From Halobacillus sp. Marseille-P3879 (GTDB lineage: Bacteria; Bacillota; Bacilli; Bacillales; Halobacillaceae), in contig NZ_OESS01000001.1 of assembly GCF_900240285.1 (NCBI RefSeq), positions 1,364,001 to 1,428,000 on the forward strand: DNA of 64,000 nucleotides, written 5' to 3'. The notes beneath the pieces are model-generated. The model was not told the origin of the DNA. It searched no databases and saw only the letters and a list, made by a program, of their open reading frames with translations. Below are positions 1 to 64,000 of the stretch, piece after piece. The position numbers and the translations under genes were made by a program. Each line of letters starts with the position of its first letter. Position 1 is the first letter of the stretch.

Positions 1-676
1 AATTGTTCAAGCTGTACTTAATGTTCCCTTATTTATTACAGGGATCGTCCTGTTAGGTAAAAACTTCGGGATAAAGTCTTTTGTAGGTACTATGGTTCTT
101 CCTCTTTTTGTACTGCTGACCAATAATTTAGAGCCGGCTACACCGAATCCGCTGCTTGGAGCAATTTTTGGCGGCATGGGCGTTGGACTTGGGCTTGGGA
201 TTGTTTTCCGGGGACGAGCTTCAACTGGCGGTATTGATCTGGCTGCCCAGGTTCTTCATAAATTCACACACCTCCCGCTTGGAATAAGTGTGGCTTTGCT
301 TGATGGAATGATCGTCTTAACTTCAGCTTTTGTATTTTCCGTAGAAGAAGGCCTGTATGCGTTAATCGGGCTGTTTGCAACAAGCCGAACGATTGACTTT
401 GTCCAAGTAGGGCTGAATACTTCTAAAAATGTCATGATTATCACAGAACATGTGGAAGAAGTACGAGCTGCTATTTTAAATGAGATTGATCGGGGAGTTA
501 CGGTTCTGCAAGGATCTGGAGGCTACACAGAGCGGGAACGACAGGTCATCATGTGCGTGGTTCAGCAGAACGAATTCATCAAATTGACACAAACAGTTAA
601 AACAATTGACCCGGGGGCGTTTGTGGTAGCTATGAACGCTACAGAGGTCTTAGGCGAGGGTTTTAAAACAACGTAG
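1..676 (+). CDS. YitT-family membrane protein (YvjA-like), 5' end outside window
   Basis: The reading frame is open from base 2, ahead of the first internal ATG at 92, so the gene starts before the window. Visible: several hydrophobic segments typical of the YitT membrane domain (PLLGAIFGG, GLGLGIVFRGRASTGG) followed by a C-terminal soluble DUF2179 domain (about the last 85 residues, ending LGEGFKTT). The family is common in Firmicutes and its transport or sensing role is not settled. In B. subtilis the homologue yvjA lies beside cccB and ftsE, as here, which supports orthology. It is separated from the next gene by 54 bases. Substrate unknown. Confidence 0.9.
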   Translation, partial: IVQAVLNVPLFITGIVLLGKNFGIKSFVGTMVLPLFVLLTNNLEPATPNPLLGAIFGGMGVGLGLGIVFRGRASTGGIDLAAQVLHKFTHLPLGISVALLDGMIVLTSAFVFSVEEGLYALIGLFATSRTIDFVQVGLNTSKNVMIITEHVEEVRAAILNEIDRGVTVLQGSGGYTERERQVIMCVVQQNEFIKLTQTVKTIDPGAFVVAMNATEVLGEGFKTT

Positions 677-730
677 CTGGGTTATACTATTTTATATCAT
701 TTACTATAAAATTGAAATTGGGGGATCGGT

Positions 731-1087
731 ATGAAAAAATTTTTATGGGCCATGCTGATAAGCTTCTTGTTTATCTTAGGCGCCTGCGGTGGCGGTGGAG
801 ATGAAGAAGGCGGGAACGGCGGAGATACAGAGGAATCTTCAGAAGAGCAGACAGATGGTGACGTGGATGTAGAAGCGGCCGAACAAGTTTACGAACAAAG
901 CTGTGCAAGCTGCCATGGTGGGGACATGGAAGGAAATGTAGGACCTGCTTTAAATGAAATCGGATCAAAATATTCCTCAGAAGAGATTCAGGAAATCATC
1001 CATAATGGAAAAGGATCCATGCAAGCACAGAATGTAGAAGACCAGGACGCTGAACTCGTAGCAAACTGGCTTGCATCAATGGAATAA
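731..1087 (+). CDS. cccB: Cytochrome c551 lipoprotein
   Basis: A 118-residue small c-type cytochrome. Residues 1-19 form a lipoprotein signal with lipobox LGAC (Cys19 would be lipidated by Lgt, itself encoded at 25.2 kb). A low-complexity Gly/Glu/Asp/Ser linker (about 20-50) tethers a single heme domain with CASCH as the heme-binding CXXCH and a likely distal Met in the C-terminal part (KGSMQ). Family role: electron transfer on the outer face of the membrane, near cytochrome oxidase. RBS tgggggat precedes ATG 731. A strong terminator follows, so it is transcriptionally separate from ftsE. Length matches B. subtilis CccB. Confidence 0.93.
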   Translation: MKKFLWAMLISFLFILGACGGGGDEEGGNGGDTEESSEEQTDGDVDVEAAEQVYEQSCASCHGGDMEGNVGPALNEIGSKYSSEEIQEIIHNGKGSMQAQNVEDQDAELVANWLASME

Positions 1088-1105
1088 AAGTAAATAAACA
1101 TATGG

Positions 1106-1134
1106 AAACCTGACAATGACTGTCAGGTTTTTTT
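1106..1134 (+). terminator. Rho-independent terminator after cccB
   Basis: Perfect 10-bp stem (1106-1115 with 1121-1130), 5-nt loop, followed by a T run. It closes the cccB transcript. Confidence 0.9.
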
Positions 1135-1136
1135 GT

Positions 1137-1462
1137 TGGGGTAATTTAGGAAGGGGAGGTTAATTGAAGTAATTAGGTTGAGATCTCCTTCAAAATTAAT
1201 TAAAAGTTATAAGCCTTTTTATCTATTTTTTTGAAAGGTATTTTAATAAAATGTTGTTTTTTTATAGTATTTCTTATACTAAAACGCACGTAATTAAATT
1301 TTAAAATAGAATAATCAACAGTTGATGCTATCATGTTTATTAACTTTTAGAACCCTTACATATCAAGCAGGATAAATGAATTTTTTGTCGAATATTATCT
1401 ATAAGTCGAAAAGTTTGAAACAAAAATGTAATAATTTTTTGTCTTAAAAACTCGAATCTAAA
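1137..1462. other. AT-rich intergenic region upstream of ftsE
   Basis: No ORF of merit on either strand. It holds short dyads (agtat/atact around 1266-1280, tcaac/gttga around 1314-1324) that could be protein-binding sites, but no motif I can name. It probably carries the distal promoter and regulatory sites of the ftsEX operon. Confidence 0.5.
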
Positions 1463-1471
1463 TGTTATAAT
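1463..1471 (+). promoter_or_regulatory. Extended -10 promoter for ftsEX operon
   Basis: TG-T-TATAAT is a consensus extended -10 element about 89 bases before ATG 1560. The -35 position 17 bases upstream (cttaaa) is poor, as is usual for extended -10 promoters. Sigma-A assignment is inference. Confidence 0.6.
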
Positions 1472-1559
1472 GTACGAGGACTTGAGACGAAAGATTAATA
1501 GAATGCTTATTTATAGCAACATAGAACAACGACAACAAAGGAGTTAAGGTGATCACTTT

Positions 1560-2246
1560 ATGATAGAAATGAAGGGTGTCTATAAGACTTACCCGAACGG
1601 TGTAACTGCGTTAAATGGAATTGATGTACATATTGATCAAGGCGAATTTGTGTATGTAGTAGGTCCAAGTGGCGCAGGTAAATCAACGTTCACAAGACTT
1701 ATGTTCAGGGAAGAGAAAGCAACTAAAGGCTCAGTTAGTGTAAACGATTTTAATTTGACGACTATTAAAGAACGGCAGGTGCCTTATCTGCGTCGTAATG
1801 TCGGTGTCGTTTATCAGGATTTTCGTTTACTTCCAAGACTGACCGTTTATGAAAATGTAGCGTTTGCTTTAGAGGTTATTGAGGAGGCTCCTAACCAAAT
1901 ACGGCGGCGTGTAATGGATGTTCTCGATCAGGTGCGTTTAAAGAATAAAGCCCGGTTTATACCTGATGAACTTTCCGGTGGGGAGCAGCAAAGAGTTTCA
2001 ATTGCCCGTGCAATTGTTAACCACCCGCAGTTGTTAATCGCAGATGAACCTACAGGAAACCTCGATCCGGATACCTCGTGGGAAATTATGCACATTCTTG
2101 AAGAGATTAATGAAAAAGGTACTACAGTATTAATGGCTACCCACAGTCAGGAGATTGTAAACACGATTCGTAAACGAGTGATTGCAATTGAGGATGGCCA
2201 AATTGTACGTGATGAAGCTCGGGGGGAATATGGTTATGAAATTTAG
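1560..2246 (+). CDS. ftsE: Cell-division ABC transporter ATPase FtsE
   Basis: A 228-residue ABC ATPase: Walker A GPSGAGKST (residues 35-43), signature LSGGEQQR, Walker B LLIADEPT, and the H-loop in MATHSQ. FtsE pairs with membrane protein FtsX; the complex uses ATP hydrolysis to activate peptidoglycan hydrolases during elongation or septation (in B. subtilis it controls CwlO). Start ATG 1560 follows the strong RBS aaaggag. Its 3' end overlaps ftsX by 11 bases, implying translational coupling and 1:1 synthesis. Length and motifs are standard. Confidence 0.97.
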   Translation: MIEMKGVYKTYPNGVTALNGIDVHIDQGEFVYVVGPSGAGKSTFTRLMFREEKATKGSVSVNDFNLTTIKERQVPYLRRNVGVVYQDFRLLPRLTVYENVAFALEVIEEAPNQIRRRVMDVLDQVRLKNKARFIPDELSGGEQQRVSIARAIVNHPQLLIADEPTGNLDPDTSWEIMHILEEINEKGTTVLMATHSQEIVNTIRKRVIAIEDGQIVRDEARGEYGYEI

Positions 2247-3129
2247 GACCCTTGGGCGGCATACGCGTGAAGGTGGAAAAAGCGTTTGGCGTAACGGCTG
2301 GATGACTGTTTCAGCTGTAGGAGCAGTAACTACAACATTATTACTTGTAGGTGTTTTCCTCGCTCTTATGCTGAATTTAAACGAAATTGCCGGAAATATT
2401 GAAGACGATGTTGAAGTGAAGGTTTTAGTCGAATTAACAGCCAGTGAAGAAGAAGTGTCAACTTTAGAAAATGAGCTGGAATCTATACCTGAAGTCGATG
2501 AAATTAACTATTCATCTAAGGAAGAAGAATTGGATGAACTGATTGACAGTTTAGGTGATCAAGGGAAAGCTTTTGAATTGTTTGAACAGAGCAACCCGCT
2601 AAATGATGCATTTGTTATTGAGCCGGATGATCCTGTAGAAGCTTTAGCGATTGCTGATCAGGCTGAATCTATGGATCAAGTGGAGGAAGTAGATTTTGGT
2701 GAGGAAATTGTTCAACGTTTGTTCCAATTTAACGAATATGCGAGGTATATAGGATTAGGGCTGATTGTCGGCTTAGTCTTTACGGCTATTTTCTTAATCT
2801 CCAACACTATAAAGATCACGATTATAGCACGTAAGAAAGAGATTGGGATTATGAAGCTGGTAGGTGCAACCAATTCCTTTATCCGCTGGCCGTTTTTTAT
2901 TGAAGGACTGCTTCTTGGAGTGCTTGGGTCAATCATTCCAATCGCAGCTGTATTAAGCGGTTATTACTACTTGTACTATAACCTTCAGGACAGGATTCAA
3001 TTTGATTTTATTCAATTGCTTCCATATAATCCGTTTGCCTTTCAGCTGGCTGGACTAATTTTAGCCATCGGGGCGTTCATCGGCGTTTGGGGAAGCGTGA
3101 TGAGTGTACGCAAATTCTTAAAAGTATAA
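2236..3129 (+). CDS. ftsX: Cell-division permease-like protein FtsX
   Basis: 297 residues from ATG 2236 (MKFRTLGRHTREG), chosen because ggggg at about 2221-2226 sits 9 bases upstream and because FtsX proteins begin with this short cytoplasmic stretch; the frame is open back to 2182. Layout: N-terminal TM, a large acidic extracellular domain (about residues 55-165), then three C-terminal TMs with the conserved KKEIGIMKLVGAT loop. The extracellular domain normally docks the hydrolase or its activator. Overlaps ftsE by 11 bases; 27 bases precede the M23 gene, its likely partner. Confidence 0.95.
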   Translation: MKFRTLGRHTREGGKSVWRNGWMTVSAVGAVTTTLLLVGVFLALMLNLNEIAGNIEDDVEVKVLVELTASEEEVSTLENELESIPEVDEINYSSKEEELDELIDSLGDQGKAFELFEQSNPLNDAFVIEPDDPVEALAIADQAESMDQVEEVDFGEEIVQRLFQFNEYARYIGLGLIVGLVFTAIFLISNTIKITIIARKKEIGIMKLVGATNSFIRWPFFIEGLLLGVLGSIIPIAAVLSGYYYLYYNLQDRIQFDFIQLLPYNPFAFQLAGLILAIGAFIGVWGSVMSVRKFLKV

Positions 3130-3156
3130 CAGAATACAGGGGAGGATCTTTACCAG

Positions 3157-4539
3157 ATGAGAAAGTTTTACACAGCAGCATTTACAACTCTACTCGTAGC
3201 TGGCACTCTGCTTTCGCCATTAAAAGCAGATGCCAATTCAGAATTAGACGAAGTACGTGAAGAACTCGATGAATTGCAGGAAGAACAAGGCAGTGTAGAC
3301 GAAAAGAAAAATGAAGTTTCCGACGATAAAAGCAGTACAGAAAAAGAAATTGCTGAAAATGAGAAGGAACAAGATGAAACTGAACAGCAGATGGAAGAGA
3401 TAGACAACCAGTTAAGTGAAACGCAGGAGAAGCTGCGTGTAAAAGAGGAAGAAATTGCTGAAACAGAAGATGAGATTGAACAGCTTAAAGCAGATATTGC
3501 TGATTTAAAGCAAAGAATTGAAGAACGTGAAGAGCTTTTGACTGAACGTCTCCGTGCCCTTCAAAAAAGTGGCGGAGATGTTCAATACTTAGAAGTACTA
3601 ATGGGTTCACAAAGCTTTGGTGATTTCTTAGATCGAGCTTCTGCTGTTACGACCATCATGGATCAGGATAAAGACATTATGGATACCCACATGGAAGAGA
3701 AACAGCTTCTTGAGGAAAAACAAGTAGAAGTTGAGCAGAAGATGGAAGAATTAGAGAAGCAGAAAGCTGACTTAGAGGGAATTAAGGCAGACCTTGATCA
3801 GCAAATGGCGGAAAAAGAAGAACTAATGGAAGAATTAGAAACACACGAAGAAGAACTACATGATCATAAGATGGCGCTGGAAGAGGAAGAAGAACTTCTT
3901 CAGAGCCAGGAAGCATCGATTCAAGAAGCAATGAAAAATGCGGAAAATGAAGAAGCTAATATTCAAGCGGAAATTGAACGTCAAAAAGAATTAGAAAAGC
4001 AGCGTGAAGAAGAACTACAGAAACAAAAGGAAGAAGAAGCAAAACAGGAAGAACAGACTTCCGGCAGCAGTGCAAGTGCTTCTAGCAGCTCAGAAAGCGC
4101 GTCAACGAGCAGTTCTGCAGCTTCTGTTCCAAAACCGACATCAAGCGGTAAGTTCATGCGTCCTGCAAGTGGTCCGGTAACTTCAGAGATGGGAGCCCGC
4201 TGGGGAACTACTCATGCTGGAATTGACATTGGTGGTAATGGTACTCCGATTGTTGCTGCCGCTTCAGGAGAAGTGTTAAGATCCTATTATTCTAGTTCTT
4301 ATGGTAATGTAGTATACATTACTCACTACATTGATGGACAAGTCTTTACTACCGTATACGCTCATATGCAGAACCGTGAAGTAAGTTCAGGAGATTCTGT
4401 GACCAAAGGACAGCAGCTGGGCCGTATGGGGAACACAGGCCAATCAACTGGTCCTCATCTTCACTTTGAGGTTCACGAAGGAGCCTGGAATGCGGATAAG
4501 AGTAATGCTGTTAATCCTAGAAACCATGTAAACTTTTAA
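3157..4539 (+). CDS. Secreted coiled-coil M23 peptidase, probable FtsEX-activated murein hydrolase
   Basis: 460 residues. Signal peptide about 1-27 (cleavage after ADA), a very long Glu/Lys/Gln-rich coiled coil (about 30-295), a Ser/Ala linker (about 300-330), and a C-terminal LytM/M23 domain with metal-binding His353 and Asp357 (THAGID) and HLH at 434-436. The zinc ligands are intact, so it is probably an active endopeptidase rather than a degenerate activator like E. coli EnvC. The coiled coil plus hydrolase plan and position directly after ftsX resemble the PcsB/CwlO/EnvC partners of FtsEX. B. subtilis has no such gene here. It ends at a strong terminator, so ftsE-ftsX-M23 looks like one operon. 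Confidence 0.92.
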   Translation: MRKFYTAAFTTLLVAGTLLSPLKADANSELDEVREELDELQEEQGSVDEKKNEVSDDKSSTEKEIAENEKEQDETEQQMEEIDNQLSETQEKLRVKEEEIAETEDEIEQLKADIADLKQRIEEREELLTERLRALQKSGGDVQYLEVLMGSQSFGDFLDRASAVTTIMDQDKDIMDTHMEEKQLLEEKQVEVEQKMEELEKQKADLEGIKADLDQQMAEKEELMEELETHEEELHDHKMALEEEEELLQSQEASIQEAMKNAENEEANIQAEIERQKELEKQREEELQKQKEEEAKQEEQTSGSSASASSSSESASTSSSAASVPKPTSSGKFMRPASGPVTSEMGARWGTTHAGIDIGGNGTPIVAAASGEVLRSYYSSSYGNVVYITHYIDGQVFTTVYAHMQNREVSSGDSVTKGQQLGRMGNTGQSTGPHLHFEVHEGAWNADKSNAVNPRNHVNF

Positions 4540-4563
4540 CCGAATAATTTAATAGTATGCCAG

Positions 4564-4594
4564 GCCGTCGAGAAAGTCTCGACGGCTTTATTTG
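4564..4594 (+). terminator. Terminator of the ftsEX operon
   Basis: Perfect 10-bp GC-rich stem (4564-4573 with 4577-4586), 3-nt loop, then tttattt. Confidence 0.88.
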
Positions 4595-4600
4595 TTTTCG

Positions 4601-4744
4601 ACAAGGCCGGTGAGCCTCTAGTTATTATGGTGTATTTAAAACTCGTTGACTGGCTTTGTAGGCTGGGCGTTTAAAGTCAGCGTTTATATCTTCACTGAAT
4701 TGTTCTTTTTCTTAGTAGCCACTTGCTTTTTTATTTGGTATAAA
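4601..4744 (+). other. Short open hydrophobic remnant upstream of the copper pseudogene
   Basis: After a stop near 4636 one frame reads about 33 residues (TGFVGWAFKVSVYIFTE...FFIWYK) before a stop at about 4745. It has no start codon or RBS. It looks like a fragment of a membrane protein and is probably further debris from the same decaying locus; origin not identified. Confidence 0.35.
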
Positions 4745-4747
4745 TAA

Positions 4748-5530
4748 AGTAGATTCTTTACCCAAGAGAGACATTGGCACAGGGTTAAGTTCCCTATAAC
4801 AGCGGGAGCTCATACTCATTTAGAAAGCTCCTCACCTGAAGCCGGGGACACCGTGACCGAGGAAAATCCTCAAATTACGTTGACTTGGTATGCTTTTATT
4901 GAATGGTTTACTTTCTTTGCTATAGGCTGTATTGTCCTGCTTTCATTTACAGGTATGTTTATGAGCTTTTCACTAACTGAAAGTGTGGTTTCATCGTGGA
5001 CCTTACCGTATGGACAGGCTTTGTTAATCAAGTACCTGCTTTTTTTGATTCTGCTTGTTTTTGCTTTTATTAATGGATTTTTAATCAGACAAAAAGTAAA
5101 AAACAACCCTCACTTTTCTCCACGTCCCTGGTGGAAAGCTGAGAGTGCAATTGTCCTGGCAATCTTCAGTATAACTGGTTTTATGACTGAGCAGGAGCCT
5201 CCTCATAACTTGGAGCCGACATAAAATAGGGAGGGGGCTTCGGTCCTCTTCCGGACATTTAGTTCAGTTGGCGTTAATCAGGATTTGTTGTTACGTCCTA
5301 ACCTGATTGGTTTGTTTTTTATTGGGTTATCCATGTTATTTTTACTTTTAACGCTTTTTCTATTTGTAAAGCAAGAAACCGTCGGGGGAGTCCTGTTCAT
5401 GAGTGGAATCACTATTGTCAGTTTATATATGGGGCTTATGAACAGTTTGGAAAGTATGCAGGAGGCTGCAATAACACCAGCATTTCTCGTCTTCGGACAT
5501 GCTATAATAAATTGTGGCATAAGTTTATAA
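4748..5530 (+). pseudogene. Decayed CopC-CopD (YcnJ-type) copper-transport gene
   Basis: One frame carries three pieces of a CopC-CopD protein. 4808-4885 encodes a mature CopC start (AHTHLESSSPEAGDTVTEE...ITLTW) but no signal peptide or start codon lies upstream, and a stop sits at 4745. It runs directly into a CopD C-terminal half (WTLPYGQALLIKYLLFLILL, FSITGFM, EPPHNLEPT), so most of CopC and the first CopD helices are missing. A TAA at 5222-5224 then interrupts the same frame, which continues open (EGASVLF at 5231-5251) through the last two CopD-like helices to 5530. The two open stretches (from GTG 4853 and TTG 5285) are not independent genes. The active family handles copper at the membrane; this copy should be non-functional. 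Confidence 0.75.
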
Positions 5531-5539
5531 AAAGAGTAT

Positions 5540-5567
5540 CGCACATTTACGTGGCGGTGTTTTTTTT
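5540..5567 (+). terminator. Weak terminator-like hairpin
   Basis: A 5-bp stem with one bulge (cgcac / gtggcg) followed by eight T. It sits between the copper remnant and ctpB. Confidence 0.35.
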
Positions 5568-5618
5568 GCTAGTATAGAATCATCTAGTAGAAATTTTTTA
5601 CACAGAAGGGTGAATGCG

Positions 5619-7118
5619 ATGAATGTAAGGACACGTTTCGTCGCGATCATAGTGGTGCTTGCTGTTCTCATAGGGGCCGCCGGGTCGTATGTCGGAATGC
5701 AATACTTCGGGACGACATCAGATGATAATTCCGATCAAACTGCCAATGCTGATCAGGAAGCAGAGAATTTTGCAAGTTTATCCGAGGATGAGCAAAAAGA
5801 ATTCATTGAAGGATTGTCGAATGGCGCAGACATAGAAAAAGTTGAACAGGCCTATAACGTTATTCAGGAAAACTCCTTAATCGAAGCTGATAAAAGTCAG
5901 TTGGTTGAAGGAGCTATTGAAGGTATGCTTGAAACTTTGGACGATCCTTATAGTACTTATATGGATAAAGAAACAATGGAAGAGTTTGATCAGTCGATAG
6001 AATCGTCCTTTCAAGGAATTGGTGCCGAGGTCAGCATGGTCAATGAGAAAGTTACTGTAGTCGCACCTATTAAAGGCTCTCCTGCCGAAGAAGCTGGATT
6101 AAAGCCGAATGATCAAATTCTGGAAGTAGATGGAGAAAGTGTAGAAGGTTTAGACTTATATGATGCGGTATCGAAAATCCGCGGGGAAAAAGGAACTGAG
6201 GTTACATTAACTGTAGAACGTCCAGGTTCCAGCGAACCATTAACAGTTGATTTAGTAAGAGATGACATACCTCTTGAAACAGTATATACCGATACAAAAA
6301 CGATAGATGGGAATAAAGCTGGCGTGATTGAAATTACTTCATTCTCAAAAGAAACGTCTAAGGAGTTTGAGGAGGCGTTAACTGAGCTTGAAGGTGAAGA
6401 TATTGATGGACTCGTAATTGACGTGCGTGGAAACCCTGGAGGGCTTTTTACTGACGTTCAAGACATTCTTGAAGAGTTTATTACAGATGACCAGCCATAT
6501 GTCCAAATTGAAGATAGTGAAGGGGAAGTTACGGAATATGCTTCTGAGTTAAAAGAAAAGAAGGATTACCCAATAACTATTCTGCAGGATGAAGGAAGTG
6601 CTTCTGCTTCTGAGATTTTATCAGCAGCGATGAATGAGGCAGGGGGATATGATATAGTTGGTACGAAAAGCTTTGGAAAAGGTACCGTTCAACAGACGAT
6701 TCCAATGGGAGATGGCAGTACGATTAAGCTCACTCTTTATAAATGGTTAACACCTGAAGGGAACTGGATACACGAGGAAGGTATTGAACCTACTGTTGAA
6801 GTAGAGCAGCCGGAATACTTTTATACCAACCCTGTTGAGATCGAAGAAACATTATCTTATGATGAAAATAATGAGCAGATTGAAAACGTACAGATTATGC
6901 TTAAAGGATTAGGATACGATCCAGGTCGAACTGATGGTTATTTCAGTAAAGAAACACAAAACGCTGTTTCTGAGTTTCAAGCTTCTGAAGGAATGAAGGA
7001 GACAGGAGAAGTAAATGAAGAAACAGGTGGAAAAATTCAAGAGTTAATTGTTGAAGAAGTTCGCAGCGAAGAAAATGACCGTCAGATGGAGAAAGCATTC
7101 GAGGTCTTGTTCAATTAA
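5619..7118 (+). CDS. ctpB: C-terminal processing serine protease CtpB (S41)
   Basis: 499 residues from ATG 5619; the GTG at 5610 overlaps the RBS agaaggg (5604-5610), so ATG is preferred. N-terminal signal anchor (about 5-25), PDZ domain (about 90-180), S41 protease core with Ser329 (GSASASE), Lys354 (FGKG) and Gln358, spaced exactly as the B. subtilis S309/K334/Q338 triad, and a C-terminal peptidoglycan-binding domain (QIMLKGLGYDPGRTDGYFS). In B. subtilis CtpB is secreted into the intermembrane space of the sporangium and cleaves SpoIVFA to trigger pro-sigma-K processing. Located between ftsX and minJ, as in relatives. Confidence 0.93.
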   Translation: MNVRTRFVAIIVVLAVLIGAAGSYVGMQYFGTTSDDNSDQTANADQEAENFASLSEDEQKEFIEGLSNGADIEKVEQAYNVIQENSLIEADKSQLVEGAIEGMLETLDDPYSTYMDKETMEEFDQSIESSFQGIGAEVSMVNEKVTVVAPIKGSPAEEAGLKPNDQILEVDGESVEGLDLYDAVSKIRGEKGTEVTLTVERPGSSEPLTVDLVRDDIPLETVYTDTKTIDGNKAGVIEITSFSKETSKEFEEALTELEGEDIDGLVIDVRGNPGGLFTDVQDILEEFITDDQPYVQIEDSEGEVTEYASELKEKKDYPITILQDEGSASASEILSAAMNEAGGYDIVGTKSFGKGTVQQTIPMGDGSTIKLTLYKWLTPEGNWIHEEGIEPTVEVEQPEYFYTNPVEIEETLSYDENNEQIENVQIMLKGLGYDPGRTDGYFSKETQNAVSEFQASEGMKETGEVNEETGGKIQELIVEEVRSEENDRQMEKAFEVLFN

Positions 7119-7148
7119 GCAGGAATTGATGGTTTTATCTCGAATATA

Positions 7149-7177
7149 ATCCGTAGTCGAAGGACTGCGGATTTTTT
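7149..7177 (+). terminator. Terminator after ctpB
   Basis: 10-bp stem (7149-7158 with 7163-7172, one G-T pair), 4-nt loop, six T. Confidence 0.85.
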
Positions 7178-7205
7178 CGAGAGAATGGAGAAGGGGAGAT
7201 CGCTT

Positions 7206-8387
7206 GTGGAAATTTGGCTGGAAGAAATAAGCCGGGGACTGTTAAGGCTGGGAATGCAGCCGCTGATTTACTGGTCCGTTTTGTTATTGTTTATCATTTC
7301 AGTTCGCAGGATGAAAGAAGAAAGAAGATGTTTTGGCACACGAGTGTACGATGTATTCACAGAAGGGCGGAGCACATGGAAGATTGCTTTACTTTCAGGA
7401 GTAGGATTGTCTATATTTGCCGTCGGAGCGGGAGTCGTATTGACTTATGAATTTCTTTTGCTGCTGGCAGCAGTAACGATACTTTTTAGTCTGCCGCTTA
7501 AGTTAAAGCTGCTCTCCCCTGTGTTTACTGTTGGTCTGACTGTTATACTGCTTTACTTTCTCCCTTTATATCCTATGGGGAACATATCTGATGACCTCGT
7601 TCAACCGTTATCTTCAGTTTCACTACCTGCAGTAGTTGTATTGCTGAGTTTGCTTCTAATGGTGGAAGGCCTTTTCCTGACGAAAACTTCTTCCCGGAGG
7701 ACGTTCCCTGAACGAATAACAAGCCCTCGAGGTAAAAAGATTGGGCAGCACCGTGTGAAAAAACTGGCTGTCATCCCGATGGCTTCCCTATTCCCTGCAG
7801 GCCTGATTGAACCCCTGGCTCCTTGGTGGCCGCTGTTCGACATTGGTGAGCATACATATGGTGTAGTCGTCTTTCCGATTTTACTTGGATATGAATGGAT
7901 TGCGCGTGCACAGTCTCCGAAACTAGCCTCAATTAATTTAGGCAGACAGACTATAGGATTGTCTGTACTGGTCTTTTTTACAGCTGTCGGAAGTATATTT
8001 GTGCCTTTACTCGCCCTTGCCGCGGTAGTTATAGCGCTTTTAGGCAGGATTCTTATTTATTCCTTTCATAACAGCAGAGAAAAGAATAAACCGTATTTTA
8101 CGGAGGATCACCATGGCGTAAGGATACTTGGCACGATCCCTGGGAGTCCTGCTGATCAAATGGACCTGCTTCCGGGTGAGTTGATCATTAAGGTGAATGG
8201 TATTCCTGTGAAATCTGTACATGAATTCTATGAAGCGTTACAGTCGAATCGGGCTCTTACAAAAATAGAAATAAGAGATTTCAGAGGAGAAAATAGATTT
8301 GAACAAAGAGCACTGTACGAAGGAGACCATCATCAACTGGGGCTTTTATTTGTACAGGAAAATTCCTATGAATCTATGGCACAATAA
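7206..8387 (+). CDS. minJ: MinJ-type division topology protein with PDZ domain
   Basis: About 393 residues. I place the start at GTG 7206 because aaggggag ends 7 bases upstream; ATG 7185 lies upstream of that RBS. The N-terminal two thirds are strongly hydrophobic with about 6-8 TM helices and a PLIYW/RMKEERRCFGTRV motif like B. subtilis MinJ (YvjD/SwrAB); the C-terminal about 85 residues are a PDZ domain (VRILGTIPGSPADQMDLLPGELIIKV, pieces around 305-330). MinJ bridges DivIVA and MinD to keep division at midcell. Position after ctpB matches B. subtilis synteny. Sequence is diverged, so the name rests on topology, motif and context. Confidence 0.85.
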   Translation: MEIWLEEISRGLLRLGMQPLIYWSVLLLFIISVRRMKEERRCFGTRVYDVFTEGRSTWKIALLSGVGLSIFAVGAGVVLTYEFLLLLAAVTILFSLPLKLKLLSPVFTVGLTVILLYFLPLYPMGNISDDLVQPLSSVSLPAVVVLLSLLLMVEGLFLTKTSSRRTFPERITSPRGKKIGQHRVKKLAVIPMASLFPAGLIEPLAPWWPLFDIGEHTYGVVVFPILLGYEWIARAQSPKLASINLGRQTIGLSVLVFFTAVGSIFVPLLALAAVVIALLGRILIYSFHNSREKNKPYFTEDHHGVRILGTIPGSPADQMDLLPGELIIKVNGIPVKSVHEFYEALQSNRALTKIEIRDFRGENRFEQRALYEGDHHQLGLLFVQENSYESMAQ

Positions 8388-8451
8388 GGGAGGGCGGCCC
8401 GTGGGCTGTCTCTTATTTTTTGAAAATTTAATGAAATGTCAGTAATTTTAA

Positions 8452-8466
8452 TGAAAATGATTCTCA
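8452..8466 (+). promoter_or_regulatory. Fur box
   Basis: TGAAAATGATTCTCA matches the 7-1-7 Fur consensus TGATAATNATTATCA at 12 of 14 defined positions, with the two mismatches at symmetric places. It lies about 140 bases before the siderophore ATPase start. Confidence 0.8.
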
Positions 8467-8606
8467 AATTCATTGACATTAAGCAATTTAGATTCTAAAC
8501 TAAAGAGAGTTGAAACACACATTCTTGCACATAATTTTTTCGAATATACATGGAATTGTACTTACACCATAAGGCAAACTGGGCATTTGTAAAGGAGAGA
8601 GAGCAG

Positions 8607-9458
8607 ATGGAGTCACTTTTGGCAAACAATCTGACGTTAGGTTACGGAGACCAGGTAATTATTGATTCATTAGATATTAAAATTCCTAAAGGGAAAGTGA
8701 CCGTATTAATCGGAGGTAATGGATGCGGAAAGTCTACACTGCTTCGATCACTGGCACGCTTACTGAAGCCGAAATCAGGCGAAGTTATTCTGGACAGTTC
8801 AGACATCTCAAAAATGAGAACTAAAGATGTAGCTAAGAAAATGGCGATTCTCCCTCAAAGTCCGACTACACCAGAAGGGCTTACAGTATATCAGCTTGTT
8901 AAACAAGGACGTTACCCTTACCAGAGCTGGGCGAAACGTTGGTCTTCCGAGGATGAAGAAGCTGTTACAAAAGCCTTAGATGATACGAACTTAACAGAAT
9001 TAAAAGACCGCTCAGTTGATTCCTTATCAGGCGGTCAGCGCCAGAGGGCCTGGATTGCAATGACACTTGCACAGAACACGGACCTGCTGCTACTAGATGA
9101 ACCAACGACCTACTTAGATATGACTCATCAAATTGATATACTAGACTTGCTGTTTGATTTAAATCAGGACAATGGACGTACAGTTGTAATGGTGCTTCAT
9201 GACATTAATCTTGCCTGTCGTTATGCTGACCACATTGTTGCTGTGAAAGATAAAGAAGTGTATGCGCAAGGTAAGCCGGAAGATGTAATAACTTGTGAGC
9301 TTATGCAGCATGTGTTTGAAATGAATTGTGACGTTCGTCAGGATCCTTTGTTTGGAACACCGATGTGTATTCCACATGGGAAAGGTCGGTGCCTCATTAA
9401 ACAAGCACAAGCGGAAGCTCAAGCCCAAGCCCAACAACAAGAGAAAACAGTCATTTAA
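8607..9458 (+). CDS. yusV: Iron-siderophore ABC transporter ATPase (YusV/FecE-like), stand-alone
   Basis: 283 residues from ATG 8607, with aaaggagag 7 bases upstream; the frame is open back to 8550 but that ATG has no RBS. Walker A GGNGCGKST, signature LSGGQRQR, Walker B LLLLDEPT, H-loop VLHDIN. The ending (CDVRQDPLFGTPMCIPHGK) is typical of FecE/FhuC/YusV. The extreme C-terminus adds an Ala/Gln/Glu repeat not usual in the family. No permease or binding-protein gene is adjacent; in B. subtilis YusV likewise serves several siderophore permeases encoded elsewhere. The Fur box upstream predicts induction under iron limitation. Confidence 0.9.
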   Translation: MESLLANNLTLGYGDQVIIDSLDIKIPKGKVTVLIGGNGCGKSTLLRSLARLLKPKSGEVILDSSDISKMRTKDVAKKMAILPQSPTTPEGLTVYQLVKQGRYPYQSWAKRWSSEDEEAVTKALDDTNLTELKDRSVDSLSGGQRQRAWIAMTLAQNTDLLLLDEPTTYLDMTHQIDILDLLFDLNQDNGRTVVMVLHDINLACRYADHIVAVKDKEVYAQGKPEDVITCELMQHVFEMNCDVRQDPLFGTPMCIPHGKGRCLIKQAQAEAQAQAQQQEKTVI

Positions 9459-9465
9459 CTATTAA

Positions 9466-9501
9466 AGCCCCTCACGGACTTAACCGTGAAGGGCTTTTTT
9501 T
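9466..9501. terminator. Terminator between convergent yusV and HAD gene
   Basis: 12-bp stem with one mismatch (9466-9477 with 9484-9495), loop of 6, seven T on the + strand. It overlaps the stop of the minus-strand HAD gene. Confidence 0.85.
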
Positions 9502-10156
9502 AATGCTGTCCAGGAATTTCTTTTAAATTTTGCAGGATATAATCCGGTTCCAGTCCTATACTGGGCCAGGCTTGTTTTTCCCTGTTTACCCAGGCCGTGT
9601 GAAACCCATACTGGCCTGCGCCTGCAATATCCCAGGGATTACTCGAGAAGAACAGGACTTCATCTTTATTTACGTTGAGCTGGCTGGCAGCATATTCATA
9701 AGCAGCAGGTTGAGGTTTGTAAACCCGTACGTCATCAGCACTAAGCAAGGTGAAAGAACGGCTGAGATTATTATTGATAAGCAAAGGCTTCAGCATAGAA
9801 CGAGTCCCGTTTGAAAAAATAGTTAATTCAAGATGAGGATAGTTCTCCTTTAAAGAGTGGACCTCTTCATATGGTGATAATTTTTCATATTCTTCCATTA
9901 ACGAAGCAATTGTACCTTGGTCTGGACTAATGCCATTTTTTATTAATGCATCATGTAGGGCCCAGCTTGTCACTTTATTAAACGGGACATAGCCTCCTAT
10001 TAATTGACGCACCATAAAGTAGTGGACTTGATTGCTTCTCCACGCCTGGCTGATATGATCACCTTTCTCCGGAAACTGGTTATGAAGGCCTTCAGCAACG
10101 GAGTGTACATCAAATAATGTGCCGTAAGCATCAAATACGAACGCTTTATAACTCAT
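9500..10156 (-). CDS. HAD hydrolase, type II haloacid dehalogenase-like
   Basis: 218 residues with a HAD core: nucleophile motif FDAYGTLFDV (Asp8/Asp10), motif II FSNGT, motif III Lys in VYKPQP, and motif IV SSNPWDIAGA. The SNPWD motif and the closing FHTAWVNR are characteristic of (S)-2-haloacid dehalogenase type II, which hydrolyses 2-haloacids to 2-hydroxyacids. True substrate is uncertain because many such enzymes are annotated by similarity only. Monocistronic, convergent with yusV and divergent from the CtaA-like gene. Confidence 0.85.
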   Translation of the reverse strand: MSYKAFVFDAYGTLFDVHSVAEGLHNQFPEKGDHISQAWRSNQVHYFMVRQLIGGYVPFNKVTSWALHDALIKNGISPDQGTIASLMEEYEKLSPYEEVHSLKENYPHLELTIFSNGTRSMLKPLLINNNLSRSFTLLSADDVRVYKPQPAAYEYAASQLNVNKDEVLFFSSNPWDIAGAGQYGFHTAWVNREKQAWPSIGLEPDYILQNLKEIPGQH

Positions 10157-10325
10157 TGTGACCTCCTCCTTCTATGAATTCTTTTCCTCTGAAATCACTT
10201 CAATAAACTGTTTATAAATGACAAAGAATCGAAAGAAGAGTAAACTAGAATGTGATTTCAATCCATTTATGTGGAGATGTTCACAAAAATTTCAGAGGGT
10301 AAAGCCTTATGACTCGGCTATTTCA

Positions 10326-10334
10326 TGATATGAT
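10326..10334 (+). promoter_or_regulatory. Extended -10 element before the CtaA-like gene
   Basis: TG-A-TATGAT about 52 bases upstream of ATG 10386. No good -35. Confidence 0.45.
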
Positions 10335-10385
10335 TTGTTAGTAAGATTTTTAATACATGACTTCAGATATAGGAAGGGTAAGACG

Positions 10386-11276
10386 ATGAAGAAATTTTCA
10401 ATCCTGACAACGGTCGTCACGTTTGTTGCTCTTATCCTTGGAAACCTTGTAGTGGCTACAGATTCCGGGGATGCATGTGGTACGACTTGGCCCGTTTGTA
10501 ACGGCCGGATCATTCCGGACCTGACAAATTATCATATCCTCATTGAATATTCACACCGCTTAATGGTTCCATTACTAGCACTGTTAACCTTTATTAATGC
10601 AATGGGGGCCATTAAAAAGCATAGAAAGCGTAAATCCGTATTAGTTCTTGCTCTTTTAAGTTTAGGAATGCTTGTCTTTCAATCGGCTGTCGGCGGACTT
10701 AACGTGTTATTGGGCACACCGCCTGGATTTACCACACTGGACGTTACCTTCAGTCAAGTCCTGCTGTTAGTACTTGTGCTTCTCAGCTACAGTCTGCATG
10801 AGAAAAAGATGGAACTCAATCAAGTAAGCTGGTCAACCGTCAGTATGAGCTACCGGGCATTCGTGCTAGGTTTTGTTGTGTATGTAGCACAAGTTATTCT
10901 AGGGGCTTTCTTTAAACACAGCAGAGCAAGTAATGTGCTGCTAGATATACCTGCTGCAGAGTATTTGATTGAAAGTGAGTCCATCGCAAATATGGTCTAT
11001 TCCCTCCATTGGGTAGCTACGGTTGTCATCTTTGTTGCTGCATTGTGGTATGTCATCTATGCGACACGATTTAAGTATCATAAATTTTTAGCGTGGGCGT
11101 ACTTCGTTACAATCCTATTAAATGCTGTAGTTGGGTTTGTTATTGTGATTACGGGGAATGTAGTACTTGCTTCTTCTATACACATGATTATCTCCACCTT
11201 AACGATGGTGATTGGCGGAATGATCTTAGGAGGGTATTGGTTTAAGCTTCAGAAGAAATCGATCATAACTTCTTAA
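10386..11276 (+). CDS. COX15/CtaA-family membrane protein, divergent heme A synthase paralogue
   Basis: 296 residues from ATG 10386 (RBS aggaaggg); the frame is open from 10335. Eight TM helices in two four-helix bundles. Compared with what I know of B. subtilis CtaA: Cys31/Cys38 (ACGTTWPVC), Glu54 and His57 (EYSHR), His208 (SLHW) and His266 (SIHM) are present; the position of conserved His123 is Asp119 (TTLDVTFS), and the second extracellular Cys pair is absent (loop KHSRASNVLLDIPAAE). Family members oxidise heme O to heme A for cytochrome oxidase. It is isolated, not beside ctaB. The changes suggest a specialised or impaired paralogue; family membership itself is secure. Confidence 0.85.
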   Translation: MKKFSILTTVVTFVALILGNLVVATDSGDACGTTWPVCNGRIIPDLTNYHILIEYSHRLMVPLLALLTFINAMGAIKKHRKRKSVLVLALLSLGMLVFQSAVGGLNVLLGTPPGFTTLDVTFSQVLLLVLVLLSYSLHEKKMELNQVSWSTVSMSYRAFVLGFVVYVAQVILGAFFKHSRASNVLLDIPAAEYLIESESIANMVYSLHWVATVVIFVAALWYVIYATRFKYHKFLAWAYFVTILLNAVVGFVIVITGNVVLASSIHMIISTLTMVIGGMILGGYWFKLQKKSIITS

Positions 11277-11317
11277 TAGTATAAGGTGTTCATCAACAAC
11301 CATTAATAGACAAATAA

Positions 11318-11360
11318 AAAGGCTGCTCCCAGGACATTACCTTACCTGGAGGCAGCCTTT
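11318..11360. terminator. Bidirectional terminator between CtaA-like gene and SNF2 helicase
   Basis: Near-perfect 16-bp stem (11318-11333 with 11345-11360), A run on the left and T run on the right, so it can act on both converging transcripts. Confidence 0.88.
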
Positions 11361-11365
11361 CCTTA

Positions 11366-14300
11366 TTATTGAAACAATTCACGGATTTCTTCTTCGCTTA
11401 ACGAGGTGAGCATGGATTCTCCGGGTTGAATAATTTGATCAACGAGGTCACGTTTTTTCTGCTGTAATTGAAATATCCGTTCTTCAATGGTTCCTTCAGA
11501 AATCATGCGAATCACCTGGACTGCTTTCTCCTGTCCGATTCGATGGGCGCGCCCAGCGGCTTGTTCTTCAATAGCAGGGTTCCACCATAAGTCGTAAAGA
11601 ATTACCGTATCGGCACCAGTCAAGTTCAGTCCGGTTCCTCCGGCCTTAAGAGATATAAAGAAGGCATCTTTCTCGCCGCTGTTAAAGCGTTCAACCATCT
11701 CGACCCTTTCTTCGCTTTTTGTACCTCCATCTAAATAAAACGAGCTTACACCTTCTGTGGAAATTTCTTCATGAAGAATTTTCAGCATACTTGCAAACTG
11801 GGAAAAAATTAAAACACGGTGTCCACCGGCTTTTAATTCATTCATGAGCTCCTTGAGCTGCTCAAGTTTCCCGGACTCCCCTTCATAGTTTTCTAAGAAA
11901 AGTTTTGGATGACAGCAAATTTGCCGGAGTCGCGTCAAGCCAGCTAAAATCTCCAGTTTCCCACGCTGTATACCTTTGGTTGCAATTGTTTCATTCACTT
12001 CGGATTGAATTTTTTCCAAATAACCAAGGTAGACTTCTTTTTGGTCACGGGTAAGTTCAGAATATTGGACAGTTTCGATTTTGTCGGGAAGCTCTTCTAG
12101 AACTTCTGTCTTCATTCGTCTTAAAATAAACGGCCTTGTCATACGGGCGATTTTCTCAGGTTTCATCTGCAGAAATTTCTTTTTGCTCGTATAAAAGCCG
12201 GGCATAATCGTACGAAACAGAGACCATAGCTCATTCAGAGAATTCTCAATAGGCGTCCCGCTTAAAGCAAATCGGTGGGTCGCTTTTAAGGCCCGTACCG
12301 CTTGAGATGTTTTAGTGGATTCATTTTTGATAGCTTGTGCTTCGTCTAAGAACATAGCATGAAACGTCTTGCCTTCATATAATTGGATATCCTGCCGCAG
12401 TAAAGGGTACGAGGTAATAAATACATCGACATTCTCCTGTAGCTTTTCCTGCCGCCCTGCTGGATCCCCGGAAATAACCTGAATGGATAGCGATGGCGCA
12501 AACTTTTCTAATTCCTTTTTCCAGTTATAGACCAATGAAGCTGGAGTTACTATTATCGTCGGTGCAGTTAGTTCTTCATATTCTTTTTCGAATAAAAGGA
12601 AGGCAATGCTTTGAATCGTTTTACCTAGACCCATATCATCTGCTAATACTCCTCCGAGCCCGTAAGTAGACAATGTCTTCAACCACCTGAATCCAGTAAG
12701 CTGATAGTCTCGTAAATCAGCATCTAAAGCAGCGGGCGGCTCGATATTAAAAGACTGGGGAGACTTTAACCGTTGCACTAGTTTCGTAAAGCGCTCATTT
12801 TTTTCCTGCTCTTGTAATGAAAGAGCATCGTTTACTTGCAGACTGCGGGCTTTCGAAACTTGAAGGCTCGAGTGATTTACATCTGAAGAGCTTAAATCGA
12901 GCTCTTCAGCAAACGATTGGAACCGTTCAAAAGACTCTGTCGTCAAGGAAAGAAGGGCTCCATCTGAAAGCCGGTAGTACCGTTTCCGTTCAATCGCAGC
13001 GCGCAAAGCGTTTGTCACATCTTCCTCTGAAATCCCATCAATGCCAAAGCGGATATCAAGCCAGCTTCCCTCACTGGTAATATCAACAGAAGGAACAAGC
13101 TCACGATCCTGATCCATAATCAAGGACTTCACAGAATTTGAGGTGTATACTTCTGCTAACTGATTGAGCTCGGGTAAAAATTCCGTTAAAAAGACATGTA
13201 AGGCCTCATCATCTTCGAGATAAACCGTTTCTCCGTCAAATTTAAACTCTGCCTGTTCAATCACGTGGATAATCGCCTGCTCTGTTTTTCGGTCACGTTT
13301 TATAATATATTGGGAATTGTCATGAGTTTTGAATGGGTGTACCTCATGACCGCCGTACACAAATTTCACATCCATCGTTAATGCCCATTTTTCAAAATCA
13401 AGATAGACCTCGGCCTTTAAGTCCTCCTGAATAATTTTGGACTTCGCTTTTGAATCTAAATTAATCTGTGCAATGGTTTCCAGCTCTGGCAGAACGTAAG
13501 ATACAATGCCTTCCATATCGGCCTGGCCTACTGTATGATTCCCATTTGAATTATAAGGCAATAGTGAATGAAGCGTCTGGAGAACTTCTTCTTTATCTGG
13601 ATCCACTGGGAAAAAGGTTCCATTATCATGGAGTAGGTGATAATCCTTCAAGTATTCATACTGCTTTAAGTGATTCATATGAAGGTGGTACCGGCCGCGT
13701 TCCTCGGCAACGTAGAATGTAAGTTCAGGAAAATCTTCTTTCACCGTTAACTGCCCTTTAGACTGTCCTCGCTCCACCACTTCACAATACTGCAATTGCA
13801 AGTCCTTTAAAAGGTTGGAAGCTATAGAGGGAGGAATAGTTAACATCCGCTGCTCCCCTGCACCCCAGTGCCGGTCGTAAAATAATTCCTGTTCGTAGCT
13901 GTGGTAAAGCTGTTCGATAATTTGGCGGTCCTTTTCGTCAAATCTGTGTTCAGCAGGGTCGTATGTGAATTTCTTTGAGATATTATAAGGTTTTTCTTGT
14001 TGAATATGCTGGAGAAGAGCTCTTATGTCCTTGATTACATAGGCGTAACTTTCTCCGAGCTTAACTTCTATGCCTAGACTTTTACTTCCAAGCCAAGTCT
14101 GAACATGAAGGTAATATTGAACATTCAGTTTTGATTTGTGAGCATCATGATAGCGGTTTTCCTGTCGATCCCGGAATGTCTCAAACAATCTCGCAGCAAA
14201 TACACGATCAATTTGAGGGTCAGGACTGTCAGTTTGCTCTGCTGTTACTCTTTCTGCTAGATTAAGAGAGCTTTCACTGATCGCCCTTTCCCTGATGGCA

Positions 14301-14575
14301 CAAAGGACAGCTGCAATATGCTTGCAGCTATAGTAGGTTTCATAGGCGGGACATTCGCAACGGGCTTCTAGGTCTTCATCTTCAAAAAAGAAAACGCGTA
14401 CTTCATAATCATGAGTACCCGTCACGACAGCGCGCCAGGAGCGAATAGCGCTATTATGGGTGAGTCCGTACACTTTCCCTTGTTTGTAATACTGTTCTCC
14501 TCTGGAATAAAAGGTAGAACCGGTTATTTTTTTTATATCACTTGGTTGTAAGAGGTATGACTGCATAGCTTGCAT
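11366..14575 (-). CDS. SWIM zinc-finger SNF2-family helicase
   Basis: 1069 residues. N-terminal SWIM zinc finger (CECPAYETYYSCKH, about residues 94-107), a long middle region, then a Swi2/Snf2 ATPase: motif I DDMGLGKT, motif II DEAQ, SGTPIENS, and the second RecA lobe ending AAGRAHRIGQEKAVQV. Such bacterial proteins (YwqA type in B. subtilis, RapA-like) are thought to remodel protein-nucleic-acid complexes, perhaps stalled RNA polymerase; the exact role is not known. The first ATG is 14575; ATG 14566 (4th codon) has a better-spaced AGGA, so the true start may be there. A -10 on the minus strand lies just upstream. Single-gene transcript. Confidence 0.9.
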   Translation of the reverse strand: MQAMQSYLLQPSDIKKITGSTFYSRGEQYYKQGKVYGLTHNSAIRSWRAVVTGTHDYEVRVFFFEDEDLEARCECPAYETYYSCKHIAAVLCAIRERAISESSLNLAERVTAEQTDSPDPQIDRVFAARLFETFRDRQENRYHDAHKSKLNVQYYLHVQTWLGSKSLGIEVKLGESYAYVIKDIRALLQHIQQEKPYNISKKFTYDPAEHRFDEKDRQIIEQLYHSYEQELFYDRHWGAGEQRMLTIPPSIASNLLKDLQLQYCEVVERGQSKGQLTVKEDFPELTFYVAEERGRYHLHMNHLKQYEYLKDYHLLHDNGTFFPVDPDKEEVLQTLHSLLPYNSNGNHTVGQADMEGIVSYVLPELETIAQINLDSKAKSKIIQEDLKAEVYLDFEKWALTMDVKFVYGGHEVHPFKTHDNSQYIIKRDRKTEQAIIHVIEQAEFKFDGETVYLEDDEALHVFLTEFLPELNQLAEVYTSNSVKSLIMDQDRELVPSVDITSEGSWLDIRFGIDGISEEDVTNALRAAIERKRYYRLSDGALLSLTTESFERFQSFAEELDLSSSDVNHSSLQVSKARSLQVNDALSLQEQEKNERFTKLVQRLKSPQSFNIEPPAALDADLRDYQLTGFRWLKTLSTYGLGGVLADDMGLGKTIQSIAFLLFEKEYEELTAPTIIVTPASLVYNWKKELEKFAPSLSIQVISGDPAGRQEKLQENVDVFITSYPLLRQDIQLYEGKTFHAMFLDEAQAIKNESTKTSQAVRALKATHRFALSGTPIENSLNELWSLFRTIMPGFYTSKKKFLQMKPEKIARMTRPFILRRMKTEVLEELPDKIETVQYSELTRDQKEVYLGYLEKIQSEVNETIATKGIQRGKLEILAGLTRLRQICCHPKLFLENYEGESGKLEQLKELMNELKAGGHRVLIFSQFASMLKILHEEISTEGVSSFYLDGGTKSEERVEMVERFNSGEKDAFFISLKAGGTGLNLTGADTVILYDLWWNPAIEEQAAGRAHRIGQEKAVQVIRMISEGTIEERIFQLQQKKRDLVDQIIQPGESMLTSLSEEEIRELFQ

Positions 14576-14595
14576 CCTAACTAATCTTTTTTTTC

Positions 14596-14604
14596 ATTAT
14601 AACA
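14596..14604 (-). promoter_or_regulatory. Extended -10 promoter of the SNF2 gene
   Basis: On the minus strand TG-T-TATAAT lies about 21 bases before ATG 14575, giving a very short leader. Confidence 0.6.
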
Positions 14605-14719
14605 GGTGAAGGGGGAAGATATCTGCCTTAACCTCTTGTATTTTTCCCTGAAAGGTTTTAAAGCATACGCTTTAGCCTGGGTGGAGACTTTCCATGATTG
14701 ATTTTACTGCCGTCTTATG

Positions 14720-14784
14720 CTAACTTTCAAGTTAGAGAGTTTTTTAATTCGACCAGCCGCTCATTTTGAGGGAGCGGCTTTTGT
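14720..14784 (+). terminator. Two tandem hairpins with T runs upstream of prfC
   Basis: Hairpin 1: ctaactt/aagttag (14720-14735) then agagtttttt. Hairpin 2: agccgctc/gagcggct (14755-14762 with 14772-14779) then tttt. No gene on the + strand ends here, because the neighbour is on the minus strand, so these are either a leader or attenuator of prfC or the end of a small RNA. Confidence 0.6.
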
Positions 14785-14866
14785 TATGGAGTGAACATGC
14801 CGATGTAAAACGTATATCCTGCCCACTATTCAAATCAACTTAATTAATCAAATGGAGGATATGACG

Positions 14867-16450
14867 ATGACGATACAAGAAGAAATGAAAAAGCGACGAA
14901 CGTTTGCCATTATTTCCCACCCTGATGCGGGAAAAACGACGATGACGGAGAAAATGCTTCTGTTTGGGAATCTAATTCGGTCCGCAGGGACGGTTAAAGG
15001 TAAAAAGTCGGGAAAATTCGCTACCTCGGACTGGATGGAAATTGAAAAGCAGCGAGGAATTTCGGTTACATCCAGTGTCATGAATTTCCCTTATCAAGGC
15101 TACCAGGTGAATATTTTAGATACTCCAGGGCACGAAGATTTCAGTGAAGATACGTATAGAACATTAACCGCAGTGGACAGTGTAGTAATGGTCATTGATG
15201 GAACCAAGGGGATCGAGGCTCAGACTTTGAAATTATTCAAAGTGTGTAAAATGCGCGGGATTCCTATTTTTACTTTTATCAATAAAATGGATCGTGAAGG
15301 TCGTGAACCTCTAGAGTTAATGGAAGAAATTGAATCTACCTTAAATATTGAAACATACCCAATGACATGGCCGGTAGGAATGGGTAAACGATTCATGGGC
15401 GTATTTGATCGGGAGAATGATCAGTTTGTCCGTTATACAGGAAATGAGGAAGAAGAGTATATTCCTTTCTCCCAGCTTGAGCAGCACCCTGAATTAACAG
15501 AAAATCCGACTTATAAGGAAGCAGAAGATGAGCTGATGCTTGTTGATGAAGCAGGCGATGGATTTGATCTTGAAAAAGTAATGAAAGGCGATCAAACGCC
15601 CGTCTTCTTCGGCAGTGCCCTTGCGCCTTTTGGAGTGGAGACATTTTTCAATACGTTTATCCGTTATGCACCCGAGCCTGCTCCCCGCCGCTCGACTGAA
15701 GGTGTTGTGTCTCCAGATCATGAGGAGTTTTCCGGGTTTATTTTCAAAATTCAGGCGAACATGAATCCGCAGCACAGAGATCGAATTGCTTTTGTGCGGA
15801 TTTGTTCAGGAAAGTTTGAACGGGGCATGAATGTCAGCTTATCAAGAACCGGGAAAACATTTAAACTTGCCCAATCTCAACAGTTTGTTGCTTCTTCTCG
15901 TGGCACTGTGGAGGAAGGATATGCAGGAGATATCATCGGGATTTACGATCCGAATGTATATCGAATTGGGGATACGATCGTAACAGGAAAGCAGAAGTTT
16001 GAGTATGATGAACTGCCGCAGTTCCCGCCGGAGCTTTTCAAAAAAGTAACAGCGAAAAACGTCATGAAGTCCAAACAGTTTAAAAAAGGACTGGAACAGC
16101 TCGTGCAGGAAGGTGCTATTCAACTGTTTAAGCATTACCCCTTTGAAGACTATATCATTGGTGCTGTTGGAGAACTTCAATATGAAGTGTTCGAATACCG
16201 TATGAAAAATGAGTACAATGTTGAGATCGAGCTGACATCAATAGGTGAACGTATTCCCCGCTGGCTGCGTGAAGACCAGGTGGATGAGTCGATGTTTGAC
16301 GAACGTAATATGCTCGTACTGGATCGTGAACAAAAGCCGCTGGTTTTGTTTAAGAATGATTTTTCACTTCGCTGGTTCCAGGATAAGCACGAAGATGTTG
16401 AATTAATTGATTTGTTTGAAGTAAACAAGTATGATCAATCGTATGACTAA
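14867..16450 (+). CDS. prfC: Peptide chain release factor 3
   Basis: 527 residues from ATG 14867; ggagg at 14854-14858 is 8 bases upstream, making it a better start than ATG 14852 or 14861. Translational GTPase: G1 SHPDAGKT, switch region [14 protein letters not shown]3 DTPGHEDF, G4 NKMD, then the RF3 domains II and III. RF3 recycles RF1/RF2 from the ribosome after termination and acts in post-peptidyl-transfer quality control. B. subtilis lacks prfC, so this gene distinguishes the lineage. Preceded by an unusual 290-base region with hairpins, followed by a strong terminator: monocistronic. Confidence 0.95.
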
Positions 16451-16457
16451 TAAGATG

Positions 16458-16492
16458 AAAGCCTAAGGATGACCTCATCCTTAGGCTTTTTC
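16458..16492 (+). terminator. Terminator after prfC
   Basis: Perfect 15-bp stem (16458-16472 with 16475-16489), 2-nt loop as drawn, then tttt. Confidence 0.9.
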
Positions 16493-16606
16493 GTATGTAA
16501 TTCCTTCTCACCCAGGGACCCATTCAAATTCGCCAGAGACTGATTTATCACATAATAGCCAGGTGAAAAAAGTGATCAAGAAAAACTTACCACAGAAATA
16601 CGGATG

Positions 16607-16642
16607 CGAATGTTTGTTCGTTTTATGTTAGAATGGTAAAAT
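16607..16642 (+). promoter_or_regulatory. uvrBA promoter with overlapping LexA (SOS) box
   Basis: CGAATGTTTGTTCG (16607-16620) resembles the Bacillus LexA/DinR box CGAACRNRYGTTYG with two mismatches. It contains the -35 TTGTTC (16614-16619), a 17-bp spacer and -10 TAAAAT (16637-16642). LexA binding would block polymerase directly, fitting SOS induction of uvrBA known in B. subtilis. Confidence 0.8.
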
Positions 16643-16690
16643 ATTGTGGTAAACTATTGAAGAACTAATGTAGATCGGAGGATTGTGAAA

Positions 16691-18670
16691 ATGAACAATC
16701 AATTTGAATTAGTTTCTGAATACGAACCTCAAGGTGATCAGCCTCAAGCGATAGAAGAACTCGTAAAAGGTATTCAAAACGGCCAGAAGCATCAGACCCT
16801 TTTAGGTGCAACAGGTACGGGGAAAACTTTTACGATGTCGAATGTGATTGAACGTGTTAACAAGCCGACGTTAATTATCGCTCATAATAAAACGCTGGCC
16901 GGCCAGTTGTATAGTGAGTTTAAAGAATTCTTTCCAAATAATGCAGTTGAGTACTTTGTGAGTTTCTATGATTATTATCAGCCGGAAGCATATGTACCCC
17001 AAACCGATACGTTTATCGAAAAGGATTCAAATATAAATGATGAAATTGATAAACTGCGTCACTCTGCCACGACGTCTCTTTTTGAGAGAAACGATGTCAT
17101 TATTGTTGCCAGTGTCTCCTGCATTTATGGCTTAGGTTCACCGGAAGAGTACAGCAGCCAGGTGTTATCATTGAGACCGGGAATGGAAAAGGATCGCGAC
17201 GAATTGCTGCGGAGCTTGGTTGATATTCAATATGCCCGGAATGACATTGATTTTCAACGTGGAACCTTTCGTGTACGTGGAGACTCTGTAGAAATTATTA
17301 CGGCGTCACGAGAAGAGCATGCGATCCGTGTAGAATTGTTCGGAGATGAGATCGACCGGATTCGCGAGATTGACGTATTGACCGGAGAAATTATCGGCGA
17401 TCGTGATCATGTTGCTATTTTCCCTGCATCTCACTTCGTTACCAGGGAAGAAAAGCTGAAAAGAGCCATTGAGAACATTGAGAAAGAAATGCATGAACGG
17501 GTCAAAGAGTTAAAAGATCAGAACAAGCTTCTCGAGGCTCAAAGGCTGGAACAGCGCACAAATTATGATTTAGAAATGATGAACGAAATGGGATTTTGTT
17601 CAGGAATTGAAAACTATTCCCGGCATTTAACCTTTCGGGAAAAAGGGGCCACTCCCTATACATTGATGGACTATTTTCCGGAAGACTCTCTCATCATGAT
17701 CGATGAGTCTCACGTCACCTTACCGCAGATACGTGGTATGTATAACGGAGACCAGGCGAGAAAACAGGTCCTTGTGGATCACGGGTTCAGGCTGCCTTCT
17801 GCACTGGACAACCGCCCGTTACGATTTGAAGAGTTCGAAAAACATATCGATTTTATTACGTATGTATCGGCAACACCTGGGCCTTATGAGCTTGAACATA
17901 CGCCACAAATGACAGAACAAATTATACGTCCGACAGGTCTGCTTGACCCTGAAATTGAAATTCGTCCGATTCACGGACAGATTGATGATTTAATTGGTGA
18001 AATTAACAAGCGACAGAAGCGCAATGAGCGTGTCCTGGTGACCACATTGACGAAGAAAATGTCAGAGGACCTTACGGATTATTTAAAAGAGATTGGCATT
18101 AAGGTCGCTTATCTTCATTCCGAAATCAATACGATGGAACGAATAGAAATTATTCGGGATCTACGTTTAGGTAGGTACGATGTTCTGGTCGGTATAAACC
18201 TGCTGAGGGAAGGTCTCGATATACCTGAAGTTTCTTTAGTAACTATATTAGATGCAGATAAAGAAGGATTTCTGCGTTCGGACCGGTCGCTTATACAGAC
18301 AATCGGAAGGGCGGCCCGTAATGAGAACGGACGTGTCATTATGTATGCCGACAAAACGACAGCTTCTATGCAGTATGCAATTGATGAAACTTACCGACGT
18401 CGTGAAAAACAAATAGCCTATAACGAAGAGCATGGCATTACGCCAAAAACGATTAAAAAAGAAGTTCGCGACTTAATTCAGGCAACAACCGCCGCAGAGG
18501 AAACAGAAAGTTATGGAACAGAGAAGAAGCCGTCTGAAATGACGAAAAAAGAACGTCTTGAACTTGTGGATAATCTGGAGACAGAGATGAAGCAGGCAGC
18601 GAAGGATCTGGACTTTGAACGAGCAGCAGAACTGCGCGATGTGATCCTTGAATTAAAAGCGGAAGGGTGA
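16691..18670 (+). CDS. uvrB: Excinuclease ABC subunit B
   Basis: 659 residues from ATG 16691 (ggagg 9 bases upstream; GTG 16685 is too close). Walker [11 protein letters not shown], the beta-hairpin region ([18 protein letters not shown], about 93-110), DEAD-like motif MIDESH, helicase motifs V/VI ending QTIGRAARN, and a C-terminal UVR domain ([14 protein letters not shown]) that binds UvrC. UvrB is loaded by UvrA at lesions and verifies damage in nucleotide excision repair. It is 8 bases from uvrA, in one operon, under a LexA box. Confidence 0.98.
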
Positions 18671-18678
18671 GGACCTTT

Positions 18679-21555
18679 ATGGCCAGTAAGAACATTAGCA
18701 TTAAAGGCGCCAGAGCGCATAATTTGAAAAATATAGATATTGATATCCCCAAGAATAAATTAGTAGTGATGACAGGCCTGTCCGGTTCAGGTAAATCATC
18801 TTTAGCCTTCGACACAATTTATGCTGAAGGGCAGCGCCGTTACGTCGAATCATTAAGTGCATACGCCCGGCAGTTCCTTGGGCAGATGGATAAACCGGAT
18901 GTGGATTCCATAGAGGGACTTTCGCCTGCTATTTCAATTGACCAGAAGACCACAAGTAAAAACCCGCGTTCAACAGTTGGAACAGTGACTGAAATCTTTG
19001 ATTACCTCCGTCTTCTTTACGCCAGAGTAGGTCGCCCGACATGTCCAAATCACGGAATAGAAATCAGCTCGCAGACTGTCCAGCAAATGGTTGACCAAAT
19101 TATGGATCACCCTGAACGTACAAAAATGCAAATTCTTGCTCCGGTTGTTTCCGGCAGGAAAGGGGAGCATGTCAAGGTCTTTGAGGATCTGCAGAAAGAA
19201 GGGTACATCCGTCTAAGAGTAGATGGAGAAATGCGTGAGATTTCCGAGGAAATAAAGCTGGAGAAAAATAAAAAGCACTCTATAGAAGTGGTCGTCGACC
19301 GTATTGTAATAAAAGAGGGCGTCCAGGGACGTCTGTCTGACTCACTTGAAACAGCTTTGAAACTTGGAGGAGGGCATGTGCTCGTTGATATCATTGATGG
19401 CGAAGAGTTAATGTTCAGTGAACATCACGCCTGTCCAATTTGTGGGTTTTCTATTGGAGAACTCGAGCCGCGCATGTTTTCATTTAACAGTCCATTTGGG
19501 GCATGTAATCGATGTGATGGACTTGGCACTCAGTTGGAAGTTGATTTAGATCTCGTCATTCCTGATTGGAGTAAATCGCTTAAGGAGCATGCTATAGCGG
19601 CATGGGAGCCTACAAGCTCTCAGTACTATCCTCAGCTTCTCCAGAGCGTAGCAAACCATTACAATATTGATATGAACAAGCCGGTCAAAGACCTGTCCAA
19701 AGATCAATTGGATCGAATTCTATATGGAAGCGGAGATGAGAAAGTTCAATTCCGCTACGAGAATGATTTTGGAAAAGTACGGGAAAATGAAATCTTTTTT
19801 GAAGGCGTTATCCCTAATATATCAAGGCGGTACCGAGAGACAGGATCAGATTATATTCGGGAGCAAATGGAAAAGTATATGGCTCAAAAACCATGCCCTA
19901 AATGTAATGGAAACAGGCTGAATGAAGAAGCATTAGCTGTTTTGGTCGGTGGTAAACACATCGGTCAAGCAACCGAGGCGTCTGTAACAGAAGCGAAAGA
20001 ATTTTTTGAGTCTCTTGATTTAACAGAAAAAGAGAAAACGATTGCTAAAATGATTTTAAAAGAAATATGTGAACGTTTGAGCTTCTTAGCAAATGTCGGT
20101 CTTGATTACTTGACCCTGTCACGCTCTGCCGGAACTTTATCCGGAGGAGAAGCCCAGCGTATTCGTTTAGCTACCCAAATTGGCTCTGCGCTGACGGGTG
20201 TTCTTTATGTTCTTGATGAACCTTCTATTGGACTTCATCAACGAGATAATGATCGTCTGATTAACACACTGAAAAGAATGCGGGATTTAGACAATACATT
20301 GATCGTAGTGGAACATGATGAGGATACGATGCTTGCCGCCGATTATCTTATCGATATCGGACCCGGGGCCGGGGCTCATGGTGGTCAGATAGTAACCCAG
20401 GGGACACCTAAGCAAGTCATGAAAAGTGCAAAGTCGTTAACCGGGCAATATTTGTCCGGAAAAAAATTCATACCGCTTCCTGCAGAGCGTCGTAAGCCCG
20501 ACGGACGCTGCCTTAAAATTAAACAAGCCGAAGAAAATAATCTAAAGAAAGTGGATGCTGAAATTCCGCTGGGACTGCTGACGGCCGTTACAGGAGTATC
20601 GGGTTCAGGAAAAAGTACGCTGATAAATGATATTTTATACAAAACCCTTTCTATGAAGCTGCATAACGGCAAGCAGAAGCCCGGAAAGCACAAAGAAATT
20701 CATGGCATTCATCAGCTTGAAAAAGTAATTGATATCGACCAGTCTCCTATCGGCCGAACACCAAGATCGAATCCGGCCACATATACCGGAGTGTTTGATG
20801 ACATCCGCGAAGTATTTGCTCAAACAAACGAAGCTAAGATTAGAGGCTATAAAAAAGGCAGATTCAGTTTTAACGTTAAAGGCGGCCGCTGTGAAGCCTG
20901 TCGCGGAGACGGTATAATAAAGATTGAAATGCATTTCCTTCCGGATGTTTATGTTCCTTGCGAAGTATGTGACGGAAAGCGATATAACAGGGAAACACTG
21001 GAAGTGAAATATAAGGGAAAAAGTATTTCCGATGTGTTGGGAATGACCATAGAAGAAGCCCTGGACTTTTTTGCTAACATTCCTAAAATAAAGCGGAAAA
21101 TGCAGACAGTGGCTGATGTAGGACTTGAATACATTAAGCTGGGTCAGCCGGCCACGACTTTATCAGGCGGGGAAGCCCAAAGGGTGAAACTGGCAAGTGA
21201 ACTCCATCGCCGCTCGAATGGAAAATCGTTTTATATTTTAGACGAACCGACAACCGGCTTGCATGTAGACGATATTTCCAGATTGCTTCAGGTTCTTCAG
21301 CGTCTTGTAGACAACGGTGATTCTGTTCTTATTATTGAGCACAGTCTTGACGTAATTAAAGAAGCCGATCACATAATTGATTTAGGGCCCGAAGGTGGAG
21401 AAAAAGGCGGCCAGATCATTGCAACCGGTACACCAGAACAGGTAGCTGAAGAAAGAGAATCTTATACAGGTAAATATTTAAAACCTGTTCTTGAGCGGGA
21501 TCGCGAGCGTATGAACGCCAGAGTTAAGTCAAAAGAAAAAGTCTCCAGCAAGTAG
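18679..21555 (+). CDS. uvrA: Excinuclease ABC subunit A
   Basis: 958 residues from ATG 18679, translated 8 bases after the uvrB stop (the frame is open from GTG 18667, which overlaps that stop). Two ABC ATPase modules: Walker [10 protein letters not shown] near the N-terminus and GVSGSGKST at about 640, each with an LSGGEAQR signature. Zinc-finger cysteines in CPICGFS...CNRCDG, CPKCNG and CEACRGDG...CEVCDG. UvrA dimer scans DNA for lesions and delivers UvrB. Length matches B. subtilis UvrA. No obvious terminator follows, so some read-through into yojF is possible. Confidence 0.98.
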
Positions 21556-21625
21556 ATGCTTTGACGGCAGATAGTGAATTAAGTATCGTTAAACAAGAGA
21601 CGGTTTAACGGGAGGAATTTTTTAA

Positions 21626-22000
21626 ATGAGAGCAATTGAGCAGTCTGTTGTACAGGAATATATCAACCAGTTTGCGAATAAAGATGTCTATATTCATTTA
21701 GAAACGACAAATGGTGCTTATGCCAGTCATTTCGATGAAAAAGCTTATAATGTCGGTGCCTTCATTCGCAATGCCCGCGTGAATTACCAACATGGGAAAA
21801 TAGTGAGCACCAACGGCTCTTACCGGGTGGGCTTAAAGCTTGATCTTGGCTGGGTTTATGCTGAAGGTGTCAGTGATTTTGAAGTAGATGAACTTGGCCG
21901 TTTACTCTTAGCCGGGCATGACCGCGAGGGCCGGTTAATGGTTGCGCTGGAAATTAGCGAGAAACCATTTACTCATGAGGCTGAAGAAGATGAGGAATAA
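21626..22000 (+). CDS. yojF: YojF-family protein (DUF1806), bacillithiol-associated
   Basis: 124 residues, soluble, no catalytic motif visible. Core FANKDVYIHLETTNGAYASH and RVGLKLDLGWVYAEGVSDF fit the YojF family. Start ATG 21626 follows ggaggaat. In B. subtilis yojF sits directly before yojG (bshB2), as here with an 11-base overlap, so a role tied to bacillithiol deacetylase is inferred from context; its biochemistry is unknown. Confidence 0.85.
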   Translation: MRAIEQSVVQEYINQFANKDVYIHLETTNGAYASHFDEKAYNVGAFIRNARVNYQHGKIVSTNGSYRVGLKLDLGWVYAEGVSDFEVDELGRLLLAGHDREGRLMVALEISEKPFTHEAEEDEE

Positions 22001-22655
22001 GGAAAAGCATGTATTAGTTATTTTCCCCCATCCTGATGATGAATCGTTCGGGGCCTCAGGGACGATTTCAAAGTTTCGCAGCGAAGGTATTCCTGTCACT
22101 TATTTATGCGGCACGTTAGGTGAAATGGGCAGGAACATGGGGAGTCCAGTTTTTGCTAATCGCGAGACATTGTATACTTTTCGTAAAAAAGAACTTCAGG
22201 AAGCGTCACGCAAGCTGGATATTAATGTAGAACTTCTTGGATACCGTGATAAAACACTGGAATTTGAACCGCTTGAAGAATTGGCCAGCCACCTAAAAGC
22301 GCGAATCCTTGCCTGGGGGGGAACGACAATTATTACCCATTATCCAGGTTACGGCGTTCACCCGGATCATGATGCTTTGGGAAGAGCAGTCGTAAAAGCA
22401 GTAGAAATGATCGAGCCAGAGGCACGCCCTGAAATCTGGATGCATGCGATTAGTAATGACACAGAAGATCAGTTAGGGAAGCCTGATTTCATTTTTGACG
22501 TGACTCCATATTGGGATAAGAAAGAAGCGGCCATTCGGTCACATCTTTCACAGGCGGATGGAATGATGAAATTAATTGAAACACAGGACAAAGATTCTGA
22601 ACACGTGCAGCGCCTGAAGATGGAACGATTTTATCGCTGGACGTTCACAACTTAA
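21990..22655 (+). CDS. bshB2: Bacillithiol biosynthesis deacetylase BshB2
   Basis: About 222 residues from ATG 21990, overlapping yojF by 11 bases (frame open from 21942; ATG 21975 is possible). LmbE/PIG-L fold with zinc-binding motif HPDDESFG near the N-terminus and HYPGYGVHPDHDALG with the distal His/Asp pair. BshB enzymes deacetylate GlcNAc-malate, the second step to the thiol bacillithiol, and may act on bacillithiol conjugates. Length matches B. subtilis YojG. Followed by a terminator. Confidence 0.92.
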   Translation: MRNKEKHVLVIFPHPDDESFGASGTISKFRSEGIPVTYLCGTLGEMGRNMGSPVFANRETLYTFRKKELQEASRKLDINVELLGYRDKTLEFEPLEELASHLKARILAWGGTTIITHYPGYGVHPDHDALGRAVVKAVEMIEPEARPEIWMHAISNDTEDQLGKPDFIFDVTPYWDKKEAAIRSHLSQADGMMKLIETQDKDSEHVQRLKMERFYRWTFTT

Positions 22656-22665
22656 CGCACACGTG

Positions 22666-22711
22666 AAGACACCTTGATTCTCTTACTTTCGCCTTCAAGG
22701 TGTCTTTTTTA
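22666..22711 (+). terminator. Terminator after bshB2
   Basis: Perfect 12-bp stem (22666-22677 with 22695-22706), 17-nt loop, T run. Confidence 0.88.
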
Positions 22712-22781
22712 TAAATTTCTTTTAAGTGTCACAGTTTTTTCTATAAGAAGTCAGGGAATAAAAAAGTAAAAGGAGAGATCT

Positions 22782-23810
22782 ATGATGAGCGAAGAAAGAA
22801 TGAAAATACTTAAAATGATTGAAAGTGGAACTATCTCTGCTGAAGAAGGTGAGAAACTTCTTAAGGCAGTTGAATATTCTAAAGATGAAGAAGGGAAAGC
22901 CGCTGGTAAGAAATATGGTTTTAAGGATTTTGTAGGTGAAGCACTGGAAAAAATAAAAAATGCTGACTTTGACCTTTCCTTTGGGGAAGCCGTTGAATTC
23001 CAGTACCATTTGGAGACTTCGGATGAGGCTTTTCATGACTTAGATATTTCGATTGCTAACGGATCTCTCCATTTGGAACCCTGGAAGGAAGGCTATGCCC
23101 AGGCAGAGTGTCACGTGAAAGTGTACCAGGCTGCTGATGAAAAAGAGGCGAAGGAGCAGTTCCTGACAGGTGGCCAATTTGATGTCACAAATGGTATTCT
23201 GCGGATAGCTAATCCATCCAAAAAAATTAAGACGTTTGTAAAACTATATCTCCCATCCAAGCGCTATGATTTTATTAAGGCAAGGCTATCAAATGGAACG
23301 ATTACTTCGCACGACGTCTTATCGAATCACTTTCATTTAAAGACGACGAATGGTTCGTTAAGGGTGAAACGTTCAAAAGGAGAATCGTGTAAGCTCGAGA
23401 CAGGAAACGGTTCAGTGACCATCAGTGAAAGTCAGTTTGAGGTATGCGAAGCAGACACTATCAATGGTTCCGTCAAGCTTGATGGGCAGTATGGTAAATC
23501 TGATGCTTCTGCCGTGACAGGAAGTATCACAGTTAACAATGAGGGCGAGACCGCTCATACTGGTTTCTTTAAGACCACAACAGGTCAAATTACTGTAAGC
23601 CTGCCGGAAAACAAAAGAATTGATGGTAAAATCAGTACGTCGATGGGAAGCCTTCATTGTGATATAGAAAATTATAAGATTCTCAGCAATAAAAAAGAAA
23701 TGATTAATAAAGAACTCATCTTTGAAGCGCATGAGAATATAGAACAGGTGTATCATTTTGAAGCTGAGACAAAAACGGGATCTGTCACTGTGAAAGAGAA
23801 TAATGGTTGA
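22782..23810 (+). CDS. yvlB: YvlB-like protein (SHOCT-like helix plus DUF4097 beta-repeat domain)
   Basis: 342 residues. N-terminal helical SHOCT-like segment (RMKILKMIESGTISAEEGEKLLKAV), then a DUF4097 domain made of repeated NGSL/NGSV/TGSITV strands (LSNGTITSHD, TTNGSLRV, TGNGSVTI, TINGSVKL, VTGSITV), a right-handed beta-helix-like pattern. No signal peptide or TM. In B. subtilis yvlB belongs to the yvlABCD operon of cell-envelope stress (sigma-W); here only yvlB and yvlD are adjacent, with no yvlA or PspC-like yvlC. ATG 22782 or 22785 after aaaggagag. Molecular role unknown. Confidence 0.85.
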   Translation: MMSEERMKILKMIESGTISAEEGEKLLKAVEYSKDEEGKAAGKKYGFKDFVGEALEKIKNADFDLSFGEAVEFQYHLETSDEAFHDLDISIANGSLHLEPWKEGYAQAECHVKVYQAADEKEAKEQFLTGGQFDVTNGILRIANPSKKIKTFVKLYLPSKRYDFIKARLSNGTITSHDVLSNHFHLKTTNGSLRVKRSKGESCKLETGNGSVTISESQFEVCEADTINGSVKLDGQYGKSDASAVTGSITVNNEGETAHTGFFKTTTGQITVSLPENKRIDGKISTSMGSLHCDIENYKILSNKKEMINKELIFEAHENIEQVYHFEAETKTGSVTVKENNG

Positions 23811-23836
23811 TTTGAGGTAAAAGGAAGGGATAAGAA

Positions 23837-24181
23837 TTGAAAAATTGGCTGCTTCATATTTTAGTCAATGCGGTTGCGATTATTTTTGTTAGTTTCGTTT
23901 TTGACACGGTTGAGATCGATGGATTTGCGGGGGCATTGATAGCTGCGTTGATCCTTTCGATTTTAAATGCTGTGGTTCGTCCGATATTAGTTATTTTAAC
24001 ATTGCCGATAACTTTGATTACGCTGGGGTTATTTTTATTGGTTGTGAATGCGGTGACCTTAGCAATGACCGACGGGCTGTTAGGGTCAATGTTTGAAATC
24101 GACGGCTTTGGGATGACGATTCTCGCTGCTCTTGTCATCTCTTTAATTAACCTTGTGCTGAATAAAATGATTAAAGATTAA
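23837..24181 (+). CDS. yvlD: YvlD-like small membrane protein (phage-holin family DUF)
   Basis: 114 residues with four hydrophobic helices and little else; motif NAVVRPILVILTLPITLITLG (around 43-63, key residues NAVVRP and LPIT) is diagnostic of the YvlD family. The start is TTG 23837 with aaggaaggg upstream, 26 bases after yvlB. Function unknown; the family name holin reflects similarity, not demonstrated lysis. Ends at a strong terminator, so yvlB-yvlD form a two-gene unit. Confidence 0.87.
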   Translation: MKNWLLHILVNAVAIIFVSFVFDTVEIDGFAGALIAALILSILNAVVRPILVILTLPITLITLGLFLLVVNAVTLAMTDGLLGSMFEIDGFGMTILAALVISLINLVLNKMIKD

Positions 24182-24185
24182 TAGG

Positions 24186-24226
24186 AAAGCCCTGAAGGTG
24201 GTCATTCACCTTCAGGGCTTTTTTTA
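24186..24226 (+). terminator. Terminator after yvlD
   Basis: Perfect 15-bp stem (24186-24200 with 24207-24221), 6-nt loop, T run. Confidence 0.92.
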
Positions 24227-24293
24227 TCCAAGACTTTGACAAAACGTGCTACAATAAGGGACAGTGAAGTTACGATTTCAAGGAGGATTAAGT

Positions 24294-25229
24294 ATGAGCA
24301 AGGTGAGAACAGAGCATTTGTTAGAGCGGTTTGAGCTGGAGTTAGTCGCAGGGGGAGACGGCGTTCATCGTGAAATACATATGAGTGATATTTCTCGTCC
24401 AGGAGTAGAAATGACCGGGTATTTCAAGTTTTATCCTAAAGATCGGCTGCAGCTGCTTGGTAAAACGGAGTTGTCATATTTTAATGAATTGACACATGAG
24501 CAAAGAAAGCATCGTGCCGAGCAGCTATGTACTGATATTACCCCCGGAATTGTTATTACCAGAGGAATGGATATCCCTGAGGAACTGGCGGTTGCTGCCA
24601 GAGAAGCCGGTGTTCCTTTGATGCGGTCGCCTTATAAGACTACCCGGGTAATCAGCAGGTTAACAAATTTTCTGGAATCGAAGTTTGCTCCTTTTACTGC
24701 TATTCATGGTGTCCTTGTTGATATCTATGGGATTGGAGTTCTTATAACCGGCCAGAGCGGTGTAGGTAAGAGTGAAACGGCTCTGGAGCTTGTAAAACGT
24801 GGCCATCGGTTAGTTGCTGACGATAGCGTTGAAATTAGACAGGAAGACTATGATACATTGATCGGCAATAGTCCGCCATTAATTGAGCACCTTCTGGAAA
24901 TACGAGGTCTGGGAATTATTAACGTAATGACATTGTTTGGCGCCGGTGCTGTAAGAAGCTATAAACGTATTACGTTAGTTATCAATCTTGAAATATGGGA
25001 TAAAAACAAACAATATGATCGTTTAGGTCTGGAAGAGGAAACCATGAAAATTATGGATGCAGAAATACCAAAGGCCACCATTCCAGTACGGCCGGGTCGT
25101 AACTTAGCGGTCATAATTGAAGTAGCGGCTATGAATTTCCGCCTGAAACGCATGGGAGTAAATGCAGCCGAAGAGTTTTCTGAACGTTTAACAAAAGTTA
25201 TTGACGAAGATCATACAACAGACGAGTAA
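24294..25229 (+). CDS. hprK: HPr kinase/phosphorylase
   Basis: 311 residues from ATG 24294 (aaggagg upstream; frame open from 24264). Walker A GQSGVGKS at 153-160 and the HprK signature [20 protein letters not shown] (about 203-222, key residues RGLGIINV and FGAGAVR). The enzyme phosphorylates Ser46 of HPr and Crh using ATP or PPi when fructose-1,6-bisphosphate is high, and removes the phosphate with Pi, so setting CcpA-dependent catabolite repression. Both substrates are in this window: PtsH (60.8 kb) and Crh (48.8 kb). First gene of a compact operon down to glpP. Confidence 0.97.
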
Positions 25230-25242
25230 GGAGAGAACTATT

Positions 25243-26076
25243 TTGTCTTGTACACCTGAATCATTGGATCGAGTCCTGCTGCAGCTGGGACCGTTATCCA
25301 TTTATTGGTATGGAGTCATTATCGCTACGGGGGCATTCCTCGGGTTGCTTATAGCTACTCGTGAGACAGAACGGCTTGGTTTAAAAAAAGATTATATGGT
25401 CGACATTGTGGTTTATGCCATACCTATTGCCATCTTGAGTGCCCGCCTTTATTATGTGATTTTTGAGTGGGATCGCTATGTAGGAGAACCATGGTGGAAA
25501 GTATTTGCCATTTGGGAAGGCGGCATTGCCATCCATGGTGCCTTAATCGGTTCTTTCTTAACGGCGTATTTCTATACAAAAATAAAAGGTTTATCGTTCT
25601 GGATGATAGCGGACATAGCTGCTCCAAGTATAATTCTTGGGCAGGCCATAGGACGATGGGGAAATTTTATGAATCAGGAGGCACATGGCGGCCCGGTTTC
25701 GGAAGCCTTTTATAATAATTACATGCAATACCTGCCTGATTTTATTAACCAGCAGATGTGTATAGAAGGAACGGTTTATCACCCCACCTTTCTATATGAA
25801 TCCTTGTGGAATATCTTAGGGTTTGCTCTTTTATTAGTCCTGCGTCATAGGTTCAACCCGCGCCGTGGAGAAGTATTCCTTAGTTATGTAATTTGGTATT
25901 CAATCGGCCGTTTCTATGTAGAAGGTCTACGTACCGATAGTTTATACTTGTTTAGTGAAATAAGAACTGCACAGTTTATTTCTATTTTACTTATTGGGGC
26001 TGCCATTGTTCTTATTGTATATCGCAGGAAAGCCGGACTGGCAAATAAGTATTACAATGGAAAAAAAGTGAAGTAA
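25243..26076 (+). CDS. lgt: Prolipoprotein diacylglyceryl transferase
   Basis: About 277 residues from TTG 25243; aaggagag lies upstream and no ATG/GTG fits, so the start is a weak codon. About seven TM helices with HGALIG and the Lgt signature [15 protein letters not shown], both carrying essential residues (His, Arg, Asn). It transfers diacylglycerol from phosphatidylglycerol to the lipobox Cys, the first step of lipoprotein maturation (for example CccB here). 13 bases after hprK, the same pairing as in B. subtilis. Confidence 0.96.
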
Positions 26077-26090
26077 GGGAGGGGTCAAGT

Positions 26091-27035
26091 ATGCAGTCTA
26101 TTTTACTGGAAGGGCTGAAAAAAGGAGTGCAGTTAACGTGGACACTCGGAAAGGTAATTTTTCCAGTGACATTGATTGTGACAATACTACAGTTCACTCC
26201 TGTCTTACCATGGGTAATGAAACAACTTGAACCGCTTATGAGTCTTCTTGGTCTTTCCGGGGAAGCAGCTGTACCATTAGTGCTTGGTAATTTTTTGAAC
26301 TTGTATGCGGGCATTGCAGCGATTATTACTTTTGATTTTACCGTAAAAGAAGTATTTATACTGGCTGTTATGCTTTCGTTTTCACATAATCTTATTATTG
26401 AATCAACGGTAGCTAAAAAAGTTGGAGTCAGCTGGTGGCTGGTGATCGGTGTACGTATAGGACTGGCTTTGGTCTCAGCCATCCTCATAAATTTAGCATG
26501 GAGCGGCGGTCAGGAGCAGGCTAAATACGGATTTGCTCCAGAGAGTCAGGCAGCCCCTGATGGCTGGGCTGAGATTATAGTACAAGGATTATATACAGCG
26601 GGTATGGGAATTGTTCAGCTGGCCTTCATTGTTATTCCATTAATGATTGTCATGCAGTATTTACGTGAAAAAGGATGGCTTGACCGTTTCTCTGACTGGC
26701 TCGCACCGGCAACTCGTTTTCTTGGTATGGAACGTAATACTTCTATGACGCTGGCTGCTGGGTTGACCATAGGGTTAGCTTATGGAGCTGGACTAATGAT
26801 CCAGGCTGTTGAAGAAGACGGCGTTTCTAAAAAAGATATGTTCTTAGCGATGATCTTTCTCGTTTCCTGTCATGCTGTCGTAGAAGATACTTTAATTTTC
26901 ATTCCGTTAGGTATACCGATCTGGCCGTTGCTTGCTATTAGATTAATAACAGCCGTTTTATTAACTGCTGGGGTTGGTTACGTATGGAACAAAGCACAAC
27001 GAGAGAAAAGGGGAAGTTTAACTCATGAGTATTAA
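26091..27035 (+). CDS. yvoD: YvoD-like nucleoside-recognition (Gate) domain membrane protein
   Basis: 314 residues, about 8 TM helices, two Gate-domain halves (residues about 20-135 and 165-300; LGNFLNLYAGIAAI and GLTIGLAYGAGLMIQ are conserved spots). Related to SpmA/SpmB-type proteins and to nucleoside transporters, but substrate unknown. 14 bases after lgt and overlapping ppaX by 11 bases; the hprK-lgt-yvoD-ppaX order is the same as in B. subtilis. Confidence 0.88.
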   Translation: MQSILLEGLKKGVQLTWTLGKVIFPVTLIVTILQFTPVLPWVMKQLEPLMSLLGLSGEAAVPLVLGNFLNLYAGIAAIITFDFTVKEVFILAVMLSFSHNLIIESTVAKKVGVSWWLVIGVRIGLALVSAILINLAWSGGQEQAKYGFAPESQAAPDGWAEIIVQGLYTAGMGIVQLAFIVIPLMIVMQYLREKGWLDRFSDWLAPATRFLGMERNTSMTLAAGLTIGLAYGAGLMIQAVEEDGVSKKDMFLAMIFLVSCHAVVEDTLIFIPLGIPIWPLLAIRLITAVLLTAGVGYVWNKAQREKRGSLTHEY

Positions 27036-27663
27036 AACGATTTTATTTGATTTAGATGGGACACTTATTGATACAAACGAACTGATTATTGCCTCATTCA
27101 CCCATACCGTCGGCCAGTATGCCCACCGTCCATATACGCGTGAAGAAATCCTGCATTTCATTGGTCCGCCTTTACGTGAAAGCCTTGCTGCTGTTAATGC
27201 AGAACAGGTGGAAGAAATGGTGACAACTTACCGGGAGCATAACGTAGCAAACCACGACAGCTATGTTAGGGCTTATGATGGTGTTGTTGAAACCATTAAA
27301 GAGTTAAAAGCAAGAAACTACCGGTTAGGTATTGTAACCACCAAAATGCGTAATACTGTACAGATGGGGTTGGATTTAACAGGGCTCAACGATTTATTCG
27401 AAGTTGTGATAACCCTGGATGATGTGGTGCATGCCAAGCCCCACCCTGAACCTATTGTGAGAGCCCTGAATCTATTGGATGGGCAAGCAGATGAAACTCT
27501 TATGGTCGGAGATAACACCCACGACATTGAAGCGGGAAAAAATGCCGGGACCTTAACAGCAGGAGTAGCGTGGACCATTAAAGGTCGTCAGGTTCTGGAT
27601 GAGTTGAATCCTGATTATATGCTGAGTCATATGAGTGATCTGCTTGATATTTTAGGAGGATAA
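27025..27663 (+). CDS. ppaX: Pyrophosphatase PpaX (HAD)
   Basis: 212 residues, HAD subfamily: motif I FDLDGTLIDTN, motif II TTKMR, motif III Lys in HAKPHPEP, motif IV GDNTHDIEAGKNAG. In B. subtilis PpaX hydrolyses the pyrophosphate released by the HPr-kinase phosphorylase reaction, and its gene is in the hprK operon, as here. Overlaps yvoD by 11 bases; 3 bases precede yvoF. Confidence 0.95.
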   Translation: MSIKTILFDLDGTLIDTNELIIASFTHTVGQYAHRPYTREEILHFIGPPLRESLAAVNAEQVEEMVTTYREHNVANHDSYVRAYDGVVETIKELKARNYRLGIVTTKMRNTVQMGLDLTGLNDLFEVVITLDDVVHAKPHPEPIVRALNLLDGQADETLMVGDNTHDIEAGKNAGTLTAGVAWTIKGRQVLDELNPDYMLSHMSDLLDILGG

Positions 27664-27666
27664 GAA

Positions 27667-28197
27667 ATGCGGCGTACCGATCGTTACCAGGTTTATGGAG
27701 CGAATTCCCTTTGGCATATCTATAAGACCGTACCTTTCTTAAAAGTGGTTAAAAATTTTATTATTATTCAGCTGGCGAGGTACACTCCATTTTTAAATAT
27801 TAAAAATGGAATGTACCGCCGTTTTTTAGGAATGAAAGTAGGGGACCATACGGCGTTTGCCTTAATGGTAATGGTAGATATTATGTTCCCAGAGAAGATT
27901 TCGGTAGGGCGCAACTCGGTGATTGGTTACAATACGACCATTCTTGCTCATGAGTATTTAATTGAAGAGTACCGTCTGGGTTGTGTTGAAATTGGTGACG
28001 AAGTATTGATTGGTGCAAATTCCACGATTCTGCCCGGAGTAAAGATTGGAAACAGGGCGGTGATTTCTGCCGGGACACTGGTACATAAAGACGTTCCTGA
28101 GGGAGCTTTTGTGGGCGGAAATCCAATGAAGCTTATTTACACTAAAGAAGAAATGGACGAACGAAAGCGGGAGGAGCAGGAAAGAAATGAGTCTTGA
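27667..28197 (+). CDS. yvoF: YvoF-like hexapeptide-repeat acyltransferase
   Basis: 176 residues. After about 60 basic and hydrophobic residues, a left-handed beta-helix of hexapeptide repeats runs from about 65 to 160 (IGYNTTILAHEY, VEIGDEVLIGANSTILPGVKIGN, VISAGTLVHKDVP, FVGGNPMK). Such proteins acetylate sugars or small molecules with acyl-CoA; acceptor unknown. Same position as B. subtilis yvoF, 3 bases after ppaX. Its last 11 bases overlap glpP. Confidence 0.88.
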   Translation: MRRTDRYQVYGANSLWHIYKTVPFLKVVKNFIIIQLARYTPFLNIKNGMYRRFLGMKVGDHTAFALMVMVDIMFPEKISVGRNSVIGYNTTILAHEYLIEEYRLGCVEIGDEVLIGANSTILPGVKIGNRAVISAGTLVHKDVPEGAFVGGNPMKLIYTKEEMDERKREEQERNES

Positions 28198-28735
28198 CCA
28201 AGTAGTTTTACCAGCTGTTAAGAATATGAAGGATTTTGAAAAGCTCCTTTCAACTTCTACTGAATATATCATCATACTAGAAAGTAGATTGGGTCTCCTT
28301 CATAAAATCGTACGAGCAGGTCAGAAGGCTGGAAAGAAAGTATGGGTTCACGTTGACTTAATACAGGGATTGAAAGCGGATGACTATGGAATGGAATTTC
28401 TTGGTAGAGTCGTGATGCCTGATGGCGTAATTACTACTCGCTCTCATGTTATCCAACAAGCAAAAAAATATAACCTTACTTCCATTCAGCGGTTGTTTCT
28501 TATAGATAGTCAGGCCGTCGAACATAACGCGGCCATTATTAAAAAAGTGAAGCCTGATTACGTGGAAGTTTTGCCAGGAATTGTTCCGGGAATGATAAGA
28601 GAGATAAAGGATCAATTAGGAGTTCCAGTTATTGCAGGCGGTTTAATTCGTACAAAAGAAGAAACAAAAGCAGCCATACATTCAGGAGCTTCAGCCGTTT
28701 CCACTTCACGTTCAGAGCTTTGGGAATTCAACTGA
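28187..28735 (+). CDS. glpP: Glycerol uptake operon antiterminator GlpP
   Basis: 182 residues, TIM-barrel-like GlpP family (KVWVHVDLIQGLKADDYGMEFL, split motif WVHVDLI and KADDYG; PDYVEVLPGIVPGMI; VIAGGLIRTKEE). In the presence of glycerol-3-phosphate GlpP binds glp leader RNA and permits read-through of a terminator. It overlaps yvoF by 11 bases and so appears to be the last gene of the hprK operon, an arrangement that links general catabolite control and glycerol control. Terminator-like hairpins lie before glpF and glpD. Confidence 0.95.
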   Translation: MSLDQVVLPAVKNMKDFEKLLSTSTEYIIILESRLGLLHKIVRAGQKAGKKVWVHVDLIQGLKADDYGMEFLGRVVMPDGVITTRSHVIQQAKKYNLTSIQRLFLIDSQAVEHNAAIIKKVKPDYVEVLPGIVPGMIREIKDQLGVPVIAGGLIRTKEETKAAIHSGASAVSTSRSELWEFN

Positions 28736-28765
28736 CACTTTGATCATGAAGGGTATTGAAAGATC

Positions 28766-28812
28766 CACACAAATAACAATAGCATGCAGCTATTTTATCT
28801 GTGTGTTTTTTT
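28766..28812 (+). terminator. Terminator after glpP, possible GlpP-responsive leader of glpF
   Basis: Two-part hairpin: outer cacaca/tgtgtg (28766-28771 with 28800-28805), inner aatagc/gctatt (28778-28783 with 28789-28794) separated by an internal loop, followed by seven T. Either the operon terminator of glpP or the antitermination target of GlpP if a promoter lies just upstream. Confidence 0.7.
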
Positions 28813-28854
28813 AGTTCTAGAAAATTATAAAATTCCAAGCTGTGGGTAATTTCC

Positions 28855-28884
28855 TTGTGGAACGACATTCGGAAAGACTACATT
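28855..28884 (+). promoter_or_regulatory. Candidate glpF promoter
   Basis: TTGTGG, 18-bp spacer, TACATT, ending 66 bases before the glpF start. If this is the main promoter the hairpin at 28766-28812 is not in the glpF leader, so the two sites make opposite predictions about GlpP control. Confidence 0.4.
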
Positions 28885-28950
28885 CTTCCGGCTGTTTTAC
28901 TCTTGGGTGTTGTATTTATCAGGGCGTCTTCTTCGCATTGAAAGGGGATT

Positions 28951-29754
28951 ATGATGACCGAATTTACGGGTGAGTTGATTGGAACGATGATTCTAATCAT
29001 CCTCGGCGGCGGTGTTATAGCAGGGGCTAACCTAAAGCATACAAAAGCAGAAGGAAGCTGGGTGCTGATTACCATAGCCTGGGGATTGGGTGTAGCCATG
29101 GGTGTTTATGCCGTAGGTGAATTAACAGGGGCTCATATTAATCCGGCAGTTACCCTGGGGCTGGCTGCAGTCGGAGATTTTGAATGGGGAAAGGTCCCAA
29201 TGTATATTGCTGCTCAATTGACAGGGGCGTTCATTGGAGCTGTTCTCGTATTCTTTCATTATCTTCCTCACTGGGCAGGGACAGAGGACCCTATGGCGAA
29301 GCTGTCTGTTTTCTCTACAGATCCAGCCATTGAGAGCCCGATTTCAAATTTACTTAGTGAAATAATAGGTACATTCATACTGGTTATGGGGATTTTATTT
29401 ATAGGAGCTAATGAGTTTACGGATGGACTCAATCCTCTAATTGTAGGTCTGCTTATCGTTGCGATCGGTATGTCTCTTGGATCCACCACCGGTTATGCTA
29501 TAAATCCAGCCCGTGACCTCGGTCCGCGGATTGCACATGCTGTACTGCCCATTCCAGGAAAAGGTGGTTCAAACTGGGGGTATTCGTGGATCCCGGTATT
29601 AGGGCCATCGATTGGCGGCATATATGGAGGATTGTTTTACCAGGCCATTTTTGAGGCTTCTCCTAATCTGCCTTTTTGGCTAATGAGTGCTTTGATCATC
29701 GCTATAATGACCGCATCAATGAAAGTAGAACTTAACAAAGTAAAGAAAGCATAG
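28951..29754 (+). CDS. glpF: Glycerol uptake facilitator (aquaglyceroporin)
   Basis: 267 residues from ATG 28951 (or 28954), aaagggga upstream. MIP fold: six TM helices and two half-helices with both NPA boxes (GAHINPAVTLG, YAINPARDLGPR); Asp after the second NPAR is the mark of glycerol facilitators rather than strict water channels. Provides passive glycerol entry, trapped by GlpK 18 bases downstream. In a halophile it may also leak glycerol under osmotic change, which is inference. Confidence 0.95.
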   Translation: MMTEFTGELIGTMILIILGGGVIAGANLKHTKAEGSWVLITIAWGLGVAMGVYAVGELTGAHINPAVTLGLAAVGDFEWGKVPMYIAAQLTGAFIGAVLVFFHYLPHWAGTEDPMAKLSVFSTDPAIESPISNLLSEIIGTFILVMGILFIGANEFTDGLNPLIVGLLIVAIGMSLGSTTGYAINPARDLGPRIAHAVLPIPGKGGSNWGYSWIPVLGPSIGGIYGGLFYQAIFEASPNLPFWLMSALIIAIMTASMKVELNKVKKA

Positions 29755-31272
<1,518 letters not shown>

Positions 31273-31298
31273 GGATAGATTTTTCCTTTCAGGTTTGG

Positions 31299-31397
31299 TA
31301 TACTCTATGTAAGTTAATAGATTTAGGTCGGAGATTCGGAGAGACCGCGGACCTTTGTAATTTTAAATTGCAAAGCTGTTCGTGGTCTCTTTTTTTA
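31299..31397 (+). promoter_or_regulatory. glpD leader with terminator/antiterminator hairpin
   Basis: -10 TATACT at 31299-31304, then a long hairpin: agagacc/ggtctct (31340-31346 with 31384-31390) and inner ctttg/caaag (31353-31357 with 31371-31375), followed by seven T. It lies well inside the glpD 5' leader, 98 bases before ATG, the place where B. subtilis GlpP acts on the glpD leader terminator. GlpP dependence here is inferred. Confidence 0.8.
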
Positions 31398-31494
31398 TTA
31401 GCTAATGCTCATTCTTACACATAAACCATTAAAGAATAGGGAATAAAGGAATCAGACGCCCTAAATTTAACCGATGGATAAAAGGAGAGGTAAC

Positions 31495-33159
31495 ATGAAG
31501 ACATTTTCTAACTACAACCGAAAAGAACAATTCAATCAGCTCGTCCAGGAGGATTGGGACGTACTTGTAGTCGGTGGTGGAATAACGGGCTCTGGAATTG
31601 CCCTGGATGCGGCAAGCAGGGGAATGAAAACAGCTGCAGTTGAGATGCAGGATTACGCTTCAGGTACGTCAAGCCGTTCCACAAAGCTTGTCCACGGAGG
31701 CTTGCGCTACTTGAAACAGTTTGAAGTAAAAATGGTGGCTGAAGTAGGAAAAGAGCGTGAGATTGTTTATGAAAATGGTCCTCACGTGACGACTCCTGAA
31801 TACATGATGCTTCCTTTCCATGAAGGAGGAAATTTCGGACCGTTCAGTACGAGCCTGGGTCTTAGAGTGTATGATTATTTAGCAGGTGTGAAGAAGAAAG
31901 AAAGAAGAACAATGCTTAACGCCAAAGAAACGATCGACCGTGAGCCGCTCGTTAAAAAAGAAGGGTTAAAGGGAGCAGGCATTTATGTAGAATATAAAAC
32001 AGATGATGCTCGGTTAACACTTGAAGTAATGAAAAAAGCGGTTGAACACGGTGCAGCTTCCTTAAATTATGCAAAAGTTAAAGACTTTTTATATAACAAT
32101 ACAGGAAAAATAATAGGAGCTGTTGTTGAAGATACAGTGAGCGGGGAAACCTATAAGGTAAATGCCAAGCGGGTAGTAAACGCAGGGGGACCTTGGGTAG
32201 ATGAACTTCGGGAAATAGATGGATCTAAAAAAGGAAAAACCCTTCAATTAACAAAAGGGGTACACCTTGTATTCGATCAATCTGTTTTTCCCCTGCAGCA
32301 GGCGGTTTACTTTGATACTCCAGATGGGCGCATGATTTTCGCCATTCCTCGTAATGGAAAGACTTATGTCGGCACGACGGATACTCCTTATGATGAGGAA
32401 ATTGCTCACCCAACGATGACAACCGCAGACAGAGATTATATTATCGACGCCATACACTTGATGTTTCCATCAGTAAAAGTGACAATAGATGACGTGGAAT
32501 CAAGCTGGGCAGGAGTACGCCCGTTAATTCATGAAGATGGAAAGGACCCCTCAGAGATCTCTCGAAAAGATGAAATCTTTGTATCAGATTCAGGCTTGAT
32601 CTCTATGGCAGGAGGAAAACTGACGGGCTATCGCAAAATGGCTGAGACGGCTGTCAATCTTGTTCGTGATCAGCTAGCGGAAGAGTATGGCGTTCTCTAT
32701 TCAGACTCTGAAACGAAGCATATGCCTATTTCCGGCGGTGAGGTAAAAGGGTCAGAAGGGTTTAAAGAATTTAAAGAAGAACGTGTAAGAATTGGAGAAT
32801 CAATAGGGATGACTTCAGAAACAGCGACAGCGCTTGTTGAACTGTACGGAAAAAATGTGGACACAGTATTTCAGTTTTTTAAAGATGATAAGGCTGAAGC
32901 TTCTGCCGCATTAATTGACCGGGTGGTGTTTGCTCAATTGAAGATGGGGCTTGAATATGAAGCGGTGTACAAGCCAGTTGACTTCTTTGTTCGGCGTACA
33001 GCTGCTCTTTTCTTCAATATTGCCTATGTTCATGAGCATAAGCAGGCCGTCATTGACTATATGGCAGAAGAGTTAAATTGGACAGAAGCTCAGAAGATCG
33101 AATATACAGAAGAACTTAATAAGCTTTTAACGGAAGCAGTGGAACCTGTAAAAGTATAA
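31495..33159 (+). CDS. glpD: Aerobic glycerol-3-phosphate dehydrogenase
   Basis: 554 residues from ATG 31495 (aaaggagagg 4-5 bases upstream; ATG 31474 lies before the RBS). FAD-binding Rossmann motif VVGGGITGSGIALDAASRG, GTSSRSTKLVHGGLRYL, and the DAO C-terminal domain with helical cap. Oxidises glycerol-3-phosphate to dihydroxyacetone phosphate, passing electrons to menaquinone at the membrane. DHAP then enters via TpiA (54.5 kb). Separate transcription unit from glpFK, with its own attenuating leader and a terminator. Confidence 0.97.
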   Translation: MKTFSNYNRKEQFNQLVQEDWDVLVVGGGITGSGIALDAASRGMKTAAVEMQDYASGTSSRSTKLVHGGLRYLKQFEVKMVAEVGKEREIVYENGPHVTTPEYMMLPFHEGGNFGPFSTSLGLRVYDYLAGVKKKERRTMLNAKETIDREPLVKKEGLKGAGIYVEYKTDDARLTLEVMKKAVEHGAASLNYAKVKDFLYNNTGKIIGAVVEDTVSGETYKVNAKRVVNAGGPWVDELREIDGSKKGKTLQLTKGVHLVFDQSVFPLQQAVYFDTPDGRMIFAIPRNGKTYVGTTDTPYDEEIAHPTMTTADRDYIIDAIHLMFPSVKVTIDDVESSWAGVRPLIHEDGKDPSEISRKDEIFVSDSGLISMAGGKLTGYRKMAETAVNLVRDQLAEEYGVLYSDSETKHMPISGGEVKGSEGFKEFKEERVRIGESIGMTSETATALVELYGKNVDTVFQFFKDDKAEASAALIDRVVFAQLKMGLEYEAVYKPVDFFVRRTAALFFNIAYVHEHKQAVIDYMAEELNWTEAQKIEYTEELNKLLTEAVEPVKV

Positions 33160-33168
33160 TATAATTAG

Positions 33169-33200
33169 GCGAACTCCTTATTGAGGGGTTCGCTTTTTTT
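33169..33200 (+). terminator. Terminator after glpD
   Basis: 9-bp stem (33169-33177 with 33185-33193, one G-T), 7-nt loop, seven T. Confidence 0.88.
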
Positions 33201-33242
33201 GATATACTAAAGGTATCCAATTTTTGTTAAGGGGGTGTTCTT

Positions 33243-34058
33243 ATAATCAGTGTCCAGCAGTTAATTCGAAAAGATGGGGTCAGACAGCTGATAACAGGCA
33301 TTATTTTAATCGCCGTGATGACTTTATTTCTTGTTTCTTTTTTTATTCTAGGTTTTGAGTCTATACTGCTTAATTCAATTTATATCATTGCTTTTGGATT
33401 AGCTGGTATCGCTGTATTTAGAAGTGGTTGGCAGGACGTCATACAGGCCGATAACTCTGTTGGATTTCACCAGGACTTACACCATGTCAGCTATGATCAA
33501 TTTCCTGAACGGATGTATATTGGACATCAGCCATCCTCCATATTTCATGCGTGTTTATATGATATGGGAGGTAGAGAGTATAGTGAAATCAGTCAATCCA
33601 CTCATTTTGATATTAAATTTTTCCGTCCTTTTATTTATTTCTTTTCAGGAGGAAATATTTTTCCTGCTGCTTATGACATGACAGATGAGGAAGGTTTATT
33701 ATCCTATCGTTTAATCAAAAAAGGCGGCTTTACGTGGAGGGGTTATGTCCAGCATCCTGACGGCCCGTACCTGGCTTATACTATCCAGACGAAGCAGAGC
33801 GGCAGGAGCAAATTCCGATATATTGAAGGTGATCAATGCCGATGGGAGGCCGAAGGTGATGCATTTATTGGCCACTTTACGGTTACAGATGAAAAAGGAC
33901 ACATATGGGCCGTTATCAAAAGGGATGCCGTTCCGTCCGAGGCTGCTGATCGGTTTGACCGAATAACTGGTTACTTGATTGAGTGGAAGGAAAGAAGAGA
34001 TATTCCTCAATCGCTTATCGCTTTTCTCTTTTTAATTCAGACGAATACGAGTATATAG
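33243..34058 (+). CDS. Unknown membrane-anchored protein, apparent ATA start
   Basis: Not recognised. The frame is open from an ATA at 33243, which sits 6-7 bases after a strong RBS (aagggggtg, 33227-33235); no ATG/GTG/TTG occurs in frame until GTG 33315 and ATG 33318, which have no RBS and would cut the first TM. From 33243 the product is about 271 residues: short basic cytoplasmic start (ISVQQLIRKDGVRQL), two adjacent TM helices (about 17-65), then a 200-residue soluble, aromatic-rich beta-type domain (GGFTWRGYVQHPDG, GDAFIGHFTVTDEKGHIWAVIK) resembling lipocalin/tubby-like anti-parallel sheets only in pattern. Own terminator follows. Could also be a gene with a mutated start. Confidence 0.65.
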   Translation: MISVQQLIRKDGVRQLITGIILIAVMTLFLVSFFILGFESILLNSIYIIAFGLAGIAVFRSGWQDVIQADNSVGFHQDLHHVSYDQFPERMYIGHQPSSIFHACLYDMGGREYSEISQSTHFDIKFFRPFIYFFSGGNIFPAAYDMTDEEGLLSYRLIKKGGFTWRGYVQHPDGPYLAYTIQTKQSGRSKFRYIEGDQCRWEAEGDAFIGHFTVTDEKGHIWAVIKRDAVPSEAADRFDRITGYLIEWKERRDIPQSLIAFLFLIQTNTSI

Positions 34059-34087
34059 AACTATGACTGTTTCGGTCATAGTTTTTT
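34059..34087 (+). terminator. Terminator after the unknown membrane protein
   Basis: Perfect 9-bp stem (34059-34067 with 34075-34083), 7-nt loop, T run to 34087. Confidence 0.85.
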
Positions 34088-34099
34088 ATATAAAATTAC

Positions 34100-34130
34100 T
34101 TGATATTTACGTTAACGTTAATGGTACGAT
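34100..34130 (+). promoter_or_regulatory. MerR-type promoter with 19-bp spacer and central palindrome
   Basis: TTGATA (34100-34105), 19-bp spacer, TACGAT (34125-34130). The spacer contains the perfect palindrome ACGTTAACGT (34109-34118). Long 19-bp spacers with a dyad between -35 and -10 are the hallmark of MerR-regulated promoters; MerR-type regulators of acyl-CoA catabolism (LiuR group) use ACGT-rich dyads, as I recall. Probably the autoregulated promoter of the next gene. Confidence 0.7.
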
Positions 34131-34170
34131 TTAATTATCGGAAAATTTGAAAAACAAGGGTGAATGAACC

Positions 34171-34554
34171 ATGCATGAATCGATTTCAGATATTGCACAT
34201 GCTTATCAAGTATCGGCGAGAACCCTTCGTTATTATGAGGAACTGGGTATGCTCTCCCCTCAACGATTAGAGGGAAAGCGTGTCTATACCTCACGGGAAA
34301 AAACAAGACTAACTCTCATCTTGAGAGGAAAGAAATACGGGTTCACTTTGCAGCAGATTAGGGAAATGATTCAGCTTTTTGATCAGGATCCTACCGGGGT
34401 TCAACAATTAGAAGCAACGATTAAGTACGGTCAGGAAAAAATTGAAGAGATGGACCAGCGGATTGAGGAATTACAAGAATTACGGACTGAAATGAATGGC
34501 TGGCTTGCAAAGTTCAGGGACGAATTAAAAAGCAGAAAGAGAGAATCCATATAA
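34171..34554 (+). CDS. MerR-family regulator of acyl-CoA metabolism (inferred)
   Basis: 127 residues: MerR winged helix-turn-helix (ISDIAHAYQVSARTLRYYEELGML, pieces at residues 5-28), wing, then a dimerisation coiled coil (about 75-115). No Cys pair for metal binding and no long effector domain, so it belongs to the short MerR type that senses small molecules or acts as in the LiuR/AcdR group. The next gene, 118 bases on, is an acyl-CoA dehydrogenase, the likely target. RBS aaggg before ATG 34171. Confidence 0.85.
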   Translation: MHESISDIAHAYQVSARTLRYYEELGMLSPQRLEGKRVYTSREKTRLTLILRGKKYGFTLQQIREMIQLFDQDPTGVQQLEATIKYGQEKIEEMDQRIEELQELRTEMNGWLAKFRDELKSRKRESI

Positions 34555-34621
34555 ATCTATATGAAATCTAACCAGTCGATTTATCCATATACCCAGGACC
34601 CGTTTCTCGTTGATAAATCGA
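34548..34621. repeat. Inverted repeats between merR-type gene and acyl-CoA dehydrogenase
   Basis: A small dyad catata-N4-tatatg (34548-34563) overlaps the merR stop, and a perfect 10-bp inverted repeat tcgatttatc / gataaatcga (34576-34585 with 34612-34621) brackets 26 bases. No T run follows, so it is not a standard terminator; an operator or leader fold is possible. Confidence 0.5.
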
Positions 34622-34672
34622 ATGCACTAAACTCAGTTAGAACCAGGACATGGGGGGCAGGGAGGGAAATCG

Positions 34673-36343
34673 ATGAATTTTTACAGTCTGGATGAGGATT
34701 TGAAGACGATTTTGAAGAAGCAGCTTGATGACTCAATGTTCTCCTGGGCGGAAGAACAACTTACTGAATTTGGAAGGAAGTGTGGTGAAGAAATAGATGA
34801 GAGGGCTGTGCACACAGACAGAGAAGGCCAGCCCCGGCTGATTAAATATGATCAGATGGGAGAAGACATTTCTGAAGTATGGGTAAATGAAGGGTATAAA
34901 AAAACGGTTGAAGAAACATACAAAGAAGGAATTGTCGGCTATATTCATAAACCGATCCCTGATTTAAATAGAAAAGGGAACTACACATATTCTTTTGCTC
35001 AGGGCTACTTGTTATCACAGGCCGAGCCTGGATTTTACTGTCCTGTCACCCTTACGATGGCAACTGCGTATTTAATTGAACATTATGCCAGTGAGGAAAT
35101 AAAAAACAAATACTTTCCTCACGTCATCTCAACGGGAGAAGTAGAGTTATATGAGGGAGCTACTTTTTTAACAGAACGCCAGGGCGGATCAGATGTGGGA
35201 GCCAACAAAGTAAAAGCAGTAAAAGAAAAAAATATCTACCGAATCTATGGAGAAAAATACTTTGCAAGCAATGCCGGAATGTGTGGGGTTGCTATGGTAC
35301 TGGCTCGTATAGAAGGGGCTGGAGAGGGGACAAAAGGGCTGAGTTTATTCTTAGTCCCCTGGCGAAAAGACGACGGAAAACTTAATGGAGTATCGATTCG
35401 TAGACTGAAGGATAAATTAGGTGTGCGGGCTGTCCCTTCAGCGGAAGTTGAATTTCAAGGAGCAGAAGCCTATTTAATTGGAGAAGCTGACCAGGGATTT
35501 TATTACATGATAGAAGCTTTAAACTTATCGAGAGTATGTAATGCGGTTGCTTCTATAGGAATTATGCGCCGTGCATATTTGGAAGCTGAATTATATGCTA
35601 ACAAACGAACTGCTTTTGGACAGAAACTTATTCAATACCCTATGATCCAGGACACTTTAGTTCGTATGAGAGTGAAACAAGAAACAGAAACGAGTTCCGT
35701 TTTTAAAATGGTTGAGATGTTTGACCAGGCGGCCCGTTTTCCGAGAGAAAGAAGCCATAAGGAACAAGTGATTAACAGACTACTTATTGCAATTATGAAG
35801 AAAGAAACAGCTGAGCAATCGATTCATTTTTCCCATGAAGCCATTGAAATGCATGGGGGAAACGGATTTATTGAAGATTTTGTAACTCCAAGATTACTAA
35901 GAGATGCTCAGGTGTTAACGGTTTGGGAAGGGACAGCTAATATTTTAGGGTTAGAAGTACTTCGTCTGCTGAATAAGTTTAAAGCACATAAACTGTTTTT
36001 TTTAGACCTGAAAGGTGTATTAAATCGAATTTCTATTCTGCCCTCAGAGAAACAAATGGTTGAGGAATCGATTCATGAAACCGATCAATTTATTGACTCA
36101 GTGCTTGCAATGACTCAAGAAACTCAAACATACTACAGTAAGAAAATCGCTAAGAAACTCGCCGATTTATATGAAGGAGCTCATGCCCTGTCAAGAGCGG
36201 ATGAAAATGATAGAAAACGAAAAGTAGCTGAAGTATTCATCTCCATGACTTTTGGTCAGGAACTCCCTCTGCAGGATCCGTTATCATTAAAGTATGCAGA
36301 AGATGTGCTGGAAACTGCTGATGACTTTGTGAACAAAAACTGA
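34673..36343 (+). CDS. AidB-like acyl-CoA dehydrogenase
   Basis: 556 residues, longer than standard acyl-CoA dehydrogenases (about 380) because of an N-terminal extension (about 110) and a C-terminal helical domain (about 440-556). FAD-binding and middle-domain motifs: LTERQGGSDVGANK, and the AidB-like VWEGTANILGLEVLR near 425; GQKLIQYPMIQD is the helical-bundle motif. Substrate unknown: AidB itself binds DNA and has weak isovaleryl-CoA dehydrogenase activity; Gram-positive members are usually catabolic enzymes. ATG 34673 follows gggaggg. Likely controlled by the adjacent MerR protein. Confidence 0.88.
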   Translation: MNFYSLDEDLKTILKKQLDDSMFSWAEEQLTEFGRKCGEEIDERAVHTDREGQPRLIKYDQMGEDISEVWVNEGYKKTVEETYKEGIVGYIHKPIPDLNRKGNYTYSFAQGYLLSQAEPGFYCPVTLTMATAYLIEHYASEEIKNKYFPHVISTGEVELYEGATFLTERQGGSDVGANKVKAVKEKNIYRIYGEKYFASNAGMCGVAMVLARIEGAGEGTKGLSLFLVPWRKDDGKLNGVSIRRLKDKLGVRAVPSAEVEFQGAEAYLIGEADQGFYYMIEALNLSRVCNAVASIGIMRRAYLEAELYANKRTAFGQKLIQYPMIQDTLVRMRVKQETETSSVFKMVEMFDQAARFPRERSHKEQVINRLLIAIMKKETAEQSIHFSHEAIEMHGGNGFIEDFVTPRLLRDAQVLTVWEGTANILGLEVLRLLNKFKAHKLFFLDLKGVLNRISILPSEKQMVEESIHETDQFIDSVLAMTQETQTYYSKKIAKKLADLYEGAHALSRADENDRKRKVAEVFISMTFGQELPLQDPLSLKYAEDVLETADDFVNKN

Positions 36344-36368
36344 TGTGAATGCTCACATCAGTTTTTTT
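36339..36368 (+). terminator. Terminator after acyl-CoA dehydrogenase
   Basis: Perfect 10-bp stem (36339-36348 with 36353-36362) containing the stop codon, 4-nt loop, T run. Confidence 0.9.
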
Positions 36369-36545
36369 GTTCACTTTCCGGTAGTAAGCAAAGGTTTTAA
36401 ATGATTAGATTCTTAATAATGATACGAATCGATTTTGTTATTATAAATAGGGAAGAATAATCCTGTAACGATTGACGGTCAAACTTCAACATGTTAGCAT
36501 ATTAGCAGACTAAAGGATTTGCGGAGAGAAGGGAAGGAATCTATT

Positions 36546-37733
36546 ATGGCGAAACGGCTAATGTTTGAAAAGCCACTAGGAATGCGCGACACGCTTCCTT
36601 TTTTTTATAATCAAAAGTCAAAAGCGAGAGAGCAGTTAAAGACATCGATTCTATCTTATGGGTATGTATTTATGGATACACCATTTCTTGAGTATCACGA
36701 AACCATAGGGAAGGTCAGTGCTACCAAAGAACAACGACTATTTAAGCTGTTGGATCAGCAGGGTCATACACTCGTTCTTCGTCCAGACATGACAGCACCA
36801 ATTGCCAGAGTAGCAGCTTCTCAACTAAAAGATGCAGAGTACCCTCTGCGCCTGGCCTATGATGGTCCTGTATTCCGTGCCCAGCAGGCTGAAGGGGGCA
36901 AACCTGCACAATTTGAACAAGTTGGAACGGAATTGATCGGGGATCATTCCTCTTATGGGGATGCAGAAGTGATTGCCCTGCTTGTTGAATCGTTAAAGCA
37001 GACGGGTTTAGATGATTTTGTTATTACTATCGGACATATAGGATATGTAAAAGCCTTTTTTAAAGACGTAATGGGAGAAGATATAGAAACTACTGAGCAG
37101 CTGTTGGAATACCTTTATCGGAAAAACTATGTAGGATATCGTGAGAAAGTAAAGCAGCTGGGCTTAAATGACGAGAAGAAAAAAGCACTGCTTGCTCTGC
37201 TGGAACTTCGTGGGGGAGAAGAAGTATTTACAAGAAGTAAATCCCTCGCTCGCAACCAAGTGTGCATGCAGGCTGTAAATGAACTAAAGCAGCTGTTTAA
37301 ATTGTTGAGCAATTACGGGGTAGATAAACATATACGTTTTGATTTAAATCTCATTAGTCATATGAATTACTATACAGGCATTCTCTTTGAAGGATATGCA
37401 CCTAATCTTGGAGCACTGTTATGTAACGGAGGCCGATACGACACATTGCTTCCTTCTTTTCAATTAAATGCATCGGCTACAGGTTTCGCTATTCACTTAG
37501 AGCGTCTGGTAGAAGCTTTGAGTGATTATTCAAATGGGGAAACACGTGTGGGAATTATTGTAGACGATGAGACGCATGCCCAGGGAATAAAGCGAGCTGC
37601 TGAGTTGAGAAGAGAAGAAGGATATCAAGTTCTTCTGCAGCATATCGATCAAATTCCTGATCTAAATGAATTTAAAAGCCAATTAAGAGAATATGAAGAT
37701 TTTACTTTGAAAGGGGCGGAAGGGAATGAGTAA
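36546..37733 (+). CDS. hisZ: ATP phosphoribosyltransferase regulatory subunit
   Basis: 395 residues from ATG 36546 (gggaagga 8 bases upstream; frame open from 36519). A class II histidyl-tRNA-synthetase-like fold: motif 2 region [13 protein letters not shown], and [12 protein letters not shown], but no anticodon-binding domain, which marks HisZ rather than HisS. HisZ and the short HisG form the hetero-octameric first enzyme of histidine synthesis and carry its feedback inhibition. First of eight overlapping genes. No T-box element seen upstream. Confidence 0.95.
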
Positions 37734-38361
37734 ACCTTTAACAATAGCCATGCCTAAAGGGCGTATTTACGAGGAAGCCGCTGAACTGATGCAGCAGGCT
37801 GGCTACGATTTGTCTGCTGACGCCGAAAAATCGAGAAAGCTCATTCTCGAATTCCCAGAACAGAACATCCAGGTAATGATGGCTAAACCTATGGATGTGG
37901 TAACCTATGTAGAATACGGAGCTGCCGATATAGGAATAGCAGGAAAAGACGTGCTTTTAGAACAGGATCGAGATGTTTATGAAGTACTCGACTTGAAGAT
38001 CAGTCCATGTTATGTGGCTGTTGCTGGATTGCCAAATCAACCATTAAGTCGTATCGCCCCTAAGATTGCAACGAAATATCCGAAAATTGCTTCTGATTAT
38101 TTCCGTGAACAAGGCGAACAAATTGAAATTATTCCACTTAATGGTTCGATTGAACTGGCTCCCATTATTGGACTGACTGACAGAATCGTGGATATTGTTT
38201 CTACAGGAAGAACACTAAAAGAAAATGGGCTTATCGAGTACGAAAAAATCTCCGATATTACATCAAGACTTATTGTGAACCCTGTCAGCTATCGTCTTAA
38301 GAGTACAGAGATTGATGAAATGGTAGCAGGTCTCAGTCAAGCAGTGGGGGTAGAAGCCTAA
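37726..38361 (+). CDS. hisG: ATP phosphoribosyltransferase, short form
   Basis: 211 residues, the short HisG type that lacks the C-terminal ACT-like regulatory domain and needs HisZ. Motifs [13 protein letters not shown] and [16 protein letters not shown] (PRPP-binding). Catalyses PRPP plus ATP to phosphoribosyl-ATP. Overlaps hisZ by 8 bases and hisD by 1 (TAATG). Confidence 0.97.
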
Positions 38362-39635
38362 TGAAAATTATAAAGAAAGAAGAAATCAGTTCTTTAAAGA
38401 GAAGTGTCGATCAGGGCACAGAAGCACAGCGCGAAACCGTGAAGAAGATTATTGAAGAAGTTCGCACTCATGGAAATATGGCCGTTAAGCGTTTTACTGA
38501 ACAATTTGATGGAACGACACTGGATCAATGGCGAGTTACAGAAGACGAAATTGATGAAGCTTATGAGACATTAGACGGGGAATTTGTTCAAGTGCTGAGT
38601 GAAGCTGCAGAAAACATTCGCAAGTTTCACGAAAAGCAACAAGCTAACTCCTGGTTTCAAACGGCTGAAGATGGATCGATAACAGGACAAAAAATCACCC
38701 CGATAGATGCAGCAGGCGTATATGTTCCAGGCGGCACAGCAGCCTACCCTTCTTCTGTGTTTATGAATATAATCCCGGCCCAGGTGGCCGGTGTTAAAAG
38801 GGTTGTTATGGTAACTCCCCCTGGACAAGACGGCAAGGTTCCTTCAGGAGTTTTAGTTTCAGCGAAATTACTCGGCGTTACTGAGATATATAAAGTCGGC
38901 GGTGCTCAAGCTGTTGCAGCTCTAGCCTACGGAACTGAAACCTTGTTACCTGTAGATAAAATTACCGGCCCGGGGAATGTTTATGTCGCGTTGGCTAAAC
39001 GAGAAGTGTTTGGTGATGTGGATATTGATATGATCGCTGGACCAAGCGAAATTGCGGTCTTAGCTGATGAAACGGCCCGTGCAGCAGAAGTAGCAGCAGA
39101 TTTATTATCTCAGGCAGAGCATGATGCACGTTCCTCAAGTGTCCTTGTTACAACAAGCAAAAAGCTGGCCGAAGAGGTCCATCAGTCCCTTAATGAGCAG
39201 CTCAGTACTCTACCTCGTTATGAGACTGCTAAGGCCAGTATTGAGGATTATGGGGCCGTAGTTTTATGCAGTAGTAAAGAGGAAGCAATCGATGCTGTTA
39301 ACGAAATTGCTGCTGAACACCTTGAAATTGTTACTGAGAACCCTTTTGAAGACATGGCAAAAGTAAAACATGCCGGGGCAATATTCCTGGGCCCTTACAG
39401 CAGCGAGCCTGTTGGTGATTATTTTGCAGGCCCGAACCATGTATTACCTACAAGCGGAACGGCCCGTTTTTCCAGTCCGTTATCCGTAGATGATTTTCAA
39501 AAAAGAACAAGTATTATTTCTTACAGCTCGGAGGCGCTTAAAAGAGATGGTGATAAAATTGCCCGGTTTGCCCGGTTAGAAGGGCTGGAAGCTCACGCGA
39601 GGGCAGTAGAAGCCCGGAAAGGAAGATGGAAATGA
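38361..39635 (+). CDS. hisD: Histidinol dehydrogenase
   Basis: 424 residues. Characteristic [15 protein letters not shown] and [13 protein letters not shown] with zinc-binding Gln/His, and [11 protein letters not shown]. Oxidises L-histidinol to L-histidine in two NAD-dependent steps. Translationally coupled to both neighbours. Confidence 0.97.
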
Positions 39636-40225
39636 CCAATATCCGTAAAGCAAGTTTAAATAGGAAGACGAGAGAAACAGATATCGAGCTTGCCTTTTCA
39701 ATCGATGGAGAAGGTAAGTCAGAACTCGATGTCCAGGTCCCTTTTATGTCTCATATGCTGGAATTGTTTACAAAACACGGATTGTTTAATTTAAAGGTAA
39801 ATGGAAAAGGCGACGTTGAAGTGGACGATCACCACCTGACAGAAGATATTGGTATTGTCCTCGGTCAAGCTTTACGGGAGGCATTAGGGGATAAGTACGG
39901 AATAAAAAGGTACGGATCGATGACCTTGCCGATGGATGAAACTTTAGTTACTGTAGCCGTTGATTTAAGCGATCGTCCACATTTGGAATGGCGGGCTGAG
40001 CTTCCAAAAGACCGGGTAGGCACTTTCGACACGGAAAATGTTCATGAGTTTTTCTGGAAGCTGGCTGTCGAAGGACGGATGAACCTACATATTGTGGTGC
40101 ATCATGGTCACAATACCCATCACATTATAGAAGCCATGTTTAAGGCTTTTGCAAGAGCACTGGATGAGGCCACTCAGGTGGACCCGAGGATAAAAGGGGT
40201 TCCCAGTACGAAAGGAAGTTTATGA
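39632..40225 (+). CDS. hisB: Imidazoleglycerol-phosphate dehydratase
   Basis: 197 residues from ATG 39632, in an ATGA overlap with the hisD stop; ATG 39626 is only just after the RBS ggaaaggaag so is less likely. Monofunctional dehydratase (no phosphatase domain). Two metal-binding motifs: [10 protein letters not shown] and [13 protein letters not shown]. Converts imidazole-glycerol phosphate to imidazole-acetol phosphate. Confidence 0.96.
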
Positions 40226-40854
40226 TGATCGGGATTATTGACTACGGCATGGGTAATTTGTTCAGTGTTTCCAAGGCATTAGAGCGTCTGGAAGTTCCCT
40301 ATAAAATTGGTGCCCGTCCAGACGAAATCTCTGACTGCGCAGGATATATTTTACCTGGTGTGGGAGCCTTTCCTGATGCTATGAAAGCATTAAATGAACA
40401 TGGTTTTATTGATTTTATTAAACATAAAGTCGTGAGCGGTGTACCGATTTACGGAATCTGTTTAGGGATGCAGCTTCTATTTGAAGAAAGTGAAGAGGGC
40501 GGACTGACCAGGGGCCTTGAATTATTTCCCGGGAAAATAACCAGGTTTCCGGGTGAGGATGAAGCAGGCCGGCATTATAAGGTTCCTCATATGGGATGGA
40601 ACCAGCTGCAGCTGCATGAAACAAGCCATCCACTAATGCAGAATGTCGGAGAGGAATATGTATATTTCGTCCATTCATACGTCGTTAATACTTCATCTGA
40701 AGATATATTGTTCGCTGCAGCGGATTATCATAGGAAAGTTCCTGCTATTGTAGGAAAAAGCAACCTAGTAGCAAGCCAGTTCCACCCGGAAAAAAGTGGA
40801 CGGGCAGGTATTCAATTATTAGAAAACTTTTGCAAAAGAATGGTTAAACAGTGA
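40222..40854 (+). CDS. hisH: Imidazole glycerol phosphate synthase, glutaminase subunit
   Basis: 210 residues, class I glutamine amidotransferase: nucleophile Cys in YGICLGMQLL, catalytic His/Glu in SQFHPEKSG. Supplies ammonia to HisF. ATGA overlap with hisB; ATG 40225 is an alternative. Confidence 0.97.
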   Translation: MMIGIIDYGMGNLFSVSKALERLEVPYKIGARPDEISDCAGYILPGVGAFPDAMKALNEHGFIDFIKHKVVSGVPIYGICLGMQLLFEESEEGGLTRGLELFPGKITRFPGEDEAGRHYKVPHMGWNQLQLHETSHPLMQNVGEEYVYFVHSYVVNTSSEDILFAAADYHRKVPAIVGKSNLVASQFHPEKSGRAGIQLLENFCKRMVKQ

Positions 40855-40866
40855 GGAGCATTTACA

Positions 40867-41598
40867 ATGAGCTTTACAATTTTTCCGGCGATTGATATGA
40901 GGAATGGCCAATGTGTCAGATTAGAACAAGGGGATTTTAATAAACAAACCGTATATGGAGATCATCCATTTGAAGTAGCGAAAGGTTTCGCTGAGGCCGG
41001 GGCTTCCTGGATTCACATGGTTGATTTAGATGGAGCCAAGCAGGGCTCTAAACAGAACGCGGCCCATGTGGTGAAAGCTGCCAAAGAGCTTGATGTGAAA
41101 ATTCAAATCGGGGGCGGCATTCGTTCGGAAGCTGATGTTGAATATTATTTAAGCCGAGGTGTGGACCGTGTAATTATCGGCTCGCTTGCCGTGCGTGATT
41201 TGTCCTTAACGAAAGAACTCTTAAATAAATTTGGCGAGCAGATTGTCATCGGGCTTGATGCAAGAGATGGCTACGTAGCGACAGAAGGCTGGCTTGAACG
41301 TTCAGAAGTGACAGCTGTGGAGCTTGGAAAAGAATTAGCGGATGCCGGAGCAGCTACCTTTATATACACAGATATTGCAAAAGACGGTATGCTGCAGGGA
41401 CCCAATGTAGATGAAATTGTAAGACTTGGCCAGGAAACCGGTGTAAGTGTTATTGCTTCAGGTGGAATTAAAGGTATTGAGGATTTGCAGGAACTTAAAA
41501 AGCATCAATCAGATAATGTGATCGGTTCTATTGTAGGTAAAGCTTTGTACACCGACCGTATTCAATTAATTGACGCGCTGCGAGAGGAGGAACGCTAA
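40867..41598 (+). CDS. hisA: ProFAR isomerase
   Basis: 243-residue (beta-alpha)8 barrel with the first catalytic Asp in [14 protein letters not shown] and the second in [13 protein letters not shown]; two half-barrel phosphate sites ([16 protein letters not shown]). Performs the Amadori rearrangement of ProFAR. Start preceded by gaggag; overlaps hisF by 1 base. Confidence 0.97.
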
Positions 41599-42356
41599 TG
41601 CTCTCAAAAAGGATCATTCCCTGCCTTGATGTTAAAGAAGGCAGAGTTGTAAAAGGAATCCAGTTTGTTGATATTCGGGATGCAGGCGATCCGGTTGAGC
41701 TGGCTAAAGTCTATGATGAACAGGGAGCGGACGAACTTGTTTTCCTTGATATTTCTGCTACCCACGAGGGAAAGGAAACGATGATTGATGTCGTTCGTTC
41801 AGTAGCATCAGAACTGGCGATTCCTTTTACAGTCGGCGGAGGTATACGTACATTGGAGGACATGAAAGCCACCCTCCGAAATGGAGCAGATAAAGTCTCC
41901 TTGAATTCAGCAGCTGTAAAAAGGCCAGAGCTGATTAAAGAAGGAGCCGACTATTTTGGTGCTCAATGTATCGTAGTAGCTATAGATGCACGTTATGATG
42001 AGGAAGTGGGCACATGGCGTGTCTACACGCATGGAGGCCGGACACCTACTGAACGTCTTGTGACTGATTGGGCTCAGGAAGCCGTCAGGTTAGGGGCTGG
42101 AGAAATACTGCTAACTTCAATGAACCAGGATGGTGAAAAATCAGGTTTTGACCTTCCTCTGCTTAAAGCTGTGCAGGAAGTGGTGACTGTTCCGGTTATC
42201 GCTTCGGGAGGGGCTGGATCAGCCGAACACTTCAGTGAAGTATTTAAAGAAGTTGATGCTGATGCCGCATTAGCTGCTTCTATTTTTCACTATAAAGAAA
42301 CATCGATCGAGAACGTTAAACAGCATTTGCGTTCGAAAGGAGTAATTGTACGATGA
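41598..42356 (+). CDS. hisF: Imidazole glycerol phosphate synthase, cyclase subunit
   Basis: 252-residue barrel homologous to His[45 protein letters not shown]. Combines PRFAR with ammonia from HisH to give imidazole-glycerol phosphate and AICAR. 4-base overlap with hisIE. Confidence 0.97.
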
Positions 42357-42976
42357 ATATAGACGAAATCAATTTTGATGAAAAAGGTCTGGTTCCTGCA
42401 ATCGTACAGGATGCCAGATCAAAAGCAGTACTTACTCTCGCTTACATGAATAAAGAATCATTAAAAATGACAATCGAAAAAGGGGAAACCGTATTTTACA
42501 GCCGTTCCCGCGAGGAGCTCTGGCATAAGGGTGCAACCTCCGGTAACATTCAGAAGGTAGAGAGTCTCCATTATGATTGTGATCAGGATTCGGTTTTAGT
42601 GCAGGTTACTCCTGCAGGTCCTGCCTGTCATAAAGGAGATTACAGCTGTTTCTCAAACTCGCTTATTAATAAAAAGCCTTCTCCCAAAGAGGAGCCTTAT
42701 GCGATTATAGATAAGCTTCGTGACATTCTAGCTGAACGTAAAGCAACCCTTCCAGAAGGGTCCTATACTTCTCAGCTTTTCCAAGAAGGTGTCGACCGTA
42801 TCGCCAAAAAAATAGGTGAAGAAGCAGGCGAAGTAATTATTGCTGCCAAAAATAATGACAAAGACGAGTTATCTATGGAATCTGCTGATCTGTTATTTCA
42901 TTTACTGTTATTACTAACGGATCGCGATGTAAGTTTGGAACAAGTTCTAAGCGTATTAGAACAACGCCATCAATAA
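42353..42976 (+). CDS. hisI: Bifunctional phosphoribosyl-AMP cyclohydrolase / phosphoribosyl-ATP pyrophosphatase
   Basis: 207 residues. HisI domain (about 1-110) with metal-binding Cys/Asp in [11 protein letters not shown] and CHKGDYSCF; HisE domain (about 115-207) with [16 protein letters not shown]. Catalyses steps 2 and 3. Last gene of the his operon; hisC and the histidinol-phosphate phosphatase are absent and must be elsewhere, as in B. subtilis. No clear terminator follows. Confidence 0.97.
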
Positions 42977-43073
42977 TGAATTAAAGAAAATAACAATTTC
43001 TCCTATTTCAAGCCAGCTTTCTATGTTATACTCCATAATTAGTGAGTACGGATATGGAAGTAGGAGGACAGTC

Positions 43074-44090
43074 ATGACGACATCACCGAATCCAACCATT
43101 ACAGAAAAACAGTCCAACATTATTCCGTTTTTACACACGGGTAATTTCTATTTTTCTTATGGCATACAAGCCTTTAAAAAAAGACGATTTGATTCGGCTG
43201 TTAAATGGTTAAAAAAAGCAATTGAATTATCACCAGATGAACCGCTCTATCCATGCCAGCTTTCGGTTGTATATACGGAAGTTGGCTCTTATCATGCCGC
43301 CAACCAGGTGCTTAGTGATGTTGTGACCAACTTTGGGGAAGAGTATGTGGACTGCTATTACTTAATGGCAAACAATTACGCCCACCTTGGTTTATTAAGC
43401 GATGCCAAAAAATATGCGGAAAAGTACATGGAACGTGCGGAAGAAGGAGATTTTCAGGAAGCGGCCCATCAACTGCTAGAAATGCTGAATTCTTTGGACG
43501 AAGAGGAAGCTGAAGATGACTTTACTTTCGAACACGAAGATGAACTGATCATCTACCAGGAAACGGCATTCTATCATCTAGAGCATGAGGAGTGGGAAGA
43601 AGCTCTTCCTGTATTACAGGAGATGATACAGCTATTCCCTGAATTCACCCTCGCAAAGCATCAATATGCATTTGCTCTCTTTAACAGCGGGAATGAAGAA
43701 GAAGCAATTGAAATGGAAAGAAAGTGGCTGGAGACAGATAATAATGACATCCACAGTCATGTAAATCTAGCTACCTTTTATTTGCTAAATCAACAAAAAG
43801 ACTCCGCAACTCAGCATATTGAGCCCCTTCGGAATGTTTATCCGATGCATGAACAGCAGAAATTAGCAATTGCTGAAATTTTGACGAGAGCCGGGCACTA
43901 TGAAGAAGCGGTTGAACGTTTCCGTGGATTGAAAAATAAAATAGTGGTAGGCAGGAGAGGCTACTATAAATGGTTTAGTATTGCCTCTTACCAAACAGGA
44001 AAACCTTCCCGTGCGCTCCAGCTTTGGGAAAAGGGGTGCAAGCAGTTTCCTCTTCTGAGTGAAGAAGGCGGGCCCTGGATTCACCAGTAA
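43074..44090 (+). CDS. TPR-repeat protein (YvcD-like)
   Basis: 338 residues from ATG 43074 (taggagga upstream; frame open from 43023). Tetratricopeptide helices: FKKRRFDSAVKWLKKAIELSPDEP, AANQVLSDVV, and further repeats at about 165-300, with an acidic spacer (SLDEEEAEDDFTFEHEDE split). B. subtilis has a TPR gene (yvcD) in the same hisI-trxB interval. Probably a scaffold; partner unknown. Confidence 0.87.
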   Translation: MTTSPNPTITEKQSNIIPFLHTGNFYFSYGIQAFKKRRFDSAVKWLKKAIELSPDEPLYPCQLSVVYTEVGSYHAANQVLSDVVTNFGEEYVDCYYLMANNYAHLGLLSDAKKYAEKYMERAEEGDFQEAAHQLLEMLNSLDEEEAEDDFTFEHEDELIIYQETAFYHLEHEEWEEALPVLQEMIQLFPEFTLAKHQYAFALFNSGNEEEAIEMERKWLETDNNDIHSHVNLATFYLLNQQKDSATQHIEPLRNVYPMHEQQKLAIAEILTRAGHYEEAVERFRGLKNKIVVGRRGYYKWFSIASYQTGKPSRALQLWEKGCKQFPLLSEEGGPWIHQ

Positions 44091-44151
44091 GCACATTAAT
44101 GGACGCTTTTTCGACAATTTATTATGATAGGTAAGAAATATGGCAGAATGA

Positions 44152-45120
<969 letters not shown>

Positions 45121-45222
45121 AAAGTAACCACTTCTTAACGATTCTGTAACATGAACGAAATATTTATGGGTTACACTTAAAGTGATTAATTGACCCCCTT
45201 TTAATAGATAGATCTCTATTAG

Positions 45223-45253
45223 GCACAGGTGTACATCACCTGTGCATTTTTTT
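45223..45253 (+). terminator. Terminator after trxB
   Basis: Perfect 9-bp stem (45223-45231 with 45237-45245), 5-nt loop, T run. Confidence 0.9.
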
Positions 45254-45280
45254 GTGCGTGGAGTTCGTGAGCGCATAACA

Positions 45281-45310
45281 TTGTGGCGAATCACGTATTC
45301 ATTGTATAAT
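45281..45310 (+). promoter_or_regulatory. Promoter of the yvcI-rapZ-glmR-whiA operon
   Basis: TTGTGG, 18-bp spacer, perfect TATAAT (45305-45310), 45 bases before the GTG start of yvcI. Confidence 0.65.
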
Positions 45311-45354
45311 GAATAAAGGTGTCCTCGTGATGGATAAATTGAGGTGAAAAGATC

Positions 45355-45822
45355 GTGCAGCGTGTTGCTAACTGTATTTTACGAGTAGATAATCAAATTC
45401 TAATGCTTAAAAAGCCAAGGCGCGGCTGGTATGTTGTGCCTGGAGGAAAGATGGAGGCCGGGGAGAATATTAAGGACTCGGTGATCCGGGAGTTTAAAGA
45501 AGAAACCGGGCTGGACATTTTAGAGCCCGAGCTTAAGGGATCCTTTACATTCATAATGAAGGAAGAGGGGCGAACTGTTCAGGAATGGATGATGTTTACG
45601 TTCCAATCAACTTCATTTCAAGGGGAACTTCTTGAGGTCAGTGAAGAAGGAGAATTAGAATGGGTCGAAGTGAACAGAGTCTTGGATAAACCGATGGCTG
45701 AAGGAGATCGTTATATTTTTAAACATATCTTAAATAGTGAGGACCAATTATATGGAACTTTTGTATACACAACTGATTTCACATTAATTGACCAGGATAT
45801 GGACCCTTCTCGACCTAAGTAA
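45355..45822 (+). CDS. yvcI: NUDIX hydrolase YvcI
   Basis: 155 residues from GTG 45355 (gaggtgaaaa upstream). Nudix box [24 protein letters not shown] (pieces at about 28-51) matches GX5EX7REUXEEXGU. Hydrolyses a nucleoside diphosphate derivative, substrate not assigned. First gene of the rapZ-glmR-whiA cluster, as in B. subtilis. Confidence 0.92.
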
Positions 45823-45838
45823 CCAGGGGGCGGATGCA

Positions 45839-46723
45839 ATGTCAGAAAAAGAACAAAACACTCAATTAGTGATTATTACAGGGATGTCAGGAGCAGGTAA
45901 AACGGTAGCCATTCAAAGTTTTGAAGACTTAGGTTACTTTTGTGTTGATAACCTTCCTCCGGCTCTTTTGCCGAAATTTCTGGAATTAATGAAAGATTCA
46001 ACCAACGATATTCGTAATGTCGCACTTGTAATGGACTTGCGGGGGCGTGAATTTTTTGATGCTTTATTTGATGCACTGGATCAAGTAGGGACTGAAGACT
46101 GGCTTGAAGCTCATATTTTATTCCTTGACGCAGAGGATCAAGCGCTTGTATCAAGATATAAAGAAACGAGAAGGTCGCACCCTCTTGCGCAGGATGGTCT
46201 TCCTCTTGAAGGAATTCAACAGGAGCGTAAATTACTGGACGAATTACGAGGCAGGGCTCAAACCATTATCCATACAACAAGTCTGAAGCCGAGAGAATTA
46301 AGGGATCGCATCTTAGAACAATACAAAGCCAAAGAACAACAGGTGTTTTCTGTTCAGCTGGTATCCTTTGGTTTTAAATACGGAATCCCGATTGATGCTG
46401 ATCTGATGTTTGATGTTCGTTTTCTTCCAAACCCGCATTATGTAGAACAAATGCGCCCATTAACAGGATTAAATTCCGAAGTATCCTCTTATGTATTAAA
46501 ATGGACGGAAACTCAGAAATTTTTAGAAAAACTAACCGATTTACTTCAGTTTATGCTTCCCCAATATCGGAGAGAAGGCAAAAGCCAGCTTGTGGTTGCC
46601 ATTGGTTGTACAGGGGGGCAGCATCGTTCGGTTACCTTAGCAGAACACCTTTCTAATTATTTCTCAAAAGATTTTACAACTCATGTAACCCATCGAGATA
46701 TAGATAAAAGAAAGGGACTGTAA
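45839..46723 (+). CDS. rapZ: RapZ/YvcJ nucleotide-binding protein
   Basis: 294 residues from ATG 45839 (agggggc upstream; frame open from 45788). P-loop [27 protein letters not shown] and C-terminal [11 protein letters not shown]. In E. coli RapZ delivers the GlmZ sRNA to RNase E and senses glucosamine-6-P; in B. subtilis YvcJ is a GTPase with effects on competence. 16 bases after yvcI, 2 bases before glmR. Confidence 0.95.
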
Positions 46724-46725
46724 GT

Positions 46726-47679
46726 ATGAATCATTCAACGAAACCAAAAGTGGTTGCCATTGGCGGCGGTACTGGAATGCCTGTTTTGCTCCGGGGTCTT
46801 AAGTATTTTCCAATAGACCTTTCGGCGATCGTTACGGTTGCTGACGACGGTGGAAGCTCCGGCCGGCTTCGGAATGAATTGTCAATACCCGCGCCTGGAG
46901 ATATTCGAAATGTTCTTGCCGCCCTTTCTGATGCAGAGCCAATGCTTCTTGATTTGTTTCAGCATCGATTTGCAAATGGGAACGGGCTCTCGGGGCATTC
47001 TATGGGGAATCTTCTATTAGCAGCCATGACCTCGATGACAGGGGATTTTTATAATGGAATTAAGGAAATATCTAAAGTACTAAACGTACGAGGAAAGATC
47101 TACCCGACAGCAAACCATTCAATGAATCTTCATGCTGAAATGGAAGACGGTACGATCGTTTCGGGTGAATCCAACATTCCAAAGCAAAACAAAAAAATCA
47201 AGAGAGTTTTTGTGAGCCCTTTACCTATACAGCCTCTCCCTGAGGCCACTTCTGCTATTAAAAATGCTGATTTGGTAGTCATAGCACCAGGAAGTTTATA
47301 TACCAGCATCATGCCTAACATTATTGTCCCTGAAATAAGAGATGCCATCCAAACAACGAAGGCCAAAGTAACATACGTTTGTAATGTTATGACTCAGCAG
47401 GGAGAAACATCCGGATATTCAGCCGGGGATCATGTGCAGGCTTTGCATGATCACGTAGGAAAAGGAACTATACATTCTATTATTGTACACAATCAACCGA
47501 TTTCTCCCGCAGTAAAAAAAGTTTATGCGGAAGAGAATGCTGAACCCGTTATTTATGATATAGAACGAGTGAAAAAGATGGGACTGGAAATTATAGAAGA
47601 AGACATTTTAGACCGTAATAAGTCGACGATTCGTCACGATACGAATAAGTTGGCACACTTATTGTTTTCTATGATTTAA
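46726..47679 (+). CDS. glmR: GlmR/YvcK (gluconeogenesis factor, UDP-GlcNAc sensor)
   Basis: 317 residues, CofD-like Rossmann fold: VAIGGGTGMPVLLRGLK, VTVADDGGSSGRLR, GNLLLAAMTSM, APGSLYTSIMPN. In B. subtilis YvcK/GlmR binds UDP-GlcNAc and stimulates GlmS, supporting cell-wall synthesis on gluconeogenic carbon. 2 bases after rapZ and 21 before whiA. Confidence 0.95.
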   Translation: MNHSTKPKVVAIGGGTGMPVLLRGLKYFPIDLSAIVTVADDGGSSGRLRNELSIPAPGDIRNVLAALSDAEPMLLDLFQHRFANGNGLSGHSMGNLLLAAMTSMTGDFYNGIKEISKVLNVRGKIYPTANHSMNLHAEMEDGTIVSGESNIPKQNKKIKRVFVSPLPIQPLPEATSAIKNADLVVIAPGSLYTSIMPNIIVPEIRDAIQTTKAKVTYVCNVMTQQGETSGYSAGDHVQALHDHVGKGTIHSIIVHNQPISPAVKKVYAEENAEPVIYDIERVKKMGLEIIEEDILDRNKSTIRHDTNKLAHLLFSMI

Positions 47680-47700
47680 AAAGGTTAGGGGTGATCAGTC

Positions 47701-48657
47701 ATGTCATTTGCTTCGGAAATAAAAAAAGAGCTGACAAACGTGGAGGCGGATGAATGCTGTAACGAGTCTGAGCTTGCTGCCCTTGTTCGTATGAACGGTA
47801 CTTTCTCGCTTTCGAACCAAAGTTATCTGCTGGATATACAAACCGAAAATGCAGCAATAGCAAGGCGTATTTATACTTTAATTAAGAAATTATATCCATA
47901 CCCTGTAGAATTGCTGGTAAGAAAGAAAATGAGGCTTAAAAAGAATAATGTCTATATCGTCAGGTTGAAAGAAAGTGCCGAGAAGGTTTTAAACGATCTT
48001 GAGATTTTAAAAGGCCCTCTTTCGATTAATCCGAATATCCCTGGGAAATATTTAAGAACAACTTGCTGTAAGAGAGCTTATTTGCGGGGAGCATTCCTGG
48101 CAGGCGGATCAGTAAATAATCCGGAAACTTCCTCCTATCACTTAGAAATTTATTCTTCTGATAAGGAGCATAATGATGCACTTTGTAAGCTGATGAACAG
48201 TTTTGGATTGCACGCACGTACACTTGAGCGGAAAAAAGGTTTTATAACTTATCTAAAGGAAGCAGAGAAAATAACAGAGCTGATTAGTAATATTGGGGCT
48301 CATCAAGCTCTTTTTAAGTTCGAAGATGTACGGATTGTAAGAGATATGAGGAACTCGGTAAATCGTTTGGTGAACTGTGAGACTGCTAATTTGAATAAAA
48401 CCATTGGAGCAGCGTTTAGACAGGTGGAAAACATTAAATTCATTAAAAGTACTGTCGGACTGGAAGCTTTGCCTGATAAATTACAAGAAATTGCACGACT
48501 GCGATACGACCATCAGGAAGTATCCTTAAAGGAGCTTGGTGAATTGGTTTCAGGAGCTCCAATCAGTAAATCAGGTATAAATCACCGATTGAGAAAAATT
48601 GATGAATTTGCTGAAAAGGTTCGTCGCGGAGAGATTCAGGAAAGTAGTCAAAAATAA
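47701..48657 (+). CDS. whiA: DNA-binding protein WhiA
   Basis: 318 residues: N-terminal LAGLIDADG-like fold ([23 protein letters not shown], key residues FLAGGSV) and C-terminal helix-turn-helix ([13 protein letters not shown]). In Streptomyces WhiA is a sporulation regulator; in B. subtilis it affects division and chromosome segregation. RBS ggttaggggtg. Followed by crh, which has its own promoter. Confidence 0.96.
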
Positions 48658-48676
48658 TGTAAAAAACGTTATTTCG

Positions 48677-48725
48677 TGCTATAATGAGTTCAATAAAGAG
48701 CGCACTCTTTAGAGTAGCGTTCTTT
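48677..48725 (+). promoter_or_regulatory. crh promoter with 5'-end hairpin
   Basis: Extended -10 TG-C-TATAAT (48677-48685), then a hairpin from 48695 to 48725 (aaagagcgc/gcgttcttt outer, actct/agagt inner). The predicted start is near 48692, so the hairpin would be the first structure of the crh mRNA. The T-poor tail (cttta) argues against efficient termination; a stabiliser or regulatory leader is more likely. Confidence 0.6.
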
Positions 48726-48786
48726 CTTTAAACTTTTGTGAATGCGCTTTCTAAATTTACATAAAGTTAGGAAGGAGAAATGATAG

Positions 48787-49041
48787 ATGAAGGAACAAAA
48801 TATTACGATTGATTTAAATACGGGGCTTCAGGCGAGGCCTGCTGCTCAATTTGTACAATTGGCTAACCGTTATACTTCTGATGTATTTATTGAGAAAGAT
48901 CGTAAAAGGATCAATGCCAAGAGTATTATGGGGTTAATGAGTTTAGCAGTTGGACAGGGAGAAGAAGTCAAGTTAATTGCTGAGGGCTCAGATGAAGAAG
49001 AGGTCATTAAGCAGTTAAGTGAATTTGTAAAGCAAACGTGA
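48787..49041 (+). CDS. crh: Catabolite repression HPr-like protein Crh
   Basis: 84 residues, HPr fold. The HPr phospho-His15 is Gln15 (GLQARPAA) while the kinase target Ser46 is kept (NAKSIMG). So it cannot carry PTS phosphate but can be phosphorylated by HprK to serve as CcpA co-repressor, the definition of Crh. Compare PtsH at 60.8 kb with VHARP. Same place after whiA as in B. subtilis. Confidence 0.97.
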   Translation: MKEQNITIDLNTGLQARPAAQFVQLANRYTSDVFIEKDRKRINAKSIMGLMSLAVGQGEEVKLIAEGSDEEEVIKQLSEFVKQT

Positions 49042-49078
49042 GGACATACATGTGAAAACATGAACAGAATAAATAATT

Positions 49079-49110
49079 AAGCACCCGCTGAAGATTTTCA
49101 GCGGGCGCTT
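49079..49110. terminator. Bidirectional terminator between crh and clpP
   Basis: 14-bp stem with one mismatch (49079-49092 with 49097-49110), 4-nt loop, A/T flanks usable on both strands. Confidence 0.85.
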
Positions 49111-49129
49111 AATAAGCTAAATGTACAAA

Positions 49130-49717
49130 TTACTCGTTTGTCTTCTCCATGACTTTATCGATGAGACCATAATCTACAGCTTCGTGAGCTGACATGAAGT
49201 TGTCACGGTCTGTATCACGTTCGATTACTTCAATAGGCTGACCCGTTCTTTCGGATAGAATCTGGTTAAGTTTCTCACGCATTTTAATAATTCGTTTTGC
49301 ATGGATTTCAATATCAGCTGCCTGACCTTGCGTTCCTCCTAAAGGTTGGTGAATCATGACTTCACTATTAGGAAGCGCATAACGCTTGCCTTTAGTACCA
49401 GCATTTAGAAGGAATGCACCCATGGAAGCAGCCATCCCTGTACAGATTGTTGATACGTCCGGCTTAATAAATTGCATTGTATCAAATATCGCCATTCCGG
49501 CTGTAATAGAGCCACCCGGTGAATTAATATAAAGAGAGATGTCTTTATCTGGATCATCTGCAGCTAAGAAGAGCAGCTGAGCAACAACTGAGTTGGAGAT
49601 GTTGTCGTCAATAGGCGCACCTAACATAATAATACGATCTTTAAGCAAGCGTGAATAAATGTCATAGGCACGCTCTCCTCTGTTTGTTTGTTCAATAACT
49701 GTAGGGACTAAATTCAT
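49130..49717 (-). CDS. clpP: ATP-dependent Clp protease proteolytic subunit
   Basis: 195 residues with catalytic Ser (GMAASMG, about 98), His (MIHQPLGG, about 123) and Asp (DRDNFMSA, about 172). Forms the tetradecameric barrel fed by ClpX and ClpC. RBS aaggaggaat on the minus strand. Heat and stress control by CtsR is predicted from the box in its promoter. Confidence 0.98.
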
Positions 49718-49763
49718 TTCAATTCCTCCTTATTATCATACCTTTATGATGGAATGTAATTTT

Positions 49764-49793
49764 ATAATACAGTTAAGGTCAGAAAAGGTCAAA
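49764..49793 (-). promoter_or_regulatory. clpP promoter overlapped by a CtsR box
   Basis: Minus-strand promoter: TTGACC (49792-49787), 17-bp spacer, TATTAT (49769-49764). On the + strand AGGTCAGAAAAGGTCAAA (49776-49793) is a near-perfect CtsR heptad repeat (consensus RGTCAAANANRGTCAAA type) covering the -35. Repression at low temperature and release on heat shock is expected. Confidence 0.88.
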
Positions 49794-49893
49794 CAAAACC
49801 CTTTGACATATTTCCTTTAACCATCTTTCCCTAATTTTTACTGGATAAACGTACGATTCTTAATAGAGACTAAAGAAGATTGGACGAACACGG

Positions 49894-49922
49894 TTGCGTT
49901 TCTCCTCGTTTATGAGTATAAT
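49894..49922 (+). promoter_or_regulatory. Promoter of tRNA-Arg
   Basis: TTGCGT, 17-bp spacer, TATAAT (49917-49922), 21 bases before the mature tRNA 5' end. Confidence 0.8.
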
Positions 49923-49943
49923 AGATTTTGCCCGTTTTCATTT

Positions 49944-50019
49944 GCGCCCGTAGCTCAGTTGGATAGAGCGGTAGATTCCGGTTCTACGTCAGTCGGGGGT
50001 TCGAATCCTCTCGGGCGCG
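49944..50019 (+). tRNA. tRNA-Arg (anticodon CCG)
   Basis: Acceptor stem GCGCCCG (49944-49950) pairs with CGGGCGC (50012-50018); D stem GCTC/GAGC; anticodon stem GTAGA/TCTAC around loop TTCCGGT, giving anticodon CCG (reads CGG); TTCGAAT T-loop with a T stem containing two G-T pairs. CCA is not encoded. Single gene with its own promoter and terminator, at the location of B. subtilis trnQ-Arg. Confidence 0.95.
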
Positions 50020-50026
50020 CTCTTTA

Positions 50027-50060
50027 AATAACCCGGCATAAGCTGCCGGGTTATTTTTTT
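50027..50060 (+). terminator. Terminator after tRNA-Arg
   Basis: Perfect 12-bp stem (50027-50038 with 50044-50055), 5-nt loop, T run. Confidence 0.93.
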
Positions 50061-50238
50061 GAATTTATTTGCTATATCTAAATAGTGAAAGATGGTTGAT
50101 AAAAAGACCGGCGGTGACGTAAACGTTCAAATTTTTATTGTTCAATATAATAGTACGGGTTTGTAAAAATAGGAAAGTGTGTTATTCTAAAAGATGAGTT
50201 AGGAACTGTTGCTTGTTTTTGTTAGAAAAGGAGTTTTT

Positions 50239-50469
50239 ATGACAAACGTTCTTCGATTTAAAATCGTGTCGACGGAAAAAGTTTCAGATGATCGTAGAAT
50301 ACATGTCTTTGATATGATGAACCAGCGTAACTTATCGTTTAACTTTGATTCGATTAAACGATCCCCAGAGCGCTTGGAAAGCGAAGAAGAGCTTTCGCAG
50401 TTTTTGAATACGAAAAAACACAAAATTGAACATGGTTATTATGATGAAAATGAAGGGCACGTATCTTAA
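50239..50469 (+). CDS. Small unknown protein, 76 residues
   Basis: Not recognised. ATG 50239 follows aaaaggag with good spacing; the frame is open from 50209. The product is soluble, highly charged (FKIVSTEKVSDDRRIHVFD, DSIKRSPERLESEEEL), ends in NEGHVS, with no TM, signal or Cys. The dedicated terminator includes its stop codon, so the gene is probably real and monocistronic. It lies between tRNA-Arg and the glutaredoxin-like gene. Confidence 0.7.
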   Translation: MTNVLRFKIVSTEKVSDDRRIHVFDMMNQRNLSFNFDSIKRSPERLESEEELSQFLNTKKHKIEHGYYDENEGHVS

Positions 50470-50481
50470 CGTGCTCTTTTT
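50455..50481 (+). terminator. Terminator overlapping the stop of the 76-residue gene
   Basis: 8-bp stem (50455-50462 with 50469-50476, one G-T), 6-nt loop, five T. The TAA of the gene is at the loop-stem junction. Confidence 0.8.
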
Positions 50482-50620
50482 GTTTTCTTAATGTCCCTTA
50501 TTGTTAATATTGAGCTTTTACTCACAGGTTTCCCTGGTTGTGAACCTCAATTGCAGCCTGTAGAAAGAGAAGCTTCCAGATGTATGTAGAGGACCTGTTA
50601 ACTTTAAACTGGAGGTATAT

Positions 50621-50857
50621 ATGATGAATGAGATAACAATTTACCGTAAACCCGCATGTGGTTTATGTGATGAAGTGGAAACATTAATTGAAATTATCCA
50701 GCAAGATTATGAAATAAAGGTTAATAAAATCGATATAACGGGTAATATAAACTTAGAGCAAAAATATTTACTGGAGATTCCGGTTCTCTTAATTAATGGA
50801 GAAGAACTGGAATACCGTCAAATAGATCTCTTGACAATAAGAGAGCGTTTACATTGA
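50621..50857 (+). CDS. Glutaredoxin-like (DUF836) thioredoxin-fold protein
   Basis: 78 residues from ATG 50621 or 50624 (ctggagg upstream). Thioredoxin-fold start ITIYRKPACGLCDEVE with redox motif CGLC, and cis-Pro region EIPVLLING. Likely a disulfide or glutathione-independent (perhaps bacillithiol) redox protein; context with bshB2 in the genome is only suggestive. Sits just before the cggR promoter, as in several Bacillaceae. Confidence 0.85.
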   Translation: MMNEITIYRKPACGLCDEVETLIEIIQQDYEIKVNKIDITGNINLEQKYLLEIPVLLINGEELEYRQIDLLTIRERLH

Positions 50858-50902
50858 CGTTCAGTTGTTTTATAACTTGCGCAGGCATTTTCACACTGTT
50901 AA

Positions 50903-50973
50903 TATAATAGGTGAATAAAATATTTTTTTGCTCCTAGTGGGACAGAATATGGCTGCCTGGGACGCATTTAGCC
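50903..50973 (+). promoter_or_regulatory. cggR-gapA promoter and CggR operator
   Basis: -10 TATAAT (50903-50908). About 30 bases on, TGGGAC-N6-TGGC-N4-TGGGAC-N6-AGCC (50938-50973) has exactly the spacing of the B. subtilis CggR operator CGGGAC-N6-TGTC-N4-CGGGAC-N6-TGTC. Its place downstream of the start site fits the roadblock mode of CggR repression relieved by fructose-1,6-bisphosphate. Confidence 0.88.
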
Positions 50974-51011
50974 CGGTTGATGTATTTCGCAATTTTAAAG
51001 GAGCTATTACG

Positions 51012-52040
51012 ATGAGAGCTTTAATTGATCTGCAAAAAAAATTATTCCCTGATGTGCTCGAAATCATGCAGCGTCGTTATCAGCTGCTTCACTACATACA
51101 ACTCATGCAGCCGGTAGGGAGAAGGACATTGTCCGACAATATTGAGCTTGCTGAGCGTACCGTGCGTAGTGAAGTGGATTACTTGAATAAGCTTGGGACG
51201 ATTGAGATTACTTCTAGAGGAATGCATTTAACCTATGAAGGACAAAGTATATTGGACCAGCTTTCCGAGTTTATTAAAGACGTAACAGGCATAAAGGTTT
51301 TAGAAAATCGTTTAAGGGAAAAATTAAAGTTAGATTACGTCGTGGTAGTACCCGGGGATAGCGATGAGCTCGATTGGGTAAAACATGAAATGGGAAAAGC
51401 TTGTGTCACTTTCCTGCAGAGTAAACTTAAGTCGAATAATACCGTAGCCATCACGGGTGGCACCACAATGGCAGCAGTAGCGGAGAAGATGACGCCGTTT
51501 GCTGACGCCGAGCATTGTATGTTCGTCCCTGCAAGAGGTGGACTTGGGGAACGAGTAGAGAATCAGGCGAACACTATCTGTGCAGAAATGGCTAAAAAGG
51601 CTAAAGGGGATTACCGTCTCCTGTATGTTCCGGATCCCTTGAGTGAAAGTTCTTATCAGACCATCATTGAGGAACCTTCGATTAAAGAAATTCTCAATAT
51701 GATTCGGAATGCGGATATTGTCATTCATGGCATAGGCGATGCCGTAACAATGGCGGAACGCAGAAAGACATCTAAAGGTGAAATGCAAAAGATTCAAGAG
51801 AATAACGCCGCGGGTGAAGCTTTTGGTTATTATTTCAATCAGCATGGAGAGATTGTTCACAAAGTAAGGACAGTCGGACTGCAGCTTGAAGATTTGAAAT
51901 ACGCCGGAAATATAATTGCCGTTGCGGGCGGGCACTCTAAAGCACAAGCCATAGAATCCTATTTCAAACCTGGGCAGAGTAATGTGCTCATCACAGATGA
52001 GGGAGCAGCACAAGAGCTTTTAAGGGATTCGTCCCTTTAA
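51012..52040 (+). CDS. cggR: Central glycolytic genes regulator
   Basis: 342 residues from ATG 51012 (aaaggag upstream, aligns with known CggR starts; frame open from 50928, which lies in the operator). N-terminal winged helix (RRTLSDNIELAERTVRSEVDYLNKLG, pieces) and C-terminal SorC/DeoR-type sugar-phosphate domain (AITGGTTMAAVAEKM, VVAVAGG-like end AVAGGHSKAQAIESY). Represses gapA-eno; fructose-1,6-bisphosphate is the inducer. First gene of its own target operon. Confidence 0.96.
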   Translation: MRALIDLQKKLFPDVLEIMQRRYQLLHYIQLMQPVGRRTLSDNIELAERTVRSEVDYLNKLGTIEITSRGMHLTYEGQSILDQLSEFIKDVTGIKVLENRLREKLKLDYVVVVPGDSDELDWVKHEMGKACVTFLQSKLKSNNTVAITGGTTMAAVAEKMTPFADAEHCMFVPARGGLGERVENQANTICAEMAKKAKGDYRLLYVPDPLSESSYQTIIEEPSIKEILNMIRNADIVIHGIGDAVTMAERRKTSKGEMQKIQENNAAGEAFGYYFNQHGEIVHKVRTVGLQLEDLKYAGNIIAVAGGHSKAQAIESYFKPGQSNVLITDEGAAQELLRDSSL

Positions 52041-52077
52041 GATAAATTTTTCAATCAATTTCAAGGAGGAATTTTGA

Positions 52078-53085
52078 ATGACTGTAAAAGTAGGAATTAA
52101 CGGTTTCGGCCGTATTGGACGTAACGTATTTCGCGCATCTTTAAATAATGAAGAGGTAGAGGTAGTAGCTGTTAACGATTTAACAGATGCAAACATGCTG
52201 GCTCACTTGCTGCAGTATGATACAGTTCACGGTAAACTTGATCAAGAAGTTACAGTTAACGGTGACAACCTGGTTGTTGGCGGTAAAGAAATCAAAGTAA
52301 TTTCCGAAAAAGATCCAGCACAGCTTGGCTGGGGCGACCTGGGTGTAGAAGTAGTTATCGAATCTACCGGCCGCTTCACACAAGGTGAAGATGCTAGAAA
52401 ACACCTTGAGGCAGGAGCTAAAAAAGTTGTCATCTCTGCACCAGCTAAAGGTGAAGATTTCACAGTGGTTATGGGTGTGAACGAAACTGATTACAACAAA
52501 GATGAGCATGATGTTATTTCAAACGCGTCTTGTACGACAAACTGCCTGGCACCATATGCTAAAGTTCTTAACGACAAATTTGGTCTTAAGCGCGGTATGA
52601 TGACTACAGTTCACTCTTACACGAACGATCAGCAGATTCTTGATCTTCCACACAAAGACTACCGTCGTGCTCGTGCGGCTGCTGAAAACATCATTCCAAC
52701 TACTACTGGTGCTGCGCAGGCAGTAGCTAAAGTTCTTCCTGAATTAGAAGGCCGTCTTACTGGAATGGCAATGCGTGTTCCAACTAAGAACGTTTCTATC
52801 GTTGACTTAGTAGCAGAACTGGATCAAGATGTTACAGCTGAACAAGTTAACGAAGCTCTTAAAGCCGAAGCTGAAGGCGAGCTGAAAGGCATCCTTGGTT
52901 ACAGTGACGAAGCGCTGGTTTCTTCTGACTATAACGGCAGCACTTACTCTTCAGTAATTGATGGGCAGTCTACTCTAACTCTTGAAAACAACATGGTTAA
53001 AGTTGTTTCCTGGTACGACAATGAGTTTGGTTACTCAAACCGTTGTGTCGATCTTGCTGCGTTCCTTAAAAAGCAAGGACTTTAA
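52078..53085 (+). CDS. gapA: Glyceraldehyde-3-phosphate dehydrogenase, glycolytic
   Basis: 335 residues. NAD motif GINGFGRIGRNVFR, Asp-rich NDLTD pocket favouring NAD over NADP, catalytic Cys152 in SNASCTTNC. The glycolytic type by virtue of its cggR-pgk neighbours. RBS caaggagga is strong and codon use is highly biased, consistent with high expression. A hairpin lies downstream. Confidence 0.98.
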   Translation: MTVKVGINGFGRIGRNVFRASLNNEEVEVVAVNDLTDANMLAHLLQYDTVHGKLDQEVTVNGDNLVVGGKEIKVISEKDPAQLGWGDLGVEVVIESTGRFTQGEDARKHLEAGAKKVVISAPAKGEDFTVVMGVNETDYNKDEHDVISNASCTTNCLAPYAKVLNDKFGLKRGMMTTVHSYTNDQQILDLPHKDYRRARAAAENIIPTTTGAAQAVAKVLPELEGRLTGMAMRVPTKNVSIVDLVAELDQDVTAEQVNEALKAEAEGELKGILGYSDEALVSSDYNGSTYSSVIDGQSTLTLENNMVKVVSWYDNEFGYSNRCVDLAAFLKKQGL

Positions 53086-53123
53086 TATAAACAACTTTAT
53101 CGGTCATACTAAGTAATCCATTG

Positions 53124-53155
53124 TAAAGGAGGGGGTCTCATGTCCTCCTCCTTTA
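53124..53155 (+). other. Stem-loop between gapA and pgk
   Basis: taaaggagg (53124-53132) pairs with cctccttta (53147-53155). No long T run, so it is more likely an mRNA stability or processing element, or partial terminator, that could give gapA a higher level than pgk-eno. It also hides an RBS-like aggagg. Confidence 0.5.
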
Positions 53156-53258
53156 TCCATGTTCAAAAGCCTTATTCATGTGTTTCCATAAGTATAGTTT
53201 GTGGAAAAGTACATAATGGATAAGGGCAGTATTTGATTAATAGAGGAGGGTGTCGTTC

Positions 53259-54440
53259 ATGAATAAAAAAACAATTCGTGATGTAGAAGTACAAGGGAAA
53301 ACGGTGTTTTGCCGCGTTGATTTTAACGTTCCTATGAGTGGTGGAGAAGTCACTGATGATACCAGGATTAAAGCAGCACTTCCAACTATTCAGCATTTAA
53401 CGGGGAATGGCGCCAAAGTTATTCTTGCAAGCCACCTTGGCCGACCTAAAGGAGAAGCAGTCGAAGAACTTCGGCTTGACCCTGTGGCTAAACGACTTAG
53501 CGACCTGGTAGGGAAAACGGTAACGAAGACGGATGAAGTATATGGAGACGAGGTAAACACAGCTATCTCTGAAATGGAAAATGGAGACATCCTGCTGGTA
53601 GAAAATGTTCGCTTCCATCCAGGTGAAGAGAAAAATGATCCTGAACTTGCGAAAGCTTTTGCTCAAATGGCAGATCTTTATGTCAATGACGCCTTCGGGG
53701 CAGCCCATCGTGCCCATGCATCTACAGCGGGCGTAGCTGAACATATCCCTGCAGTTGCAGGCTTTCTATTGGAAAAAGAAATTAATGTACTTGGAAAAGC
53801 TTTATCAAATCCTGAACGTCCTTTTACCGCGATTATCGGCGGTGCTAAAGTAAAAGATAAGATCGGTGTAATTGACAATCTGATCGATAAAGTAGATCAC
53901 TTAATTATCGGTGGAGGTTTGGCTTATACCTTTGTCAAAGCTCAAGGACATGAAATCGGCAAGTCATTACTAGAAGAAGATAAAATTGAACTAGCAAAAG
54001 AATATATGAAAAAGGCAGAAGAAAAAGGTGTAGATTTCGTTATGCCTGAAGATGTTATTGTTGCAGACGATTTCTCTGATTCTGCTAATACGCAGGAAGT
54101 GGATATTGCCAGCATTCCTGCCGATTGGGAAGCACTGGATATTGGTCCGAAAACGCGTGAAAAGTACGCGAAGATCATTAATGATTCTAAGCTGGTGATC
54201 TGGAACGGCCCAATGGGAGTGTTCGAGTTAGAAACATTTGCTAACGGAACAAAAGATGTAGCACAAGCACTTTCTGAAACAAAAGGTTACACTGTTATTG
54301 GAGGCGGCGATTCCGCAGCTGCTGTAGAGAAATTCGGCTATGCAGATGATATGGATCATGTTTCTACAGGTGGAGGAGCTTCCTTAGAGTTCATGGAAGG
54401 AAAAGAACTTCCAGGTGTCGCACTGCTCAACGATAAATAA
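53259..54440 (+). CDS. pgk: Phosphoglycerate kinase
   Basis: 393 residues from ATG 53259 (gaggaggg 8 bases upstream; GTG 53250 overlaps the RBS). [15 protein letters not shown], and [13 protein letters not shown] are the PGK hallmarks. Substrate-level phosphorylation from 1,3-bisphosphoglycerate. 20 bases before tpiA. Confidence 0.98.
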
Positions 54441-54460
54441 ACTGGAGAGGTGATGAAACA

Positions 54461-55214
54461 ATGCGTAAACAAGTCATTGCAGGGAATTGGAAAATGAACA
54501 AAACTCATACAGAAGCAGAAGATTTTATTCAAACTGTAAAAAATGAGGTTCCATCTTCAGAGCAGGTTGAATCTGTAGTCTGTGCACCTTTTCCTTTTCT
54601 TCAAAAGCTGGTTGAAGAAACAAAAGGAACGTCCGTTGAAATCGGAGCCCAGAACATGTACTTTGAAGAAAGCGGTGCTTTTACGGGTGAAGTCAGTCCT
54701 GTCATGCTTAAAGAGCTTGGCGTAAAGTATGTCGTTCTCGGCCACTCTGAGCGTCGTGAGATTTTCAAAGAATCAGATGAAGACGTGAACAAAAAAGTTC
54801 ATGCTGCATTTAAACATGAACTTACACCGATTGTTTGTGTAGGAGAATCTCTAGAACAGCGTGAAGCGAATCAAACCATGGACCATGTGGAAAGTCAAGT
54901 CAAACAAGCATTTGAAGGATTAACAGATGAGCAGGCATCTAAAGTCATTGTAGCGTATGAACCGATTTGGGCGATCGGCACTGGACGTACAGCTACGTCT
55001 GAACAAGCGAACGAAGTGTGCACCCACATCCGTCGTGTTCTCATCGATTTCTACGGTTCAGAAGTAGCTGATGAAGTCCGCATTCAGTACGGAGGCAGTG
55101 TAAAACCAGCTAATGCAGATGAGTTACTTTCCCAATCAGACATCGATGGAGCCTTAGTTGGAGGGGCAAGCCTTGAAGCGGAATCTTTCCTAAAATTAGT
55201 GGAGGCAGGTAAGC

Positions 55215-55222
<8 letters not shown>
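54461..55222 (+). CDS. tpiA: Triosephosphate isomerase
   Basis: 253 residues. NWKMNKT (catalytic Lys), GHSERRE (catalytic His), [11 protein letters not shown] (catalytic Glu), and phosphate gripper YGGSVKP. Interconverts DHAP (also made by GlpD) and glyceraldehyde-3-P. Overlaps gpmI by 8 bases. Confidence 0.98.
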
Positions 55223-58048
<2,826 letters not shown>

Positions 58049-58061
58049 TTTTAGCTGTAAA

Positions 58062-58094
58062 GTCTCTCTCGTAATTTCGAGAGAGGCTTTTTTT
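58062..58094 (+). terminator. Terminator of the cggR-eno operon
   Basis: 10-bp stem (58062-58071 with 58078-58087, one G-T), 6-nt loop, seven T. Confidence 0.92.
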
Positions 58095-58247
58095 AATGTT
58101 TTCCTGTATGATGAAAAGTACTTAATATCTTACAAATGAGCGGTAAAACCATTGAGTATGTTTCGCACGAGTATGGACCGGCTATCGTTAGTCGAGGAGT
58201 ATTAACTGAAAGACTACAGTTTCAATGAATAATAGAGGTGGATATTT

Positions 58248-58838
58248 ATGGATTTATATAAAGCAATAACGGAAAGAAGATCGATTCACGAGTTTAAATC
58301 CACACTAATAGAAGAAAAGGAATTAAGGGGAATATTTCAAACAGCCAGCTGGGCTCCAAATCATAGGATGAAACAGCCCTGGAACGTGAAAATGTTTCAA
58401 AAGGATGGGGCAGTTGATCTTGCACAGCTTATAATTGATAGTTATAAAAGAAGTGGATTTACTGATGGCTATTCTGAGGAAAAAGCGGAGAAGATGATGG
58501 AGGGTATAAAAAAATTTCTTTTAAAGATACCTCATCATGCGCTTATTTATATGGAAAAAGATCAGGATTTTCATAGATATGAAGAAGACTATGCGGCAGT
58601 ATGTGCTTTTATACAAAACGTTCAATTGGCAGCCTGGGGAAAGAATATAGGGGTATTATGGACTTCAAGCCCGTATATTTCAGACGAGAAGTTTATTGAA
58701 GAAGTCGGATTAAATGAAAAAAAGCATAAAGTGGTTGCAGTATTGCAAATGGGCATTCCTGAGAGAATTCCTGGGGCAAAACCAAGAGATGAAGTGCCGA
58801 TTACTTTCTGCAGGGAATCGTTTATTAAAAGAAGCTGA
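58248..58838 (+). CDS. Nitroreductase-family protein
   Basis: 196 residues with the FMN-binding start ITERRSIHEF, ASWAPNHRMKQPWNV, and AAWGKNIGVLWTSSPY. Members reduce nitro compounds, quinones or act in other flavin chemistry; substrate not known. ATG 58248 follows agaggtgg. Monocistronic. Converges on the minus-strand small gene, 5 bases apart. Confidence 0.88.
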   Translation: MDLYKAITERRSIHEFKSTLIEEKELRGIFQTASWAPNHRMKQPWNVKMFQKDGAVDLAQLIIDSYKRSGFTDGYSEEKAEKMMEGIKKFLLKIPHHALIYMEKDQDFHRYEEDYAAVCAFIQNVQLAAWGKNIGVLWTSSPYISDEKFIEEVGLNEKKHKVVAVLQMGIPERIPGAKPRDEVPITFCRESFIKRS

Positions 58839-58843
58839 GCCTT

Positions 58844-59017
58844 TTATTTGTGCTCAGCTTTGGATAGAGATTGCTGGTGGTTGTTATCATGCAGGTCATC
58901 TGGGTGGGGATCAATTGTATGCTTATAATCGTAGCCTTTTGAAATAGCTGCCCAGAATGCTCCCGCAACACCGAGCACAATGATAATACATACAATCATT
59001 ACAATAGTAAAAGTCAT
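58844..59017 (-). CDS. 57-residue single-TM protein (YtzI-like)
   Basis: Minus strand, ATG at 59017, stop at 58844. One TM (about 4-24, IVMIVCIIIVLGVAGAFWAA) then a KGYDYKHTIDPHPDD motif and a polar His/Asn-rich tail to Lys57. The KGY-KHTIDP pattern resembles the small YtzI family of Bacillaceae; that is from memory. RBS agtagga is moderate. The reading frame covers nearly the whole gap, supporting a real gene; function unknown. Confidence 0.7.
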   Translation of the reverse strand: MTFTIVMIVCIIIVLGVAGAFWAAISKGYDYKHTIDPHPDDLHDNNHQQSLSKAEHK

Positions 59018-59040
59018 GCCATTCCTACTTTCTAAAAATC

Positions 59041-59084
59041 ATTATTAAAAGAAGGAGGGGGATCCCCCTCCTTCTTTTAATAAT
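59041..59084. terminator. 44-bp perfect palindrome, bidirectional terminator
   Basis: 20-bp arms (59041-59060 and 59065-59084) separated by GATC, so the whole element is self-complementary; the outer part is A/T rich and the inner part is aggagggg/cccctcct. Ends the ptsI transcript on the minus strand and could also block + strand read-through. Confidence 0.85.
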
Positions 59085-59111
59085 AGTGTAACATGCCGTA
59101 CTTTCAAAGAT

Positions 59112-60830
59112 TTATGATTGGTTTGTTTTTTCTTTGACAAATTGGACGACTTCTTCAGATGTCCCCATGGAAAGGATCTCACTCTTAAAGGAAGCTAGTT
59201 CTTGTTTAGATAGCTCCTTGATTTGAGTACGAGCCGGAAGAATTGAAGTCGCGCTCATACTAAATTCATCTAATCCAAGCCCGAGAAGGATAGGGATTGC
59301 GATTTCGTCGCCTGCCATTTCGCCACACATACCTGCCCATTTACCTTCCGCGTGAGCGGCTTCAATTACATTATTAATCAGGTTTAAAATGGCTGGGTTA
59401 TATGGTTGGTATAAGTACGAAACCCGCTCATTCATACGGTCGGCAGCCATCGTATATTGGATAAGATCATTTGTTCCAATACTGAAGAAATCAACTTCTT
59501 TAGCAAATTGACGTGCAATGACTGCAGTTGCTGGAATTTCAACCATCATTCCAACTTCAAAAGTCTCAGCTACTTCTTTTCCTTCGTCTATGAGGTTTTG
59601 TTTTTCTTCATTAAGAATTGCTTTCGCTTCACGAAACTCTTGAAGAGTCGCAATCATAGGGAACATGATTTTTAAATTTCCATGTATACTTGCACGCAGT
59701 AAGGCACGCAGCTGAACACGGAAAATATCATCACGCTCTAAGCATAGGCGGATCGCACGATAGCCTAAGAATGGGTTCATCTCATCCGGGAGGTCTAAGT
59801 AATCTAATTCCTTATCTCCGCCAATGTCCAGAGTACGTACTACAACTGGCTTGTCTCCCATTTGCTTTAAAACAGAAGAATAAGCTTCATACTGTTCTTC
59901 CTCGGTAGGGAGCTGGTTTTTACCCATATAAAGGAACTCTGTGCGGTATAGACCCACACCTTCGCCTCCATTGTTTAGAACACCTTCAACATCTTCGGGA
60001 GTACCAATATTAGCAGCAAGTTCTACATGCTCTCCTTCAGAAGTCACTGTTGCTTCATCTTTAAGTTTTGCCCATTCCTGCTTTTTCTTCTCAAATTCCT
60101 GCTGTTTTTGCTCGTATTTATTAATCTCGTCAGACGAAGGATCAATAATAACGTCTCCATCAATACCGTCAACGATGATCATGACATCTTTCTCTGCTTT
60201 TTTCGTAATTTCCTTAGTTCCAACAACGGCTGGAATTTCTAAAGAACGTGCCATAATCGCAGAGTGGGAGGTACGTCCTCCAATGTCCGTAGTAAAGCCT
60301 TTAACAAACTGTTTATTTAACTGGGCTGTGTCTGAAGGAGTTAAGTCGTCGGCAACAATTACTACTTCTTCATTGATAAGAGCAGGATCCGGGAAAGTAA
60401 CATTAAGAAGATGTGCCATTACACGTTTGGTCACATCCTGAATATCAGCCGCGCGTTCACGCATATATTCATTGTCCATTCCCTTAAACATATCGATAAA
60501 CATGTTAGCTGTTTCGTCTAATGCCGCTTCAGCATTTACATTATCAGCTTTAATCTTATCTTCAATTGGTTTAATCAATTCAGGGTCACTTAATACAAGC
60601 AAGTGTGCTGAAAAGATTTCCGCATGCTCATCCCCTAAGGATTTTTTGGTGTGATCTTTAATTTTTTCAAGTTCCTGTTTGGATATATCTAAAGCATCAT
60701 GCAGTCTTTTAACTTCTTGTTCCGGATTGTTTACTTCTGTTTTGTTATAAGAAAGGTCTGGAGCTTCCAGACGGTATACTTTAGCAATTGCTATACCGCT
60801 GGAAGCTGCAATCCCTTGAAGCTGTGTCAT
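59112..60830 (-). CDS. ptsI: PTS enzyme I
   Basis: 572 residues. Phospho-His189 in [14 protein letters not shown]-binding barrel with GVGLYRTEF, and MCGEMAGD near the C-terminus. Transfers phosphate from PEP to HPr. Starts 4 bases after ptsH, last gene of the fruKA-ptsHI cluster. Confidence 0.98.
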
Positions 60831-60834
60831 GCTG

Positions 60835-61101
60835 TTATTCCCCCAACCCTTCGTTCTTCATCGTAGTAGAAAGGTGATCGATTGCTTCCTGCTCATCGCT
60901 GCCTTCTGCTGTAATCTTTACATCAGCACCTGCAGGAATACCAAGGCTCATGATCCCCATAATTGACTTTAAATTGACAGCCTTCTCTTTGTAGTGAAGG
61001 TTAATATCAGACTCATACTTCCCTGCGTTTTGTACAAGTACTGTTGCTGGACGAGCGTGTACGCCATCTGATGATGTAATATTGAATGTTTTCTCTACCA
61101 T
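60835..61101 (-). CDS. ptsH: HPr phosphocarrier
   Basis: 88 residues with both regulatory sites: His15 (DGVHARPA) for PTS transfer and Ser46 (NLKSIMG) for HprK. HPr(His-P) drives sugar uptake and activates GlpK; HPr(Ser-P) co-represses with CcpA. Unlike B. subtilis, where ptsHI follow ptsG, they lie here behind fruA, 54 bases away with a good RBS (gaggagga on the minus strand). Confidence 0.98.
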
Positions 61102-61155
61102 ATTAATTCCTCCTCAAAATAAGTCTCATTGAAAGATTACCCTAACTCTATTATT

Positions 61156-63054
61156 TTAAGCTTTTCTCAGGTCTTTTTTCAAGGTTCCTACAATAATTGC
61201 TGCAACTATCGAACCAATTAAGATGGCTGCGATGTAAAGAGCCGCTTGTACAAACCCGCCTTCAACTAATCCAATTACCACTACGCCACCATGGGGTGCA
61301 GTCAGTCCGATGCTGAATAACATGGTAAGAGCACCGGTTATAGCTGAGCCTACGACCATCGAAGGGATAACTCGTGCAGGGTCGGCTGCCGCAAATGGAA
61401 TAGCTCCTTCAGTAATAAAGAAGGCACCGAGTGCATAGGCCGTTTTACCTGACTCACGCTCTTGCTTCGTAAATTTGTTTTTAAAAATAGTGGATGCAAA
61501 GGCCATTGCTAATGGAGGTACCATACCGCCAGCCATAGCAGCCGCGATAATTGTGTAGTTTCCTGCATCCAGTGTAGCAATTCCGAACGTGTAAGCAGCT
61601 TTGTTAATCGGTCCGCCCATATCTACTGCCATCATACCGCCAATAATTATACCGAGAAGAGCAACGTTAGCCCCGGTCAGTCCTTCTAACCAGTCCAGTA
61701 GACCTGTGTAAATACTGGTTAACGGCGGATTAATTAGAAGCATAATCATTCCTGTACCAAAAATAGCTAATACCGGATAAAAAAGCACCGTTTTTAAGCC
61801 ATCAAGAAATGCTGGTAGGCCTTCTAACATCTTTTTAACTCCGAGTGTTAAATAACCAGCTAAGAAACCTGCAATTAAACCTCCCAGAAAGCCTGAGCCA
61901 CCGTCAGCACCTTCTACGCCGGAAGTGGTAGCTATTAACCCACCTACCATACCAGGGGCAAAGCCCGGGCGGTCAGCAATACTCGAAGCGATAAATCCAG
62001 CCAGGACTGGTACTAATAAGAAAAAGGCATTTCCTCCGCCAATGGTATTCAGCATTTCAGCAAAACGGTTGTATTGTTCGCTCTCTGGATCTGCTGAATT
62101 AATTCCAAAGAAGAAGGAAATAGCAATAAGGATCCCACCTCCCACAACAAACGGGAGCATGTTGGATACACCATTCATTAAGTGCTTATAAATACCGGTC
62201 CGCTGCTTACTGTCTCCTGCGGGTTCTGATCCTCCGCCTTCATGACGGTAGACAGGAGCGTCTTGATTTACAGCTTTAGTGATTAACTCTTTAGGCTCGT
62301 GAATCGCTTTTGCTACTGGCACTTCTATTACAGGTTTTCCGTCAAAATCGCTCATATCTACATGAGTATCTGCGGCAACAATAATAGCACTGGCTTCTTC
62401 AATATCTTCAGCTTTTAACTTGTTTTTTACTCCACTTGAACCGTTAGTTTGAACTTTAATATCGACGCCCATTTCTTTAGCTGTTTCTTTTAGTTTGTCG
62501 GCTGCCATATAAGTGTGCGCGATTCCTGTTGGACAGGCTGTAACAGCAAGAACTTTTCCTGCTGAATCCGTTGATTCTTCTACGTCTTCGTCATTTTCTT
62601 CAGCTTCTTTAGCATTAATCGCTTCAATGACGTCATCCTCTGTTTTAGCTGTCTCCAGTTTCTCGCGGAATTTCTTATCCATTAAGAATGAAGAAAGGCT
62701 GGAAAGGGTTTCTAAGTGAGCCTGGTTAGCACCTTCTGATGCCGCTATCATGAAAAACAAGTTTGTAGGCTGGCCATCCAGGGATTCGTAATCCAAACCT
62801 TCCTGAGATCGACCAAATGCAATAGCTGGCTCTTTAACGGCAGAGGTTTTTGCGTGTGGAATCGCAATCCCTTCGCCAATTCCGGTTGTACTTTGTTGTT
62901 CGCGTTCCTCGATTGCCTGCTTATAACCATCGCGGTCATTCAACTTGCCTGCCTGATCAAGTTTGCCAATTAATTCGTCAATCGCTTCAGGTTTTGACGA
63001 AGCCGTCATATTTAATAAAATCGTATCTTTTGTTAATAGATCGGTAATTCTCAT
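61156..63054 (-). CDS. fruA: Fructose PTS enzyme IIABC
   Basis: 632 residues: EIIA (about 1-150, phospho-His67 in AIPHAKT), EIIB (about 165-265, phospho-Cys174 in ACPTGIAHT), EIIC membrane domain (about 290-632, with eight or more TM helices). Imports and phosphorylates fructose to fructose-1-phosphate. Overlaps fruK by 1 base. Confidence 0.96.
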   Translation of the reverse strand: MRITDLLTKDTILLNMTASSKPEAIDELIGKLDQAGKLNDRDGYKQAIEEREQQSTTGIGEGIAIPHAKTSAVKEPAIAFGRSQEGLDYESLDGQPTNLFFMIAASEGANQAHLETLSSLSSFLMDKKFREKLETAKTEDDVIEAINAKEAEENDEDVEESTDSAGKVLAVTACPTGIAHTYMAADKLKETAKEMGVDIKVQTNGSSGVKNKLKAEDIEEASAIIVAADTHVDMSDFDGKPVIEVPVAKAIHEPKELITKAVNQDAPVYRHEGGGSEPAGDSKQRTGIYKHLMNGVSNMLPFVVGGGILIAISFFFGINSADPESEQYNRFAEMLNTIGGGNAFFLLVPVLAGFIASSIADRPGFAPGMVGGLIATTSGVEGADGGSGFLGGLIAGFLAGYLTLGVKKMLEGLPAFLDGLKTVLFYPVLAIFGTGMIMLLINPPLTSIYTGLLDWLEGLTGANVALLGIIIGGMMAVDMGGPINKAAYTFGIATLDAGNYTIIAAAMAGGMVPPLAMAFASTIFKNKFTKQERESGKTAYALGAFFITEGAIPFAAADPARVIPSMVVGSAITGALTMLFSIGLTAPHGGVVVIGLVEGGFVQAALYIAAILIGSIVAAIIVGTLKKDLRKA

Positions 63055-63983
63055 TATTGACCCTCCTTTATATGAATAGGGGTGATTTCAATCTCGTCCT
63101 TTAATCGTTCTGCATCTTCTTTGTGACATAGATCGTCCTGGAAAGCTGTGGCACTTCCTGCCGCCACGCCGCTAATAAAGGCTTCTTTTATATCTTTACC
63201 GTTATTGATCGAAGCAATAAATCCAGATACTACGGAATCACCGGCGCCTACTGAATTTTTAACCTCACCTTTAGGGACAGTAGCAAACAAATGCTCTTCT
63301 TTGCTGACGTATACTGCCCCTTTTCCTCCCATCGAAACGACCACATGCTCTGTACCCTGTTCAATCAGTTTACTTGCAAAGTAGGCTGCCTGTTCTTTTG
63401 TTTCAATTGTCGTATCGAACAGTTCTCCTAATTCATGATCATTCGGCTTTAAGAAATACACCGGCTTTCCAACTAATTGGCGAAGAGCATCCCCGGATGT
63501 ATCAGCCACAAAAAGGATATTCTTCGAAGAACAGAGATCAGCGACCTGCGAGTAAAAATCCTCAGGCAGGGAAGAAGGTACACTTCCTGCAAGAATGAAT
63601 ATATCGCCTGAATTCAATGATTTAATTTGGTCAAAAAGTGCTTCCAATTGCTCGTCCGTAACCTTTGGGCCGGGTCCGTTAATCTCGGATTCTTGTTCTC
63701 CTTTAAGCTTTACATTAATTCTCGTGTAATCGTTGGTATTTACAAAATGATGATGGATATTTTCTTTCTCCAGGAAGTCTGTTATAAATTGACCAGTAAA
63801 CTGACCAATAAATCCTAAAGCGGTCGTTGATACGCCGAGCCGTTTCATCACCCGTGAAACGTTGATTCCTTTCCCTCCTGGATAGTACATGGCTTTATTC
63901 GCTCTGGTAAGACCTCCTGGATGGAACTCATCTACATGCATGATGTAATCAATAGAAGGATTTAATGTACATGTATAAATCAT
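63054..63983 (-). CDS. fruK: 1-phosphofructokinase
   Basis: 309 residues, PfkB family: LNPSIDYIMHVD, GGKGINVSRV, and catalytic Asp249 in GAGDSVVSGF. Makes fructose-1,6-bisphosphate, the signal for both HprK and CggR. ATG at 63983 with aaagg upstream; the expected fruR repressor gene would be beyond the window edge. Confidence 0.96.
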   Translation of the reverse strand: MIYTCTLNPSIDYIMHVDEFHPGGLTRANKAMYYPGGKGINVSRVMKRLGVSTTALGFIGQFTGQFITDFLEKENIHHHFVNTNDYTRINVKLKGEQESEINGPGPKVTDEQLEALFDQIKSLNSGDIFILAGSVPSSLPEDFYSQVADLCSSKNILFVADTSGDALRQLVGKPVYFLKPNDHELGELFDTTIETKEQAAYFASKLIEQGTEHVVVSMGGKGAVYVSKEEHLFATVPKGEVKNSVGAGDSVVSGFIASINNGKDIKEAFISGVAAGSATAFQDDLCHKEDAERLKDEIEITPIHIKEGQ

Positions 63984-64000
63984 GATGTCACAACCTTTAT

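Follow-up and report, generated by a model that had tools for sequence, protein, structure and literature searches.

Positions 4748-5530 of the window, the 64,000-nucleotide stretch of Halobacillus sp. Marseille-P3879 analyzed here (contig NZ_OESS01000001.1, positions 1,364,001 to 1,428,000), raise the question of whether this DNA encodes two small membrane proteins or is what remains of a larger locus. When translated on the + strand, the region reads in a single frame from the start of a mature CopC (AHTHLESSSPEAGDTVTEENPQITLT), jumps into CopD (WYAFIEWFTF...), meets a TAA codon at 5222-5224 and then stays open in the same frame for another 101 codons, as the first-pass annotation had described. 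That annotation had also warned that separate ORF calling would turn the locus into two small proteins, and mechanical calling on the + strand returned exactly these, at 4853-5224 (GTG start, 123 aa) and 5285-5530 (TTG start, 81 aa). The ORF list contained no in-frame start 5' of GTG 4853 within the frame 4748-5530.

The translation was compared to Pfam, to NCBIfam and to the proteins of a relative, Halobacillus sp. A5 (genome G009; A5 below). Pfam CopD (PF05425) matched 4748-5221 with an E value of 1.1e-15 (58.4 bits, cut-off 32.1) and the ORF 4853-5224 with an E value of 5.2e-16. Residues 22-47 of the frame (26 residues) scored 17.5 bits against Pfam CopC (PF04234), under the cut-off of 23.3, and the segment 3' of the TAA had no Pfam match above any cut-off. 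Neither the remnant nor A5's intact CopC and CopD came up to the corresponding equivalog cut-offs of NCBIfam, and the family names used here therefore rest on Pfam. The match to the A5 CopD protein spans the TAA (E 6.4e-77, 58% identity), and the segment beyond it is collinear with A5 CopD (42.6% identity over 94 codons, E 7e-18). The resemblance to CopC and CopD is not due to chance. Three adjoining + strand segments were delimited: a copC remnant at 4790-4885, comprising the end of the signal peptide and the first strand of mature CopC (from the translation, the ORF list, the sub-cut-off PF04234 match and by-eye comparison with intact relatives); a pre-stop copD remnant carrying the PF05425 domain at 4886-5221; and a post-stop copD remnant, the 3' part with a shifted tail, at 5225-5530. 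These matches leave next to no probability that the locus holds two separate, conserved genes for short membrane proteins. ORF calling does yield two ORFs, but a single gene accounts for both, which align to it collinearly and without a change of frame across the stop, rather than to separate families; the post-stop part belongs to no Pfam family above cut-off; and none of the other 10 Halobacillus genomes compared was seen to have the two-short-ORF form.

The slot occupied by the locus was defined by its neighbors. On the left lies an envC-like gene (3157-4539, + strand; PcsB coiled coil and peptidase M23; PF24568, E 2.3e-30, and PF01551, E 2.4e-29), and on the right lies ctpB, encoding an S41 protease (5619-7118, + strand; PF03572, E 4.6e-49, and PF22694, E 3.3e-25). 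The site had been placed between ftsEX and ctpB; ctpB is indeed the right neighbor, while the left neighbor is the envC-like gene, as it also is in A5, G001, G002 and G010. A hairpin resembling an intrinsic terminator, with a T-rich tail, follows the envC-like gene at 4561-4590 (+ strand) and contains an inverted repeat at 4565-4585, of which 0.00 were expected in 100 shuffles. Similar copies of this hairpin occur at 10 other places in the same genome and in other genomes of the family, and A5 and G001 carry different hairpins 3' of the envC-like gene. A promoter-like -10 region, TGGTATAAATAAAGTA, at 4736-4751 (+ strand) is a putative promoter retained from the lost copC; by eye, a similar motif precedes copC in A5, G002, G003, G004 and G020, and is also present in a remnant in G001.

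The genus sample comprised 11 genomes including that of the window, so that 10 others were compared at this site. An intact copy was sought here in relatives, and intact copC and copD were found between the envC-like gene and ctpB in three of the 10 (A5, G002 and G010), with a remnant in one more, which supports the proposed loss of CopC/CopD by internal deletion and nonsense mutation. In all three the pair stands as two genes, and the earlier description of a fusion gene thus does not hold: the fused frame is a product of the deletion. A5 has its copC-copD in the same slot as the window remnant, and its CopD shares 81/112 residues with the remnant before the stop and 37/78 after it; unlike the window, A5 is intact.

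The lesions were mapped by comparison to A5, in which copC and copD overlap by 4 bases, ATGA (copC end 994, copD start 991), CopC is 211 codons long from the first start or 191 from an internal ATG, and CopD is 381 aa long. The window is without about 944 bases of A5 (L055 3431-4374; computed by hand from the positions as 4375 minus 3431). Through this deletion the greater part of CopC and the initial part of CopD are gone, and what flanks them reads as one continuous frame, with the junction at 4885-4886 (+ strand). Judged by this alignment, the single "fusion" frame was created by the deletion of about 944 bases, which may have arisen by ordinary illegitimate recombination or slippage; the visible overlap at the junction is at most 2-3 bases. 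By-eye comparison with A5, G002, G003, G004 and G020 indicated that the start codon is absent as well, together with most of the signal peptide. With the start codon lost, the first in-frame start is GTG 4853, inside the former mature CopC. The TAA at 5222-5224 (+ strand) is a nonsense codon in copD at a position where a residue is present in all five intact relatives aligned, and by eye the 3' tail of copD runs in a different frame from that of A5, G002 and G010. The deletion and nonsense codon listed in the first-pass annotation are both real, and to that incomplete list the loss of the start and of most of the signal peptide has to be added. The locus has neither a complete CopC domain behind a signal peptide nor an uninterrupted CopD frame (the first part is missing and the TAA interrupts the rest), several disabling lesions have accumulated (start and signal loss, deletion, TAA, shifted tail), and an intact orthologue stands at the same place in A5, G002 and G010. 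We are thus highly confident that 4748-5530 is a recently inactivated copC-copD pair, a pseudogene.

The functional meaning of the lesions was examined in an alignment of five intact CopD proteins, four from the genus (A5, G002, G010 and G004) and one from the family (G020). Four histidines are invariant in the five, at positions 131, 144, 147 and 220 in A5 numbering. In the window the first three of these fall within the deletion and Tyr replaces His 220, so that the conserved histidines are all missing. The deleted part contains 36 of the 102 CopD positions that are invariant among these five relatives; inside the remnant, 60 of the 66 invariant positions are kept. Given the missing parts, the remnant is predicted to be unable to work as the known transporter; it would yield no copper-transport protein, and its remaining codons would now be drifting. 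The TAA could in principle be a sequencing error in a locus that codes for one 260-codon CopC-CopD fusion, a single codon being involved and the frame being open on either side. This is highly improbable: with or without the TAA the locus lacks its start, the greater part of the signal peptide, the initial part of CopD and all four invariant histidines, and the fusion product would therefore be dead as a transporter.

Selection on the remnant was assessed with a codon model fitted to the remnant and the five intact relatives. Omega was 0.048 on the window branch against a background of 0.115, which does not differ significantly from a single shared omega of 0.1 (lnL -2987.34 vs -2988.63). An omega of 1 on the whole window branch was rejected at a cost of 9.0 log units (lnL -2996.30 vs -2987.34), and the likelihood profile placed the upper limit of the window-branch omega between 0.10 and 0.15. 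On the control A5 branch omega was 0.081, and omega 1 was rejected there too. For the pre-stop segment alone the free omega was 0.018, with no relaxation and no excess of amino-acid changes; the post-stop segment did not discriminate between omega 1 and background (lnL -1355.31 and -1355.52, vs -1355.20). From the rejection of omega 1 and the low limit on omega it follows that the locus was a working gene for the greater part of the time since its split from A5. The remaining codons look constrained on the window branch, and therefore the loss, described as recent in the first-pass annotation, probably is recent relative to the split from A5; the low omega and the single stop agree with this, with silent sites near saturation. 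One stop stands beside 203 codons, the expected number being 2.5 for every 0.1 neutral substitutions per site. The timing is coarse because silent sites are near saturation, the window-branch dS ranging from 0.5 to 3 depending on the model. No relaxation of selection after the loss was measurable, as is expected if the loss is recent.

Two of these figures, the 60/66 kept positions and the pre-stop omega of 0.018, count against the pseudogene reading in that they also fit a short protein still under selection. Under such an explanation the ORF 4853-5224 would be a surviving mini-membrane protein, a piece of CopD that continues to be produced and kept by selection, and it is in agreement with this that 123 codons are open from a GTG, that the CopD domain match of this ORF is strong and that the pre-stop window branch carries no excess amino-acid changes. 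The GTG, however, lies within what was once mature CopC, the gene has lost its native start and the greater part of its signal peptide, three invariant histidines are deleted and the fourth is replaced, no such short form was seen in any of the other 10 Halobacillus genomes compared, and a recent loss accounts equally for the low omega. Because the start and the histidines are missing, a still-selected short protein is judged very unlikely, and the region is treated below as the remnant of a recently inactivated copC-copD pair.

A second remnant is present at the same site in G001 (L056 4293-4450). As in the window, copCD is lost between the envC-like gene and ctpB, and the promoter-like motif and the 3' end of copD remain; the deletion is larger than in the window, and of the pair only the copD 3' end (33 codons, 48% identity to the window) is left. 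The relationships of the genomes were determined from 11 neighboring genes in 7 genomes, using all codon positions, positions 1+2 and proteins as data sets. All three data sets gave ((window, A5), G001), followed by G002/G010, and in the AU test the only two alternative placings of window, A5 and G001 were both rejected (p at most 0.0094). Because A5, the sister to the window, is intact, the copCD losses in the window and in G001 at this site are best read, on this tree, as independent. At 5497-5530, towards the 3' end of copD, an A-rich run in the window and in the G001 remnant contains one base more than in A5, G002 and G010. This shared base was considered as a sign of one common loss; on the tree it would instead be a repeated event in an A-rich run.

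CopC and CopD were then surveyed across the genus. At least one intact-looking CopD was found in six of the 11 genomes and none in the other five. G004 has an open copC-copD pair elsewhere in its genome. G003 has an open copC elsewhere in its genome followed by about 11 copD codons (L080 2142-2782); this copD match is weak alone (E 0.13) and was accepted because of its position behind copC, which suggests that copD was lost and copC kept in this genome. G005 carries another broken copy, a copD of a more distant type spread over three frames (L083 2002-3148). Neither CopC nor CopD was found in G006, which may never have had CopD. The CopD proteins of G007 and G008 are more distant (31-36%) and lie in long open frames, and the TAA inside one CopD match in each is the end of the open frame; the second CopD copy of G007 has a divergent tail. 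The traces of CopD loss in the genus thus comprise a deletion with a nonsense codon, a larger deletion, loss of copD with copC kept, and frameshifts, with no trace in one genome. We raise as a tentative and rather doubtful possibility that Halobacillus is losing CopCD copper import repeatedly, perhaps because it carries a cost or can be spared in their saline habitats.

In the window's own genome no further CopD or CopC was detected at an E value of 0.001. The YcnI family (PF07987) was matched in none of the 11 genus genomes, and the B. subtilis control was matched. Three genes of the metal-repressor family PF02583, to which CsoR belongs, remain in this genome. The YcnJ/CopCD parent family is already well known, and 4748-5530 is a case of ordinary bacterial gene loss; a literature search combining Halobacillus, pseudogene and copper returned nothing that looked relevant. 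Recognition of the remnant guards against mis-annotation of the locus as two "small membrane proteins" and documents that the one CopC/CopD pair found in this genome was lost, probably recently. If repeated loss is true, Halobacillus would offer a small natural set in which to ask under what conditions a high-affinity copper importer can be dispensed with.

The copper-uptake role ascribed to the pair rests on analogy to B. subtilis YcnJ and E. coli YebZ. According to one report, YcnJ has a role in copper uptake as a copper importer, it requires the CopC copper ligand H24 and the CopD histidine H295, and H295 is conserved in E. coli YebZ (PMC13344008). Like the intact pair of the relatives, YcnJ contains CopC and CopD domains; unlike that pair, it is one CopC-CopD-YtkA fusion, encoded in ycnKJI with YcnI (PMC13344008). 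The remnant itself differs in having lost all four histidines (0/4 kept) that are invariant among the CopD proteins of its relatives. E. coli YobA/YebZ are annotated as separate CopC-like and CopD genes. H131, H144 and H147 of A5 CopD align with H135, H151 and H154 of YebZ, which has Ala at the position of A5 H220; the three aligned histidines are thus present in YebZ, in contrast to the window, where they are deleted.
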